From assembly GCA_029945375.1 (NCBI GenBank), contig CM057058.1:1426001-1490000 (forward strand): a DNA stretch of 64,000 bases, in the 5' to 3' direction. A model generated the notes under the pieces. That model did no database searches and was not told the origin of the DNA. It saw only the letters and a list, made by a program, of their open reading frames with translations. Positions 1-64,000 of this stretch are shown in pieces (positions within the stretch are counted from its first letter, which is position 1; each line of letters opens with the position of its first letter). A program made the position numbers and the translations under genes. The stretch is from Agaricus subrufescens (Eukaryota > Basidiomycota > Agaricomycetes > Agaricales > Agaricaceae).

Positions 1-587
1 GATTCAGAGGTCAGACCTCACCATAAAATTTTAACCATAGCTGGGAATTTTGGCACTGCCATTCGAATGTAGCTGACCTTTGGTGGCGTATGCTTCGAAG
101 TGATGAATATACACGCTTTGTGATGCCATCACATTTGTACGGCAACTCCGTTCACAGTGATACTGGGTTCTTTCTGAAGCAGTTGGGTGCTGACCCAATG
201 AAGGGGGAAAATTGCATTGCAGTTCCAACATCTAATCTTCTAGAAGCTGCTAAAAATTTAGAGACGGCCAGCTTTCTTGGCGCTTGTCCCCGGCGCTGGG
301 CCCAAGCCATTTCCATTTTTATATGTGATGACTTCTGTCGGCGAGATCAGGTCGGCTAGTGACATCGATGGGTCTGCTGATTTCAGGTGTATTCCAAGCT
401 CCGATTTTCATAGGACTTCGAATCGCTTGTAAATTATCCGTCCAGGATCTTGAATAAAGTTGAGAATGGGTTATAGCATATGACGAGGAGAATGTTCAGG
501 GCTGTGTGGGAAAACTTGTGATAAACGTATTATGTCATTCAGTTGCTTGAAAGCTATTCTAACCACTGTCGACTACGTATCCCCGTC
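1..587. other. left flank, no gene recognised
   Basis: I see no convincing coding exon, RNA gene or repeat here. An ATG-started reading frame of 89 codons at 90-359 has no recognisable domain and no conserved motif. The last 100 bases before 588 must contain the promoter and leader of the next gene, but no clear TATA box stands out. Confidence 0.4.
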
Positions 588-1223
588 ATGCCTCGTGAAC
601 CACGCACAAAACAAACCGCGAGAAAGTCGACTGGAGCTGGTTCACCTGCTAAGGCTCCCAGAGCCAAATCCACCTCCAAAAAGGCTGCTGCCGCTGATCC
701 GCAGCAGATGGTGTCTTTTACGGTCCCGCTTCCTGCCCTTCTTCAGATGGCATTGCCTCAGGGCTTCGCTCCAGGCGCTACTACCAGTGCTCCAGCTCCG
801 AAGACGAAGCAAACGGCGAAGAAGAGCACTGGTGGTGCAGCTCCTCGAGCTACCAAGTCCAAAAAAGAGGAGGGTCCATCCACTTCAACTGCTGTCGTTC
901 CGGCCGCTTCCAAACCGAAAGCAGCCAAAGCAGCCCCCAAAAAAGCAGCACCAAAAAAAACGACAGCTGCAACCCCACAGCAGAGTGCTTCTTCAAGCAC
1001 GTCGAACCATGTTACCATGTCCTTCAACATCTCTATGCAGATGCAGGAGAATTCAACTAGCTCCTCTACCACTACCACTCGTACTCGTGCACCCCGTACC
1101 AAGCAGACAGCCAAGAAAACCCCTAGAGCAACAAAACCCAAACCGTCTCAACCTGCAGAGGGTAACATGATACCCCATAGTTATGACGAGATTGAGGACA
1201 TTGAGATGGCCGAGCCGTATTAG
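588..1223 (+). CDS. protein with three histone H3 tail-like motifs
   Basis: Single-exon gene of 211 residues. The first ATG of the frame is at 588; the frame is open back to a TTG at 543, which is not a likely start. Residues 6-16 (RTKQTARKSTG) are identical to histone H3 R2-G12. Near copies follow at 72-83 (KTKQTAKKSTGG) and 170-178 (RTKQTAKKT), so the K4 equivalent is kept three times and the K9 equivalent lies in ARKS, AKKS and AKKT. Between them are Lys/Ala/Pro-rich, histone H1-like linkers (about 17-36 and 84-130), two hydrophobic alternating stretches (about 41-58 and 141-153), and an acidic C-terminus (199-209). There is no histone fold, so this is not histone H3. The sequence suggests an unstructured nuclear protein that could be modified or read by H3K4/H3K9 enzymes and readers; this is inference. 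Codon use looks like an expressed gene and the frame is intact. Confidence 0.8.
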   Translation: MPREPRTKQTARKSTGAGSPAKAPRAKSTSKKAAAADPQQMVSFTVPLPALLQMALPQGFAPGATTSAPAPKTKQTAKKSTGGAAPRATKSKKEEGPSTSTAVVPAASKPKAAKAAPKKAAPKKTTAATPQQSASSSTSNHVTMSFNISMQMQENSTSSSTTTTRTRAPRTKQTAKKTPRATKPKPSQPAEGNMIPHSYDEIEDIEMAEPY

Positions 1224-1526
1224 AGGTTGGGTTTGGGCAATTGGAACGTAGAAGAGATGTTCGTGTTATCAAGCCGCGTTTCCCTCCTTTATATTTCATA
1301 GTCGATATCGCCCGCTAAAGATCGCTTGTTGGGGATCTTTTGGAGCGCTGTTATTCCTAGAACAGTCACTTATGTTTGTCAAAGGAATTAATCATTCATC
1401 TAGTTGCTTTTGCATCACGCAATATATGATAAAGCTATATATATATCTTTTTGATTGTCCGTGGGATAATTTTTAGTGGACAGTGGGACTAATCAGTGTG
1501 CAAAATCTTCAATGCTGAATGGTTTT

Positions 1527-1926
1527 TAATGTGAAACAATAAACTCAGTGATACGAGTAGTCGTGTTGATCACTTGAGTAAGTACCTAATGTGAAACAAT
1601 AAACTACTCGATAGTCAGTATTCCGAAGTAAGTCATATGCTATCCTACTCACCTCAGTGATACGAGTAGTCGTGTTGATCACTGAGGTGTTCGGGTGGCT
1701 TGCTCAGCCTTTTATACCCGGCCATTTCGGCAGAAACAACTATACAGTTTTAACAAGTGGAAAAGGAAATGGAAAAACAAATATCGGGTAAAAAGGAGAA
1801 TGGGGAAAGACATTGTGATCTACGGTGTCCGTATTAGGAAGGAGTAAGAAAAGGGATCAATGAAAGGTCATCGAGACTGAAAGTGAAAACGTATGATCGT
1901 AATAGTATCCCGAATCACTCACAACA
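1527..1926 (-). repeat. Copia-1 3' LTR
   Basis: It is 400 bp and carries two direct copies of a 19-bp block starting TAATGTGAAAC and two copies of an imperfect palindrome whose arms are CTCAGTGAT and ATCACTGAG (one arm copy reads ATCACTTGAG). The gag-pol stop codon (1919-1921) lies inside this LTR, 8 bases past its edge. Confidence 0.95.
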
Positions 1927-4900
1927 CTTCCCCTGGTTCGGGATACTCGGGCGCAGATTCCTTCCGAATATTTATTCCATCGCAACAGCGGATGACGGCG
2001 TCGCGCACGAGGGGTTTCGTCATTATATCTGCCAAGTTCCCGGCTGATGGCACGTATACGAAGGAGATATCACCGTTCTCGACCTTTTCCTTGACGAAGT
2101 GGTACTTCACCCGAATATGTTTAGTGCGACAATGGTTCTTGTCGTTTTTAGTATTCGCAATGGCTCCGTTGTTGTCAGCATTGATAGTGGTGGGTCCATC
2201 TTGGTGTAATCCAATTTCGTCAAGGAACTTTTCCAGCCACATAGCCTGTTGTGCCGCTCTAGTAAACGCCATAAATTCCGCCTCTACTGTCGAAACCGCC
2301 ACCGTTTCTTGTCGTTTGCTTCCCCACGATACTGCACCTCCAGCGACAAAGAAAATATATCCTTCGGTTGACCTGCTCGTGTCTGAGTCTCCAGCGTAGT
2401 CAGCATCGACATAGCCTTCTGGTTTTAACGTTCCTCCACGGCGATAAGTGATACCATAATCCATTGTCCCTTTGATATATTCAAGTGTGTGCTTTAAGGC
2501 CTGCCAATGAGCTCGCCCCGGATCGGTTGCGAAGCGAGACAATAGATTAACGGCGAAAGACAAGTCCGGTCTGGTGGCCACTTGGAGCCACATTAATGCT
2601 CCCAGTGCCTCCCGATATGGGATTTTAGACATTTCTTCACGCTCAAAGTCGTTTTGTGGGCAATCGGCTTTGGTGAGGGTGATACCCGCAGGCAATGGGG
2701 TGGATCGCGGTTTTGCTTCAGTGAGATTGAACCTCTCGAGCATCCGTTCGCAGAATGCTTTCTGCGATAGACGTATATCTCCATCTTTATTACGGTCGAT
2801 TTTCATGCCCAAGATGTGTCTCGCTTCCCCCAAGTCCTTAATTTCATAGCTGCTGGCGAGTTCACCCTTCGCTCTCTCTTCCCCGGCTTCGGTAGTTGAC
2901 GCTCCCAGTACGTCGTCGGTCCAAGTTGACGTGAGCGTAAACTCGTCACCGTTGAGTTTCGATCGGACCTGAGAGTCGGCCTTGGATTTATAGTATCCGT
3001 GTAACTTGTAAGTTTTGTCGAGAGTCTGCGCCCAGTCGTGTGCGCCTTGCATAGTGCCGTATAGCGTTTTGAGGAGCCTCCAAACCTTTCCTTCCCCCTC
3101 CTCAAAACCTTTCGGCGGCTCCATGTAGACCTCGAAGCGGTTATCGCTGTTTAAGAATGCGGATACAAAATCCACTTGCCATAACTTCATCCCCCTCGCA
3201 GCCGCTATCGCACATACCATCCTCACCGATTCCAACCTCGCTACCGACGCATAAGTTTCATCATAATCCTCCCCCAATACCTGCGTAAATCCTTTCGCCA
3301 CCAATCTCGCTTTCCTCGCCGCTACGTTCCCATCCTCGTCAAATTTTAAGGCGTATACCCATTTCGATTCCACAACGTTCCTTCCAACCGGCCTATCCAC
3401 CACTTCGAACACTTTCTTTTCCTTCATCAATCCATATTCCCTTTCCATAGGGGCTAGCCAGATTTCCGTGCGTCGCATCGCTTCACGGTAGGTTTTTGGT
3501 ACCCAGTTGTCTCTATTGATATTGATGACGTTCGCTTTGGTGCGCCCCTCATACTCCATATTCTCCAATTTCTTCTGCGATGGTTTCGACACTCTCCCCG
3601 ATCGCCTAGGGGGCTCCATGGGTGTATCATCACGGCTGTCAGGGGATTCAGGTTCAACTACTCCATCTCCGGCGTCATCGTCCCCGACCATTCCTTTTGG
3701 GGCATCGACTTGATCCGTCCGCTTAGGGTGGAGTGTTGTGATGTCGAGTGGTCTGGGTGCATTTGCGGATTCGATGTTGGTCTGTCTGGTTGATTGAGTA
3801 GGGGAGTCGTCGTGTATACCGTTGTTGGCGCGCTCTGTGTAGTTTGTAGTTCCCTCTTCGAAGATTACGTCGTGTGATCGCGAAATGACACCCGAGGTGC
3901 GGTCTAGAAGTTTGTACCCTGATGTTCCGTAATAGCCGATCAGGGTGAGTTTCACTGACCTCGGGGCCAGCTTTGAGGTTGCAACTTCGGAAGGAATATG
4001 TGCGTATGCTGTTGAACCATATGCGCGAAGGTGTGAGATGTCTTGTCGTTTTCCCGTCCATAGTTCTGCTGGTATTTTCCCGGGTATGCGCGCAGTAGGT
4101 AATAGGTTCTTAATATAGTTCGCCGTGACGAAAGCGTCCGCCCAATATCGCGATGGTAGACCCGACTCGGCCATCATACTTCTCCCGAGCTCGAGGATAG
4201 TCCGCATCGACCGTTCTGCTACCCCATTCTGTTGGTGGGCGTATGGGGTGGTATATTCCAACACCAGACCCTTCTCCTTCGCGTACGAGTCCCACATCGC
4301 GTTCATCCACTCTCGTCCCATATCTATCCTCACACGTTTCAACTTCTTGCCTGTCTGTAGCTCGGATTGCGCCTGGAACTCCTTCAAGCATTCTAGTGTG
4401 GTCTCGGCGGTCTTCTCGTGGATGGGGAATACGGTCCTAAAAGATGATGCGCCATCTACTATAACCATGAGGTATCTGGCACCTCCGGCCGATTGTATTG
4501 CTGCCGGCCCCCACAAGTCGATATGCACTCTCTCCAATATTTCGCTTTCAACCTCCCCCTTTTCGTTGTGCGGATGTACGGTATGCTTCCCATAAATGCA
4601 GTCTTCGCACTTTCCTTTCATCTCATGTTTACCATCAATCTCTAGACCGTCCACCAACTTGAGCCGTAACATATCTCTCAATGCGCCTTCCCCGGCATGT
4701 GCTAACCTGCGGTGCCAAGTATCAAATGGAACCGCTTTATGCTTCGCCTCCGCCAAGTGAGTGGAAGTGTTTGGTTCGCGATCAGTGATGTTGACCACGA
4801 ATAGTCCTTCGATGTTTTTAGCAACGATAATGACTTTCCCGTTCCTATCACTGACGGTGGCCTTGTCACCATCAAATACGGCATATAGACCTTTAGTCGT

Positions 4901-6313
4901 TAGGCGCGATACGGAAATCAAGTTATGGCGAAGCTCGGGGGAGTGAAGTGCATCGGATAAAAGAAGTTTTGTCTTTCTTCCATCTATGGTTGTATGTATC
5001 TCAACGGTTCCGCTAGCGGTAATATCAAATTTAGCGGATTTGTTGGCGGAGTGTCCATCTCTTGGTCGTGAGTATGGTTTGTATGAGGAGAAGTTATTAG
5101 CGTCAACGAAACAATGGTCCGTAGCGCCAGAGTCGAGCAATGTCAAGAGTTGTGTGTCATCGGTCGAATTGGAAATCGAGGACAGGGCCGATGTAGTAAG
5201 TACATGTGTATTCCTAACGATATGTCCTAACTCCTCTTCCTTATCCATGACGTTCTGGAAATCATTGGAAGTTCTGGAGGTAGGACAATCGTCAGAGTCG
5301 GCGGCGGTGGTTACAGATTCGGGATGCAGTACCTGTTGGCAGTCCGTGATGGTAGATGACAGTGCGTATACACGCGGTTCGGTGTCCTGGTTGGTAGTCG
5401 AAGCAACATTTGCGGACGTGTTGGGCTTCCCTCCGGTGTTGGGTTTCTTATTTTTGAACCACGGGGGGAACTGTCCCGCCTTTCCACCACCTTCCCAGTA
5501 ACAGTCTGCAATAACATGTCCAACCCTACGCCAGTTTGGATTTGCGCAAGTCAGGTGCTGGTTCTTCGGTTGATACCGTCCTCGTCCTCCAGCGTTGAAT
5601 TGAAGGGCCGTGGTAGAGTTTTGTGGGTTCGCGACCCGATCCTTGCTTATGCGAGCCCAGTGGGTGCTGAGCACAGCGATGGCGTCTCTCGAAGTTGTGG
5701 TGTTATAGAGGGTGGATACTATAGGGTCCCATGAGCGCGGTAGGGATTGAAGGACGATAGTCCTGAAACCCTTGTCGTCGATTTGCGAACCGAGTGCAGT
5801 GGACATCGCCCATAAAGTTCGTAGCCTCGATATATGTTCAGTAAAATCATGGTTGTCTGAATATACGCATTCTCGCAAGTCTCGTTCGGCGTTCATCAGT
5901 GCCAGTTCGGATACTTTGGCGTATTGGTCGTTGTAGGATTTCCAGGCTTCGGCAGCCGTCCCGGACATGATGATTCCCAGACCAATGGGATCCTTAGTGT
6001 TGTATACGAGTAGTCCTTTAGCCCATGCGTTTCTGGTAGTCCATTCGGCGAGCGATGGAGTATGGGAGTCCCATGTCGTAGTGATGTCTGCATAGATGGA
6101 GGCTTGGTCGGTAGCGTCATCAGGTTCTTCGGTAGTAGTCTGGGTCGCATCTGTGGTAATGGTAGGACTAGTTGGTTTGTGTATGGTACCATCGAGGTAT
6201 CCTGCAATTCCCCTGAGGTCGGCGGCTATGCCAATCAGGCCGCTCCATGCTACCCAATTTGTGCCGTCGAACTTATCCGCATCGGAAAAGATAGGAGGCA
6301 GGTTTTGAGACAT
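1919..6313 (-). CDS. Copia-1 Gag-Pol polyprotein
   Basis: One 1464-residue frame encoding Gag, protease, integrase, reverse transcriptase and RNase H in Ty1/copia order. Gag (about 1-340) has the UBN2/DUF4219-like N-terminus. The zinc-knuckle region at 256-271 reads C-x4-W-x4-H-x4-C, so one expected Cys is Trp. Protease has DSGAT at 393. Integrase shows the HHCC zinc region (H-RRLAH...C-EDC) then D-LWGP, D-MGRE and NGVAE for the D,D,E triad. Reverse transcriptase has KARLVAKGF, QVDFVSAFLN and the catalytic TWTDD. RNase H has DADYAGD, TVEAEF and ends in DIMTKPL. No frameshift or stop is present. The ATG at 6313 lies about 70 bases after the primer site. It is probably an autonomous element except for the altered zinc knuckle. 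Confidence 0.95.
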   Translation of the reverse strand: MSQNLPPIFSDADKFDGTNWVAWSGLIGIAADLRGIAGYLDGTIHKPTSPTITTDATQTTTEEPDDATDQASIYADITTTWDSHTPSLAEWTTRNAWAKGLLVYNTKDPIGLGIIMSGTAAEAWKSYNDQYAKVSELALMNAERDLRECVYSDNHDFTEHISRLRTLWAMSTALGSQIDDKGFRTIVLQSLPRSWDPIVSTLYNTTTSRDAIAVLSTHWARISKDRVANPQNSTTALQFNAGGRGRYQPKNQHLTCANPNWRRVGHVIADCYWEGGGKAGQFPPWFKNKKPNTGGKPNTSANVASTTNQDTEPRVYALSSTITDCQQVLHPESVTTAADSDDCPTSRTSNDFQNVMDKEEELGHIVRNTHVLTTSALSSISNSTDDTQLLTLLDSGATDHCFVDANNFSSYKPYSRPRDGHSANKSAKFDITASGTVEIHTTIDGRKTKLLLSDALHSPELRHNLISVSRLTTKGLYAVFDGDKATVSDRNGKVIIVAKNIEGLFVVNITDREPNTSTHLAEAKHKAVPFDTWHRRLAHAGEGALRDMLRLKLVDGLEIDGKHEMKGKCEDCIYGKHTVHPHNEKGEVESEILERVHIDLWGPAAIQSAGGARYLMVIVDGASSFRTVFPIHEKTAETTLECLKEFQAQSELQTGKKLKRVRIDMGREWMNAMWDSYAKEKGLVLEYTTPYAHQQNGVAERSMRTILELGRSMMAESGLPSRYWADAFVTANYIKNLLPTARIPGKIPAELWTGKRQDISHLRAYGSTAYAHIPSEVATSKLAPRSVKLTLIGYYGTSGYKLLDRTSGVISRSHDVIFEEGTTNYTERANNGIHDDSPTQSTRQTNIESANAPRPLDITTLHPKRTDQVDAPKGMVGDDDAGDGVVEPESPDSRDDTPMEPPRRSGRVSKPSQKKLENMEYEGRTKANVININRDNWVPKTYREAMRRTEIWLAPMEREYGLMKEKKVFEVVDRPVGRNVVESKWVYALKFDEDGNVAARKARLVAKGFTQVLGEDYDETYASVARLESVRMVCAIAAARGMKLWQVDFVSAFLNSDNRFEVYMEPPKGFEEGEGKVWRLLKTLYGTMQGAHDWAQTLDKTYKLHGYYKSKADSQVRSKLNGDEFTLTSTWTDDVLGASTTEAGEERAKGELASSYEIKDLGEARHILGMKIDRNKDGDIRLSQKAFCERMLERFNLTEAKPRSTPLPAGITLTKADCPQNDFEREEMSKIPYREALGALMWLQVATRPDLSFAVNLLSRFATDPGRAHWQALKHTLEYIKGTMDYGITYRRGGTLKPEGYVDADYAGDSDTSRSTEGYIFFVAGGAVSWGSKRQETVAVSTVEAEFMAFTRAAQQAMWLEKFLDEIGLHQDGPTTINADNNGAIANTKNDKNHCRTKHIRVKYHFVKEKVENGDISFVYVPSAGNLADIMTKPLVRDAVIRCCDGINIRKESAPEYPEPGEVL

Positions 6314-6376
6314 TTTGGTTTGTAATCGGGGGTTGTTTCAAATATGCGTAGTTGTTTCTGTTTTTAGTTGAGCAGA

Positions 6377-6391
6377 CCGGGGCCCATAACC
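6377..6391 (-). promoter_or_regulatory. Copia-1 primer-binding site
   Basis: In element orientation GGTTATGGGCCCCGG abuts the end of the 5' LTR. The same 12-base core GGTTATGGGCCC is found after three other copia LTRs in this window. It contains ATG, the complement of the initiator tRNA anticodon, and matches the known internal half-tRNA-iMet priming site of Drosophila copia. Confidence 0.8.
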
Positions 6392-6791
6392 TAATGTGAA
6401 ACAATAAACTCAGTGATACGAGTAGTCGTGTTGATCACTTGAGTAAGTACCTAATGTGAAACAATAAACTACTCGATAGTCAGTATTCCGAAGTAAGTCA
6501 TATGCTATCCTACTCACCTCAGTGATACGAGTAGTCGTGTTGATCACTGAGGTGTTCGGGTGGCTTGCTCAGCCTTTTATACCCGGCCATTTCGGCAGAA
6601 ACAACTATACAGTTTTAACAAGTGGAAAAGGAAATGGAAAAACAAATATCGGGTAAAAAGGAGAATGGGGAAAGACATTGTGATCTACGGTGTCCGTATT
6701 AGGAAGGAGTAAGAAAAGGGATCAATGAAAGGTCATCGAGACCGAAAGTGAAAACGTATGATCGTAATAGTATCCCGAATCACTCACAACA
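6392..6791 (-). repeat. Copia-1 5' LTR
   Basis: 400 bp, same as the copy at 1527-1926 except a C for T around 6743. It is followed by the target duplication GTTTT at 6792. Confidence 0.95.
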
Positions 6792-6796
6792 GTTTT

Positions 6797-7348
6797 GACC
6801 TTGGGCCTATCAATCAATTTAGCTTCCCTGCTCGTCAGAATAGGAGGCAGTACTTTGATTGTGTGGAGAGTAGCGGCATGGCTCAGGCCACGATGGCATA
6901 CTCTCGTACTGCTTAAGTAATACTCACCTATTGTGAGTCATGTTATTGTTTCCGTAGCTTATTGTATTTGATATATTTGGACTGCGCACCAGTATATAAA
7001 AGAGTAGATACGAGATTGTAATTCCCTAGTCTTTGCACTTCTGTCTAACAGAGAGTAGTTGCGCTTGTTCATTTGAATGTGTGATTACTTTGTGAAGATT
7101 GCATTTATTCTCTTTCATGTGACTTAAGGTTACATATTTTTGAACACCTACTCTATCTCTCTTATCTCTATCTCGTATCCGACTTCGGTGCTTCAGCGAG
7201 GACTGGCCATCTTTGACATACATCGCAAGTCATTGTTTTGCTTTCTCAAGATCGATCTATAAACAAACCAGAAAATCAGTGAGTACTCAATTTCAAATCA
7301 TGTCATATGCCAAGTCGTTGCAACAAGAGCTTGACGACATTGACAACA
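6797..7348. other. host or older element sequence with promoter-like features
   Basis: This stretch continues the sequence that Copia-1 split. It has a TATAAAAG-like element near 6992 and pyrimidine-rich segments like a leader at 7140-7180. An ATG at 7300 opens a short frame (MSYAKSLQQELDDIDN) that is cut off by a copia LTR at 7349. I cannot tell whether this was a gene start or part of another element. Confidence 0.35.
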
Positions 7349-7442
7349 TGTTGACAAAATACCTCAAGTTATATGCTTTGTATGACGTGTATGAGCAACT
7401 ACTGTGTACTATACACTATGCCACACCTTTTCAATCATTTTA
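7349..7442 (+). repeat. Copia-B family LTR, left piece
   Basis: It begins TGTTGACAAAATACC and matches, with scattered substitutions, the LTR at 55369-55760 read on its minus strand. It breaks at 7442 where the Plavaka transposon begins and resumes at 14714. The TA at 7441-7442 is repeated at 14714-14715. Confidence 0.85.
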
Positions 7443-7463
7443 CATCAGCAAAAGGTTTGGCTA
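7443..7463 (+). repeat. Plavaka left terminal inverted repeat, outer part
   Basis: The 21 bases from CATCAGCAAAAGG to GGCTA are the perfect inverse of 14693-14713. The remaining 8 bases of the repeat (TGTCGGAA) lie at 7544-7551 beyond the hairpin insert. Confidence 0.85.
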
Positions 7464-7541
7464 CTTGAAGCTACTTGAAGCTACTTGAGGGCTACTTGAG
7501 AATTTTCAAGTAGCCCTCAAGTAGCTTCAAGTAGCTTCAAG
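7464..7541. repeat. 78-bp near-perfect hairpin inserted at TA
   Basis: The arms 7464-7502 and 7503-7541 are 39 bases each and complementary at all but one position. Each arm is built from repeats of GCTACTTGA. TA lies on both sides (7462-7463 and 7542-7543), while the intact opposite terminal repeat has a single TA there, so this is an insertion with TA duplication, like a minimal Tc1/mariner-type MITE. It has no coding capacity. Confidence 0.8.
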
Positions 7542-7813
7542 TATGTCGGAACTTTCCAAATTACATTATAATGAAAACATCACTGATGGGGCCTTATAAG
7601 GCCTTTATCGGCTAAAATTTTACCTATTAATGCTGATCTGGGATAATAAGTGTTACAAGTTACTTTATTAGGGCACAACTCGGTATTCAAATGTCACGGT
7701 AACCGTTATAAGAGTATTATTAGTAAGAGCTGTATATAATAATATCAATTCGGCATTATAAGATCTGATAATCGAGATTCTGCTCTCTCCACCTTGAATC
7801 TTTTCTCGCTACG

Positions 7814-10800
7814 ATGGACCGTCATATCACCTGTGAAATTTGTCACAAAAAACTTACTAAAGGATACGGTATGCACCGTAAAGCATGCGAACGGAAATTT
7901 CGCAATCAACAGTACACTGTGGCACATACCGGTACATCAACGACGAATGAAATCCAAGAAGCAGGTACGCATAAGAAAACAATGCTTGACAAGACACCTA
8001 CCTCTCATTTTCTGATAGCCGGCATACCTTTTCAAGCTGACAATTCCGTTCAACAACACGATTCGCCAATAGCGTTGAGTTATAGCTATTAACTACACAA
8101 CACGATCGTTGACTTATAAAATTAGGGATGATTCAAGCATCCCAGAGGTGTATGAGGTGGGTGGTGAAGATCAGGATCGTGAGGCGGATACACCACCAGT
8201 TGTCACTAATGGTATGCCTTCATTTAATGAATTTTACGGCTGGAAATCATCACTTATAGGATTCAGGATTTTATCCTTCAGGTGACCACATGGAATTGGT
8301 CCCTGAGGTTGATACAATTTATACGGAGTTCCATCCATCCTCAGGACTAGCTCCAAGGACTACACCACTTGAGGAATATAATCGGAAGTCCTTTCCAGAT
8401 CTGGAACCAGAGCAATCCCCCTGGGAACCTTTCCGAACGCGGATTGATTTTGAAGTTCTTGAGCTCGCGATGGAAATCGGGTTCAACCAAAAACAACTTG
8501 CTCACTATATTGATATCCTGCATAGAGTTCAGAACCATGGAATAAGTTACATTGAACAAGATAAGTTTACGGTCCAAAATGCGCAAGAAGCATTGTCGCT
8601 ATGGGACCTTGCTTCGCATCACCACGTGAAAGTGCGTACTGTTTTTGTACATTTTCTTCTTGCTGAGATGAGAAAAAATGGCTCCTTAAAACAGTTCACA
8701 ACTACGACAGTTTCTCACCAGTATGCAAAAGAGCCTGAGCCACGCGAGTTTGAGTTCCGGTATCAAGATCCATGGGAGTGGGCCCTACAAATAATCAAAG
8801 AACCTACTCTATGCAACCACATCGTTTGGGACCCTCAGAAAAATTATCGGTGGACTGGAGAAGCTTGGGAATGTTTCTATGATGAGCCGTGGTCGGGTGA
8901 TAGCTGGTGGTGTGCTCAGGTAATGTTGCTCTGTGATACTATCTTTGCGCACCAATCTTCTACTTGCAACCATTATATTTTCATATAGAGTTTGCTTCCA
9001 GATAACGCACCACAGGGCTCCAAACTTGTGAGCTTTATTCTGTATGCCAATAAGAGCAAATTGTCTTCGTTTGGCACTGCAATGGGACATCCAGTCATAG
9101 CTCGTCTTGGTAATCTACCAGTAGAAATACGGAATGTTGATGGAATACTAGGTGGCGGGTGCGTGGTTGGGTGGCTACCTATCGTAAAAATTTGTTATTC
9201 TAGATTTCTAACCATGCACTGACATATTACCATCAAGGTGAAGGATGATTCATTGGAATCAGGAAAAACTGGCTTCGTAAACTTCAAGAATGCTATATAC
9301 CACGAAGCCTTCAAGATTTTCCTTGAAAAAATCACCCAATACTCACACATCAGCTCGAACACAAAATGCGGAGATGGGATGTTCCGTGTACTATGGCCGT
9401 TTGTTCTCATGCTCTCTGCTGACTATGAGGAATTGTAAGTATTGGTCCCTTCTATTCTTTTCCCGGTATCTGATCATCACTCACAATCAATCAACTATCC
9501 CTTCTCGGGCATCTGATCGATGTCCGAACTCTGAAATAAGCACAACAATGGCTCTTCTTCGTGGTGTTAAGGCAAAGTTTCCCTGTCCGATCTGCCTTGT
9601 ACCACGAGATTTTCAATGGGATCTATCTCAAACATTTACCCTGCGTACAGAAGACGATTCAAAGGCTCAACTCCAGAAGGCAATGAAAGAAACAACCATG
9701 GAAAAGCGAGATGAAATTCTGAAATTGCGCAGTATGCACCCTGTTGAAGTATTGTCTATCCATTCGTACATCTAAAATGCTAGGCTGAAATTCCTATTGT
9801 AGAACACTTTTTGGTCCGTCAATTTGACGGATGTTCATTCAGCCATTTCCTATGACTGTCTGCATTCCGACGATAATGGACTATGGGAAGATCATCTTTT
9901 CCCGCTGTTCAAACTGATTATTAAGGCTTTAGGACGAAAGAGCGTTGCATCCGTTGACAACTGGTAAGCCTTGATTAATCTTATTTCCAGACACACGGTA
10001 GTTAATTCATATTCTTAGCTTTGATCTAGTACCTCGGTGGAGTAACTTGAACCATTTCGAGTCAGTGATGAACATCACTTTCAACGATGGATCAAAAAAT
10101 AGAGATATATCAAAGGTATCTCTTTGTTTGACTTGGTAATGAGATGATGACACTAAAGATTTAAACAATAGATATTTCTGTATGCAGCGCAATCAGAACT
10201 CACTCGTGATTGCAACTCAGAAGGCTATCATCTGATGTGTTGTCTCCGGCATTATCTTAATGTCAGGATGTATGCTGAATTCGATCTGCACACTGAAGAC
10301 ACGCTTTTGACTGCGGAGGCTGAACTCAGTCAAAAATTTCATTCCGCTCTATTGGTACGTCATGCTTGTAAACGTATATAATTTTAAGTGGAAGCTTGTT
10401 TGCTATAGCGATATCTCACCTTTGTCAATGCCCCCGAAATACAAGCTCAGCAAGGACCTGCTACGCTAGAGACTCAACAAACTCTATCTGAGAGCATCAA
10501 CCCGCAAAAATCGTGGAACTTCCCAAAGATCCACCTCTGGAAACATCTTTTCCATGACGTACATGAAAAAGGTGTTACTCGAAATTACAGTACAAAGCCA
10601 AACAAAAAGATGCACGGCCCGATTCGCAAGATCTATCTTCGGCGCACAAACTTCAAGGATTTTGATGATCAGGTTAGTGTGAGAATTGCGTCCTTTGGAT
10701 CTAATATGTCACTGATCCATATCAATGAAAAACATTAACGACGTCCAGATCTTAAACGCAAATCAGCATATTGCGGTGGCAGGAATCATTCGTAGCAAGA

Positions 10801-11625
10801 TAGACATATTGGATGGCTATATTGCATCCAAGAACGCAAATAAAGACGACAACGCATTAGAGCCGACTGAAGATGATATAGATTCGCAGATGGGCGCCGC
10901 ATTTTTCATTGATCCCCAGTATACTGACTACCGAAAACTTGCTTCACCTAACCCGATTTGTACCTTCAAGACTTTTCTAACCACTCATGACTCTGATCCG
11001 GCTTTTCAACCGTTCCATGAGAAGCTAACGAAGTTTCTCAAATGGTTTCTTCCCCAATGTGGAGTTCCGATACAGCAAAGGAACTTCAGATTGAATCTCT
11101 CAGATCAAGTACGTCTCAAGTCTGACATTTATATGCATAATGCTCCTACTCAAACACCAACTGTAGATGACTGAATATCGTTATCTCAGAGTCACATATA
11201 CGTGCTCTGCAGACTGGACCCTGAAGGTTGATCATTTACGGTGCAACCCCTCCTTTTTTGGCCGTCCACGTCATGACTGTGTTATCATAAACGGCGATCC
11301 CGACATTTTCTGGGCGCAATTGCTGGCACTTTTTTCTTTTACCGTTAACGGAATCAAACTGTCATTAGCCTATGTGCAGCCCTATGAGCCGCTTTATCAG
11401 CATGCCACTCGTGCTGCTACCGACAGTGAACTAGAGCTTTTGAGAGTTCGCAAAAAGCCTCCGAAAGAAGCTATGTTCATATCTGTCTACTCAATCTTAC
11501 GAGGCACTGTCTTGATTCCTTCAAGGGGAGACATCACTGGTGGTCCAGGAGCTGCTGATTACTTTGTCTTTGATCTTCTGGACGCTGATATGTTTTTACG
11601 TTGTCGGGAAATTCTGAAACGGTAA
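7814..11625 (+). CDS. Plavaka transposase, multi-exon
   Basis: Predicted DDE-type transposase of the Plavaka family, which is widespread in Agaricomycetes. The N-terminus has a zinc-finger-like C-x2-C...H-x3-C (CEICHKKL, MHRKAC). The core shows LPDNAPQGSKLVSFILYANK, GNLPVEIRN, CGDGMFRVLWPFV, KFPCPICLVPRD, NTFWSVNLTDVHSA, NLNHFESVMNITFNDG and KSWNFPKIHLWKHLF, in the order usual for the family. My exons: 7814-7962, 8017-8069, 8127-8212, about 8260-8919, 8989-9183, 9238-9434, 9541-9748, 9803-9963, 10019-10115, 10188-10354, 10409-10672, 10749-11108, 11167-11625. The internal borders from 8919 onward keep frame with GT-AG introns of about 52-105 nt; the first three exons and the 3' end are less sure (a splice at 11622 is possible). 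It looks intact. Confidence 0.85.
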
Positions 11626-12243
11626 GCATACATGTAAAATTCAATTCATCTGAATGTACATTAACGTCTTTCAGCCTCGAAATTTGACAAGCGTAGCATT
11701 TTGTGAACTCACAACTTGTGCATGTGTGTATCACGTTGAGCCGGTGTGGTCACGACATGATATATGAGTGTTAATTACAATTTTAGATACCGTATTGTGT
11801 AATCAAATTGCTGGTGAAGGAGAGCTATGAACTGGACAATAAATTTGTACATAATATATGATTCATTTGAAACGTAGAACTGCTACACATGTCTTTGAAA
11901 CAAGCATGTGCATCAAGAATGAGATCATTTACGGTGTGGTTCTCGGGAGCGTAGCTTGCCTAGCGTCATGTATGTTCAATATTCAATAGCATCTACCTGC
12001 CATGAGGAAATTTAATTATCTATCGGCACCTTTAAGTCACTGGCACACTGGTAAGGATCGCAAGTGCTAACCGCTGAGCATATACCTACTGTTGTTGTAC
12101 CATGACACGACGAATGAGAAAAATCATCATTAATCATATTTTGTCCCACTTATAAGAACCGAGTTGCCACCAACTGGCAATATCGGTTCTTCAACTTTAT
12201 TCCTCATTCGCTCTTCAACGTTTCAATTGAATCTTTTGTCATA

Positions 12244-14153
12244 ATGGCCCAGCATCGTCCTGACACCTTGGAAACACCTGCCGGTTCTCAAGGTGGAACC
12301 ACAGAAGGCCGTGACTCCATGCTGCAGTCTGTAAGGGCGTCTCAACATCAATGTATATGTAATATGTTAACACCGTATCATCCAGGGTCTCCTACATGCC
12401 CAAGCAGAGTTAGACACTGCAAACGAAGACAACTCTCACCTTCGTCGAGAGAATGCCGTGTTGAAGGCTCAGGTGAACACTCTACCCCGTGCCTCTGGCA
12501 ATAGCCGATCTCCTTTTCTGGGTCCATTGACCATCGACAGCAAGAAAAAACTTCAAAATATCGCGAATCAGTGGATGTACTTCGAAGACCCTTGGCTCTC
12601 ACAGGCAGTATTCGGACAGGCTCGTCCCGACCCAAGCGAGATACTTCCCGTAAAGGAGCGCTACAAGGACAACGAGGCCCTCTTGACTTATCTTACAGAC
12701 ATGCTATATCGTTATGTGCCTGCGAGATTCCATGATCTGATCGAAAACTACGAGAGCTTCGGAAGCAATGTACGTTTTATCTCAGTTTCATCTTTTACAT
12801 CTATTTGATATCAATTGTTCATTGCACTATCAGTTTGTCAAGCAAGTCAAGAGCCAGCGATCAGTCGCAATCTTCAAGCTCCACTCCATCACTCCTGCCA
12901 TCTTTTCTGAGCACCCTGATATCCAATCTGATGTTTGGAATTCTATCGAAACTCGTAGTAACAATGACATATGCAGGCGACTTTATTTGACTGAGGATGA
13001 GGAGAGCGGAGAACTAGTATTCAATGCTCTCCTTGCCCCTATTATCTATGCGCAGAGTGAAGTGAGTATCGATGGGATTTTTCAGAACGAGGCACTCTTT
13101 TCGGTATGTAATATTAATCATTCTATCAATTACGGCTAACAACTATATCTAACTGATCAGATTGGGATCTGTACTCTATATGGGCCAACTGCCATTCGAG
13201 ATGGTAAATTTGCAAAAAACAGTCTTGGGTGCAAGTGCAAGAAAAACTCAGTCACTGCCGGCTTCATTGCATGGGCCTGTATTGCTGTACGTATCTATCT
13301 AACTATTTTATGACTATTTCAATGATTGCTCCAATCATTAGGCAATACATTTACTTTCCCATGACTTCCCTTTCGAGGAAGTTGGGAAAAAAACAGGCAT
13401 CGATTACGGTAGCACTTTTAATGAGTACAAGCAACGTATTGAAGCACATCAAGATTCAGCTCTATTTCAGATGATTTTAGCAAAGTGGAACCAACGCCTC
13501 AAACTTGGAGTCGAGAGCGCTGTGCAACCGGTCGAAGGCCATGGTTCTAATTCTAAAGACTACGCCAGGGTCAATGCCCGTGCAGCATCAATCGATGCTG
13601 CATTATCAGAAGTTACGGCTAATCTATCGATTTCGTCTACAAGACAAGGTACATTTTCTATCAGTTCTTTCTGATGGAAGGACATAGTGTACTAATTTAG
13701 TTTATTAATAGTTCCACAAATGTCTTCGACTTCGACTTCAATTTCCCTGGGTGCCCCGTCCCTCAGCTCAGCCAGCGGAGTCTGTCAACCAACCATTTCC
13801 AGGGGACAACTGTCATCCATGCCACCTTCCTCCACCAACTCCATTCCACCTCAAACTACTACACTTTCTGCTCGACGTGATGCCGCTTTTACTATTCCTA
13901 TTCCCACACCCGTGGGTGTTGTTTCATTTAATCAGGGGGATGATGATGAGGGAGATGAAAGTGACGATCGTACTAATCTTACACTAGACTCTCATCCCCA
14001 GACGGTTCCCACAACTGTCACTCCCGCTGATATAAATGAAGTAACCTCATCTAACCATATACTCAACAAGACCACCCAGCAAGGCGGTTTTAAGGGCTCC
14101 CGAGCCAAGAAAGGCAGGGAAGCCATCCCACTTCGCCGTAGTAGCCGTAAATA
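12244..14153 (+). CDS. Plavaka-associated second protein, unknown function
   Basis: Multi-exon gene downstream of the transposase on the same strand, inside the terminal repeats. Exons by eye: 12244-12327, from about 12387 to 12769, 12832-13103, 13161-13286, 13342-13650 and from 13712 to the stop at 14153, all joined in frame by GT-AG introns of 55-63 nt. The product has a short coiled-coil-like N-terminus (TANEDNSHLRRENAVLKAQV), a central globular part with PWLSQAVFGQARPDPSE, MLYRYVPARFHDLIENY and FNALLAPIIYAQSE, and a Ser/Thr/Pro-rich tail ending in basic RRSSRK. I do not recognise a catalytic motif. It recalls an abundant agaricomycete family of unknown function (possibly DUF6698), which I could not check. 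It may be a helper or DNA-binding partner of the transposase. Confidence 0.7.
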
Positions 14154-14265
14154 GCCCTTCTTAGCTTTTTGTGATCATTGCACTAGTAATTGATCTTATC
14201 ATTTGATTGATGTTACTGATATGTGAGTTGCCTATATGAGGCTGTTAGTTTTGGTGTATAGAAAA

Positions 14266-14349
14266 GGTATTATAGTATAATGGTTTTATTGAGTGTTAGC
14301 TTACACTAGGTAGTCAAGCAGTCGTGAGTTCGAATCCTGTACATTACAA
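14266..14349 (+). ncRNA. tRNA-like sequence, possible SINE head
   Basis: TAGTATAATGG fits the A-box and GAGTTCGAATCC fits the B-box of RNA polymerase III, spaced as in a tRNA. A 5-bp anticodon-like stem AGTGT/ACACT surrounds a short loop. The acceptor and T stems do not pair well, so this is a degenerate tRNA or tRNA-derived repeat rather than a working tRNA. It lies near the right end of the Plavaka element. Confidence 0.35.
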
Positions 14350-14684
14350 TAAATAATAAGCACACCCTATAGTATAATATGTAATCACGATTATAATATG
14401 AACACGACCAAATAATACAAGCCTAGAATAAATAGAATAGAATAAATCAACCGGAGTAAAAAAACTCTGGCAATCATTTTTGGGCGCACCGTTAACTTAT
14501 AATACATTTTAAGGGGCATCCTTAAAAGGCTCTGATATTGAATTATCATCCAGGATCCTTCCTATTTAAGGTGCTCCTCGACCTTTTAAGGCCTTATAAT
14601 GGGTGACGTTATAAGCGATCGTTTTCCTTTTAATGCTTAGCACGCTTTCAGGCATTATAAGGACTTATAACGTGATTTAGGTTT

Positions 14685-14713
14685 TTCCGACATAGCCAAA
14701 CCTTTTGCTGATG
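14685..14713 (-). repeat. Plavaka right terminal inverted repeat
   Basis: 29 bases from TTCCGACATAGCC to GCTGATG, the uninterrupted form of the terminal repeat. TA follows at 14714-14715. Confidence 0.85.
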
Positions 14714-14987
14714 TATGCATGTTTACTAAGGACTCCTTCTGCAGACCACTGTTTTACTTGTATGTTTCACAATACCCTTTACAACTATGAGGTTCTCTGT
14801 TGAGTATATAAACCCTACATGTATTCCATAGAATATCAGTTCAGTTTCTCTCTCTCATTTGCTCTACTAGCTTTACCAAGCTCTACAACCTCTATCTTCC
14901 ACCTGCAATCCTCCTACTGTCTAGGAATCATAGCAATGTGAGTCTATCTGTCTCCATGCTGCAGGTAGCAGCACTGCTTTATCAACA
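14714..14987 (+). repeat. Copia-B family LTR, right piece
   Basis: Continues the LTR broken at 7442 (TATGCATGTTTACTAAGG onward) and ends ATCAACA at 14987. It has a TATATAAACC promoter-like site near 14805. It matches the minus strand of 55369-55760 with moderate divergence. Confidence 0.85.
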
Positions 14988-15224
14988 GGTTATGGGCCCT
15001 GCAATTGCTCTCACCTTTCTGGCTCCAGAAACGATCTGTGGATCTATTTTAGATCTCACTTCTCTGAAGCTTGAGTTCTATATTTATCCCAATCTCTTGC
15101 TGTTGAAACAAGTTGATAGCCTTTGTTGGATTCTATATATAACCTTAGATAGAGTTTGTCGTACCCTAGATTACATTTACTGACTGCTGGGTTGCAGGGC
15201 CGCAAACAGAATCTCTGTCAACGC
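14988..15224 (+). mobile_element. Copia-B family primer site, leader and start of gag (fragment)
   Basis: GGTTATGGGCCC at 14988-14999 is the primer site. The following 200 bases match the leader at about 55145-55356 (minus strand), including the gag start segment CGCAAACAGAATCTCTGTC. The copy is cut at 15224 by a gypsy LTR. The rest of this element is not seen next to it. Confidence 0.75.
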
Positions 15225-16594
15225 TGTTATGGCCCCAGCCATTTTACGCGTGAAAATATATGTTTAAGGCAGTTAGGTGTACATATTAAGTTTGAGAATG
15301 AACAATCGGTCACCCAGTTAGAGATAAGCTCAGTCGAGGATATGTGTGAAGAGAGGTTGACCTAGGGGACAGTCGAGATTGCATCCGCGATTCCTAGCAG
15401 GAAAACTGTACTGCTAGGGGAAATATAATCGCATTCGAGGACTTAAAATGGAAGTCTCAAGACTGAGTCTAAGGAGACTTTGCTGGGAATTATCATCGAG
15501 GTTGGCTATGGGATGGCTCGAGGACTTAGCAGAACGCGGTTCCTTCAGCAGACCTTATGCTAGACCGAAACTATAACTACTACCTGCCTAATAAGGAAAG
15601 GGCTAGGAAGTAGACAACTCACACATGTTGAGACTGAATAAATCTGAAGCGAGACTGTTGGAATTGTTGGTCGAGACTCTGGATCCGGCAGTAATAGTGA
15701 TAATCTTGAAGCAACTAAAGGTGAGATAGAAGCTGAGTCTAATTGAGGACATCTTATTGACGGGTTAATCAGTGGGGGATGTGCCTCGAGAGTTTCTAGA
15801 CTAGGGTCTAGGGTTAGAAGCTCATTAGCCAATGAGGAGTGGAAGATTAGACAAGTGCGATGTTCAGTCAAGGAGACTGAATAGTCAAGACTGTTGATTG
15901 GTGGAGAAAGATGAGTCGAGGAGACTATACCCATTCAGCACTGGATACGGACTTGGTTATCTGTTTCATATTTGTTTATTTTGTCTCAGTTTTTTTTATT
16001 GTGTATTGTATATAGTCGCCAGTCGAGGACGAGGTTTGGGATCAAATCTTTGCCCAAGCGCTGTGTGAGTGAAATCAAGTTTGGTTAAACTTCACAGTGT
16101 TCTAAGCATTTCTTAAGTTCTTTCTCGACTCGGAAAGTCTTGTGTTCTGCTTGAGAGAGTATCTTCACTAGTCTAATAGGATCGCGATAGCATTCGGTGC
16201 TAGCTTGACTTGTCTTGCAGTCTGTCTCAAAGTGCAAAGGCAGGTCAAGGCTCTCCGAGTTTGTTGAGGCATCACTAGCACGGACTCACTACCCCTCCTA
16301 GATAGGTGTCTAATCCATTCTATTGAGGACAGTCATCACGAGCTTAGCCACTCATTGCGAAGGTTCTAATCAAAACGGCATAGGTCTGGAAGAGGTTTCT
16401 ATTCAGTCGAGACTGGTTTCACATTTCTATTCTACCCCTATTTGCATTTAATACTTAATTGAGACTCTTACTTTCACTTTCTTTCTGATTTATTCTCCCC
16501 ATGAACCGCACTCAAGACTTGGTGTAATTCAAAGGGTTGCATTCGCATTTGATTTTATATTTTATATTTTATTTTCCACATTTACACCGATCTA
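15225..16594 (+). repeat. Gypsy-1 family LTR, copy A
   Basis: It begins TGTTATGGCCCCAGC and ends TTACACCGATCTA, about 1370 bp. It matches LTR copies at 29879-31193 and 41854-43233, which lie in the opposite orientation. It lacks the last about 11 bases (GTCTCTTCA) present in the other two. Dense in TCGAG/CTCGA motifs. It directly abuts the minus-strand gypsy gag-pol remnant, so it is inverted relative to that element. Confidence 0.8.
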
Positions 16595-19500
16595 CTGCAT
16601 CAAACTTTCTTTGGATGATCCTGCACACCTCATCATAAACCACAGGTGGGATTCTTAAGTTCCTCAGAACCCAAGGTGTATGAGGCACAGTAGGAATCCC
16701 AACTGAAGGGAAATATTCTTTCTTGAAACTCCCCCTCTCTGAGTCATCCCACACAAACGCTTCATTTTGCACTGCAATTAACCAGTGCATCAATCTAACC
16801 TCGTCGGGCCATAAAAACCCATCACTATGCACTTTATCCATCTTTAACATTTGCTCCTTGGTATACCTTCCTGTTGGTATGAACCCCAGCGGCCTGCTCA
16901 GTAGTTCTGGCATATCTTTTAGAGGATCTCCGATAATATTTCTAACAATTCAAAATTTATCTGGTACTTCCCCTAGGACAGGCCTGACTTTCAGCACAAC
17001 TGCTTATACTTCTTGGCCAGACAGTGCACTAATTCTTGAGGATCACCTGGTTCCTCCAACTCTTCCACTGCAACTGATTTATTTCTCAAGTCATGTGGTC
17101 TTGACAGTATATTTAGGTATTGCTCAAATGTCTTCTTCTCATCCAAGTCCCCTTTTCTCTCCAACCTCTTTGCTAGATATAAGAGTTTGAGTTCATCTGT
17201 AGTATATGCTTCAGTCTCGATAGGCAAATACTCTGATATACTAGCTTCTCCGTTTTCATCCACTTCAATTACACAAGCCACCTCTCCTCTATCCCACTCA
17301 TTGGAATCCTCGAGGCAACTTAAAAATTTACTGCTGGCCGAGAGGGAAGTTGTCCTCGACCATAAGTTGGAATACACATCGAGGCTTTAGTCTCGGGATT
17401 TTTCAAATTGAGATACTGTCTTCCATCTTGGTGATTTACAACCTCGCTTGCTGTAACCAAGTCAAAAGGACGACCCAGCAGGACTTGATATGGTGCCCTC
17501 TCGACTATGTGCACCTGAAGCTGTACTGTTAGATCCCCTAAGGTAAATGGCACATTCTTGGCTAGGCCACATGTCCGAGAAACCTGCCTGTTGGCCAATT
17601 GCATGTTAATTTGCAGGCTCGGATCCCAACTGAGTTTACAGTCCGTGGCAGCCTTCCTCGACATCATCACAACTTGTGACCCACTATCTAACAGTGCCTC
17701 TTCCTCTTGGACACCATTAATCAGCGTTGAAATGACCATCAATTCAGCTACATCCTTTGCTGAGAGACGATCCTGCTCTGCTATTGCAAATATCATAGTC
17801 CTTGACTCTTCTGCTGAGTATTGATTCAATAATTGCAGTACCAGGTCTTTCCCTGTAAACATATCCTCGACCCCACTAGTCTCAACTGATCCCCCAGTAC
17901 TCATTAATAAGTTTACATCAATGACTCTACAGGATCCACTGTCCTCATCTTCTGAGTTGGTGTTCTCCTCTGTCTCGATTGACTTCGGTGTAGAGGTTGT
18001 AAATGAAACATTAAGGGTGTAGCTAGTTTAATAAATACACCACACTTCACTAACTAGTACTCGTAAATGCAAGTTCGTGGGGAGATATTCAAGAGAAAAG
18101 GTTAATAAAGAAGGAATTCCAAATCAAATAATCCTCAAACTTGTTCTAGCTACGAACAGGTTGAAGGGCTACGTGAACTTTGAACTCTAGCTACTGCGCT
18201 GTAGCCAAGCTAAGTCGCACCAATGACATTTAATGAAGAGCTGCGATGATCTAACTCGCTAGTTATCCACCGACTCCGCAATTACAACTCAAGCTAGCAC
18301 CGACTTACACCTCCAGTGGATATAAGCATGCGATGATAGCCTAGCTAGTCTCTTAAACTATCGTACCACTGGCAACTTAGTGAATTCTCTGAACGGGTAG
18401 CGTCTCTGACGTGAACTGCTGAACTAGTCTGGGTTTTTCTAGAAGCTCTCTCACAAGCTAGTTGTTATTCACTTATTAGATCGCTACTTTACAAATCACG
18501 ATCCTCAAAGCTAGACACGGGCAGGAGATTGCTTGCCTTTCTTGACACTAGCTAGAGGGTTTTTATATTCACATTATGCATACAAATATTAACAAAGTAG
18601 TTCTACTATTACTAAGGGTATCATATGGACTGGGCTGAGGGTATGGATAGATCCTATCTGCACCAATAATCATGGTTGGAGCAGATGCTGCCTGACGTCG
18701 CTTAGCACCTTACCCCTTCTAGCTAACAATGGTAGCTAGTCTTCATTGTGCTACCCCTGGCATCCACATGAGTACGTTGTCAGGTTTCAGAATGCTGAAG
18801 GCCGCTTGGCTGAATGTTCTACCCATTCAGATTCGTTATCAATATGTGATGAGAATCCTAATCAGTGATATGTCCGGCTAGCTAGTGGGTCCATGATAAT
18901 CTGATGGGATTTCAGCTCGCTAGTTTGCGTGATAGCTGTTCCCTATCTGAGCCGATGTCTTCTGCGGGTCAACTGCTTAGAATAGTATATCTCTGGATGA
19001 GTGATCTGTAGTTTAGCTAAGCATAAATTGATGTTTTGTCTAGGTAGCTAGAGCGTCACCGTTGTATTTCGGCCTAGCTAGTTGTCATCCCCAGATCTAA
19101 TGCCTCTACTCGGATCATTCCTGGTAGCTAGTGACTATATTTGCCTTACACGGTACAGTTTTCCCGTATAAGAGTCAAGGCTGGTTTATTAGACTACGAG
19201 ATATACTATGGAGGTGTCGAGAGATGCCTAGGTTCTGACCCTGCACCTTAGCTAGTGGGTGTTATACCCTTGTAAATACTAGCTAGTACATTTCTATGCG
19301 TAAAACAGTGCGGGCCGTATCATCGGTACCTGTGCCACTACCTCCTCGATGACTGATACTTCACCAGTAGGTACTCTCTTTTTTGAGATGAGTCCCTTCA
19401 TAGCTTTGCGCAGTTGAGGGGCCAACGCAAGGAGTTCTTTCTGTGTGATCGTTATATGATTCCCTTCAAATCTCGATAAAAGTTCTGCTACATCTACACC

Positions 19501-21736
19501 CTCCTCAAATTTAGTCTGGTGCTTATATGCAGGTCCCTTTTTATTCTCCTTGAAGTACTTTGCTGGTAGTGGTGGAACTTCTACCACCGCTTTCAATCCT
19601 GGTACCTTCCTATAAGGAAACCTCTCAACTCTCGTAGACAACATCTCTTTTTCCTCAACTGCTTCTTTCTTTTTGTTTTTCTGTTTTTCTCCCGGGTTCT
19701 CTTTCCTAGAATTATCCTCAGTTGCCTTAACACCTCTGAAACTAACCCGTTTTCCAGAGACTGGCTTCATCACTGGATGTCCTAAAAAACCCAGCCCTGC
19801 TCCTTTGTGGCAGAAAGCAAACTCGATAACTTTCTCAAGAGTGCCTCCTTGCTATCATCTTTGCTCTCAACTACTGTCTCAGAGTCTCCCTGCCCAGAAC
19901 TACCTGTCGCATCTGGTATTTTGTGCAGTAGGACCTCCATTCCAGCAATCTTCCCTTTCAAACTTTCTAGCTCGAGATCCTTTTTATTGATCCCTTGCTC
20001 CCTCTTCAGAATAGTTGGCAGATTCTCATAAGTAGGACCTATATGTATATCCCGTATCCAGCTCCTCATCTGCTGGTTCATAAATCCAGGATGCAACTGT
20101 CACGGGCATAAATTTCCTAACACACTCTTGGATATTCAACCCTGCCTTTCGAGGAATTGCTGCACCATTCGAGAACTGAATCTTGTTACCATCTGTCTTA
20201 ATCTTTCCATCCTTCTCATCTTGCATCTTATAAGAGCAGGTTGCCCATCTGTGGTCCTCACCACAATAGAAACATCCTTGATGATGTTCCAGTGTGTAAT
20301 TGTTCTGGAAAGGTGGTCTCGGACATGGAGGAAAGTTGTCCGGCGGTCTTGGCCCTTGGGTAGTGAAACTTGATCTCAATGAGTTGAGACTCCCCTGCAA
20401 ACTCTTCTGCTGCATCATCCATAAATCTTTCATCACATTCATCTCTTGTCACATTTCTTGGCAGATAGCTTCAACATCTGCCGACCCTTGCACTGCGGCT
20501 GTCATCTTGCATTTCACAGAGCCTTTTGCTTTCACTGCAGCTTTCTCAGCAGTCGAGTCAGTAGATCTAACAAGATTTTTGCTTCCTACCAACTCCACAG
20601 CTTTCGAGATCACTTCCTTCCAATCATATAGATCCTCATTCCTTGTCTGGACATTCAAGCCGGCATTCCTCAATGTTCCATTCAAAGCTAGCCTTATATT
20701 TAGCTGATCTCTAAATGTCAAGTCAAGAGATGACACAAATGCCTCAACTATCTCTCTGTTTGAGATAAGGGCAGGAGGCTTCAAACACTTTTCAGCTATG
20801 ACCTGGAATTTACGCCTGAAAGATAACAGTCATGACTCCTCAGCCAAAGTGATAACGTGGAATCTCAGACACAAATCCTTTAAAGCTCCCACCAAGCCTG
20901 CTTCTTTTTCTACAAGCTCAGGGTATTTCAAGTCAAGTGCCTTTCTAAAGTCACTCCATCTTCCTGTGGACTCTGGAATGGCCAGCCATTCCATTCTAAT
21001 GTCATGCAGAACATAGGCTAACACCCATTTCATCTTTTCATTCTCATCTGTCAACACGACTGATTCACAAGTCTGGTTGAGGCACCAAATAAAATCAGGT
21101 AATGCATCTACATCACCTTCCCATTTTGGCATGCCAGCTGTCATTGGCACAGGCATCTCCCTTCTAGACATTCTCAGTCTGGCTGCTGGTGGTGGTGGAT
21201 TTGTAGGGGGTTTCAGTTGTGCAGGTGGTAGGCTCAGAGCCAATATTCCTTTAGTTTGAGGCAAACTTGTAGGGGCCGCAGGTACTGAAACACTTGCTGT
21301 GGCACTCAAGGATGAAGTTAAGGGAGAGATAGGCTGAGTCACGGGTAATTTTTCAACTTCTGAGGGTGCAGACTCCTCCAGATGAAAAAGGTCTTTCAGT
21401 TGTTGTTGGTACAAACTTGGAGCCAGTGGATTAAAAGCTAAACTGGTAGCTGGTGATCCCCCTGACTGTCGAGTGAATGGTGATTCTCTGAGACTGATGG
21501 AACTTGTGGAAGGAAGTGGTAAGCCCTCCCTAGGCACTACTGGCACTTGAATACGAGGTATGGCTGCATGTCTACTGGACTGGCTGATCCAATTATAAAA
21601 CACCCTGGAACTTCCAATCTTGACTGATCAGAGCTTCCAAATGAACTCTCTAATCGCCTTTCCAGAAACGGGTTATGCTCTGTATCGTCCAATGCTCCCT
21701 TGGTAGGAACTCCCCACACTTTGCGTGTAAATTTGG
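16595..21736 (-). pseudogene. Gypsy-1 gag-protease remnant
   Basis: Decayed minus-strand polyprotein read from 21736 down to 16595. Gag pieces lie at about 21603-20830 and 20784-20449; the zinc knuckle CFYCGEDHRWATC (C-x2-C-x4-H-x4-C) lies in 20442-20026. A basic linker follows at 19773-19323. The retropepsin DSGSQ lies in the 17904-17320 frame. The pre-RT segment with RIPPVVYDEVCRIIQ ends at about 16600, where LTR copy A cuts off the rest of pol. In-frame stops and at least one frameshift near 20040 break it. A solo LTR at 17990-19322 interrupts it, and coding continuity is restored when that LTR and one TCGGT are removed. Its 5' LTR is probably copy B at 29879-31193, separated by the Gypsy-2 insertion. 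Confidence 0.8.
17990..19322 (-). repeat. solo LTR D inside Gypsy-1
   Basis: About 1333 bp flanked by TCGGT at 17985-17989 and 19323-19327. In minus orientation it begins TGATACGGCCCGCAC. Its first 25 bases resemble those of the Gypsy-1 LTR, so it is a related subfamily. It has no internal region, hence a solo LTR. It contains about 18 or more GCTAG/CTAGC sites. Confidence 0.85.
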
Positions 21737-21741
21737 GCTCG

Positions 21742-22309
21742 TGTCACAGATTTGAAAGATTACGTTATATCTTACCAACGGCTGATCCGATTCTTACGAA
21801 TTGGGCACCGTTGGAAAGCCCTGATCAAACCGTTTCTACTGATACCCATATCACCCGAAACGGCCCAGTAATTGTTGAGATATTCAACGTTCTTTATTCT
21901 CTGTGCCATAAGTTAGAAGACCTTAATTACCTAATTGTTCTAGAGCAGTCCAGACCATTCTAGAACATTCTAGAACCTTCTAGAATGTTCTCTATCACAT
22001 CATTATGTCACCATTACCCAGAGTAACCCAGAGTAACTCAGAGTAGTAGGGATTGTTCCTATTGGTTGGTTATTATTAGAGTAGCTAAACTTAGATACAT
22101 AGTTAGTCATGACTAGAGTCCCTGGGGTCATTGGTAGTGTCCCAGGTCCTTCTCAGATGTGTATATAAGTAGCTTGTCTTGGTGTCCTTAAGACCCAGAC
22201 TTAACAACATCAGTTGTGCTTTGTCATCTCATCTCTCTGCTTATCTAAGATCACTGCTCTTTCCCCATTTATCTCTCAAAGGTTACTTAGGTAAGCAAGA
22301 TTTGTGATA
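21742..22309 (+). repeat. Gypsy-2 5' LTR
   Basis: Begins TGTCACAG and ends TGTGATA. It contains repeated TTCTAGAA-type motifs near 21955-21990, repeated AGAGTAACCC blocks near 22015, and a TGTATATAAG promoter element near 22160. Confidence 0.95.
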
Positions 22310-22994
22310 GTTTGTTAAGTCTGCTCTTTTGGGCATGATTGTTTGGCAATCATGTCTGGGTTGTTTGCAGATGTGTATTCTTGTTTGGGCATTGGGGGCA
22401 TTTCAGTCATAGTTGCTGCAAAGAGCTATTGACTTATGGAGAAGGCCTTTGGCTTTGTCTTGGCATTGTTTGTCATTGTTTGTCACTATTTTGACACTAT
22501 TTGTCACTATTTGACCAACTTTGTCCATGATTGGCAACACCTTGTCATTTGTTTGGCATTGTTTGTCCATGTTTGGCATTGATGGATCAATGTTTGTGAT
22601 GGTGTTTGTGATGACCCTGATATTCAGTGTTGGACTATTATGTCATAGGGACTACCTTTTATGGTGTCTTACCTAATCCACTTGCCGGACCCTAGGCGTA
22701 AGGGGTGTCAGCTTATTCCTATTACTGGAAACTGACTTGATAAAACCATGAGGCATATCTTTGTCGTTGACGGTTGAGTCTTGTTAGTAGCGACTTAGGA
22801 TTTGTGTAATACAAACCTTTGCAGTGTGTGTGGAAGCACACTGAGATCTGATACTCCCCCTCCATAAGCCAGTGTGAGAAACTGGATATGACGTCGACTC
22901 TCCCATCAAGATACACATCAAGACCCACTTTCTTTATTTGTACCTCATCTGCTGAAATAGAGATGTTGTATTCACACCACTTGTTGCCTTAGCC
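22310..22994 (+). other. Gypsy-2 leader
   Basis: Untranslated leader between the 5' LTR and the first ORF. The part at about 22450-22610 is made of irregular short repeats around TTTGTCACTATTTG and TTTGGCATTG. No clear tRNA primer site is seen directly after the LTR. Confidence 0.7.
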
Positions 22995-23711
22995 ATGCCA
23001 AAAGTCAAAAAATCTGATGTCATTCATTATCATGACGAAATGACCTGGAAACCTGGTCGTTTTGAAATGACCAAAGACATGAAAAACCGAACCAAACATA
23101 TTGGTCGTCCTACCAAACACTATCATCCTCCCCCTCCTGTCCCTCTCATCAAGCGTGTTCTGTCGCCAGAAGAATATGCTGAGATCAGGAAGGACCATGA
23201 AGATGAAATGAATCAAATGTCACTTCTTCAACGACTCACCAAAGAACGTAAAACTTTGGAAGAACGAATTGCAAGCTCTCCTCCACTTTTGGACCGCATT
23301 ACTCCAGCTGTTCCAAAACTTCCCACACTCTCTCCACCTATCCCACCTGATCTTCATATCAAGAAAACCAAGTATCTCTTACGTATTCAAGAGTTCAAAC
23401 AGGTTATCCAACCTACTCTGGATCGTCTCGAACCTGTTTTCAAGGCCTTTGAACAAAGGGTCTCAGAACTCACTCTTCCGCAGGAGAAATCGGCAGAAGA
23501 GGAATTGAACGACCCACTCTGGGATTGGTTCAATAGATTGCAGGTTATTGAGAGAGATATTGAAAAGATAGGTCATAAATTCAAAAATGGAGACTGGAGA
23601 AAACTTAAAGGAGCCTGTAAACGAATTAAAGCAGTGTCTTTTAGCAACTTAGCTACTAGATTGGTAGAAATTAGACAGGAATTGTTATCTCTAAACATTA
23701 CATTACCTTAA
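22995..23711 (+). CDS. Gypsy-2 ORF0, unknown protein
   Basis: Intact 238-residue frame from ATG 22995, upstream of gag by 110 bases. The N-terminus is basic (MPKVKKSDVIHYHDEMTWKP), a proline run follows at about 45-50, and two likely coiled-coil regions lie at about 75-95 and 125-160 (RIQEFKQVIQPTLDRLEPVF). The C-terminus is basic. I find no retroviral Gag, zinc-finger or enzyme motif. An additional ORF before gag is not standard for chromoviruses; it could be an accessory structural or RNA-binding protein. The absence of stops suggests that it was under selection until recently. Confidence 0.75.
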   Translation: MPKVKKSDVIHYHDEMTWKPGRFEMTKDMKNRTKHIGRPTKHYHPPPPVPLIKRVLSPEEYAEIRKDHEDEMNQMSLLQRLTKERKTLEERIASSPPLLDRITPAVPKLPTLSPPIPPDLHIKKTKYLLRIQEFKQVIQPTLDRLEPVFKAFEQRVSELTLPQEKSAEEELNDPLWDWFNRLQVIERDIEKIGHKFKNGDWRKLKGACKRIKAVSFSNLATRLVEIRQELLSLNITLP

Positions 23712-23821
23712 AATGGAGATCTACTGTCTTTGACTGGCATTGGCTATGTGTGATTTTCTTTTTATTTGCACTTCTTTCACAACAAACTTTATTGTTCATT
23801 ATTGACAAGGTTACTTAGACC

Positions 23822-25279
23822 ATGTCTGACTTCATTCCCAACTACATCCCATACTCTTCATCTGTGGTTATGCCAGAAGATAATGCTGATGCCTGGGCGA
23901 ACCGAGTTTCTCATGGAGTTAACTTTGCTGTTCTCAACATGGCTGATGAACCGCCTCGTGCAGCCCTGGCTCATCTACTTCGCAATGCCCACACAGTGGA
24001 TACTGAAACTATGAAAGAGTATATTGACGAAGAAGTTGAAGGATTATCTTCCCATTATAATGAGGCACTCGATAGGGCATACTCTCGAATCGCTATTCTT
24101 GAGGCCAGGCTGTCTTCATTGTTGAACCTTGAAGCAAGAGTTAATCTTCTTCAAAATCAGATAGGCCAAACTCCTGCTGATGCTAACTCTGGTGTTGCAA
24201 AAACCAGAGTTCCTGAACCTCCGACCTATGCTGGATCTGAGAATAAAATGCAGCTAGATGATTGGTTAAATCAAATGGCCCTATACTGTGCAGCTTCTGG
24301 AATCGTCACTGACCACCAGAAAATCATATGTGCACTTACTCGATTACGTGCACCAGCTAGCACTTATATGAAGGACTATTTTGTCAAGGTTCAAATGGAT
24401 CAACCTCTTGGAAACTGGGAAAACTTTGTTAAGGAATTGAAGAGTATTTATGGACAAAGGGACGATAAGGAAGGTGCTAAAAAGGAATTGGCAGCACTAT
24501 GGGGTAATAAGGAGCTTGCCAAGAAAAACTTTGTCAAATTTGTGGAACGTTATCGTACTTTGGCTAGGATTGTTGACTATCCTGATGAAGTCCACATTGA
24601 CAAGTTGAAAGATGTTATACCTGATGAGTTGCGAAAATCGCTTATCATGTATGAAATCAATAATTTGGCGCCAAAAACTTGGGATGAATATCTCCAGTTA
24701 TTGCTTAAGGCATTCAAACTCCTTCACCCTGATAAGGCTCAAGGTGTCATTTTCGGCGACAGCGGAAATGCAAGTGGTAGTGGCAACAAGGATCCATATG
24801 CTATGGAGATTGATCAGGCGAAAAAGAAGAAAACCAAAGAGGCTAGTAGTCAAGAGAAGGTACAGAAATACTGTCAAATCTGTGCTGGCAAAGGGTTGAA
24901 GACAAAATCTAAGACCCACAATACTAGTGACTGCTATGATAAACCTGGCAATGAGAGTAAACGTCCTCAGAAGTCTACTCCATCTTCTTCTAAACCAACT
25001 CCATCCTCGTCATCTGGATCTTCAAATGGTACTCATAAACCCAAAAACTTCAAGACTCGACTAGTCGAGTTGCTCAATTCCATGGATGATGATGACCCAG
25101 AAACCCCTTCTGAGGTTGTCACCGTCAACAGCGCGACCATCGAAGAACTTCCTGATTCCACGCCTGTTGAAACAAAGGCTGTAGCACAAGTCGGTGATGT
25201 GCTGAAGGGATCTGGGAAGCCGACGGGCTCCAAAAAGCTTAAAGGAAGGGCTCAGATGGATTTTCCGGAGGGACTGTAG
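23822..25279 (+). CDS. Gypsy-2 Gag
   Basis: Intact 485-residue capsid polyprotein. A coiled-coil segment lies at about 75-115. The retrotransposon Gag core follows (YAGSENKMQLDDWLNQM ... WENFVKELKSIYG ... FVKFVERYRTLARIVDY). A non-standard zinc knuckle CQICAGKGLKTKSKTHNTSDC (C-x2-C-x13-H-x4-C spacing by eye) lies at about 358-378, then a Ser/Pro-rich tail. It ends at TAG 25277-25279 and overlaps the pol frame by 37 bases, so pol needs a -1 shift. Confidence 0.9.
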   Translation: MSDFIPNYIPYSSSVVMPEDNADAWANRVSHGVNFAVLNMADEPPRAALAHLLRNAHTVDTETMKEYIDEEVEGLSSHYNEALDRAYSRIAILEARLSSLLNLEARVNLLQNQIGQTPADANSGVAKTRVPEPPTYAGSENKMQLDDWLNQMALYCAASGIVTDHQKIICALTRLRAPASTYMKDYFVKVQMDQPLGNWENFVKELKSIYGQRDDKEGAKKELAALWGNKELAKKNFVKFVERYRTLARIVDYPDEVHIDKLKDVIPDELRKSLIMYEINNLAPKTWDEYLQLLLKAFKLLHPDKAQGVIFGDSGNASGSGNKDPYAMEIDQAKKKKTKEASSQEKVQKYCQICAGKGLKTKSKTHNTSDCYDKPGNESKRPQKSTPSSSKPTPSSSSGSSNGTHKPKNFKTRLVELLNSMDDDDPETPSEVVTVNSATIEELPDSTPVETKAVAQVGDVLKGSGKPTGSKKLKGRAQMDFPEGL

Positions 25280-28200
25280 AGGATAATGTCTGTGATCTAC
25301 AGTCTGGAAGTAGTATACCTCATGTTGGCTCAGATAGTTCTGAAGTAGTACTGGATGCTTGTGTAAATAATATATTGCGCAACAAGACTTCTTCCTTTAG
25401 ACTTCCAGTAACACTATGGGTATACGGCACAAAAGTGCAGACCGAGGCTTTAGTTGATTCGGGAGCCACAACAAACTTCATCGACAAAGAGTTTGTCAAA
25501 CAAAATAACCTGGCTACACATAAATTGGCTTCACCGTATAGAGTAATCAATGCGGATGGAACTCCAAATAAATCTGGACAGATTAATGAATATGTCCGTG
25601 CCTATGTTGAGATTGGTTCTCACAAGTCCACACATTATCTCTTTGTCACTCAGTTAGGGGACAAGAATATGATGATTGGATATTCATACTTGTATAAACA
25701 CAATCCAACTATTGATTGGCACAATGGGGAATGGGAGTTCACCAGGTGCCCGGATACATGTACCAGTAAAGCCCGTAAAACACGAGATGTAGAAGCTGGT
25801 GCCAACGAGCTTTCTCTCGACTCTGATAATCCATGGGAATCTTCATTGGACGACTTAGGTGATGAAGACATGGATAATCCACATATTAATTGGGTCGATG
25901 TAAATGACCCTGACGATCGCCAACAAGCTATGGTGATAGCATCTATGTTCGACAAAGACATAGAAGAGGAACTTGACGATGAAGATACTAAGAACTGGAA
26001 GGAACATGTGCCAGAATGGCTACATGAGTACGGTGACGTGTTTTCTAAAGTCAAGTCAGAACGTATGCCAACTAGAAAGGAATATGACCATGGAATTGAG
26101 TTTGTTGAAGGCGCAATGCTTCCCAAACCAGCTAAGGTCTATCCTTTGTCTCCAAAAGAGAGAAATTCTCTTGATTTATGGATTGATGAAGAACTCCGTA
26201 AAGGTTATATACGACCTTCTACAAGTCCAATTGCTGCCCCATTCTTCTTTGTCAAAAAGAAAGATGGCAGTCTTCGACCAGTCATGGATTACCGTGCACT
26301 CAATGGTATCACTGTCAAAAACCGTTATCCTATTCCAAGAATCTCTGACTTGATTGAATCTCTCAGTCAAGCTTCAATATTCACAAAAATTGACCTTAGA
26401 TGGGGATATAACAATGTCCGCATCAAAAAGGGAGATGAATGGAAAACTGCTTTTATAACACGACGTGGACTATTTGAAGCAACGGTTATGTATTTTGGTT
26501 TCTCTAATGCACCAGCCACATTCCAAAGTATGATGAACAATATACTTGGAGACTTGATTCGTAAAGGACAAGTTATGGTGTACTTAGATGATATCCTTAT
26601 ATTTGGGAATGATAAAAAGGAACATCAGAAACTGGTCAAAGAAGTGCTGAAAAGACTTCGAGAAAATGACCTATTTGCTAAAGCAGAAAAGTGTTCCTTT
26701 GAACAAACAAGTATGAAATATCTTGGAATGGTCATTTCCCATAACAAGGTCGAAATGGATGAGGAGAAACTCAATGGAGTTCTTGAGTGGCCAGTACCTA
26801 CTAAGGTTAAACATGTTCAGGCATTTATTGGATTTGCGAATTACTATCGCAGGTTTATTAAAGACTTTTCCAAAATTGTCAAGCCACTCACCAATCTGAC
26901 CAAGAAAGATCAACCTTGGGTTTGGGAAGCAGAACAGCAAAATGCATTTGAAGCGCTGAAAAAGGCTTTCACCACTGCTCCCATTCTACGTATCCCAGAT
27001 GATGAAAATCCCTTTAGGCTGTCAACAGATGCAAGTGATTTTGCTACTGGTGCAGTCCTCTCCCAGCTGGACCCAACTGATAGCTTGTGGCACCCAGTTG
27101 CTTATTTCTCTAAGTCATTAGATATTCATGAACGAAATTATGAAATATATGACAAAGAGTTATTAGCCATTATCAGGGGATTAGAGGAATATCGTCATCT
27201 TCTAGAGGGACATCCTAAGATAATTGAGATCTGGTCAGATCATCAAAACCTCACATACTTCAAGTCAGCACAAAAACTGACTAGGAGACAAGCCCGGTGG
27301 GCACTATACCTCACACGCTTTCACTATTCCCTATACCACAAACCAGGAAAGACGATGCAAGCTGAAGACCCTCTGTCCAGGAGGCCAGACCATGAAGAGG
27401 GGGTAAACTTCGATAATGAGGATCAAATTCTTTTGAAGCCTGAATTTTTCGCTGTTCAAGCTATCGAAGCTGTTCATGAGTCACCTATAAATGATGAACA
27501 AATCCTAAAAGAGGTCAAACAAGCATTACTTTCCGATAATGTGACAAAGGACTATAAGTCACTTTTACAGTCTGGTCCTCGTGAATTTGGAAAATCACTA
27601 CAGGATTGGAACTATGAAAATGGTCTACTACTATATAGAGGAAAGGTCTACATCCCTAAAAGCATAGATGATCATCTGAGATGTCGTATTGTCCAGATTC
27701 ATCATGACTTGCCCTCAGCAGGACATCCAGGACGATGGAAAACATATGAATTGGTTTCTAGAAACTATTGGTGGCCTAGTATGTCTATATTTGTCAAGAA
27801 CTATGTTAAAGGCTGTGATATGTGTCAGCGGATGAAAAATCACCCACAACAGCCCTATGGACTGCTTATTCCAAACAAGGTACCTAATGGTCCTTGGGAA
27901 ATTATATCTACCGACCTTATTACTCAATTACCTGAGTCAAATGGCTATGACGCAATATGTGTTGTTGTTGACAGATTAACAAAACGAGCTCACTTCTATC
28001 CCATTAACAACCGGTTCACCTCACAAGATCTAGCGCAATTACTATATGATAGGATATATCCCCTACATGGATTGCCATTACAGATCATATCTGATAGAGG
28101 AGTACAGTATTCGGCTGAACTCTTCCAGAATTGGTGTCGGATATTGGGTATTGAGTCAACTATGTCAACAGCCTACCATCCTCAAACAGATGGTCAGACT

Positions 28201-28941
28201 GAGCGTGTTAACCAGACTCTGGAACAGTACCTACGGTGTTATGTTGATTATAACCTCACCAACTGGTCAGACCTGCTTTCATCAGCAGAGTTTGCATACA
28301 ACAACCAAGCACATGAAGGTACTAAGGAATCACCATTTTTCCTTGAGTATGGTCGGCATCCACGAGCAGGACCTATTGTCAAGGCGACTACCCATTTTGA
28401 CCTTAATGACATAACATATAAAAGACAAGAGGCACAAGAGCAGGCGAAAGCAGCTCTTATACTTGCAGCAGAAAGAATGAAATGGTACTATGACCAAGGG
28501 GTCCAGAAAGTTCCCTTTAGAGTTAGAGATAAAGTACTACTCAACCTCAAGGATTATCAGACAACAGAGTGAGCATTATGACCACGTTTTGAGGGACCAT
28601 TTGAAATCATTGAACAACTGTCCCCTGTAACATTCAGGTTACGTATGCCAGCTCGATATCGTTCTATACATCCAGTCTTTCATGCTAGCAAGTTAGTCAC
28701 CTACTCTGAACCCACCATCCTCGGACAAAAACCATCAGCACCACCACCTATCCAAATTGGTGGACATGATGAATGGGAAGTCGAAAAGATTCTCCAACAC
28801 CGAGTTCGTAACAGGAAGAATGAATTCCTAGTTAGATGGAAAGGGTTTACCCAAGGAGATGATACCTAGGAACCAGAATCAAACCTTAAAAATGCGACTG
28901 AAAAGATTCAGGAGTATTTCCATCATAATCCCAAGCACTAG
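25243..28941 (+). pseudogene. Gypsy-2 Pol with three late in-frame stops
   Basis: The pol frame opens at 25243 after TAA 25240-25242, in frame -1 to gag; no ATG is needed if translation arrives by frameshift. Protease shows LVDSGATTNFID. Reverse transcriptase has RPVMDYRALN, FTKIDLRWGYN and the catalytic YLDDI. RNase H has STDASDFATG and DKELLAI. Integrase has the HHCC region (HHDLPSAGHPG...CDMCQ) and the D,D,E pattern (STDLI, SDRGVQY, QTERVNQ). After 1065 codons a TGA (28570-28572), a second TGA (28579-28581) and a TAG (28867-28869) interrupt the segment containing the chromodomain (EWEVEKILQHRVRN...FLVRWKGF), which ends at 28941. All three stops stand where Trp is likely. The enzymes themselves look intact. 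Confidence 0.9.
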
Positions 28942-28994
28942 ACCTAGGGAACTGGATAACTTCTCATCAGAGTTTGAACCAAAAGAGAGGGTAA

Positions 28995-29563
28995 TGTCAC
29001 AGATTTGGAAGATTACGTTATATCTTACCAACGGCTGATCCGATTCTTACAAATTGGGCACCGTTGGAAAGCCCTGATCAAACCGTTTCTACTGATACCC
29101 ATATCACCCGAAACGGCCCAGTAATTGTTGAGATATTCAACGTTCTTTATTCTCTGTGCCATAAGTTAGAAGACCTTAATTACCTAATTGTTCTAGAGCA
29201 GTCCAGACCATTCTAGAACATTCTAGAACCTTCTAGAATGTTCTCTATCACATCATTATCGCACCATTACCCAGAGTAACCCAGAGTAACTCAGAGTAGT
29301 AAAGGGATTGTTCCTATTGGTTGGTTATTATTAGAGTAGCTAAACTTAGATACATTATTAGTCATGACTAGAGTCCCTGGGGTCATTGGTAGTGTCCCAG
29401 GTCCTTCTCAGATGTGTATATAAGTAGCTTGTCTTGGTGTCCTTAAGACCCAGACTTAACAACATCAGTTGTGCTTTGTCATCTCATCTCTCTGCTTATC
29501 TAAGATCACTGCTCTTTCCCCATTTATCTCTCAAGGTTACTTAGGTAAGCAAGATTTGTGATA
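28995..29563 (+). repeat. Gypsy-2 3' LTR
   Basis: 569 bp, begins TGTCACAGATTTGG and ends TGTGATA just before GCTCG. Purine-rich AAAAGAGAGGGTAA immediately before it is the polypurine tract. Confidence 0.95.
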
Positions 29564-29568
29564 GCTCG

Positions 29569-29878
29569 ACTCCTGTCTCAACCTCTAACCTTTGACTCTC
29601 TTCTCTCTCCTTTCCTTTTTCTCTTTGCTCCTCTTCCCTAGCTCACTTCAATGCTAAATCTGGATCCTTGGGGATGGGAATGAGGCTTGAGGCCTGTGAG
29701 TTTGAAGTAGCCCTCCCTGATTTCCCTTTTCACTCCAGTTTTCTCTGAGACTATGCTCCTGTCATTTGTACTGTCCTAGACCACCTCTTTTGAGCTGTAT
29801 CACAAAGGCTCAAACAAAATAAACTCTGAAAAACTTAATCACTTTCAATCTGAAACTCCCCTCATGGTGGGCTCCAGA
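29569..29878 (-). mobile_element. Gypsy-1 leader and primer site
   Basis: The minus-strand sequence after LTR copy B starts TCTGGAGCCCACCATGAGG, a plausible tRNA primer site starting with TGG two bases after the LTR. About 310 bases of leader follow and end at GAGTCGAGC. Once Gypsy-2 and one GCTCG are removed, this leader joins the gag remnant at 21736. Confidence 0.75.
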
Positions 29879-31193
29879 TGAAGAGACTAGATTGGTATAA
29901 GTGTGGAAAATAAAATATAAAAATTATAAAATTGAATGCAAATGCAACCCTTTGAAATACACCAAGTCTCAAGTGCAGTTTGTGGGGAGAATAAATCAGA
30001 AAGAAAGTGAAAGTAAGAGTCTCGATTAAGTATTAAATGAAAATAAGGGTAGAATAGAAATGTGAAACAAGTCTCGACTGAATAGAGACCTCTTCCAGAC
30101 CTGTGCCATTTTGATTAGAACCTTTGCAACAAGGGGCTGTCCTCAATAGGATGGGTTAGACACCTATCTAGGAAGGGTAGCGAGTCCGCCCTAGTGATGC
30201 CTCAACAAACTTGGAAAGCCTTGACCTGCCTTTGCACTTCGAGACAGACTGCAAGACAAGTCGAGCTAGCACCAAACGCTATCGTGATCCTATTAGACCA
30301 GTGAAGATACTCTCTTGAGCAGAACACAAGACCTTCTGAGTTGAGAAAGAACTTTAAGAAATGCTTAGAACACTGCAAAGTTTAACCAAACTCAATTTCA
30401 CTCACACAGCGCTTGGGCAAAGATTTGATCCCAAACCTTGCCCTTGACTGGCAACTATATATGATACACAATAAAAAACTGAGACAAAATAACAAATATG
30501 AAACAAATAACCAAGTCTGTATCCAGTGCTGAATGGGTATAACCTCCTCAACCGTTCTTTCTCCACCAATCAACAGTCTTGACTATTCAGTCTTCTCGAC
30601 CAAACATTGCACTTGCCTAATCCCTTGCTCTTCATTGGCTAACAAGGTTTCAACCCTAGACCCTGGTCTAGGAACCCTCGAGACTCATCCCCCACTCCAG
30701 TTGCTTTGAGATTATCAACATTGCTACCCAATCCTGAGTCTTGACTGATAATCCCAACAGCCTTGCTTCAGTTCATTCAGTCTTGACATGTGTGAATCAC
30801 CTACTTCCTAGCCTTTCCATATCAGGCAGGTAGTAGTTATAGATTCAGTCTAGCATAAGGTCTGCTAAAGGAACCACACTCCACTAAGTCCTTGAGCTAT
30901 CCCATAGCCAGTCTCGATGATAATTCACAATAAAGTCTCCCTAGATTCAGCCTTGAGACTTCCATTTTAAAGTCCTCAAATGTGATTATATTTCCCCTAA
31001 CAGTACAGTTTTCCTGCTAGGAACCATGGATGCAATCTCGACTGATCCCTAGTTTGACCTGTCTTCACACATGCCCTCGACCAATCTTATTACTAACAGA
31101 GTGATCGATTACTTGTTCTCAAGCCTAATATACATATATACCTAACTGCATTAAACATATATTTTCACGTGTAAAACAGCTGGGGCTGTAACA
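29879..31193 (-). repeat. Gypsy-1 5' LTR, copy B
   Basis: About 1315 bp; begins TGTTACAGCCCCAGC and ends AGTCTCTTCA in minus orientation. It is the most decayed of the three copies: many CG sites of copy C (42 kb) are TG or CA here. An ORF of 63 codons at 30382-30573 is not credible. Confidence 0.8.
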
Positions 31194-34100
31194 TTGTCAA
31201 AGTATAAAGAACTCAGGGAAATACCTAGGTGGCCAAGCATATCACTTCTATGAATGTGATGTATTAGACTTGAGGAAAAATTATACATCATTGACAGGAG
31301 TTTTGAGGCACTATTTGACTACATCTTCCCAGCAGACTTTTGCATGCAGCAACAAGATAAGTTTGATGCATGTGAACAACATGATCTGTCTGTCCTAGAC
31401 TTCCTCCATTATCTCCATGAAATTGCAGACACAGTTGGTGATCTGGAAGAAAAGGATATTGTATTGGCATTCTGGAGGTGTTGTAAATCATACCTCCAAG
31501 TTGAGATGTCTCATGAAGGCATTGACCCAACAAACCTGTCATTGGTGGTGCTTGAAGCAGCAGCTCTCAGGCATGAGCAAGCACACAAGGTCATCAAAGA
31601 GGAAAATAAGAAAGTCAAGAAGACGCCTAATAAGCCTGACTACTCACCTTGAAAGAATGACCAGTCAGCTCGGAACACTTCCTCCTCATCTAACTCAGAC
31701 CCTAAACCAGGTAGCTCTAAACCATCATCTACAACTCAGAACAATGGTACTTGGACCCCAAGGGACTCAGTTAAAAGGGACCCTGAGCAAAAGAAAAGGT
31801 TGAAATTGGAAGGACGGTGCTTCAAGTGTGAATCTAAGGACCATATATTTAAGGATTACCCTAAGTGCACTTCCAAGAAGCCCCCTATTGCTCTTTGCTC
31901 CATGGGTATTGGTGGTATAGTTGAGACCCACCTGGCAGTGATGAAAGAAGGTAATCAATTGGGCCTATTTGCAGCTGGATTCCTGGAGATGGCTGGGATT
32001 CCCTTGGTTGATGAATCTCAAGTGGAAACTAACAGGAAGAATTGCTTACTTCAGGCTGACCTCCACAAGAACCTCAACCAAACTCTACTCACGGCTCCAC
32101 CATTTGAATTTGATTACTTGGGGCTTGATGCCAAAACATCTGCATTTGCATGGTCAGCCAGGGAGTCATGTTGGGATATAGCCCTTACCAGGTGACTGTT
32201 TGCAGTAACGAGGCATTGCCCCTGCAACAAGACCAAGCCTATGCATTGACTGCAAATACAATAGGCCTTGTGGGTGACTGCATTGAGGAGTTTCGAGATG
32301 AACTGAAAGCCTACACCAAAGACATCTGCAAAGAGGCTATAGAAACTCCATTACCCCCTCTTTGTGCAATCAACCATGTAATACCTTTCATGGACGAGTC
32401 TATGCATGGAGGCCATCCAAGTGTCCAGAAGCCCTGAAGCCTCTTTGGAGGGCAAAATGTGAGGATTACTTGCAAACTGGCAGATGGGAATTCTGCAGTG
32501 GCACCAACTCTGTACCAATGATTATGCTTTGGAAGCCCACCAAAGATGGTACTTTGCGCATTAGGACAGTTCTTGATACTTGAGAGAGAAAGAAGAACAC
32601 TCACAAATTAGCCTCACCACTCCCTGACATAGACACTATATTGTGGAACGTGGTCTCCCACAAGTCCCAGTCACTTGTAGATGGCAAGGATGCTTATGAA
32701 CAAATCTGGGTAACACCTGAGGACGTCCATAAGACCTTGTTCACTACTCCTGATGGGACTATGGTCAGCCATGTAATGCAGATTGGCAACTGTAATGCAG
32801 GAGCAACATACCAGTCACTCATGAATCATATTTTTGCTTCATACATCGGAGTGTTCATGGATGTCTACCTTGATGATATTGTAGTATATTCAGACACAGC
32901 AGAGGACCATGTCAGACACGTAAAGACTATAATTGACACTCTGCATAAAAATAAGTTTTTCCTGAGTGAGCACAAATTGCAATTCTTCAAGGAAGAGCTG
33001 CACATACTTGGGCATGTGATCAATGAGGATGGCATCTGTATAGACCCTGCCAAAGTGGATAAAGTTGTGAACTGGAAGGTTCCAACTAACAAACATCTAT
33101 TGGCATCATTCATTGGGGCAGTGGGATACTTGGCTAGTGGATGTGAAGGCATTCAAATTCCAATGGCACTACTGTCCAAACAAGCTGCTTCTTCTTCTAC
33201 ATGGTCCTGGGGCCCAACTGAGCAGCACGCCTTTGAAGAAGTTAGAGAAACAGTTCAGAAATGGCGGGGCTTATGTTGCATTGCCATTGACTACAGCTCA
33301 GATGCCGAAAGTGTGAATCTGACCTGTGATACCTGCCTTACTGGGGGGAGTGGGGTCCTCTCACAAGGCAATGAGCAGTCCAAGGCAAGGATTGTGGTCT
33401 TCTGGTCAGGGAAGTTTAGTGCAGCACAACAAAATTACCCTGTACACAAACCTGAACTGTTAGTGATAGTCGAGTCACTGAAGTGGTTCAGGCACTTACT
33501 TCAGGGAGTATGGTTTTGGGTTTTCACAGACCACAAGGGTCTTGAATGGATTACTACCCAACAAAAACTGTCTCCATGCCAGGCCCAGTGGCTTGAGTCC
33601 ATCGGTGAATTTGACTTTGAAATTGTGTACATCCCTGGGGAATCTAACATAGTTGTGGATGCTTTATCTAGGATGTACAGTGACAAGCTGAAAGGCACTG
33701 TGTGAGCTATAAGCAAATACATGACAGTTGAGGAAGAAAACATGCCATCTAAAGTTTTGCTCAACTTAGTCACTTCACCATTATACACTGGTAGTACTAT
33801 CTTTGTAGGTGCAGTGACTTGTGGATCCTTAAAAGCAAGGGAAGCATTTCCAAATGCCAAGAAAGTAGTTCTGAAGCTCCCAGAGCATGTAGAACCACTG
33901 GAGGGCAAGTTGGGTGAGGAAAACTCACAGCTACCCAAAGATGTCAATGAAGCCACAGAAAAAGAAGTGGAAGAAGTACTGGCAGAAGAACCAATTACCT
34001 TGCCTGAATTGATTGCCCTTGGAGACCCCACAACAGACATCAACCAGAGCATTAAAGGGCATTTCAGTGAGGATAAATTCTTCGCACTAGTAGTAAAGGA

Positions 34101-35050
34101 TCCTGCAGCATATAAGAATTTTGAAGTCAGTAACAACTTAATCTTCTTTAAGGACAATGGAAACGTACTCTATGCATACCCAACATTATGATCAATGATT
34201 GGCAAGCTCAAGGAATGATCATTTCTCATGCTCACTCAATATTAGCACACCTTGGTGCTGTAAAAACAGTCATATACCTTTGGCAGAACATATAGTGGAA
34301 GGGACTGATCTCAGATGTCCAAGCATTCTGTGACTCATGCATTACCTGCAAAATTTTGAAACCCAACAATCAGGCACTGTATGGTAATCTGGAGACACTA
34401 GATGTACCTACCTGACCTTGGGAGACAATAGGTGTTGACTTTGTTGGACCACTTCCCAAATTGGTAAACCTAAACAGAAAATTTGATATGCTCATGGTTA
34501 TCATTGATCATCTGACATCAATGATCTACCTGGTCCCCACAAAACAGACTTACTGAGCAAAAGACATTGCTGAAGTCCTATTTGATTGGGTATACAAACA
34601 CCATGGAATGCCCTCAAAAATTGTCAGCAATCGCAATTCCCTATTCACAAGTACCTTTTGGCAGACCCTCCACAAACTAACTGGTATTGAATTGAAGATG
34701 TCATCTTCATTTCATCCCCAAATGGATGGTGCAATAGAGAGGGCCAATAGGACAATTACACAGATGCTTAGGCAGTGTGTTGCCCCACATCAACACGATT
34801 GGGTATCAAAACTGCCCCCAATATAGTTTGCTGTTAATTGTGCTCAATCTGATACCACAGGGTACACACCATTTATGTTGAACTATGGGCAAATGCCAAG
34901 GTCTATGATACAGTGACAGACAAAAAGGTTGCAATGTTTTGCACCCATTCAAAGATACCACTATAGCATGGGAACTATTAATTATAAAGTCACTTGAGTA
35001 GTATTGTCTGATAGCCCTGCTTCTTTGCTTTCCCACAATATGCATATCAT
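31194..35050 (+). pseudogene. Gypsy-3, decayed gag-pol
   Basis: Plus-strand gypsy remains. A gag piece lies at 31344-31652 and a zinc knuckle CFKCESKDHIFKDYPKC at 31815-31870. Reverse transcriptase and RNase H lie in one open stretch 32641-33705 with DVYLDDIVVYSD, FWSGKFSAAQQNY and VDALSRM. Integrase remains run from about 34190 to 34920 (CDSCITCK, GVDFVGPLP, SNRNSLF, GAIERANRT) with several in-frame stops. Most stops sit where Trp or Arg is expected (for example near 31652, 32581, 34292, 34416, 34556, 34825). No LTR pair is clear; the left end is cut by LTR copy B. Confidence 0.85.
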
Positions 35051-36217
35051 TATGTAATACTCAAAATTGATGGAGTTATAGGCAGTTTCCTGACAAAAGT
35101 CCATTGCAACCCTTTTGTCCATCTCAGTCAAGGTTGAACAAAGTCACCTGACTTTGTTAATTGACATGGAAATTCAGCACAGCCACAATCAACAAACATG
35201 AAAATCAGCACAACCACCTCTCCAATACATGTATCTCTATTCCGAATCCTATTTCTATTATCCAGAACTATTCCTTTTCTGTACTTTACTCCTGTACACC
35301 TTCATATATAAGCTCCACATTCCTGTATCTATTCCTCAGTCTGAAATTGACTTAGATCTTATTCCCCCTCAATTCCTATCTTTCTGCTAAGCTTTTCACA
35401 ACTCGTGTTCTATTCTGCTATTGCTCTCTAGGCATCTGGAACCTGCTGGAGAGCACAGTGCACCTCCATGTTGCTGAGGCCAATGCCTATCCCTCAATCA
35501 GAACCACCTAGTTCTGACTCTGTAGTCACAGTCTTAACATGGATGAGTGATCTATTGATGGAAAAAGTGATATACTGATGATCTAGATTGGTGGCCTAAT
35601 CACTTATTGATGTTAACAGTGATGGAATGATGGGAAAATTGATCCAAACACAATGATTATACCAGTTTGAAATAATGAAAATGCTAATTCATAGCAATGA
35701 TAGTGCCAACCTATTAGAATGATAATGCCAACAACCAATAATGATAGCACCAATAAATGTGTAATTGGATCACTCATAAACCTCATGCATTGGCTATTAT
35801 GAAAACTCTCAATTAGCAGTAACTAATATTTCATGATATTACTAGCAGCTACCAGTCAATAATAGAAAGAGTGAGAAGCAGGAAAAGTGGTGAATGGTTA
35901 TTATGTACATCCACATGACTTAAAAGTAATTCCTTGCCTGTGCCAATAATCAATAATGGTGAACAGCATCTGTAATGTTTTCTCATCACATTGCAAGGCA
36001 AGTTTGACTATAATTCTTTCACATATGATGTTGTAACCCTTGGCCTATTATTAATGCATGAGCTTACCCATGTTTTCTGTGATAGCTGAGTTATATATAC
36101 TGGATTCATAAATTACTATGAGAGGTCCCTTGCATTGCTCACACAAAAGCTGCACAAGATTCAGCTTTCTGTGTCTAAATTTCACAGCTTACAAGTCTCT
36201 TTACAGCAGGCGGATAT
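35051..36217. other. AT-rich remnant, possible 3' LTR debris of Gypsy-3
   Basis: No coding exon recognised. A TATATAAGC element near 35305 and the position after integrase suggest LTR debris around 35100-35500, but I found no partner copy. From 35520 to 36200 I see nothing specific. Confidence 0.3.
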
Positions 36218-36425
36218 CACTAGCTAAATATTTGAATAATTCTTGAGAAATTATATAAATGTTATTTAAATATTATGCTATCTTTTATTTAAATAGTTTC
36301 TGGGATGTTATGTAAACATTATGTAAATATTATTGAAATATTATTAAAATAATTGTGAATCTTTCAATAATATCTCAATAATATTTACATAATTTCTCAA
36401 AAATTATCTAATTATTTTGGTAGTG
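36218..36425 (+). repeat. CACTA-ended foldback MITE, copy 1
   Basis: 208 bp, begins CACTAGCTAAATATTTG and ends TTTTGGTAGTG, flanked by TAT on both sides. AT-rich and largely self-complementary. It is shorter than the other two copies because a segment between two ATATTTACATAA repeats is missing. Confidence 0.85.
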
Positions 36426-36605
36426 TATACTTCCAGAACACCCTTGAATGCCTTCACAAGCATAGGCAAAATGTACATATATATACTGTGTACTACCAAC
36501 AGAACCTAAGATTTGTTATGTTTTTCTATCTTTATCTGTTTTATGATCATGCAACCCAAGTAATTGCTAAATGTCATCCTCATTCCTATGAACTACTTTT
36601 CTAAA

Positions 36606-37139
36606 TTGGTTATTATCCCTTTGACAATGACATGTGAGTGAGTAGAATGATAGGACTACCTTGAGACTCACTAGGGCTGAATCCATCATCCAGAGTTCAA
36701 CACTTAGTGTGAGTACTAAAAACCAAATTTGTTTCAGGTGCCACTTTGTCCTCCCCCATTGAATCATTGTCAAAGACCTCAGTTTGGTTATTATCTCCTT
36801 GACAATGATATGTGAGTGAGTAGAATTATGGGACTACCTTGAGACTCATTAGGGCTGAATCCATCATCTGGAGTTCAACACTTAGTATGGGTACTAAAAA
36901 AGAAATTTGTTCTGGGTGCTGCTGTGTCCTCCCCTATTGAATCATTGTCAAAGGCCTCAGTTGGGTTATTATTATCCCCTTGACAATAATATGTGAGTGA
37001 GTAGAATGATGAGACTATCTTGAGACTCACCAGGGCTGAATTTATTATCTGGACTTTGATGCTTACAGGTACTAAAAAAGAAATTTAATCTGGGTACCAC
37101 TTTGTCCTCCCCTATTAAACTGTCATCAGAGACCTCGAT
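36606..37139. repeat. three-unit tandem repeat of about 178 bp
   Basis: Units start near 36606, 36784 and 36961, each opening with TTGG(G)TTATTAT and sharing blocks such as GTGAGTGAGTAGAAT and TTGAGACTCA. Divergence between units is visible but modest. On the minus strand the units can be read as a repeated peptide with SPxESQxSPIILLTH, so this may be a decayed repeat-containing gene. Confidence 0.8.
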
Positions 37140-39099
37140 TGGGTCCTTACTTCACTTATCATCCTTAGAATTGTACTCCTGTTTATCTGAATCAGGAGCT
37201 AGTATCTTTGAAGCTAGGCATCATCAAAGGATGTAGGGAATAAATCAAAACTACATACCAAATAAAGTGGATGTACTTACAGGTTTGTTGTTGAATAATG
37301 CTGGAATGAGATACAGCTTGTGCTACAGTTCTACTTAGCAAAGACAATCAATTTAGTTATATATCATGGCACATATGGAGTGGGGCAGTATGGTTGGCAG
37401 CTGGATTGATTGATTGATAAGTACCTTGATAATTAATGATGAACCAAAGGAAATGCACATTGCAAATCTATCAGAGGAAGAATTACTGTCAAGCATAAAT
37501 TTTCCAAATCTGCTCTCTGCCCTTTTCCAACTGGGACTGTTCCTCTTTTTGACTGGCAATGGCTCTTATAAAAGGTCTATGGTAGTATTTATGGAACTTG
37601 ATCCTGAGTCATGTAAGTTCATTGACTTATTTAGGATTACAAATACTCACCTTTCTTCCTGACCTTTGTCTTTGCAGCAGGGCTGTCAACTTTGGACATC
37701 TACCTCACTGATAAATTGGCTTGAAAACCAGGGCAATTTGGAAATATATTGACTTGTTCAATTGTTCTGAATACCCTTTCATGTGGCTATCAATCACAAG
37801 TTCCTCTTTAGTGAGCAGAGTCACAGCAAACTGAGGATCTGTAGGATCCATGTTCTTAATATCAGTACCTGTGTCCTTTATCTACTGCATCTTTCCAAGG
37901 TACTTGATGTTGACCTAGCCTACCTATAATAAAATAGAATCAGAACATATCAATAGTTGTCCATACAATCACAAACCTGTGCCAGAGAATTAATAGCTTT
38001 CTGGACATTATTGTCCAGTGTAGATCCATTAAGAGTCACATGCAGCTACTTGAAGCATTGAATTTGCTTTAGTAATTTGATAAAAGACTGGACATCCTTC
38101 TCTTCCTCCAGGGCTGTGTTATCCACTTTCTTGAGCTTATTAAGATCTACCTCAGGAACTTGTGCTTTGTCTGAAGCCAACATGTCTGGAAAGTGGTATC
38201 TATCTACACTAACAAGTTTTTCTTCAAGTATGATCTTCTATAGTATACAGAATGGCTCCATGGTTCTCCTAAACTTTTCACAAAAGTACTTTGCTGCCTG
38301 CAAGGTTGCTAGCAATTCAGGCCTGTATCTCATAGCTACCTGTTACTTTATCACAGCCAATTTTGTCAGGACCTCATGATTTCACTTGATATTCTTTCTG
38401 CTATGAACATGCCACCTGCATGAGCCTTCTACATTGAGTGACCAGATAGTATTGTGCCATGATGAATATGCAGTTTTTCTTTTCACATCTATCTACCAGA
38501 CCAGAGATTTAGCCTTTTCAGTTAGCTCCTTTTCTGCCATCCTAATCTGGTCATGCAGATTTTCTTGATATTTGTGTAGGCAATTGAGTATTGCTTGATC
38601 AATAGTGACTATTTTGTATTTTAATTAGTGAAAAGTGCTGATGTATTTGATTGGGAAGAAGGCTACTGATCTTGGGTGATTAAAAACTAATTTTTTGCAA
38701 GATTAAAATAGCAACTTTTTACAGCATGTAGGACCATAGGAATAGCCTGATGCATAAATATCTTGTTACTATTTTCTGCCAACAAATGCAAAACCATGCT
38801 TGAGATGTCCCAGATGTTAGTTCTGGCTTTTGCATGGCTTACATCTAAAAATGCTATTGAGCAAATCTAGGAATAAAACTGTAAAGGATCAGTAGAAAAC
38901 TAGTGTCTCAAGAATAATGTACTTGCCTCTTTGATTGCATGAGATATCATCTCAAATAAATTTTCTATACATAGTATTAGGGATGGGGTCAGGATGGGCA
39001 AGATGGGCACATAATAGTATTGACTATGATCAAATAAGTACTACTATAATTTAGCATCTAATTTAGCATCCATGTCCACCTTGACACTGTCATGGCTTG
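37140..39099 (-). pseudogene. unrecognised decayed gene-like sequence
   Basis: Minus-strand frames between about 38600 and 37300 look protein-like (for example DMLASDKAQVPEVDLNKL and ALEEEKDVQSFIKLLKQI near 38060-38190), broken by stops and possible introns. No domain is recognised. It may continue into the tandem repeat to the left. It could be the cargo or second gene of an old DNA transposon, but that is a guess. Confidence 0.35.
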
Positions 39100-39885
39100 T
39101 ATCACAAATTTTGCTTACCTAAGTAACCTTGAGAGATAAATGGGGAAAGAGCAGTGATCTTACATAAGCAGAGAGATGAGATGACAAAGCACAACTGATG
39201 TTGTTAAGTCTGGGTCTTAAGGACACTACACTAGCTAAATATTTGAATAATTTTTGAGAAACTATATAAATGTTATTTAAATATTATGCTATCTTTTATT
39301 TAAATAGTTTCTGGGATGTTATGTAAACATTATGTAAATATTATTGAAATATTATTAAAATAATTGTGAATCTTTCAATAATATCTCAATAATATTTACA
39401 TAATATTTACATAACATCCCAGAAACTATTTAAATAAAAAATAGCATAATATTTAAATAATATTTACATAATTTCTCAAAAATAATCTAAATATTTTGGT
39501 AGTGTCAAGACAAGCTACTTATAGTATATACACATTTGAGAAGGACCCAGGACACTACCATTGACCCCAGGGACTTTAGTCATGACTAATTATGTATCTA
39601 AGTTTAGCTACAATAATAATAACCAACCAATAGGAACAATCCCTTTACTACTCTGAGTTACTCTGGGTTACTCTAGATTACTCTGGTCAATGATGTGAAT
39701 AGAGCACATTCTAGAATGGTCTGGACTACTCTAGAATGATTAGGTAATTAAGGTCTCTAACTTATGGCACAGAGAATAAAGAATGTTGAATATCCCAACA
39801 ACTACTGGGCCATTTCAGGTGATATGGGTAATAGTAGAAGTAGTTTGATTAGGGCTTTAATGGTGCCTAATTTGTAAGAACCATT
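39100..39885 (-). repeat. Gypsy-2 family LTR fragment
   Basis: Reverse-complement match to the LTR at 28995-29563, starting TATCACAAA and running to about 39885, where similarity is lost. It is clearly older than the Gypsy-2 LTRs. MITE copy 2 is inserted in it, between GGACA and AGACAAGC. Confidence 0.85.
39229..39504 (+). repeat. CACTA-ended foldback MITE, copy 2
   Basis: 276 bp, begins CACTAGCTAAATATTTG and ends GGTAGTG. The LTR target can be inferred from the uninterrupted copy: CCA became CTA on the left (39226-39228) and TCA on the right (39505-39507), which fits a 3-bp duplication followed by single C-to-T changes. The two halves fold into arms of over 100 bases. Confidence 0.85.
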
Positions 39886-39972
39886 TAACCTTACTAATCC
39901 TCTTATAGAAAATAGTAGTTCTTGTAAACAAGTATTTGACATATATCAGTTCCTCCTTGATCAACCTAAATT

Positions 39973-41222
39973 ATGAAAAACTGGAATGCAATACATGAGT
40001 GTGAAGATGAATGTGATGAAGACCATCTAAAAAAACATTCCACCTTAATTAAACAAAGCCAGCTTATGACTCAATCTCTAGATACTACCTCAGTAAATAA
40101 TAATAACAAACTAGATGTTTTAGAAGCTGAAATGTTGACTCCACTTCTACCTGACTGTGAATTTTGGATGTGGCAAAATATATCTCATTTGCAGCATGCA
40201 AATTGGTTTGCTATACCTGCTATTACAGGAAATCATGATTCTGGTACCAGAAATATTGCTAGCACAACAGAAATTTGTGATAACACAGTTGACACTATTG
40301 ACATTTCTATTCTAACTATTAGTACTATCAGCAAATGGAAAAAAAAATATCAAAGACCAAGAACTTGCATTGTCAAACCAATGCCACAACTGTGTGAGTG
40401 TAGAAGATGAAACCATCAGTATAGCAAATAATGATATTGGTGAATCTTCTATGAAGGAAACATTTGTTGTTAGCAATTGTGATATTGACATTGGTGAGAC
40501 TGTTGGAACCATAGAGGCTTATGGAGAAAATAGTAAGATGATATCTCAGCAAGATCTCTTAACCAAGATTGAGATAGACTTTTCTTTGAATGAACAACAG
40601 TGCTGGGCATTTCAAATTGCTGCCAACTATTACATTTCCTGATATATTGAAAAAGATACTTCTCTAAAACCCCTTTAAATGCTTATGACAGGCCTAAGAG
40701 GAACTAGAAAGACACATGTAGTAAAAGCTGTACACCAACTAATGATCTATTATGGATGTGACCATTGCATAAGGTTTTTGGCACCAACTGGGTCAGCAGC
40801 TAGCAATATTGATGGAATGACTATACATAAAGGCCTTGGCCTTAAAATTTCACAAAAAGATAGATGTGGCAAGGGTAGACAAGAAATTGGTAGCAGTTCT
40901 GAAGATTTTACTGTGCTTGTCAGTATTCAAAATAAAACATTTCTTTGTGATGAATGGAGAGATGTGGATATTGTGCTTATAGATGAGATTTCATTGACTA
41001 GTGCTCAGCTTTTATGCAAAATAGATCAAGCATTAAGGTATGCAAAAGAATCTCAGGATGAATGGTTCAGCAGTATTACAGTTATTTTTGCTGGTGACTT
41101 TTATCAATTCCCATCAGTATGTAGAACACTGTTATATACTCCTATACAACAAAGTGGCAAGTTTTCCAATAAAGAACTATTACAGCAGCTTGGCTGACTA
41201 GCATGGAAATCTATAGATACAT
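39973..41222 (+). pseudogene. Helitron Pif1-type helicase remnant
   Basis: Three adjoining frames match the C-terminal helicase of a fungal Helitron RepHel protein: TISKWKKKYQ at about 40320, FSLNEQQCWAFQIAANYY at about 40580, then 40679-41197 with MLMTGLRGTRKTHVVKA (degenerate Walker A; the usual form is GGPGGTGKT), FLAPTGSAASNIDGMTIH and VLIDEISLTSAQLL (Walker B), and FAGDFYQFPSV. Stops, frame changes and the altered Walker A show it is dead. The copia LTR at 41223 removes the rest, and no Rep domain is seen upstream. Confidence 0.75.
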
Positions 41223-41504
41223 ATATTCTAGACAGTAGGAGGATTTGAGGTAGTAGATAGAAGTTTGTAGAGCTGGTTAGAGCTTGTAGAGTAAAGTAGA
41301 GAAGGAAACTGAACTGAATATTAGAGGTCTACATACTCAGTCTTATATACTGAATAAACACATGTAATGAAACATAGGGGTCCACAGAAGGGGTCTGTAG
41401 TAAACATGCATAAAACAATTGAAAAGGTATAGCATAGTGCATAGTGTACAGTAGTTGCTCATACACGTCATACTGAGTGTATAACTCGAGGTATTTCATC
41501 AACA
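41223..41504 (-). repeat. Copia-B 3' LTR, truncated
   Basis: Matches 55434-55760 and ends CATCAACA at 41504. The part corresponding to 55369-55433 is missing or unrecognisable at the junction with the helicase remnant. It also lacks an about 50-base segment around 55575-55620. Confidence 0.8.
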
Positions 41505-44500
41505 CTCCTCCTTGAGTAGACTACTGTTCATGCAATCCTAACATAGGGCAGAATGTATTGAATTTAATTTTCTTGAGATTTTTGGTCATGATATCAGTAG
41601 GATTTTCTTGACTGTCAATCCAGTCAATTTTGATCCACTTTTCCTCAAGAAGATTTCAAATATAATGAAAGCGAATATTGATATGTTTAGATCACTTTTC
41701 TTAAACTTCTGAGGTAGCCCAAAATAGGCTTCCCAAATTATCTCGATAGAGAAGGGGTATGTTGATATCAAAACTTACTTTGGTAAGAAGTTGGGACATC
41801 CAGACAAGTTGACATGAACACTCAGAGAGAGCCATATATTTGGCTTCTGTCAATGAAGAGACTAGATCGGTGTAAATGTGGAAAATAAAATATAAAAAAT
41901 ATAAAATTGAATGCGAATGCAACCCTTTGAATTACACCGAGTCTCGAGTGTGGTTCGTGGGGAGAATAAATCAGAAAGAAAGTGAAAGTAAGAGTCTCAA
42001 TTAAGTATTAAATGCAAATAGGGGTAGAATAGAAATGTGAAACCAGTCTCGACTGAATAGAAACCTCTTCCAGACCTATGCCATTTCGATTAGAACCTTC
42101 GCGATGAGTAGCTAAGCTCGCAACAACTGTCCTCAATAGAATGGGTTAGACACCTATCTAGGAGGGGTAGCGAGTCTGCCCTAGTGATGCCTCAACAAAC
42201 TCGGAGAGCCTTGACCTGCCTTTGCGCTTCAAGACAGACTGCAAGACAAGTCGAGCTAGCACCAAATGCTATCGTGATCCTATTAGACCAGTGAAGATAC
42301 TCTCTCGAGCAGAACACAAGACCTTCTGAGTCGAGAAAGAACTTAAGAAATGCTTAGAACACTGCGAAGTTTAACCAAACTTGATTTCACTCACACAGCG
42401 CTTGGGCAAAGATTCGATTCCGAACCTCGTCCTCGACTGGCGACTATATACGATACACAATAAAAAAAACTGAGACAAAATAAACAAATATGAAACAAAT
42501 AACCAAGTCTGTATCCAGTGCTGAATGGGTATAGTCTCCTCGACTCATCTTTCTCTACCAATCAACAGTCTCGACTATTCAGTCTCCTCGACTGAACATC
42601 GCACTTGTCTAATCTCCTGCTCCTCATTGGCTAATGAGCTTCCAACCCTAAACCCTCATCTAGAAACTCTCAAGGTGCATCCCCCACTGATTATCCTGTC
42701 AATAAGATGTCCTCAATTAGACTAAGCTTCCATCTCGCCTTTAGTTGCTTCGAGATTATCAGCATTGCCACCCAATCCTGAGTCTCGACTGATAATTCCG
42801 ACAGCCTCGCCTCACTTCATTCAGTCTAGACATGTGCGAATCACCCATTTGCTAGCCTTTCCATATCAGGCAGGTAGTAGTTATAGATTCAGTCTAGCAT
42901 AAGGTCTGCTAAAGGAACCACGCTCCACTAAGTCCTTGAGCCATCCCATAGCCAGTCTCAATGATAATTCCCAATAAAGTCTCCCTAGACTCAGCCTCGA
43001 GACTTCCATTTTAAAGTCCTCGAACGCGATTATATTTCCCCTAACAGTACAGTTTTCCTGCTAGGAACTGCAGATGCAACCTCAACTGATCCCTAGTTCT
43101 TCCTGTCTTCACACATGTCCTCGACCAATCTCATTACTAACAGGGTGATTGATTACTCATTCTCGAGTCTAATACGTGCACCTAGCTGTATTAAATGTAC
43201 ATTTTCATGCGTAAAACAGCTGGGGCCGTAACATCGATGAAAGTGCAACAGTCTTTTGTTTACAACTCAACCAAGATACTGGACCATTAGTGAGTGTGCA
43301 AAGGTTGCCAGTGATTAATTTCCGGTCTTCAGGATCAGGTGCCCAATCAGAATCTGAATAAGCAATTATACCAGAATTCAAGTTACCATTAAACTCAAGA
43401 ACTCTATTTTTGGTACTATTGAGATACTGTAGCAAATGCATTCCAGTGGTATAATGTTCCTTGTTAGGTTTTACCATCTGTTGCAATAGTTTTACAACCA
43501 CAAATGCAATATCTGGTTGAGATCCAATCATAAGATACATCAAGGATCCACTAATTGCTAGTATTTCTGCCTGAATTCAGGTTTGTCAGAAGTAGAGAAC
43601 ACAAAACCTTTTGGTAATGGTGTTTCTTCAGATCCAGATTTGATTCCAAATTGATCAAGTACTTTCTGAAGGTACTTCTGCTGATGCAGGAAGATTTTCC
43701 AATGAGGTCTATCTCTAGAGATTTGCATCCTGAGAAACTCAGTCATTTTGCCTTGATCATGACATTCCCATTTGGTAGAAAACTTTAGCTTCAACTTGTG
43801 GAGGAGCTTAGAATTCTTTTTGCCTAAAAAGGCTACATCATCAACATAAACTACAGCAATAACTAATTTGCAAGTTTTAGGATGTCAATAATAATATATG
43901 CCTGCATCAGATTTACATTGGATGAAACCAATTTCAGTCATACTAGTGGTGAGTTCTTTCCACTAGCTCAGTCCAGCTTGTTTAAAGCCATATAGAGCAC
44001 AGCATAATCTCCAGACTTTATTTTCCTTTCCAGGAACTCTAAATCCTTCAGGTTGCGACATATAAATTTCTTCATCCAGTTTGCTGTAAAGATAGGCAGT
44101 TTTAATGTCAACACTGAACATATCCCAATCTTCCATGGCAACAACACTGAAAAGAAGACGAGCAGTTTCATAGTGGACTACTGGAGAGAAGAATTGATTA
44201 TAGTCAATTTCCTCGACTTGAGAGAATCCTTTAGCAACCAGTTGAGCCCAAAGGCAACCATCACTCTTTTCATTAAACACCCATCTATTTTTAATGGTTC
44301 TTTGACCTTTCAGGAGATCCACTAGTTCATAGACACCTCTTTGTTGTAAGGCTTTTAATTCTTCTAAACAAGTGTCAATCCATTTTTTGCACATTGCTGC
44401 AGTCAATTGTGATAAGTTCTTGAATTGGACCAGTGTTTGGATTTTATTTGCAAGTTTGAAGAGAAAGTTATTTAACCTTACTCCTCCTTCTCTGAGAAGA

Positions 44501-46180
44501 ACTTGAATATCCTCCATTTGATCATTGTCATCATCCTCCTCCTGGTTTGGAGTGGGGCATGATCCAAATTGTATGGGAGGTATTTCAGTGCCATGTTCTT
44601 TTTCCCAATCTTCAGCCCTTTGTTGAGCCTCATCAAATTGTCGGCAGATTTCTTCATGATGTTGAGTGATGTCATCATTAGGAAGTCTGGCTTTCTGACA
44701 ATCAGATCTAGAAGGAACTCTATTTCTGATCTGTTCATCCATTTCTGGTAAGAAAGGCTGTTTCTCATAATCCTGAAGAATCTTAGCTGGTGGTTTATTG
44801 CCATAGACGTTGTCCAGACAGTTAGGAACTTGAGATTCTCTTTCCAATTGTCAGAGTGGAGGTCTTTCAGGTTCATCAGGCGGTGATTCTGCATGCCTTT
44901 TTCCTTTATTCTATTGTGGCTTTTCCTGGTGTGAAATTTGTCATGGTCTGGAGGGACCAGGTGAGGGAGGAGGTGATCTTGGTGGTGATGCCAGAGGATC
45001 AGGCAGATTATGAGGAGGTTGCTGTGGTGCAACAGGTAGAGGACCTGGTGGAGGGTCACGAGGATGTGAAGGACTAGGTAAGTCCGGAGTTTCATCACTT
45101 GTTTCATCAGGGGATGAATCCCTGGAGAGTTCCTCATCAACTTGTTTTTCAAGGTTACTTGGTTTAGATGACAAACATTTAGGAAAGTATGATTCGTCAA
45201 CTATGGCATGTGGGCCAATAAACACAGTGTTATTTTTAGTGTGTCTAATGAACTTGTAATTTTCATAGCCAACAAATAACATTAGTTCAGAACATGCAGA
45301 GAGTTTATCCTGTCAGATCTCATCTGGTAAATACATGTGTGCTCCACATCCAAATACTCGGATTAAGGATAAGTTTGGTTTGGTTTTGAAGAACAATTCA
45401 AATGGTGTTTTCCATTTTAACCTTTGCATTGGAGTGCGATTATAGATATAAACCACATATGACATGGAGAATTCCCAATAAGAATCTGGGAGGCATGCTG
45501 CAACCATAATGCTTGTGATTTCTCACGCAAGGTTCTATTAAGTTGTTCCACATGGCCATTCTGTTGATGAACGTGGGGTGACAACATTTCATGCTGAATT
45601 CTGTTTGCAGTAAGATATTCTTTTAGAACTCCGCTAGCGTATTCTCCTCCTTGATCAGTGCATAGTCACACAACTTTCTGGCCAGTAGATGTAGCCAAGA
45701 ATGTCAAGATGTTTTTCATCTGATTTGGAGCATCACTTTTCTTGGAAAGTGTAATAATAAAGGCGACACCAGAGTAGTTGTCCATTATAGTCATAATTCA
45801 TTTGTAGCAATGATATGATAATACAGGTAGTTTGAACAGGTTGGAATGAACTAGTTCAAGAATCTTTTTAGCATGGCTTTCAGATGGTGGAAATTGTTTT
45901 TGGGTTAATTTACCCTTAACACAACCATTGCAAACCCCTTTAGATTTCGGAATCGTAATTCTGGGTACTCCTTGAGTTTCCTCACAGAATCAATTCAGTA
46001 CAAAATCAGAAGGATGTCCTAATCAACAATGCCAAGTTTGATAATCAGCAGGCTGGAGTGCTTTCGCAAACTCTTTGGGGTGTTTCTTTACAATCCTAGA
46101 AAGGACCACTGGGATATTTTGGTAATGCCCAGAGACACTGCTCATAACAGGGCAATTATTTTTATCTCAAAATGTATGTA
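41505..46180 (-). pseudogene. Copia-B integrase, reverse transcriptase and RNase H
   Basis: Read from right to left: integrase zinc and core region 46180-45313 (GVCNGCVKGK, CTDQGGEYASG, HQQNGHVEQLNRT), variable linker about 45280-44850, reverse transcriptase 44847-43800 (NRWVFNEKSDG, QLVAKGFSQVE, SVDIKTAYLYSKLD, then VYVDD near 43850), RNase H 43543-43240 (SDSDWAPDPEDR, TVALSS) and its end at 41853-41520 (TEAKYMALSECS, PTDIMTKNLK). Stops interrupt it at several places. The solo LTR at 41854-43233 cuts RNase H exactly between TVALSS and TEAKY. Confidence 0.85.
41854..43233 (-). repeat. Gypsy-1 family solo LTR, copy C
   Basis: About 1380 bp, begins TGTTACGGCCCCAGC and ends CTAGTCTCTTCA in minus orientation. 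Flanks read TCAA (41850-41853) and TCGA (43234-43237), a short target duplication with one change. It retains many CG sites that copy B has lost, so it is the youngest of the three copies. Confidence 0.85.
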
Positions 46181-46185
46181 ACTTT

Positions 46186-46447
46186 TGTTGTAGATAGCTT
46201 CTCTTCTCTCCTCGTAACCACATGACTGCTGTATCACGTGTCTGTAAGGACTTATTCTTCGTTTATCCTGCTTCTCTGTCCTCAGTTGCCATCATCGACT
46301 GAGGACGTATGTTATTCTTTATTTCCTTTATTTTCCCTTTTCTAATCCTTCCCTGTAGTAACCGTACTCTGTTGTCACTACAGGTATAAGCAATACAATC
46401 AGTTGCCATCATCGACTGAGGACTAACCGTACTCCGTTGTCACTACA
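46186..46447 (+). repeat. Copia-3 5' LTR
   Basis: Begins TGTTGTAGATAGC and ends GTCACTACA. It contains two copies of CAGTTGCCATCATCGACTGA and two of a GTCACTACAGG-type block. Confidence 0.95.
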
Positions 46448-46459
46448 GGTTATGGGCCC
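46448..46459 (+). promoter_or_regulatory. Copia-3 primer-binding site
   Basis: GGTTATGGGCCC directly follows the 5' LTR, the same core as in the other copia copies here. Confidence 0.8.
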
Positions 46460-46564
46460 CACCTATTAACCATCTGTAGGACTCGTTTATCCATTGGAAC
46501 TCACATTATCAATAGTTTCAGAGTGTATTGTGGCGCATACACTCACCCAAACACAACGCATATA

Positions 46565-49500
46565 ATGACCACTCGACATCATACTCAATATCAGAACCCC
46601 GCTCCCCCGATTCCACCATCGATTTCGCAAGTTTTAAACCCTCCAGATGGTAACAATGTTCATTTTTCAAATTCAAATTCCTCTTTAAACAAAAATGCAC
46701 ATTCTTTGAATAGTATAGATGCTGTTTTTCCACCCATTATTCATCCTTTGCCTTGCAATCCGTCTTTTATTCCCAGTAGAAATAGTCTTCCCGTTATTCC
46801 TGAGCAGCTGCATGCAGGCCCATCAGGGCATTCCAATTCTCTCCCGTTCACACTGCTGAATCCCGGAGCTTCGGCAACTCCTTCTATGCCATCTCCCTTT
46901 AATACGGAATGGCAGACTTGTGCTGCATCTGCCGCTTCTTCATCTTCATCTTCAGCTATTCCTTCGGCACCAGCTACGCCATCTTTACATTCAATTGCTT
47001 CGACGCCAATGCATCATGCATATATTTCTCCCCCTCAGGGAAATACTGCTCAATTCCAGCCTGTGTCGTTTGTTCCAACTCAAGCCTCACATCCTTCTTA
47101 TTATTCTTATCCCCTTCAACCTTATTTTCCGTCTTATAATTTTCCTTATAATCCATACTTTCCACCACACATGAATCATTATACTTTTCCTTTGTACAAT
47201 TATCCACCTTTTTATGGTCAGGCACATTTCCCTACAGCGCAACCATCTGCTCCACCCCCTCCAGCTCCAGTTACGCTACCTCCTCCACCTCTTCCAACAT
47301 CTACTCTTCCTCCTCCTATTCCTCAAACTTCAAATGTGCCTGTTACCACATCCGCTTTTCATTCTTCCATTCATTCTTTGACTCATGGTATTTCTCGTAA
47401 CATCCCTTCAATTTCTCATATAGATCCTCTGGAGGGTTCAGCAAACTTTGATGCGTGGAACGACAACATTCGGACCCTTCTGGACAGTCTTGGCTTCGTT
47501 GATCTCATCTACGACTTGGCTATTGATCCCCCCAGTGAATACTATCAGATGTTGACTTGTCCGGTTCTTTCCGCTAATCCCACGAATGATGAACAAGAGC
47601 TGGTTCGCATCTGGCACTCAGCAGACAGCATCGCCAAACATCTCCTGTTAAGCAAAATCACAAGAACTGTTGCTGGGTCTATATCTGTTGTAAGACGAGA
47701 AGGGAATGTGCGTGAGATTTATAATGCTCTACGCCAGATGTATTCCAATCGAGACTGGATTGGTAGGCGCACAGTCTGGGAAGAGCTTATGTTGGTTAAA
47801 CCTGGATCTGATCTGAAAGGATATTGTCGACGCTGGCAGAGCGACTTTAGTCATGTCTGCGACTCACAATTTGAAATTTCAACTATCCATGCAATTGACA
47901 CATTCTTTCGACCTCTACCCTCTTTTGGGATCATTGCCACCATAAAGACCAATGTATACAATAAGATCGCAGCCAACCCACACTTAAATCTCAGCTTTGT
48001 TTTCAAAATCATCCAACGTTTACTCGATCAAGCCACTTTACACAATTTTTGTCTCAAAGACCCCTCATTCACAAGTTCTCATGATCAAAATACTCCCTCT
48101 ACTTCTAGACCAGTTGCAACAAATAATATGCGACGGGACAACCCTCCACTGGGTGCTAGGAACAAGCCTCAGGCTCACCTTGCCGCTACAGATTCTCTTC
48201 AACCTGCAACTGAAGATACAAATGATGGGATTATAGATTTGGTGATCGATGATCCTGGAGATGGGGATGACCTTATTACCACTGCGAATGTCATTCTACC
48301 AGCATCAATCAATGGAGACTTCTCCGCTTCTTTCTATCCTGACTGTGTGACCAACACCACCTTGGATAGTACAATTGCACTAGAGGATGAAAAATTTTCT
48401 GGTGTATTTGAAGCATTACTCAACTCTGGTACAACACACCATATTTTTTCTAATCGAGATTATTTCTCGTCCCTTGATGAAAACTTCTCCATCTCTGTGA
48501 TCACTGCAAACAGCACACCATTACCAATTATTGGTTGTGGCAACGTGGACCTATCTCTTCAATTATCATCGGGTCTACCTGTTCACATCACACTGCGTGG
48601 TTGTTTATATGCACCAGATGTTCCTGTGAATTTGGTGTCTGTAGGCTGCCTAGCACGGAAGGGTATTGCTTGTCGCTTCGATGACGCTGGCAATACCTCC
48701 TTGCTATTACCTGGCTCAACACCAGTTTTAGCTCAATCATATCCTGCAATTCCATGCAACAACCTATCCTACTTAGTCTGTCGCTATTGGAACACATTCA
48801 GATCCATTACGACCACGGATATTGCGATGGCCTCATTGATGTCACCAATCCCTTCACCTGATCTATGGCATCAATGATTCGGTCACCTGGGGCATGATGC
48901 TACCAGAGCCACTCTGACCAAGAACTATGTGACTGGTATCTCTTATGAGGGTTCTTTCAAGCGTACTATATGCCCTTCTTGTATAATCGGAAAGGGAGTG
49001 CAACAACATCACCCTTATAAGGGTAACCGTGCAGATATCATTGGTGGGCTTATACACATGGATTTGTGTGGCCCCTGGTCTGTTTGCACACCCTTGAAGG
49101 CTTCATACGCTTCCTCCATACTTGATGATTTCTCCAACTTTGGGTTCACCTCCTTGCTGCCTTGCAAATCAGACGTTTACGAAGCTTTTATCTTGACTGA
49201 AGCCAATATACAGAGACAATTTTCTACGACCATCCGGGTTGTACGTCTAGATGGTGCAAAAGAGTTTGTTTCTGGACATCTTGGTGATTACCTTTGTACT
49301 TCTGGAATCACTATGCAAATTACAGCACCATATGCCCACTATCAAAATGGAAAGGCAGAACGTTATGTGTGCACCCTGGAAGATGGTTGTCAAACGCTCC
49401 TAGCAGCCTCTGGACTTCCTGATCAATTTTGGGGGGATGCTGTGCTTACTACACAATACCTCCGAAACAGACTTCCAACTTCGACTCTCCCTTCTGATAT

Positions 49501-51715
49501 TACTCCCTATGAACGCCTTCATGGAAGAAAACCTGATTTGTCACATTTACGGGTATGGGGGTGCTTATGCTATCCCATTATTCCACCAGAAAAACGCTCA
49601 AAAGCTGGTCCTCGACGTTTTGAAGCTATCTTTGTTGGGTATGAGGAGGGACGAGTTGGTTATCGTGTTCGTTCCACTTCAGGGGCATACTCATTTAGTG
49701 CCGATGTCATATTTGACGAATTGCGGCCTGGTCGTCTTGGCATTCCTCATTCTATTATTGTCCCAACTCCTTCAATGAGTGGGGGTGATATAACAAAACG
49801 TAGGAGTATCCGGATCGCAAAAGGACAAAACTTCATTGAAGAAGTGGCTCATTGTGCAAGTGCTCGTGAGAAACGCAACATGGGGAACAAATCTAATCTC
49901 TCAATCAAAAATATCTCATTGCTAGCAATTTTTGGGACCCTTGAGGAGATTGTTCATGAATGCTACCTATCTGAGTTCTATGAGGATGTGTTAGGAAAAT
50001 GTGAAGATGTTTTTACTACCATAGCAGTGCCTACTCCAGGTATTGCGATGACAGCATCCTCCCTAGGATACAACAAAGCACCGGAAACATATCACGAAGC
50101 AAAAGGGAGACGGGATTGGCCACTGTTCCTTAGAGCAATGGATAGGGAATATGAGAGTTTGAAGAAAATGAATGCATTTGAAATATGTGACTTACCGAAA
50201 GGAAGGAAGGCTATTCAAGTGAGATGGGTATACGCTTTTAAGTTGGATGACATGGGGGTACCGAAAGAGGGTGAAGAAAAAGCTAGATTGGTAGCGAAAG
50301 GGTTTAGCCAGAGACCTGAGGATTATGGGGAAATATATGCACCGGTAGCAAAGATGGTGAGTATCTGTGTTGTGTTGGCCTTGGCAGCTTACTATGACCT
50401 AGAGCTGTTTGGATGGGACTGTAAGACGGCTTTCTTACATGCCAAGCTCAATTGTGACATCTATATTCGACAAATTCCTGGTTATCCTCTTGACAATCCA
50501 AATCTTGTCCTGAAACTCAAAGTTGCGCTATATGGGTTGAAACAGGCAGCCTATGAGTTTTATCAACTCCTTTTGTCGGTAATGCAAGAGATAGGTCTCC
50601 GACGATGTGAGGTTGACCATGCCTTTTTCTTCGGTGAATGGACTCAATCCCCAGATCCTTCAATTCCAAAACCTAAGGATGGCCATCCACTACGCCTATA
50701 CATCCTGGTTCATGTTGATGACGGGCTTACAGCTGTGACCAACAAGGAATTGTACTCATGGTTCATATCAAAACTACAGCGTCGCCTGACAATTATAGAC
50801 CTTGGGCAAGCACAACTTTATCTTGGATGTAGAATCATCAGGGATCGTGACAAAAGAATGCTATGGCTATCCCAAGAAGCTTTTGTTGCCGATTTACTTG
50901 ATGATTGGAATATGGCTGATGCACCACCAATTTCTATTCCGATGCGCACCCAGATATCTGAAATGAGAGAAGCTCCACCTGGTGCTCTTCCCTCCATCTC
51001 GGATGATGAACTTACTGTCAAATATCAGAGTCTTGTCGGAAGTCTCTTGTATTTGGCATTATGCACACGACCGGATATTGCTTATGCTTGCATGTCACTT
51101 GGGCAGTATAACGCCAATCCTACTTGGACCCACATGCTTGCAGCAAAGAATGTTCTTCGTTATCTGTCTGGGACTTGCAGATTGGGAATGAGCTTTGGGC
51201 GAAGGACTGATATTTTTCCTCCACCTATCCAAGGATACATCCAACATTGTGGTTTTTCCAACTCTGACTGGGCCTCTGATGCAGACACACGACGTAGTGT
51301 TGCCGGTTTCTGTTATTTTTTCATGGGATCCTGTGTATCCTGGTCTGCAGTGAAACAACAATCAGTGGCACTTTCCTCAGCAGAAGCCGAGTATTATGCT
51401 CTTACACATGCTGTCAAGGAGGCTTTATGGTTACGAATGTTTCTGATGCTCATTAACATTCCGATACCTGACTCATACCCTATTCTTTGCAACAACTCTG
51501 CAACTATATCCATTGCAAACAAAGAAGTCATTTCATCTCAGACGAAACATATAGATGTTCGACATCACTTCCTACGGCAATACATGGGAAAAGAGTTACA
51601 GTCGACCTGGATACCTACTTCTGAAATGCCGGCTGACATTTTTACAAAACCACTGGTACAAGTGACTTTTGAAAAACATTGTACAACTCTGGGGGTGACT
51701 GTCTTACCTGAATGA
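46565..51715 (+). pseudogene. Copia-3 Gag-Pol with one stop and a changed protease site
   Basis: From ATG 46565 to the stop at 51713-51715, about 1716 codons in one frame with a single internal TGA at 48875-48877. Gag has a long Pro/Ser-rich N-terminus (about 1-250) and a UBN2-type core; no zinc knuckle is seen. The protease motif reads LLNSGTTHH, so the catalytic Asp (residue 620) is Asn. The TGA falls in the GAG-pre-integrase motif LWHQ*FGHLGHD, where Arg is expected. Integrase has HMDLCGPWS, VRLDGAKEF and NGKAERYV. Reverse transcriptase has KARLVAKGFSQ, DCKTAFLHAKL and HVDDGL. RNase H has SNSDWASD, SAEAEYYAL and ADIFTKPL. The two coding lesions argue that this copy is not autonomous although the rest is clean. 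Confidence 0.9.
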
Positions 51716-51766
51716 TTTTTTCTTTTCCTTTCTTCTTTGTGTTTACGAGATTCGTCGATGGGGGTG

Positions 51767-52028
51767 TGTTGTAGATAGCTTCTCTTCTCTCCTCGTAACC
51801 ACATGACTGCTGTATCACGTGTCTGTAAGGACTTATTCTTTGTTTATCCCACTTCTCTGTCCTCAGTTGCCATCATCGACTGAGGACGTACGTTATTCTT
51901 TATTTCCTTTATTTTCCCTTTTCTAATCCTTCCCTGTAGTAACTGTACTCCGTTGTCACTACAGGTATAAGCAATACAATCAGTTGCCATCATCGACTGA
52001 GGACTAACCGTACTCCATTGTCACTACA
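51767..52028 (+). repeat. Copia-3 3' LTR
   Basis: 262 bp, matches 46186-46447. The purine run GATGGGGGTG just upstream is the polypurine tract. Confidence 0.95.
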
Positions 52029-52033
52029 ACTTT

Positions 52034-55000
52034 GCATTGGCTTCTAGTCTCAGGCCAGATTGCAATAATTGGCCGACCAAGATGAGCCACATATGTGTAC
52101 CTTTGATATAGAAAATGGGCCAGAGTTTCATCACAAGGGTGGACTCAGCACCAGTTTTGGGATCTATGACTAGGTGTTCTATGAAGATTGTTCCTTGACC
52201 CTTAATATTTTGGGGAGTAGAAGTGGTGTGCACTAATCCAAAGAAACCCATTTGTATCAAAGCAAAGTCCGATAGATTCCCAGTAAAGTGTGCTGATGCA
52301 CCAGAATCAATCATCCACTTAATGTCATATTGACTGCATTTGATAGTTGAACTTATGAAGAGAGATTCACACAAGGGAGTCAGATCACCGAGAAGAGTGC
52401 CTCTAGCACTCAATTCCATTGCATAAATATTACAAGTCGGACTATTATACAGAGGGAGAGTATCTACTCGATCCTTCAAATGTATGTCAACTGACTCTTG
52501 TCCAGTCAATCCTTGGGGCAAATGGGCACATTGACCCATGCTTGCAACTCAGGATTCATGTAAGATCTGAAACATGTGATTAGTAGAGGCAAGTGAAGAG
52601 GATGGGGACACTTGCACATATGACCCTTCCTTTGTATCCATGTCACCATTATACTTGTCTTCTTCATCTCCAAGAGAGATTAAATCTTCATCTTGATTCT
52701 TTTTCTCATTGATAAGGGGAGGCCCTTGCTCCACAACTTCCATGGACCTGAAGCCATTGATCATATGATCAATCGGAGATTCTGCTCTCTTTGGAAATGT
52801 GTCATTAGCAATGTCACAAGATTCCGGAGTGTTGAGAACTATGTCTCCCAAGTGTTTGTCCCATGTGAGTAGGGCCTTCAGCTTGGCTTCTTGGTAAGGT
52901 GTGACCCTGCCAGTCCGAAGACAAGGATCAGTTGTTTTACCAACTGTTGTGTCCAATAGGGTATTCATGATGTCAATATACCACCCATTTTTGTTCTATA
53001 AGTGAACACGGCCATTGGTAAAATAGCCAATGTCCCAAACATCTGAGGCCGGTCGAGACCAAAGCATAATTGGGTGTTCACAGATGGGGGGATAAATGTG
53101 AACCCAGTCATTCATCAAGGAATATTCTCAGCATTTGTGAACCCAGTGATGGGTTTGACAATACCAGTCCAGAGTAACAGTGCCACCATATGATGATTCC
53201 AGTGCACAGGGAATGTGGAAATGCCAGAAATATCCATGTCAGGAATTGAATGATTGTTGATCATACACTACCAAAATTAGATAATTTTTGAGAATTTATG
53301 TAAATGTTATTTAAATATTATGCTATTTTTTATTTAAAAATTTTTGGGGCTGTTATGCAAATATTATGTAAATATTATTGAGATATTATTGAAAGATTCA
53401 CAATTATTTTAATAATATTTCAATAATATTTACATAATATTTACATAACATCCCAGAAACTACTTAAATAAAAAATAGCATAATATTCAAATAACATTTA
53501 CATAATTTCTCAAAAATTATTCAAATATTTAGCTAGTGATAAGGGACAAAATCATCTGCACAAACCCCATAGAGTTCATGACAGATTTCCAAAGATGTGA
53601 TTGATTGATCATCATCATCAGATTTGTATGCCCAATAAATTTCCAATGTGGTCACAGACCAGTGCAGGACAGCAGGAGGTGCAACATCCACAGAAGTCAT
53701 GGACCAGCCATGTGGCGTTTCATCAAATGCTCAGCCACAATAGACATCGGAAGGGAGTTCCGGAGTCATTTTGTAATCCACGGGTTCCAAGGGTTCCTGT
53801 TGATTGTAGGATTCCTGAATGGAATATTCATTGATTGTCCAGGCAGGATATCCATCCACACCAGATAAACATGTTCCAGAATATCATTCCGCCATTTGTA
53901 AATCCAATTATAGAAATTGTTGGATGCAGTCAAATGGTCAGATTCATCATCATCAGAATGATTCAGATGATCACAATTATAGCCATTGCAGTAAGGGTGT
54001 GTGAGATGACCACAATTGAAATGACAATTGCAATCTATAGGTGAAGTGATAGGATAAATGATTTTATCAGTGTAATATTCCTCTGGAGTAGAAATGGGAG
54101 AAAACGCACTGGAAGGAGTGGAGATAGGAGTAGATCCCATCATTATATTCTTGACCTTTCCTTGATGTATGCGCTCCACCAGGGAGCATGTGGAAGGAGC
54201 TAGTACTTTGGCTACCATGGGGAAGGCTATTACAGATGCCACATTGTAATCTGCAGGCACTTCCTTGATCTGGGTGACACCACCTTGGTTCTTGCCCTTG
54301 CCTTTGCCTTTGCCTCATGTGCACTTGCACTTCTTCTCATTGCCATTGTTTTGGCCAGAAGGACCCTGTTGGGCCAGCTTCTGCTGCTGCTGTTGTTGCT
54401 TCTGTTGTTGGGAAGGCCCAGGAGACTTCGACCCAGAAGCTTGTGGTTGACCATTGTTATGGTTCCACTGGGGTTTCTGCTGGCCTTGTTGTCTAAACTT
54501 AGCTGCATTAGTAGTAGAATGAGGGTTGTGCCAGGCACCCATGATCGCATCTCGTGTGGCATCAAACTCCAAATCAGTAACTTTCTTTGCAGTAGCCAGC
54601 ATCAACAAAGTCACGCCTTCAAGGTGTAGTCACAATGCATTAAGTAGCATCATCACTTGAAGGGACTTGTGAATATGAGCCCCCACATCAGAGATTTGAG
54701 AGAAAATAGTGTGTAAATGCGTGATGGATCCAGATGGATCAGCTGTATTGGGAACTTTAAATGTCATGGCTTCCATCATCTTGGAGTAGACAAAAGAAGT
54801 ATCATGAACCCCGTAAGTCTCTTTGAGCTTGGTCCAGAGGGCCTTAGCATCAGCAAAGCTCTCTCTGATCATATGATCAGGAAGCACACTCTCAATTACT
54901 GCAGTTGCCTGCAAGGAGAGGGCTTCTCTGGCATCTGTCTCTTTTTCAAGAGCCTCAAGGCCAGTAGAGTCATGCTTGTCTTTAGGTGCAGGAAGCTTAG

Positions 55001-55356
55001 GTAAAGTCTTCTCTGACCCTGAGACTTCCTAGGCAGTAAGGCTGATATTGGGGTGCCTCATTAAGATGAGGATGTTCCTAACATGGCGCGACCAACTGTC
55101 CCAGTTGTCAACACCAGAGAGTTTGGGGAGAGCGTTGACGGAGATTCTGTTTGCAGCCCTGCAACCCAGCAATCAGTAAATGTAATCTAGGGTACTACAA
55201 ACTCTATCTCAGGTTATATATAGAATCCAACAAAGGCTATCAACTTGTTTCAACAGCGAGAGATTGGGATAAATATAGAACTCAAGCTTCTAAGAAGTGA
55301 GATCTAAAATAGATGCACCAATCGTTTCTCAAGCTGGAAAGGCAAGAGCAATTGTG
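52034..55356 (-). pseudogene. Copia-B Gag and protease
   Basis: Read from right to left: gag begins near 55160 (NALPKLSGVDNWDSWSRH), with an in-frame TAG near 55030 where Trp is likely, then the UBN2-type core (ALWTKLKETYGVHDTSFVYS) at about 54860 and a Gln-rich run at about 54400. A spacer with Cys/His pairs (CNCHFNCGHL) follows near 54020. After MITE copy 3, 52968-52549 holds an acidic linker and 52539-52034 the protease with WMIDSGASAHFTG. Stops and frame changes make it non-functional. Confidence 0.8.
53266..53538 (-). repeat. CACTA-ended foldback MITE, copy 3
   Basis: 273 bp, begins CACTACCAAAATTAG and ends TAGCTAGTG, flanked by ATA (53263-53265 and 53539-53541). Opposite orientation to copies 1 and 2 by its end sequences. 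No coding content. Confidence 0.85.
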
Positions 55357-55368
55357 GGGCCCATAACC
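55357..55368 (-). promoter_or_regulatory. Copia-B primer-binding site
   Basis: GGTTATGGGCCC on the minus strand, directly after the 5' LTR that ends ATCAACA. Confidence 0.8.
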
Positions 55369-55760
55369 TGTTGATAAGAGCAAAGCTGCTACCTGCAGCA
55401 TGGAGATCAAATAGACTCACATTGCTATATATCCTAGACAGTAGGAGGATTTGAGGTAGTAGATAGAGGTTTGTAGAGCTGGTTAGAGCTTGTAGAGTGA
55501 AGTGGAGAAGAAAACTGAACTGAATATTAGAGGTCTATATACTCAGTCCTATATACTGAATAAACACATGTACAGAGACCATATGTGTAAATAATAGGGT
55601 AGAGGAAAATGTGATACATGTAATGAAACATAGGGGTCTGCAGAAGGGGTCCATAGTAAACATGCATAAAACAATTGAAAAGGTATGGCATAGTGCATAG
55701 TGCACAGTAGTTGCTCATACACGTCATATCAAGTGTATAACTCAAGGTATTTCATCAACA
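55369..55760 (-). repeat. Copia-B 5' LTR
   Basis: 392 bp, begins TGTTGATGAAATACC and ends CTTATCAACA in element orientation, so the ends are inverted repeats TGTTGAT/ATCAACA. The uninterrupted sequence around 55665 (TTTTATGCATG) shows the target site used by Plavaka in the copy at 7349-14987. Confidence 0.9.
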
Positions 55761-57250
55761 TCTATTACTTAATAGTCCACCTGCCCCTTTAACATATACA
55801 CTTACAGGTGACCAATGATAAGTTCAAGAAACTTTGGGCAGCATTTGGTTTCTGCTGCTTGCCAGCAGACAAGGATACTTATCCACCACAAGTTTTGAAG
55901 GTAGCTGCAGAGGCACAACACCTTCTTTACACACTTCAGTCTAAATCTGAAGCTATAAAAGAACAAACAGGTAAGTTATTTATTTTCAATATCGTCATTG
56001 TTGTTTACACCTTTAAATGTAGACTCCATTAGGGTTTCAGGATTTTTCTGCACTGACACTACCACCAACTCTTTTCAATATCTTGTGCACAAAGAGGCAA
56101 TATTCTCTCCTGTTGCAGATCCCACAAATTGTACTACTGTGTCACTCATAGACCTTACTGGCAAAAGTGAGTGTAACAAATATCTACATAATAATTTTAT
56201 CCTGATCAAACTGCTGAATCAGTGATAATAGGTGACAGTGACTCTATGGACAGTAACAATGATGCAATTTTCTCCAGCCCTAGTAAGTGAAAATATGACT
56301 AGTCATATCTGCTTTCTATATCCTTATCCTTACCAAAGGTAAGCTTCGGGCTCAAGTAGCCTCCAAGTCAGCTAGGTTTAAGTCAATACAAGGTCAATCT
56401 ATCCTGGGCAAAAATAATGGTAAGCCCAACCATCTTCTATGGCATGTTTTTGTTGAATTGAAAATAATTGCTTCAGGCTATACACTTGGTGACTGGGCCC
56501 TGCTACTGACCTCACTTCCACCTATTACCAGTTTGTAGGCACTAGAAACTATTTATGAAAAAGCCACTTCAACATCTCCAATATCCATGATCAAAATGGT
56601 GTTCTTGTGCAGCCCACCAATTGGGATGTCAAACTTACACATTTGACTCCTGTCACAGTTGACATTGTCCTCAAGTTGTGAGTAGCATACAATTACTGGG
56701 TACAACTAATGTTATTGATGATATTGAGTTGTAGATGGGAAATACATGCCTCCCAGTCTCACATTTACCAGCTCATCCTTCAAAAAATTCAAATTCATCC
56801 CTCTAATTTATTTTCACTCAATATTGTGCAACTGGATTTCTTATTGAAAGAAAAAAAGTGTGCCATTGTTGCTGGTAGCAGTGAGTATAATGATGATAAC
56901 AATATGACACCTCTGTCTCCTACAAAAAAGTCCAAGGGTATGCCTATGAATGTTATTGAAGAAGATATGCCAATGTTGTGACTAGTTTTACAACAAACTG
57001 TTTTGGCTGTTCTTCTTTCATCTATCTACATATGTGTTTTGTTTCTTGCTGCATCAGAACTTTAGCATTTAGCTTTTTTGAGCTTGTGCAAGCTCAAAAA
57101 GCTCAAAAAAGTGACAAAAAAGCTGAGTTTGCAATTTGGGTTCAGATTCACGAAAAGCTGGCATCCTACAGAGGCTATGCTGAAACACAAATAGCTAAAA
57201 AGCAGCAAAAAGACAGAAAAAAGCTGAAAAAGTGGCTATTCCTATGACAG
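55761..57250 (+). pseudogene. unrecognised gene-like sequence
   Basis: Plus-strand frames with possible short introns: about 55808-55970 (NDKFKKLWAAFGFCCLPADK), about 56709-56980 (ending SPTKKSKGMPMNVIEED) and 57080-57247 (Lys-rich, QIAKKQQKDRKKLKKW). No domain is recognised. Stops between pieces suggest decay. It may be part of an old element, since its base composition resembles the nest rather than the host genes to the right. Confidence 0.3.
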
Positions 57251-58378
57251 CCATAAAAGTTTGTATTGTAGTATTAGAAAGTATTTTGAGGTTGAGCCCT
57301 TAAGCCTATGGCTTCTTTGAACACAGGTCCTCTAGCTCATTCCATCATTCACACTTGATGCCAACATTCCCAAGTTCAGTATTCAATTGAAAGCTCTTCC
57401 AATATGCTTCAGCATGTGCTAGTGATACCTTGCTTCAAATTGTAGCAGTGCCTGGAAGTACATTTGAGCTGAAAAAATGGGCTTGATTAAATCTACAGAA
57501 CGAGATGTGAAAGTGACATTACTGCTGCTGCAACAAGGGCCACGTCAGAGGCCCTGAAATGGCTGTTCTCCCAAAACTGAAACTGCCTACAGCTTCAGAA
57601 GTAGCCTTGTGAGTGCAATGACAAAGGAGGACAGGAGGCACCCCTCTGGTGGTGGCTATTCAAATAGTAGGCCACTGTGGATGTTGAGCTTCTTGAAAAA
57701 AGCGGTGCACTGGGCCCAAGACAGCCATTCTTTGTCCATATATAGACTATCATTCCCACCAGGCTCCTTCCCCATCCCCTTACTTAGCCAATAGGATGTC
57801 ACATACATCCCCAAAAACTTTTGATTGCAAAGTTGAACACTATGCACGGACATATGAGTCACTCTGTGGCCTCTGTGAGGGGATGGGAAGGAGTCCTGCA
57901 GTCTTACAAGTTTTTGTCACAGTAATATTTAATCAGTGATGTATGTAGATAGCTTTTGAGCTTTTAGCTTTTGCGCTTGTCATAAACATGAAAAAGTCTG
58001 AAAAGCGGCGAAAAGCTGACAAGCTATTTGTCAACTTGCTGATGTGCAATAATGTTGTCTATACTTTGTTATATACGTCGCTTTTGCTTGGTATTGTATA
58101 CATATCAATCAGAGTCGGGGACCGGCGTGTGAGCGCCGCTACGATCTAGTAGTTAAGATCCATTTCTGGTGTCAAGATCTTCCGCCAAACACGGGCTTGC
58201 ACATTCACCCATGTAATTCCCACATACGAGCTCCAGAATAATGATTATGCAAAGTCTACAATTCCTCTGCTCCGGCTGGTCAGGCTGGTCCCGGTTAAAC
58301 TATACGACACTGATGGAAACAGGAACGCAACTATATGTCATTGACTATGATCTAACAAAGTTTCAGTGGAGGTTTACT
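57251..58378. other. no gene recognised; edge between repeat nest and host genes
   Basis: Contains scattered GAAAAAGCTGA-like motifs (57090-57240 and 57960-58030), including an imperfect hairpin near 57068-57102. From about 58090 the composition changes to that of the host gene region. Small ORFs here have no support. Confidence 0.4.
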
Positions 58379-60169
58379 TTACCGATTCCGACTTTTTTTA
58401 ATCTGCGAACGCCCATCCTTTACCTCACATCCATCCCTGTCCCAATTACGCTTCTGTACATGAATAGGACGTCCGTCGCGATCCCCGGTTACCCCAGCTG
58501 TGTTCAGGAGTTGGATTGCCCGCTCAACAGCATTTTTTCTGACTTTTGCTGGAACTGTCTCCCAGTAAAGTTCTTCTGGACGGCCGACAACGCGTTCCAC
58601 GATGATTGGTTTGTGGTCTTTGGGTACAGAAGAATCTGTTGTACGAATATCAACACCGCATTCATCGATTCCTGAGGTTTGAATCACTTGGCGAAGGCGG
58701 TGGTCGAAGTGATCCATGAGCCAATCAGTATACTTGGGAGCCGCTAAACGCAGGTGACACTAATTGCAAATCAGTGATAGCTCAACGAGAATTGACTGGC
58801 ATGTATCGTACGTACTCTGTCTATACCCTTATTAAAGTCGACGTAATCCAGACCTTGGGTAGTTTTCTGGTCGAGTGAGCGAAATGCTTGGGAGAAGAAG
58901 GCTCGTAAGGTAGTCTTGGTCGTATCAGGATGAACATGCTTGACTAGGACGAGGCAATCAGGAGGATATGGAGAAAATGGCGTCAGTTGAGTGGACGGAG
59001 CAGGTTGCTTAGGAACAGGTGCAACCACAGATTCTTGTTGCAGATGGGCCTGGGCATCTCTCTGAGTATCTTCATAAGCGTTTATCTCTTCTACAAGCTG
59101 TTGCCTATACGACAGGTATTCGGCCTTGAACTCGAGCCAACGCTTTTTTGTTGTCACGCGAAACTTGTATTGTATGGCGGAACGGAAGAACTCAGAAGGC
59201 GTATTGAGTGGTTGATCTTGTTTATTTGTTTCGGTGGCGTCGTTATCATTAAGAAGCCATGGCCATGAAGTTTGTAGATGTTCGGAGTCGCTTGAATACG
59301 CCAATGTCACTAGTGCAAAACCTTTGCAGGTCTGTCGAGTACCGGGCTTATCGTTAAAGTGAGGAGGGAATGATATTCCCTGAATCCGTGTAAGGGAGTT
59401 TGCAGGCGAGGATGACGATGAGGGGGCGGGTGGGACTTCGTGTAACAAATTGCTTAGAAAACGTATGAGCCCAGCATAGGACCGGTACCCTGGAGGTATA
59501 TTCTCCTAACAAACAGTTATCCCTGATATCAGATCTGCCAATAAGAGACGTACCAGATACAAAGTGCACGCATCCCACTCTGATTTAGTCTTGGACGCCA
59601 ACCCTACGTGCTTTCGCTTGATTTCATAACCGCCAGAAAGATCCTTTTGTTCGCCAAAACGCGGTACTACTGCATCTGGATGGAGGAGTAACCGGATGTC
59701 CAGGAAGTCATTCGCGTGTGCCCGAATGCCTTTCACGAGAGCAGCTTGGATTTTACTTCGTACTAGTGGAGATTCTTTTCCCTTCTTCTGCTCCACGAGG
59801 CTTGAAAGCGCGTCGGATTTTTCGAACAAATAGTCAAGGGGCACGTCTGAGCCCAATTCTGAATATCAAAGAAAGAAATTGATGGAAAAAATACTCACAG
59901 CGATGGCCATCTTCTGTACCAATATCAATGTGTTTTCTCAAGTCAGAGTCAATCCATAGCGCGTAATCTGAGAGCGACAGAGCGACGAGATTCGCGTAGT
60001 CCTGATCGTTGTATTTGGTAGGAAGGTCGTTAGGAGGGGGCGCCACTGGCAACGATGATGCTGTGCTAGAAGACGGAAGATCTGTGTTGCCCACTTCGGC
60101 GGCTCTTTCAGTGTTTCTAGGACGTACTGGCTTGGAGAGGTTTCGAGGAATGAAGGCGAGCGAAGACAT
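58379..60169 (-). CDS. La-related protein with C-terminal xRRM (LARP7/Pof8-like)
   Basis: Predicted 541-residue RNA-binding protein, exons complement(58379-58759, 58816-59505, 59554-59858, 59920-60169), introns 48-61 nt. I chose ATG 60169 because the protein then starts MSSLAFIPRN; two upstream in-frame ATGs (60214, 60181) are possible. The region at about 70-150 (LWIDSDLRKHIDI, VPLDYLFEKS, VKGIRAHANDFLDIRLLLHP) has the look of a La-type winged helix. The C-terminal part (about 355-470) has CLVLVKHVHPDTTKTTLRAFF, GLDYVDFNKGIDRCHLRLA and WLMDHF, typical of the xRRM that binds the 3' region of telomerase or 7SK-type RNA. In yeasts such proteins (Pof8/Lar7) are telomerase subunits; that role here is inference. 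The first donor (GTACAG at 59919) was chosen because GTGAGT nearby would create a stop. Confidence 0.75.
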
Positions 60170-61167
60170 TTCGAGTATCATATTCCCACGTAATTGATCT
60201 ATTAGACAGGTCATGTTTAAATTTAATTTATCATTAGGCTGTCGAGTGGTAGGGTTAAAATTTTATTCCCGAGTAGGGGAAAGCCTTGGCCTGGGATATT
60301 TACAAGGAGGGACTCTAAGGAGGTAGGTTGAATGAGGTCGATTACTTGAAACTCGATGTTTCGGAAGTAGAGACAATGACAGATTTTTACCAGACTCTGT
60401 ATACTTCTTCGCGCGCCCAGTTTTGATCAAGATGATGTGCCATCTTCTGCAGAGCGTTGCCTACGGACTAATACTCTAAGAAGTCTTCTACAAAACGATT
60501 TTGAACAAGGTCATACGCCTTTTACACGCGCACGCGCGGCTTAGTGAGACTTAAGAAAGGGATTATTCCAGCATGCACTGGTTCAATATAGAGCTGCTCT
60601 TGTTTTTATAGACTGCTGGGCAGTATTAATTACGTAGAGTAAGCATTTAATCCGGCTCTGGGTCCCTTTGTACTTAAGGAGGAGCGGTCGACTCCAAGAG
60701 TGCTCATCAGTGCTCCCCTGTAGGTTGCCTTGACATCTAAAATAATCATGTCCTCAAAGTCATTATAATAGTACACATCTGCTCAATTAGTCGTGTATAC
60801 ACTCCTGATTTCCACAGATACCTTGTCTACCCTTCTGGCATCACTGATGCTAGTATGAGGCGATATCGACTCGCCTAGGTGGTGCTAGTATCTATTTGAG
60901 AAGGAAGAATCACTGGCAGTTCGTTGATGGATTTATGAGCTTGTAAAGACAACGTGGTAGATGTATCGGCATTGGGTATTTTTAGGAAGTATCAACCCAC
61001 AAAGTATAGGGTGGAGCAAGAGTAACAGATATGGTGATAGTTTATAGCTCGATGAGCCGTCTAGATAGTATAAATTGGCAAGACAATATACCCTGAAAAT
61101 CACCGATATCACCAACTTAACTACAAAGGCATTTCTATCAAGGTAAGATCAACTCATCGCTCTCATC
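60170..61167. other. intergenic region between divergent genes
   Basis: Holds the promoters of the La-related gene (minus) and of the gene at 61168 (plus). TATAAAT at 61069-61075 is about 95 bases before the ATG at 61168. Nothing else is recognised. Confidence 0.5.
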
Positions 61168-61605
61168 ATGATCCTTCAACGTCGCAGTGATTCTATATCA
61201 ACAGCTGAACCCAACATCATGTTGTTCAAACCCGGAAACGAAATAATAGTCATCACCCGAGGACCAGGTCACCTCTGTCTTCTATCCTACGGGAGTACAG
61301 ACGGGGGAAAAGATCTCATAGGGTCCATGAATACCGATACTACTGGTATCACAAGATGGCTAATATCGTTTAGCCACCATTACGATAAGTTTGCATTCAT
61401 TTGGGACGGACAAGGTGAAGCCGTTTATCAAATTGGAAGCCGACTTCAAAGAAGATCTGTAGGGAAAAGTTGGAATGCGGCGAGCACTGCCCAAAGAGGT
61501 ACTTGGCATATTGGTCTAGCAGATGTGTCGGGTGTCGCGAAGACTGCGTTGAATCGGGATGGAGCTACGACTGTCTTTGCAATTCCTAACAATATTTTTA
61601 TGTGA
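61168..61605 (+). CDS. hypothetical protein, 145 residues
   Basis: Single-exon frame starting MILQRRSDSIS and ending IPNNIFM. No signal peptide or membrane segment is visible. The protein is predicted to be rich in beta strands (EIIVITRGPGHLCLLSYG, KFAFIWDGQGEAVYQIG, TTVFAIPN) and has Trp/His motifs such as GTWHIGLADVSG. I do not recognise a family. It converges with CDK8, stop to stop 59 bases apart, and has a TATA box at a suitable distance, which supports a real gene. Confidence 0.6.
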   Translation: MILQRRSDSISTAEPNIMLFKPGNEIIVITRGPGHLCLLSYGSTDGGKDLIGSMNTDTTGITRWLISFSHHYDKFAFIWDGQGEAVYQIGSRLQRRSVGKSWNAASTAQRGTWHIGLADVSGVAKTALNRDGATTVFAIPNNIFM

Positions 61606-61664
61606 TTTATACCATTCGTCGGCGGCATGGGTAGAGAGTAGCACGCACACAACCTCGACATATG

Positions 61665-63292
61665 TTAAGCTAATCTGGCTTTCTTCCTGCTATGACCATT
61701 TCCTCCCGTCGTAGTCGTGGTTTGAACCGGGTACCCCGCACTAACAGCACTAGCAAAGCTGTTACTACTGGCCGGTTTCGAATGTGGTTGACCGAAGGGG
61801 CCTCCTCCTAGATGACTTCCGGTAACCCCGCCGCCATTTGTGTTGTGGTTGTTGTTGTTGTGATTGTTATTACCGTTATTATGATGGGAAGTGTTTTGTG
61901 CGGGGAGAGGCATCATTGAGGGCGCTTCGTCTTGTGTTATCCGACGATGTGGTGGGAACTGGTGGGCTGGTACAGTCTCGAATGCACTATTCGAGATGAT
62001 CAGAAAGAATTTCGCGAAGACAGTGGATATACTAAACTTACTTCCACGTGGGCCTTGGATCTTCGTGGAACCATTTGTGTAGGAGAGCTTCTCTGGCTGT
62101 TAACCTGTTTTCTGGGTCGTATGTGAAGAGCCGACAAAGGAGATCATAGCCTTGATGAGAACGGATACGGCTTTGACACCATTCTTGTAGACGGTTGGTA
62201 TAACTGACAGGATCGGTTATGGAAAAAAATACCGATGTATATATATATACGCACGGATCTAATTTCTTCATGTTATTGTATTCCGGCATATTGGCGACGC
62301 CTGGCCAGTCTTTTTCTGACAATACGTTAGGCGTATTTGTCACTGGAAGAATTTGCCTTACCATCTGGAGTTCCCATGACCTCAAATATTCGTAAAAGCT
62401 GATCCCTCTGAAACGGTACATTCTTCTTCGAGTCCAATTTGGCCTCTTCACCTTTAAATATCGGTCTGAGACTAGCAAGCTCAGCCATGACGCAACCAAC
62501 AGCCCAACAATCGACGGCTTTGTTGTAATGTTTGGCACCCATCAGAAGCTCCGGCGCACGATACCATATCGTTACGACGACCTTGTCACCTGCGAACAGA
62601 GGCTGAAGAGGCTCGTAACATAGACGTGCAAGGCCTAGGTCACCAATCTTGACTACACCTTTGGAGGTGATGAGAATGTTTGCGGGTTTGAGATCACGAT
62701 GGAGGATGTGGCAAGAGTGCAGGTAGAGAAGACCATTAATGAGTTGATATATGAGTGATTTGAGGACGACTTGGGGGATCGCTGAGCGGATGGTTTGAGA
62801 GTGGTGATGAATTATTTGCTGAGAAGCGTTTCGTCAGGATGGGGTGGCAGAAGGCGCAGAGAGCAACATACAAGGAAATCATGCTCAGCATACTCAAAGA
62901 CCATGTAGATGGACTTGTCTTCGAGGATGACCTCTCTGAGGGCCACAATATTCTCGTGGTCAATCTCCCTGTTCAGCTGGGGCGCATATATAAGCATTCT
63001 GGGGGAATTTAACTGGAAACCAACCCACCGCTATCTCTCGGATAGCACTCTGGCTGATTCCTGTGTAGGTGACCACGTCTCCCTCCTTGTCGGGCTTGAA
63101 TTTCTTGATAGCATGAATACTGCCGTCATCTCCCTGGCTTTGGGCCTTGTACACCCGACCATAGGTCCCCGATGAAATGAAGCCGAGGATGTTGTACTTG
63201 GAGGCGACAGAGCGGTGGCTTGTGTCGCGCTTCTGCCTATAGAGGCGCATGGAGTCGTGTTGAAGAACGTTCGTAGACCAGTCGTCCGGCAT
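61665..63292 (-). CDS. SSN3: cyclin-dependent kinase 8 (Mediator kinase subunit)
   Basis: Predicted 456-residue Ser/Thr kinase of the Mediator CDK8 module, which with cyclin C phosphorylates RNA polymerase II and transcription factors in the nucleus. Exons complement(61665-61986, 62042-62203, 62255-62315, 62362-62818, 62872-62976, 63029-63292) keep frame throughout. The kinase domain starts at about residue 30 with [14 protein letters not shown], then HAIKKFK (catalytic Lys), [13 protein letters not shown] (the CDK8-type helix C), [23 protein letters not shown] (DLG instead of DFG, as in CDK8/Srb10), [20 protein letters not shown] and [20 protein letters not shown], which identify CDK8 rather than a cell-cycle CDK. 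The C-terminal tail has an Asn/His-rich tract ([13 protein letters not shown]) and ends in basic SRKKARLA. Confidence 0.92.
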
Positions 63293-63445
63293 CGCAGGCA
63301 GCAGTGGATGGCGAGCTTCATGCCATTGCGATGCCCGCGTCGAGGCCTGCGGAGGAGGTGATGGGAAAATGGCGGATGAGAACTACCTTCCATATATGGA
63401 CAAGCTGTAGAGAACGACGTGCCAGGCCGCGGGTTACTTTGGACA
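63293..63445. promoter_or_regulatory. divergent promoter region between CDK8 and the Chs5-like gene
   Basis: The two start codons are about 153 bases apart on opposite strands, so both promoters must share this short region. It is GC-rich and I see no TATA box. Confidence 0.6.
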
Positions 63446-64000
63446 ATGACATCGAGAGTCACAATGCCGCCGCAGGACAGCTTCACCTTCACGGTGGGCA
63501 AGCTAGGTTGGTTGTCTTTTTCTCAGCTGCTGGAATACCCGAGCTCACCGACGAATTCAGATGCTGGCATGGCTGTAAGATCCGCGATATGACCGAGAGT
63601 CAGCCTGATGACATGTTCTTAGATTCTCCTAGGCGAGCGGGCCCATCTTATTGAGTTTCCTTCGGTCCTACTACCACCGGGCGCCACGACAGGCTCGATA
63701 GTCAACATATCTGTTACTCAAAACCATGTCGAGGAGAAGCGACGCGATACAGACTTCTGGCAGCTGCAAGACGATATCTCGGCGACATTTGGCGTGAAAA
63801 CGCCGCAACCGCCGGAATTGCAGGTGCGTGTATATGTTATCCCCCAATTATTCCTTTGGTGCTGATCCTATTATCTGCCGCAGCTCCGAAACGTCACTCA
63901 GACATCCGTAACTCTAGAATGGCCCTCTATTCAGCTCGCTACCGCAAAGCTTCGCTCCCTCGATATTTATCGCAACGGGCAGCGGCTCGCTGCGATTCCC
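63446..64000 (+). CDS. CHS5: Chs5-like exomer scaffold protein, 5' part
   Basis: Partial gene running off the window. Exons 63446-63506, 63561-63574, 63623-63823 and 63884 onward, with introns of 54, 48 and 60 nt; all joins keep frame. The start could be ATG 63446 or the in-frame ATG 63464. The product begins with PPQDSFTFTVGKLDAGMA, then HLIEFPSVLLPPGATTGSIV, an EEKRRDTDFWQLQDDI helix, and NVTQTSVTLEWPSI...SLDIYRNGQRLAAIP, the start of a fibronectin type III domain. This layout is that of the yeast Chs5 N-terminus (dimerisation/Arf1-binding part, FN3, then BRCT). Chs5 is the scaffold of the exomer coat that exports chitin synthase from the trans-Golgi. The BRCT domain lies beyond the window. 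Confidence 0.88.

What the first reader, a model, noticed from the sequence alone, without database searches (positions are those of the whole stretch)
588..1223. A non-histone protein with three tandem copies of the histone H3 tail
Residues 6-16 are identical to H3 R2-G12, and two more near-identical motifs follow at 72-83 and 170-178, within H1-like basic linkers and without a histone fold. The K4 and K9 contexts are repeated three times. Host or pathogen histone mimics are known as short motifs; a fungal protein built around three H3 tails is, as far as I know, undescribed. The motif is internal (Pro-Arg-Glu-Pro precede it), so readers that need the free H3 Ala1 should not bind, while SET-domain writers and chromodomains could. 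It could titrate or recruit H3K4/K9 machinery.
Basis: partly seen in the sequence, partly recalled or inferred. Interest (0 to 1): 0.92.

Follow-up and report, generated by a model that had tools for sequence, protein, structure and literature searches.

The report
Fungal protein with repeated H3 tails
A small fungal protein carries three copies of the tail of histone H3 but no histone body, and several mushroom-forming fungi have similar proteins with three to six copies, which suggests an overlooked kind of protein that imitates chromatin to engage the gene-silencing machinery.

Summary
ORF 588-1223 is intact (211 aa) with three H3-tail copies and no detected histone fold. In the 44.65-Mb genome the unsplit TKQTA[RK]K pattern has six hits: these three and three H3 genes. 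Codons differ between copies, so they are no recent H3 fragment.

Seven similar proteins with 3-6 tails turned up: four named Agaricomycetes (Peniophora, Dentipellis, Heterobasidion, Daedalea) and three metagenomic. Over 32 copies the H3 match is selective: G12 31, P16 31, R2 29, K4 26, but K14 only 1 and K18 only 2 (my queries favoured K14-less relatives). All 12 lysines of the Dentipellis protein are K4 or K9 equivalents. A tunicate-like group and an H3 variant show comparable K9-centred arrays.

The genome's only detected SUV39/DIM-5-type methyltransferase gene also carries an H3K9-like tail.

Best reading: a disordered, multivalent H3K9 mimic, methylated by that enzyme and bound by chromodomain proteins. 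The sequence pattern is shown; methylation, binding and expression are not. The window protein is a less perfect member: only copy 1 keeps R8-G12, and its linkers are lysine-rich.

The parts
588..1223 (+). ORF of the tandem H3-tail protein, 211 aa, ATG to TAG, single open frame
   Evidence: no Pfam family above cut-off; pI 10.5
603..635 (+). H3-tail copy 1, residues 6-16 RTKQTARKSTG (= H3 R2-G12; R8-G12 intact; K14 position is G)
801..836 (+). H3-tail copy 2, residues 72-83 KTKQTAKKSTGG (R2K, R8K; followed by AAPRATK, K14 position is A)
1095..1121 (+). H3-tail copy 3, residues 170-178 RTKQTAKKT (R8K, S10T, then PRATK; G12 lost)
912..962 (+). Lys/Ala/Pro-rich linker (residues 109-125) resembling a histone H1 tail in composition only
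   Evidence: sequence; no H1 domain
705..728 (+). Hydrophobic segment 1 (residues 40-47), weakly predicted beta strand between tails 1 and 2
   Evidence: block 41-50 has mean pLDDT 72 in an otherwise low-confidence single-sequence model
1008..1031 (+). Hydrophobic segment 2 (residues 141-148), weakly predicted beta strand between tails 2 and 3
   Evidence: block 141-150 has mean pLDDT 76

Best explanation
It is an intrinsically disordered, multivalent mimic of the H3 tail, tuned to lysine 9. Proposed mechanism: the SUV39/DIM-5-type methyltransferase of the cell methylates the K9-equivalent lysines, and chromodomain readers of the HP1 type bind the methylated copies, so that one chain links several readers (or several writer molecules) away from, or between, nucleosomes. 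K14 and K18 are absent, which would leave the tails outside acetylation and other traffic at those positions. Shown: the sequence pattern, its recurrence in other fungi, its selective conservation, and a K9-type mimic in the methyltransferase gene itself. Inferred: methylation, reader binding, nuclear location, disorder and effect on silencing.
For: (1) Three copies, no detected fold. (2) The copies keep residues while codons differ: copies 1 and 3 agree in 7 of 11 residues and 0 of those 7 codons; copies 1 and 2 in 9 residues and 4 codons; copy 1 and the two distinct H3 coding sequences in 11 residues and 3 or 4 codons; copy 2 and those in 9 residues and 3 or 5 codons. Serine 10 is TCG in copy 1 and AGC in copy 2. 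(3) Seven other proteins with 3-6 tails and no Pfam family above cut-off. (4) In 32 copies, at positions not used to pick them, G12 is kept in 31, P16 in 31, R2 in 29, Q5 in 28, K4 in 26, but K14 in 1 and K18 in 2. (5) In the alignable trio P0063/P0065/P0066, 51 of 68 ungapped tail columns are invariant against 16 of 126 linker columns. (6) Linkers of the seven relatives hold 17 K against 69 R in 1107 residues; Dentipellis has 12 lysines, all at K4 or K9. (7) The unsplit pattern A[RK]K[ST][ST]GGxxP has 6 exact hits in the genome: window copy 2, three H3 genes (two of identical sequence where read), a CENP-A-like gene and the Pre-SET gene on C10 (identities). GT-AG introns (three candidates on each side: 44, 56, 68 and 48, 54, 117 nt) join that mimic in frame to the neighbouring exons, including the Pre-SET exon. 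(8) R8-G12 is what DIM-5 needs in vitro, while K14R has no effect there (PMC3248561, passages). (9) Precedent: G9a/GLP automethylate H3-like motifs, which creates HP1 sites (PMC9768651, passages); methylated ATF7IP is bound by the MPP8 chromodomain (PMC6172828, passages).
Against: No transcript, modification or binding data. Only copy 1 of the window protein keeps all of R8-G12; copies 2 and 3 have K8, and copy 3 lacks G12. Its linkers have 14 lysines, unlike the relatives. K4 is also kept in 26 of 32 copies, which a pure K9 reading does not need. The composite queries used K14-poor motifs on purpose, to avoid H3, so they favour K14-less relatives; P0001, P0054 and P0063, known before them, lack K14 in 10 of 11 copies, but the latter two were found with the K14-less window protein. 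Conservation at positions 6-11 is partly built into the pattern that picked the copies. The three tail columns sets come from proteins found by their tails. No chromoshadow domain rang (its controls did not ring either), so HP1 itself was not identified in this genome. The control had 2 hits, and the looser TA[RK]K[ST][ST]G pattern had 26 hits against 5 in the control, several of them plainly unrelated. The mimic in the methyltransferase gene rests on predicted splicing.
Confidence: 0.45

Rival explanations
1. Decoy or antagonist: the tails occupy the K9 methyltransferase or HP1 and thereby weaken silencing, instead of building it. K14-less tails would be accepted as substrate but fail at a later, K14-dependent step.
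For: [quoted passage not shown] the fungal tails lack K14 in 31 of 32 copies. In the tunicate-like group one tail of each of three proteins carries M at K9, and H3K9M traps Clr4 (PMC5030085, abstract).
Against: In all 32 fungal copies K9 is a methylatable lysine (though K9 was required by the selecting pattern). The Neurospora effect concerns H3 inside nucleosomes. Nothing here measures dose.
Confidence: 0.27
2. Lure against chromodomain retroelements: the tails, if methylated, bind the integrase chromodomains of gypsy-type elements.
For: 150 chromodomain matches were scored out of 196 candidates in the genome, many in open frames of about 1150-1230 codons, one inside the window itself (window 28774-28923, with one stop).
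Against: Correlation only; not tested whether relatives with few such elements keep the protein.
Confidence: 0.07
3. A K4-centred mimic acting on COMPASS/Set1, K4 demethylases or PHD readers.
For: K4 is kept in 26 of 32 copies and R2 in 29; three relatives start MAR-[TSA]-KQ as H3 does.
Against: K4 is lost in 6 copies that keep K9; 29 of 32 copies are internal, without a free Ala1; T3 is kept in only 19. The copies were picked by their K9 side, which biases this comparison.
Confidence: 0.1
4. No chromatin role: a low-complexity basic protein whose tails are relics of an old H3 fragment or chance.
For: Low-complexity composition; linkers do not align between species outside the metagenomic trio; copies 2 and 3 are imperfect.
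Against: Codons diverged while residues stayed; tail columns are conserved against linkers in the trio; recurrence with 3-6 copies in several fungi.
Confidence: 0.11

Closest known systems
H3K9 histone mimics in non-histone proteins (G9a/GLP automethylation sites, ATF7IP K16, LIG1 K126)
   Same: A short A-R-K-[ST]-like context in a non-histone protein; in those cases methylated and read by HP1, MPP8 or a Tudor reader (passages; the UHRF1-LIG1 case from an abstract start in the listing)
   Different: The cases I saw have one or two short motifs in a larger protein; here 3-6 long tails (R2 to P16) make up much of a small protein, with K14 and K18 removed. Methylation is not shown here
Histone H3 / CENP-A
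   Same: Tail sequence R2-G12 identical in copy 1
   Different: No histone fold detected; several tails per chain
PCNA-associated factor PAF15 (Pfam PF15715, 'histone like domain')
   Same: H3-like N-terminus in a small disordered protein (recalled)
   Different: No PF15715 match for the window protein or its seven fungal-type relatives
Linker histone H1 tails
   Same: Lys/Ala/Pro-rich stretch in the window protein
   Different: No globular H1 domain detected; the relatives' linkers are lysine-poor

Membership tests
Core histone H3 | Histone fold (PF00125) | tested here: not met
   No Pfam family above cut-off; 193 of 211 residues have pLDDT below 70 in a single-sequence model
Core histone H3 | N-terminal tail with K4/K9 context | tested here: met
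Non-histone H3K9 mimic | H3K9-like sequence in a protein without histone fold | tested here: met
Non-histone H3K9 mimic | Lysine methylated by an H3K9 methyltransferase | not testable with these tools
   Residues R8-G12 needed by DIM-5 are all present in copy 1 only
Non-histone H3K9 mimic | Methylated lysine bound by a chromodomain, Tudor or similar reader | not testable with these tools
   none
PAF15 (PF15715) | Match to the PF15715 profile | tested here: not met
   of the proteins scanned there only the discarded nematode sequence P0061 matches
Linker histone H1 | Globular winged-helix domain | tested here: not met
Fungal tandem H3-tail proteins (grouping proposed here) | At least 3 H3K9-type tails, no fold, K14 replaced | tested here: met
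   common descent of all eight is not shown

The most novel reading that the evidence does not exclude
Tandem H3-tail proteins are a class of their own: nucleosome-free, portable platforms that carry little more than the K4/K9 lysines, evolved at least three times (Agaricomycetes; larvacean tunicates; an H3 variant with three tails before its fold), each time keeping K9 and mostly dropping K14. In this fungus they work with a methyltransferase that carries the same kind of mimic, so that writer, reader and mimic form a non-chromosomal H3K9-methyl network that sets heterochromatin strength.
Probability: 0.3. Interest if true: 0.95.

Novelty: new variant of a known kind. Interest (0 to 1): 0.85.

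Why it matters
Histone mimicry is known from single short motifs. Proteins made of several long H3 tails, with unrelated linkers but retained K4/K9 contexts, would be natural test objects for how much of H3K9 signalling needs a nucleosome at all, whether HP1 bridging can be driven by a free multivalent ligand, and why K14 is absent. Named fungi with sequenced genomes carry such genes, so the question can be put to experiment.

Tried and rejected
Protein search with the window protein itself was swamped by real H3 and fused H3 genes; composite queries longer than 249 aa excluded 136-aa H3 and brought the relatives forward. Rows dropped: of 213 proteins held after the three searches, a filter on H3-core words left 12 without a fold, among them P0061 (Cooperia; three broken H3 starts), which I dropped from the fungal set; P0066 was mis-flagged by that filter and was added back by hand; P0122 (Piloderma; one tail of a broken H3) was dropped after reading. 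Of 689 and 512 hits only the best 120 each were listed, and only about 7950 candidates were scored in each search, so the number of relatives is a lower bound.

A scan of viral contigs for TKQTARK[ST]TG with CGN arginine codons gave nothing; the same scan of prokaryotic genomes gave six records, all reading as H3 genes and taken for eukaryotic contamination. The looser K9 pattern gave 26 hits in the own genome against 5 in the control. A repeated TARKTTG site in six places (five read) lies in near-identical 117-codon frames with no further likeness to the tail. C7:2711990 (TAKKSTG) is a 27-codon frame, taken as chance. Structure models: the window protein is mostly unconfident, the Oikopleura protein wholly so (mean pLDDT 36); no fold search was run. 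A transposon origin of the gene was considered: the copia-type ORF 1919-6313 lies downstream on the other strand, and one search found the gene once. A sequence search of solved structures gave only H3 chains among the 60 of 129 matches shown (best E 6e-4). A region taken as a possible HP1 gene (C3:4046812) proved to be a retroelement integrase end by its reading.

Full report
THE OBSERVATION. Window 588-1223 is one open frame of 211 aa. Residues 6-16 equal H3 R2-G12; residues 72-83 and 170-178 are near copies. No Pfam family reaches its cut-off (best E 8.7). A single-sequence AlphaFold2 model is mostly unconfident (mean pLDDT 53; 193 of 211 residues below 70); the only 10-residue blocks above 70 hold two short strands, 40-47 and 141-148. 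The DNA pattern for QTA[RK]K[ST] hits the window three times against a shuffled mean of 0.03. In the whole genome (44,652,945 bases, 44 contigs; the window is C2:1426001-1490000) TKQTA[RK]K has six hits, three here and three in H3 genes, with a reversed-pattern control of 0 (H3 genes read). Tails split by introns are missed by such a pattern, as the further H3-type gene on C1 shows. A protein search of the genome finds the gene once.

NOT A FRESH H3 FRAGMENT. Over 11 positions, copies 1 and 2 agree in 9 residues and 4 codons; copies 1 and 3 in 7 and 0; copies 2 and 3 in 7 and 2; copy 1 and the two distinct H3 coding sequences in 11 residues and 3 or 4 codons; copy 2 and those in 9 residues and 3 or 5 codons; copy 3 and those in 7 residues and 3 codons. 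For comparison the two H3 sequences share 8 of 11 codons with each other. The serine of copy 1 is TCG, that of copy 2 AGC; going from one to the other passes through another residue unless two bases change at once. Residues were kept, or regained, while codons differ.

RELATIVES IN FUNGI. The first protein search (63 hits with E up to 1; only the 7982 candidates sharing most words were scored) was dominated by H3, but held P0054 (Peniophora sp. CONT, 180 aa, four tails) and P0063 (metagenome, 205 aa, four tails), read. Two composite queries (689 hits, 120 listed; 512 hits, 120 listed) added P0065 and P0066 (records without organism, four tails each), P0067 (Dentipellis sp. KUC8613, 360 aa, six tails), P0143 (Daedalea quercina, 197 aa, four tails) and P0197 (Heterobasidion irregulare, 190 aa, three tails). 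Peniophora, Dentipellis and Heterobasidion are Russulales; Daedalea quercina is listed as Fomitopsis quercina, Polyporales. None of the seven has a Pfam family above its cut-off. In six of the eight proteins the last K9 lies 14-16 residues from the C-terminus; in the window protein and Peniophora it lies 34 and 35. With tails masked, linker similarity is clear only for P0063-P0066 (E 1.5e-8) and weak for P0065-P0066 (0.036); the best pair outside this trio has 0.38. So common descent of the eight is possible but not shown.

WHAT IS KEPT AND WHAT IS LOST. I took 32 copies from the eight proteins with the pattern [TYS]A[RK]K[STP][TSPG], so conservation at positions 6-11 is partly by construction. 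Outside it: R2 29, T3 19, K4 26, Q5 28, G12 31, G13 22, K14 1, A15 18, P16 31, R17 20, K18 2 of 32. K14 is replaced most often by R (10) and H (7). The composite queries leaned towards K14-less motifs; the three proteins known before them lack K14 in 10 of 11 copies, though two of these were found with the K14-less window protein. In the trio P0063/65/66, 51 of 68 ungapped tail columns are invariant, against 16 of 126 linker columns. The seven relatives' linkers have 17 K and 69 R in 1107 residues; the Dentipellis protein has 12 lysines in all, six at K4 and six at K9. The window protein departs from this with 14 linker lysines.

OUTSIDE FUNGI. P0163 (Oikopleura dioica, 478 aa) and P0070, P0073 and P0092 (no organism given; similar to P0163 by reading, not aligned) carry three or four H3-tail copies reaching to about H3 residue 24, with acidic linkers. 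Of 14 copies, K9 is K in 11 and M in 3; K4 is kept in 6, K14 in 4, K18 in 5, K23 in 4. The passages I read of the Oikopleura histone paper (PMC3156773, 12 of 20 places) do not mention such a protein. A third set (P0161, P0166, P0171, P0176) has three ARKS sites in front of an H3 fold, K14 absent in all twelve. I take these sets as independent of the fungal one; no tree was built.

THE SILENCING MACHINERY OF THE SAME GENOME. One Pre-SET match (C10:1226010, E 1.7e-15, three candidates scored; 58.7 bits) marks a SUV39/DIM-5-type gene; the following frames contain NHSCDPN and CRCG..NCVG, typical of SET and post-SET segments (motif names recalled, no profile run on them). Upstream of the Pre-SET exon lies HRTRQIARKSTGGRLPRQRL, identical to H3 1-20 at 13 of 20 positions, with R at K4 and K14. 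Candidate GT-AG introns (three solutions on each side, the shortest 44 and 48 nt) join it in frame to the neighbouring exons, so it most likely belongs to that enzyme; no transcript was seen. The unsplit pattern A[RK]K[ST][ST]GGxxP has six exact hits in the genome: window copy 2, three H3 genes, a CENP-A-like gene (C2:2490085, GRATARKSTGGRPPPP) and this enzyme (control 2). Window copies 1 and 3 do not fit that pattern. Chromodomains are plentiful (150 scored matches of 196 candidates, many in long retroelement-size frames). No chromoshadow domain rang, but the controls did not ring either.

MECHANISM. In Neurospora, DIM-5 needs R8-G12 in vitro and is indifferent to K4L, K14R, A15M and P16A, whereas K14R lowers DNA methylation semi-dominantly in vivo (PMC3248561, passages). 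Most fungal tails keep what DIM-5 needs and lose K14. G9a and GLP automethylate H3-like motifs and so gain HP1 sites (PMC9768651, passages), and ATF7IP is a methylated mimic read by MPP8 (PMC6172828, passages). I therefore judge that the protein is a multivalent K9-type substrate and reader ligand (0.45), with a decoy as the main rival (0.27). For the window protein itself only copy 1 has the full R8-G12; copies 2 and 3 have K8 and copy 3 lacks G12, so it may be a weaker or partly decayed member.

NOVELTY. The listings of seven paper searches that bear on it, in open-access PMC only and in part cut to the best rows, showed no report of proteins with tandem H3 tails and no fold; apart from passages of five papers and one abstract the papers were not read. 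The kind - histone mimic - is known; the multi-tail form with K14/K18 removed appears to be new.

Noticed in passing
G000:C10:1227610-1227638 (locus L069, minus strand): H3K9-type tail mimic HRTRQIARKSTGGRLPRQRL in the N-terminal part of the SUV39/DIM-5-type methyltransferase gene; could be an automethylation or HP1 site as in G9a. Several acidic V/I-rich motifs (VIVIDDD, EVIEIDDD, DIIDLTLDD) nearby look like SUMO-interacting motifs (recalled).
   Followed up: partly
P0070, P0073, P0092 (records without organism, similar to Oikopleura dioica P0163): One tail of each carries M in place of K9 (TARMSIG); H3K9M is known to trap K9 methyltransferases (PMC5030085 abstract).
   Followed up: partly
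P0161, P0166, P0171, P0176: H3 variants with three ARKS sites in a row before the histone fold; sources printed as merc, lgn and ena (merc taken as a marine eukaryote catalogue, recalled); K14 absent in all twelve sites.
   Followed up: partly
G000:C2:2490085 (loci L040, L072): CENP-A-like gene whose N-tail keeps TARKSTGGRPP in an otherwise divergent tail.
   Followed up: no
window 1919-6313 and 22995-28923: Copia-type ORF (1464 codons) on the minus strand next to the gene, and a gypsy-type element with a chromodomain match at 28774-28923 carrying one stop (element types by inspection; chromodomain).
   Followed up: no
window 705-728 and 1008-1031: Two similar hydrophobic segments (MVSFTVPL, VTMSFNISM) between the tails, weakly predicted as strands; possible self-association sites.
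   Followed up: no
G000:C5:1961000-1963500 and G000:C17:21500-23500 (L025, L027): The H3 genes on C5 and C17 read identical over the stretch printed, including intron sequence: a recent duplication or an assembly duplicate.
   Followed up: no
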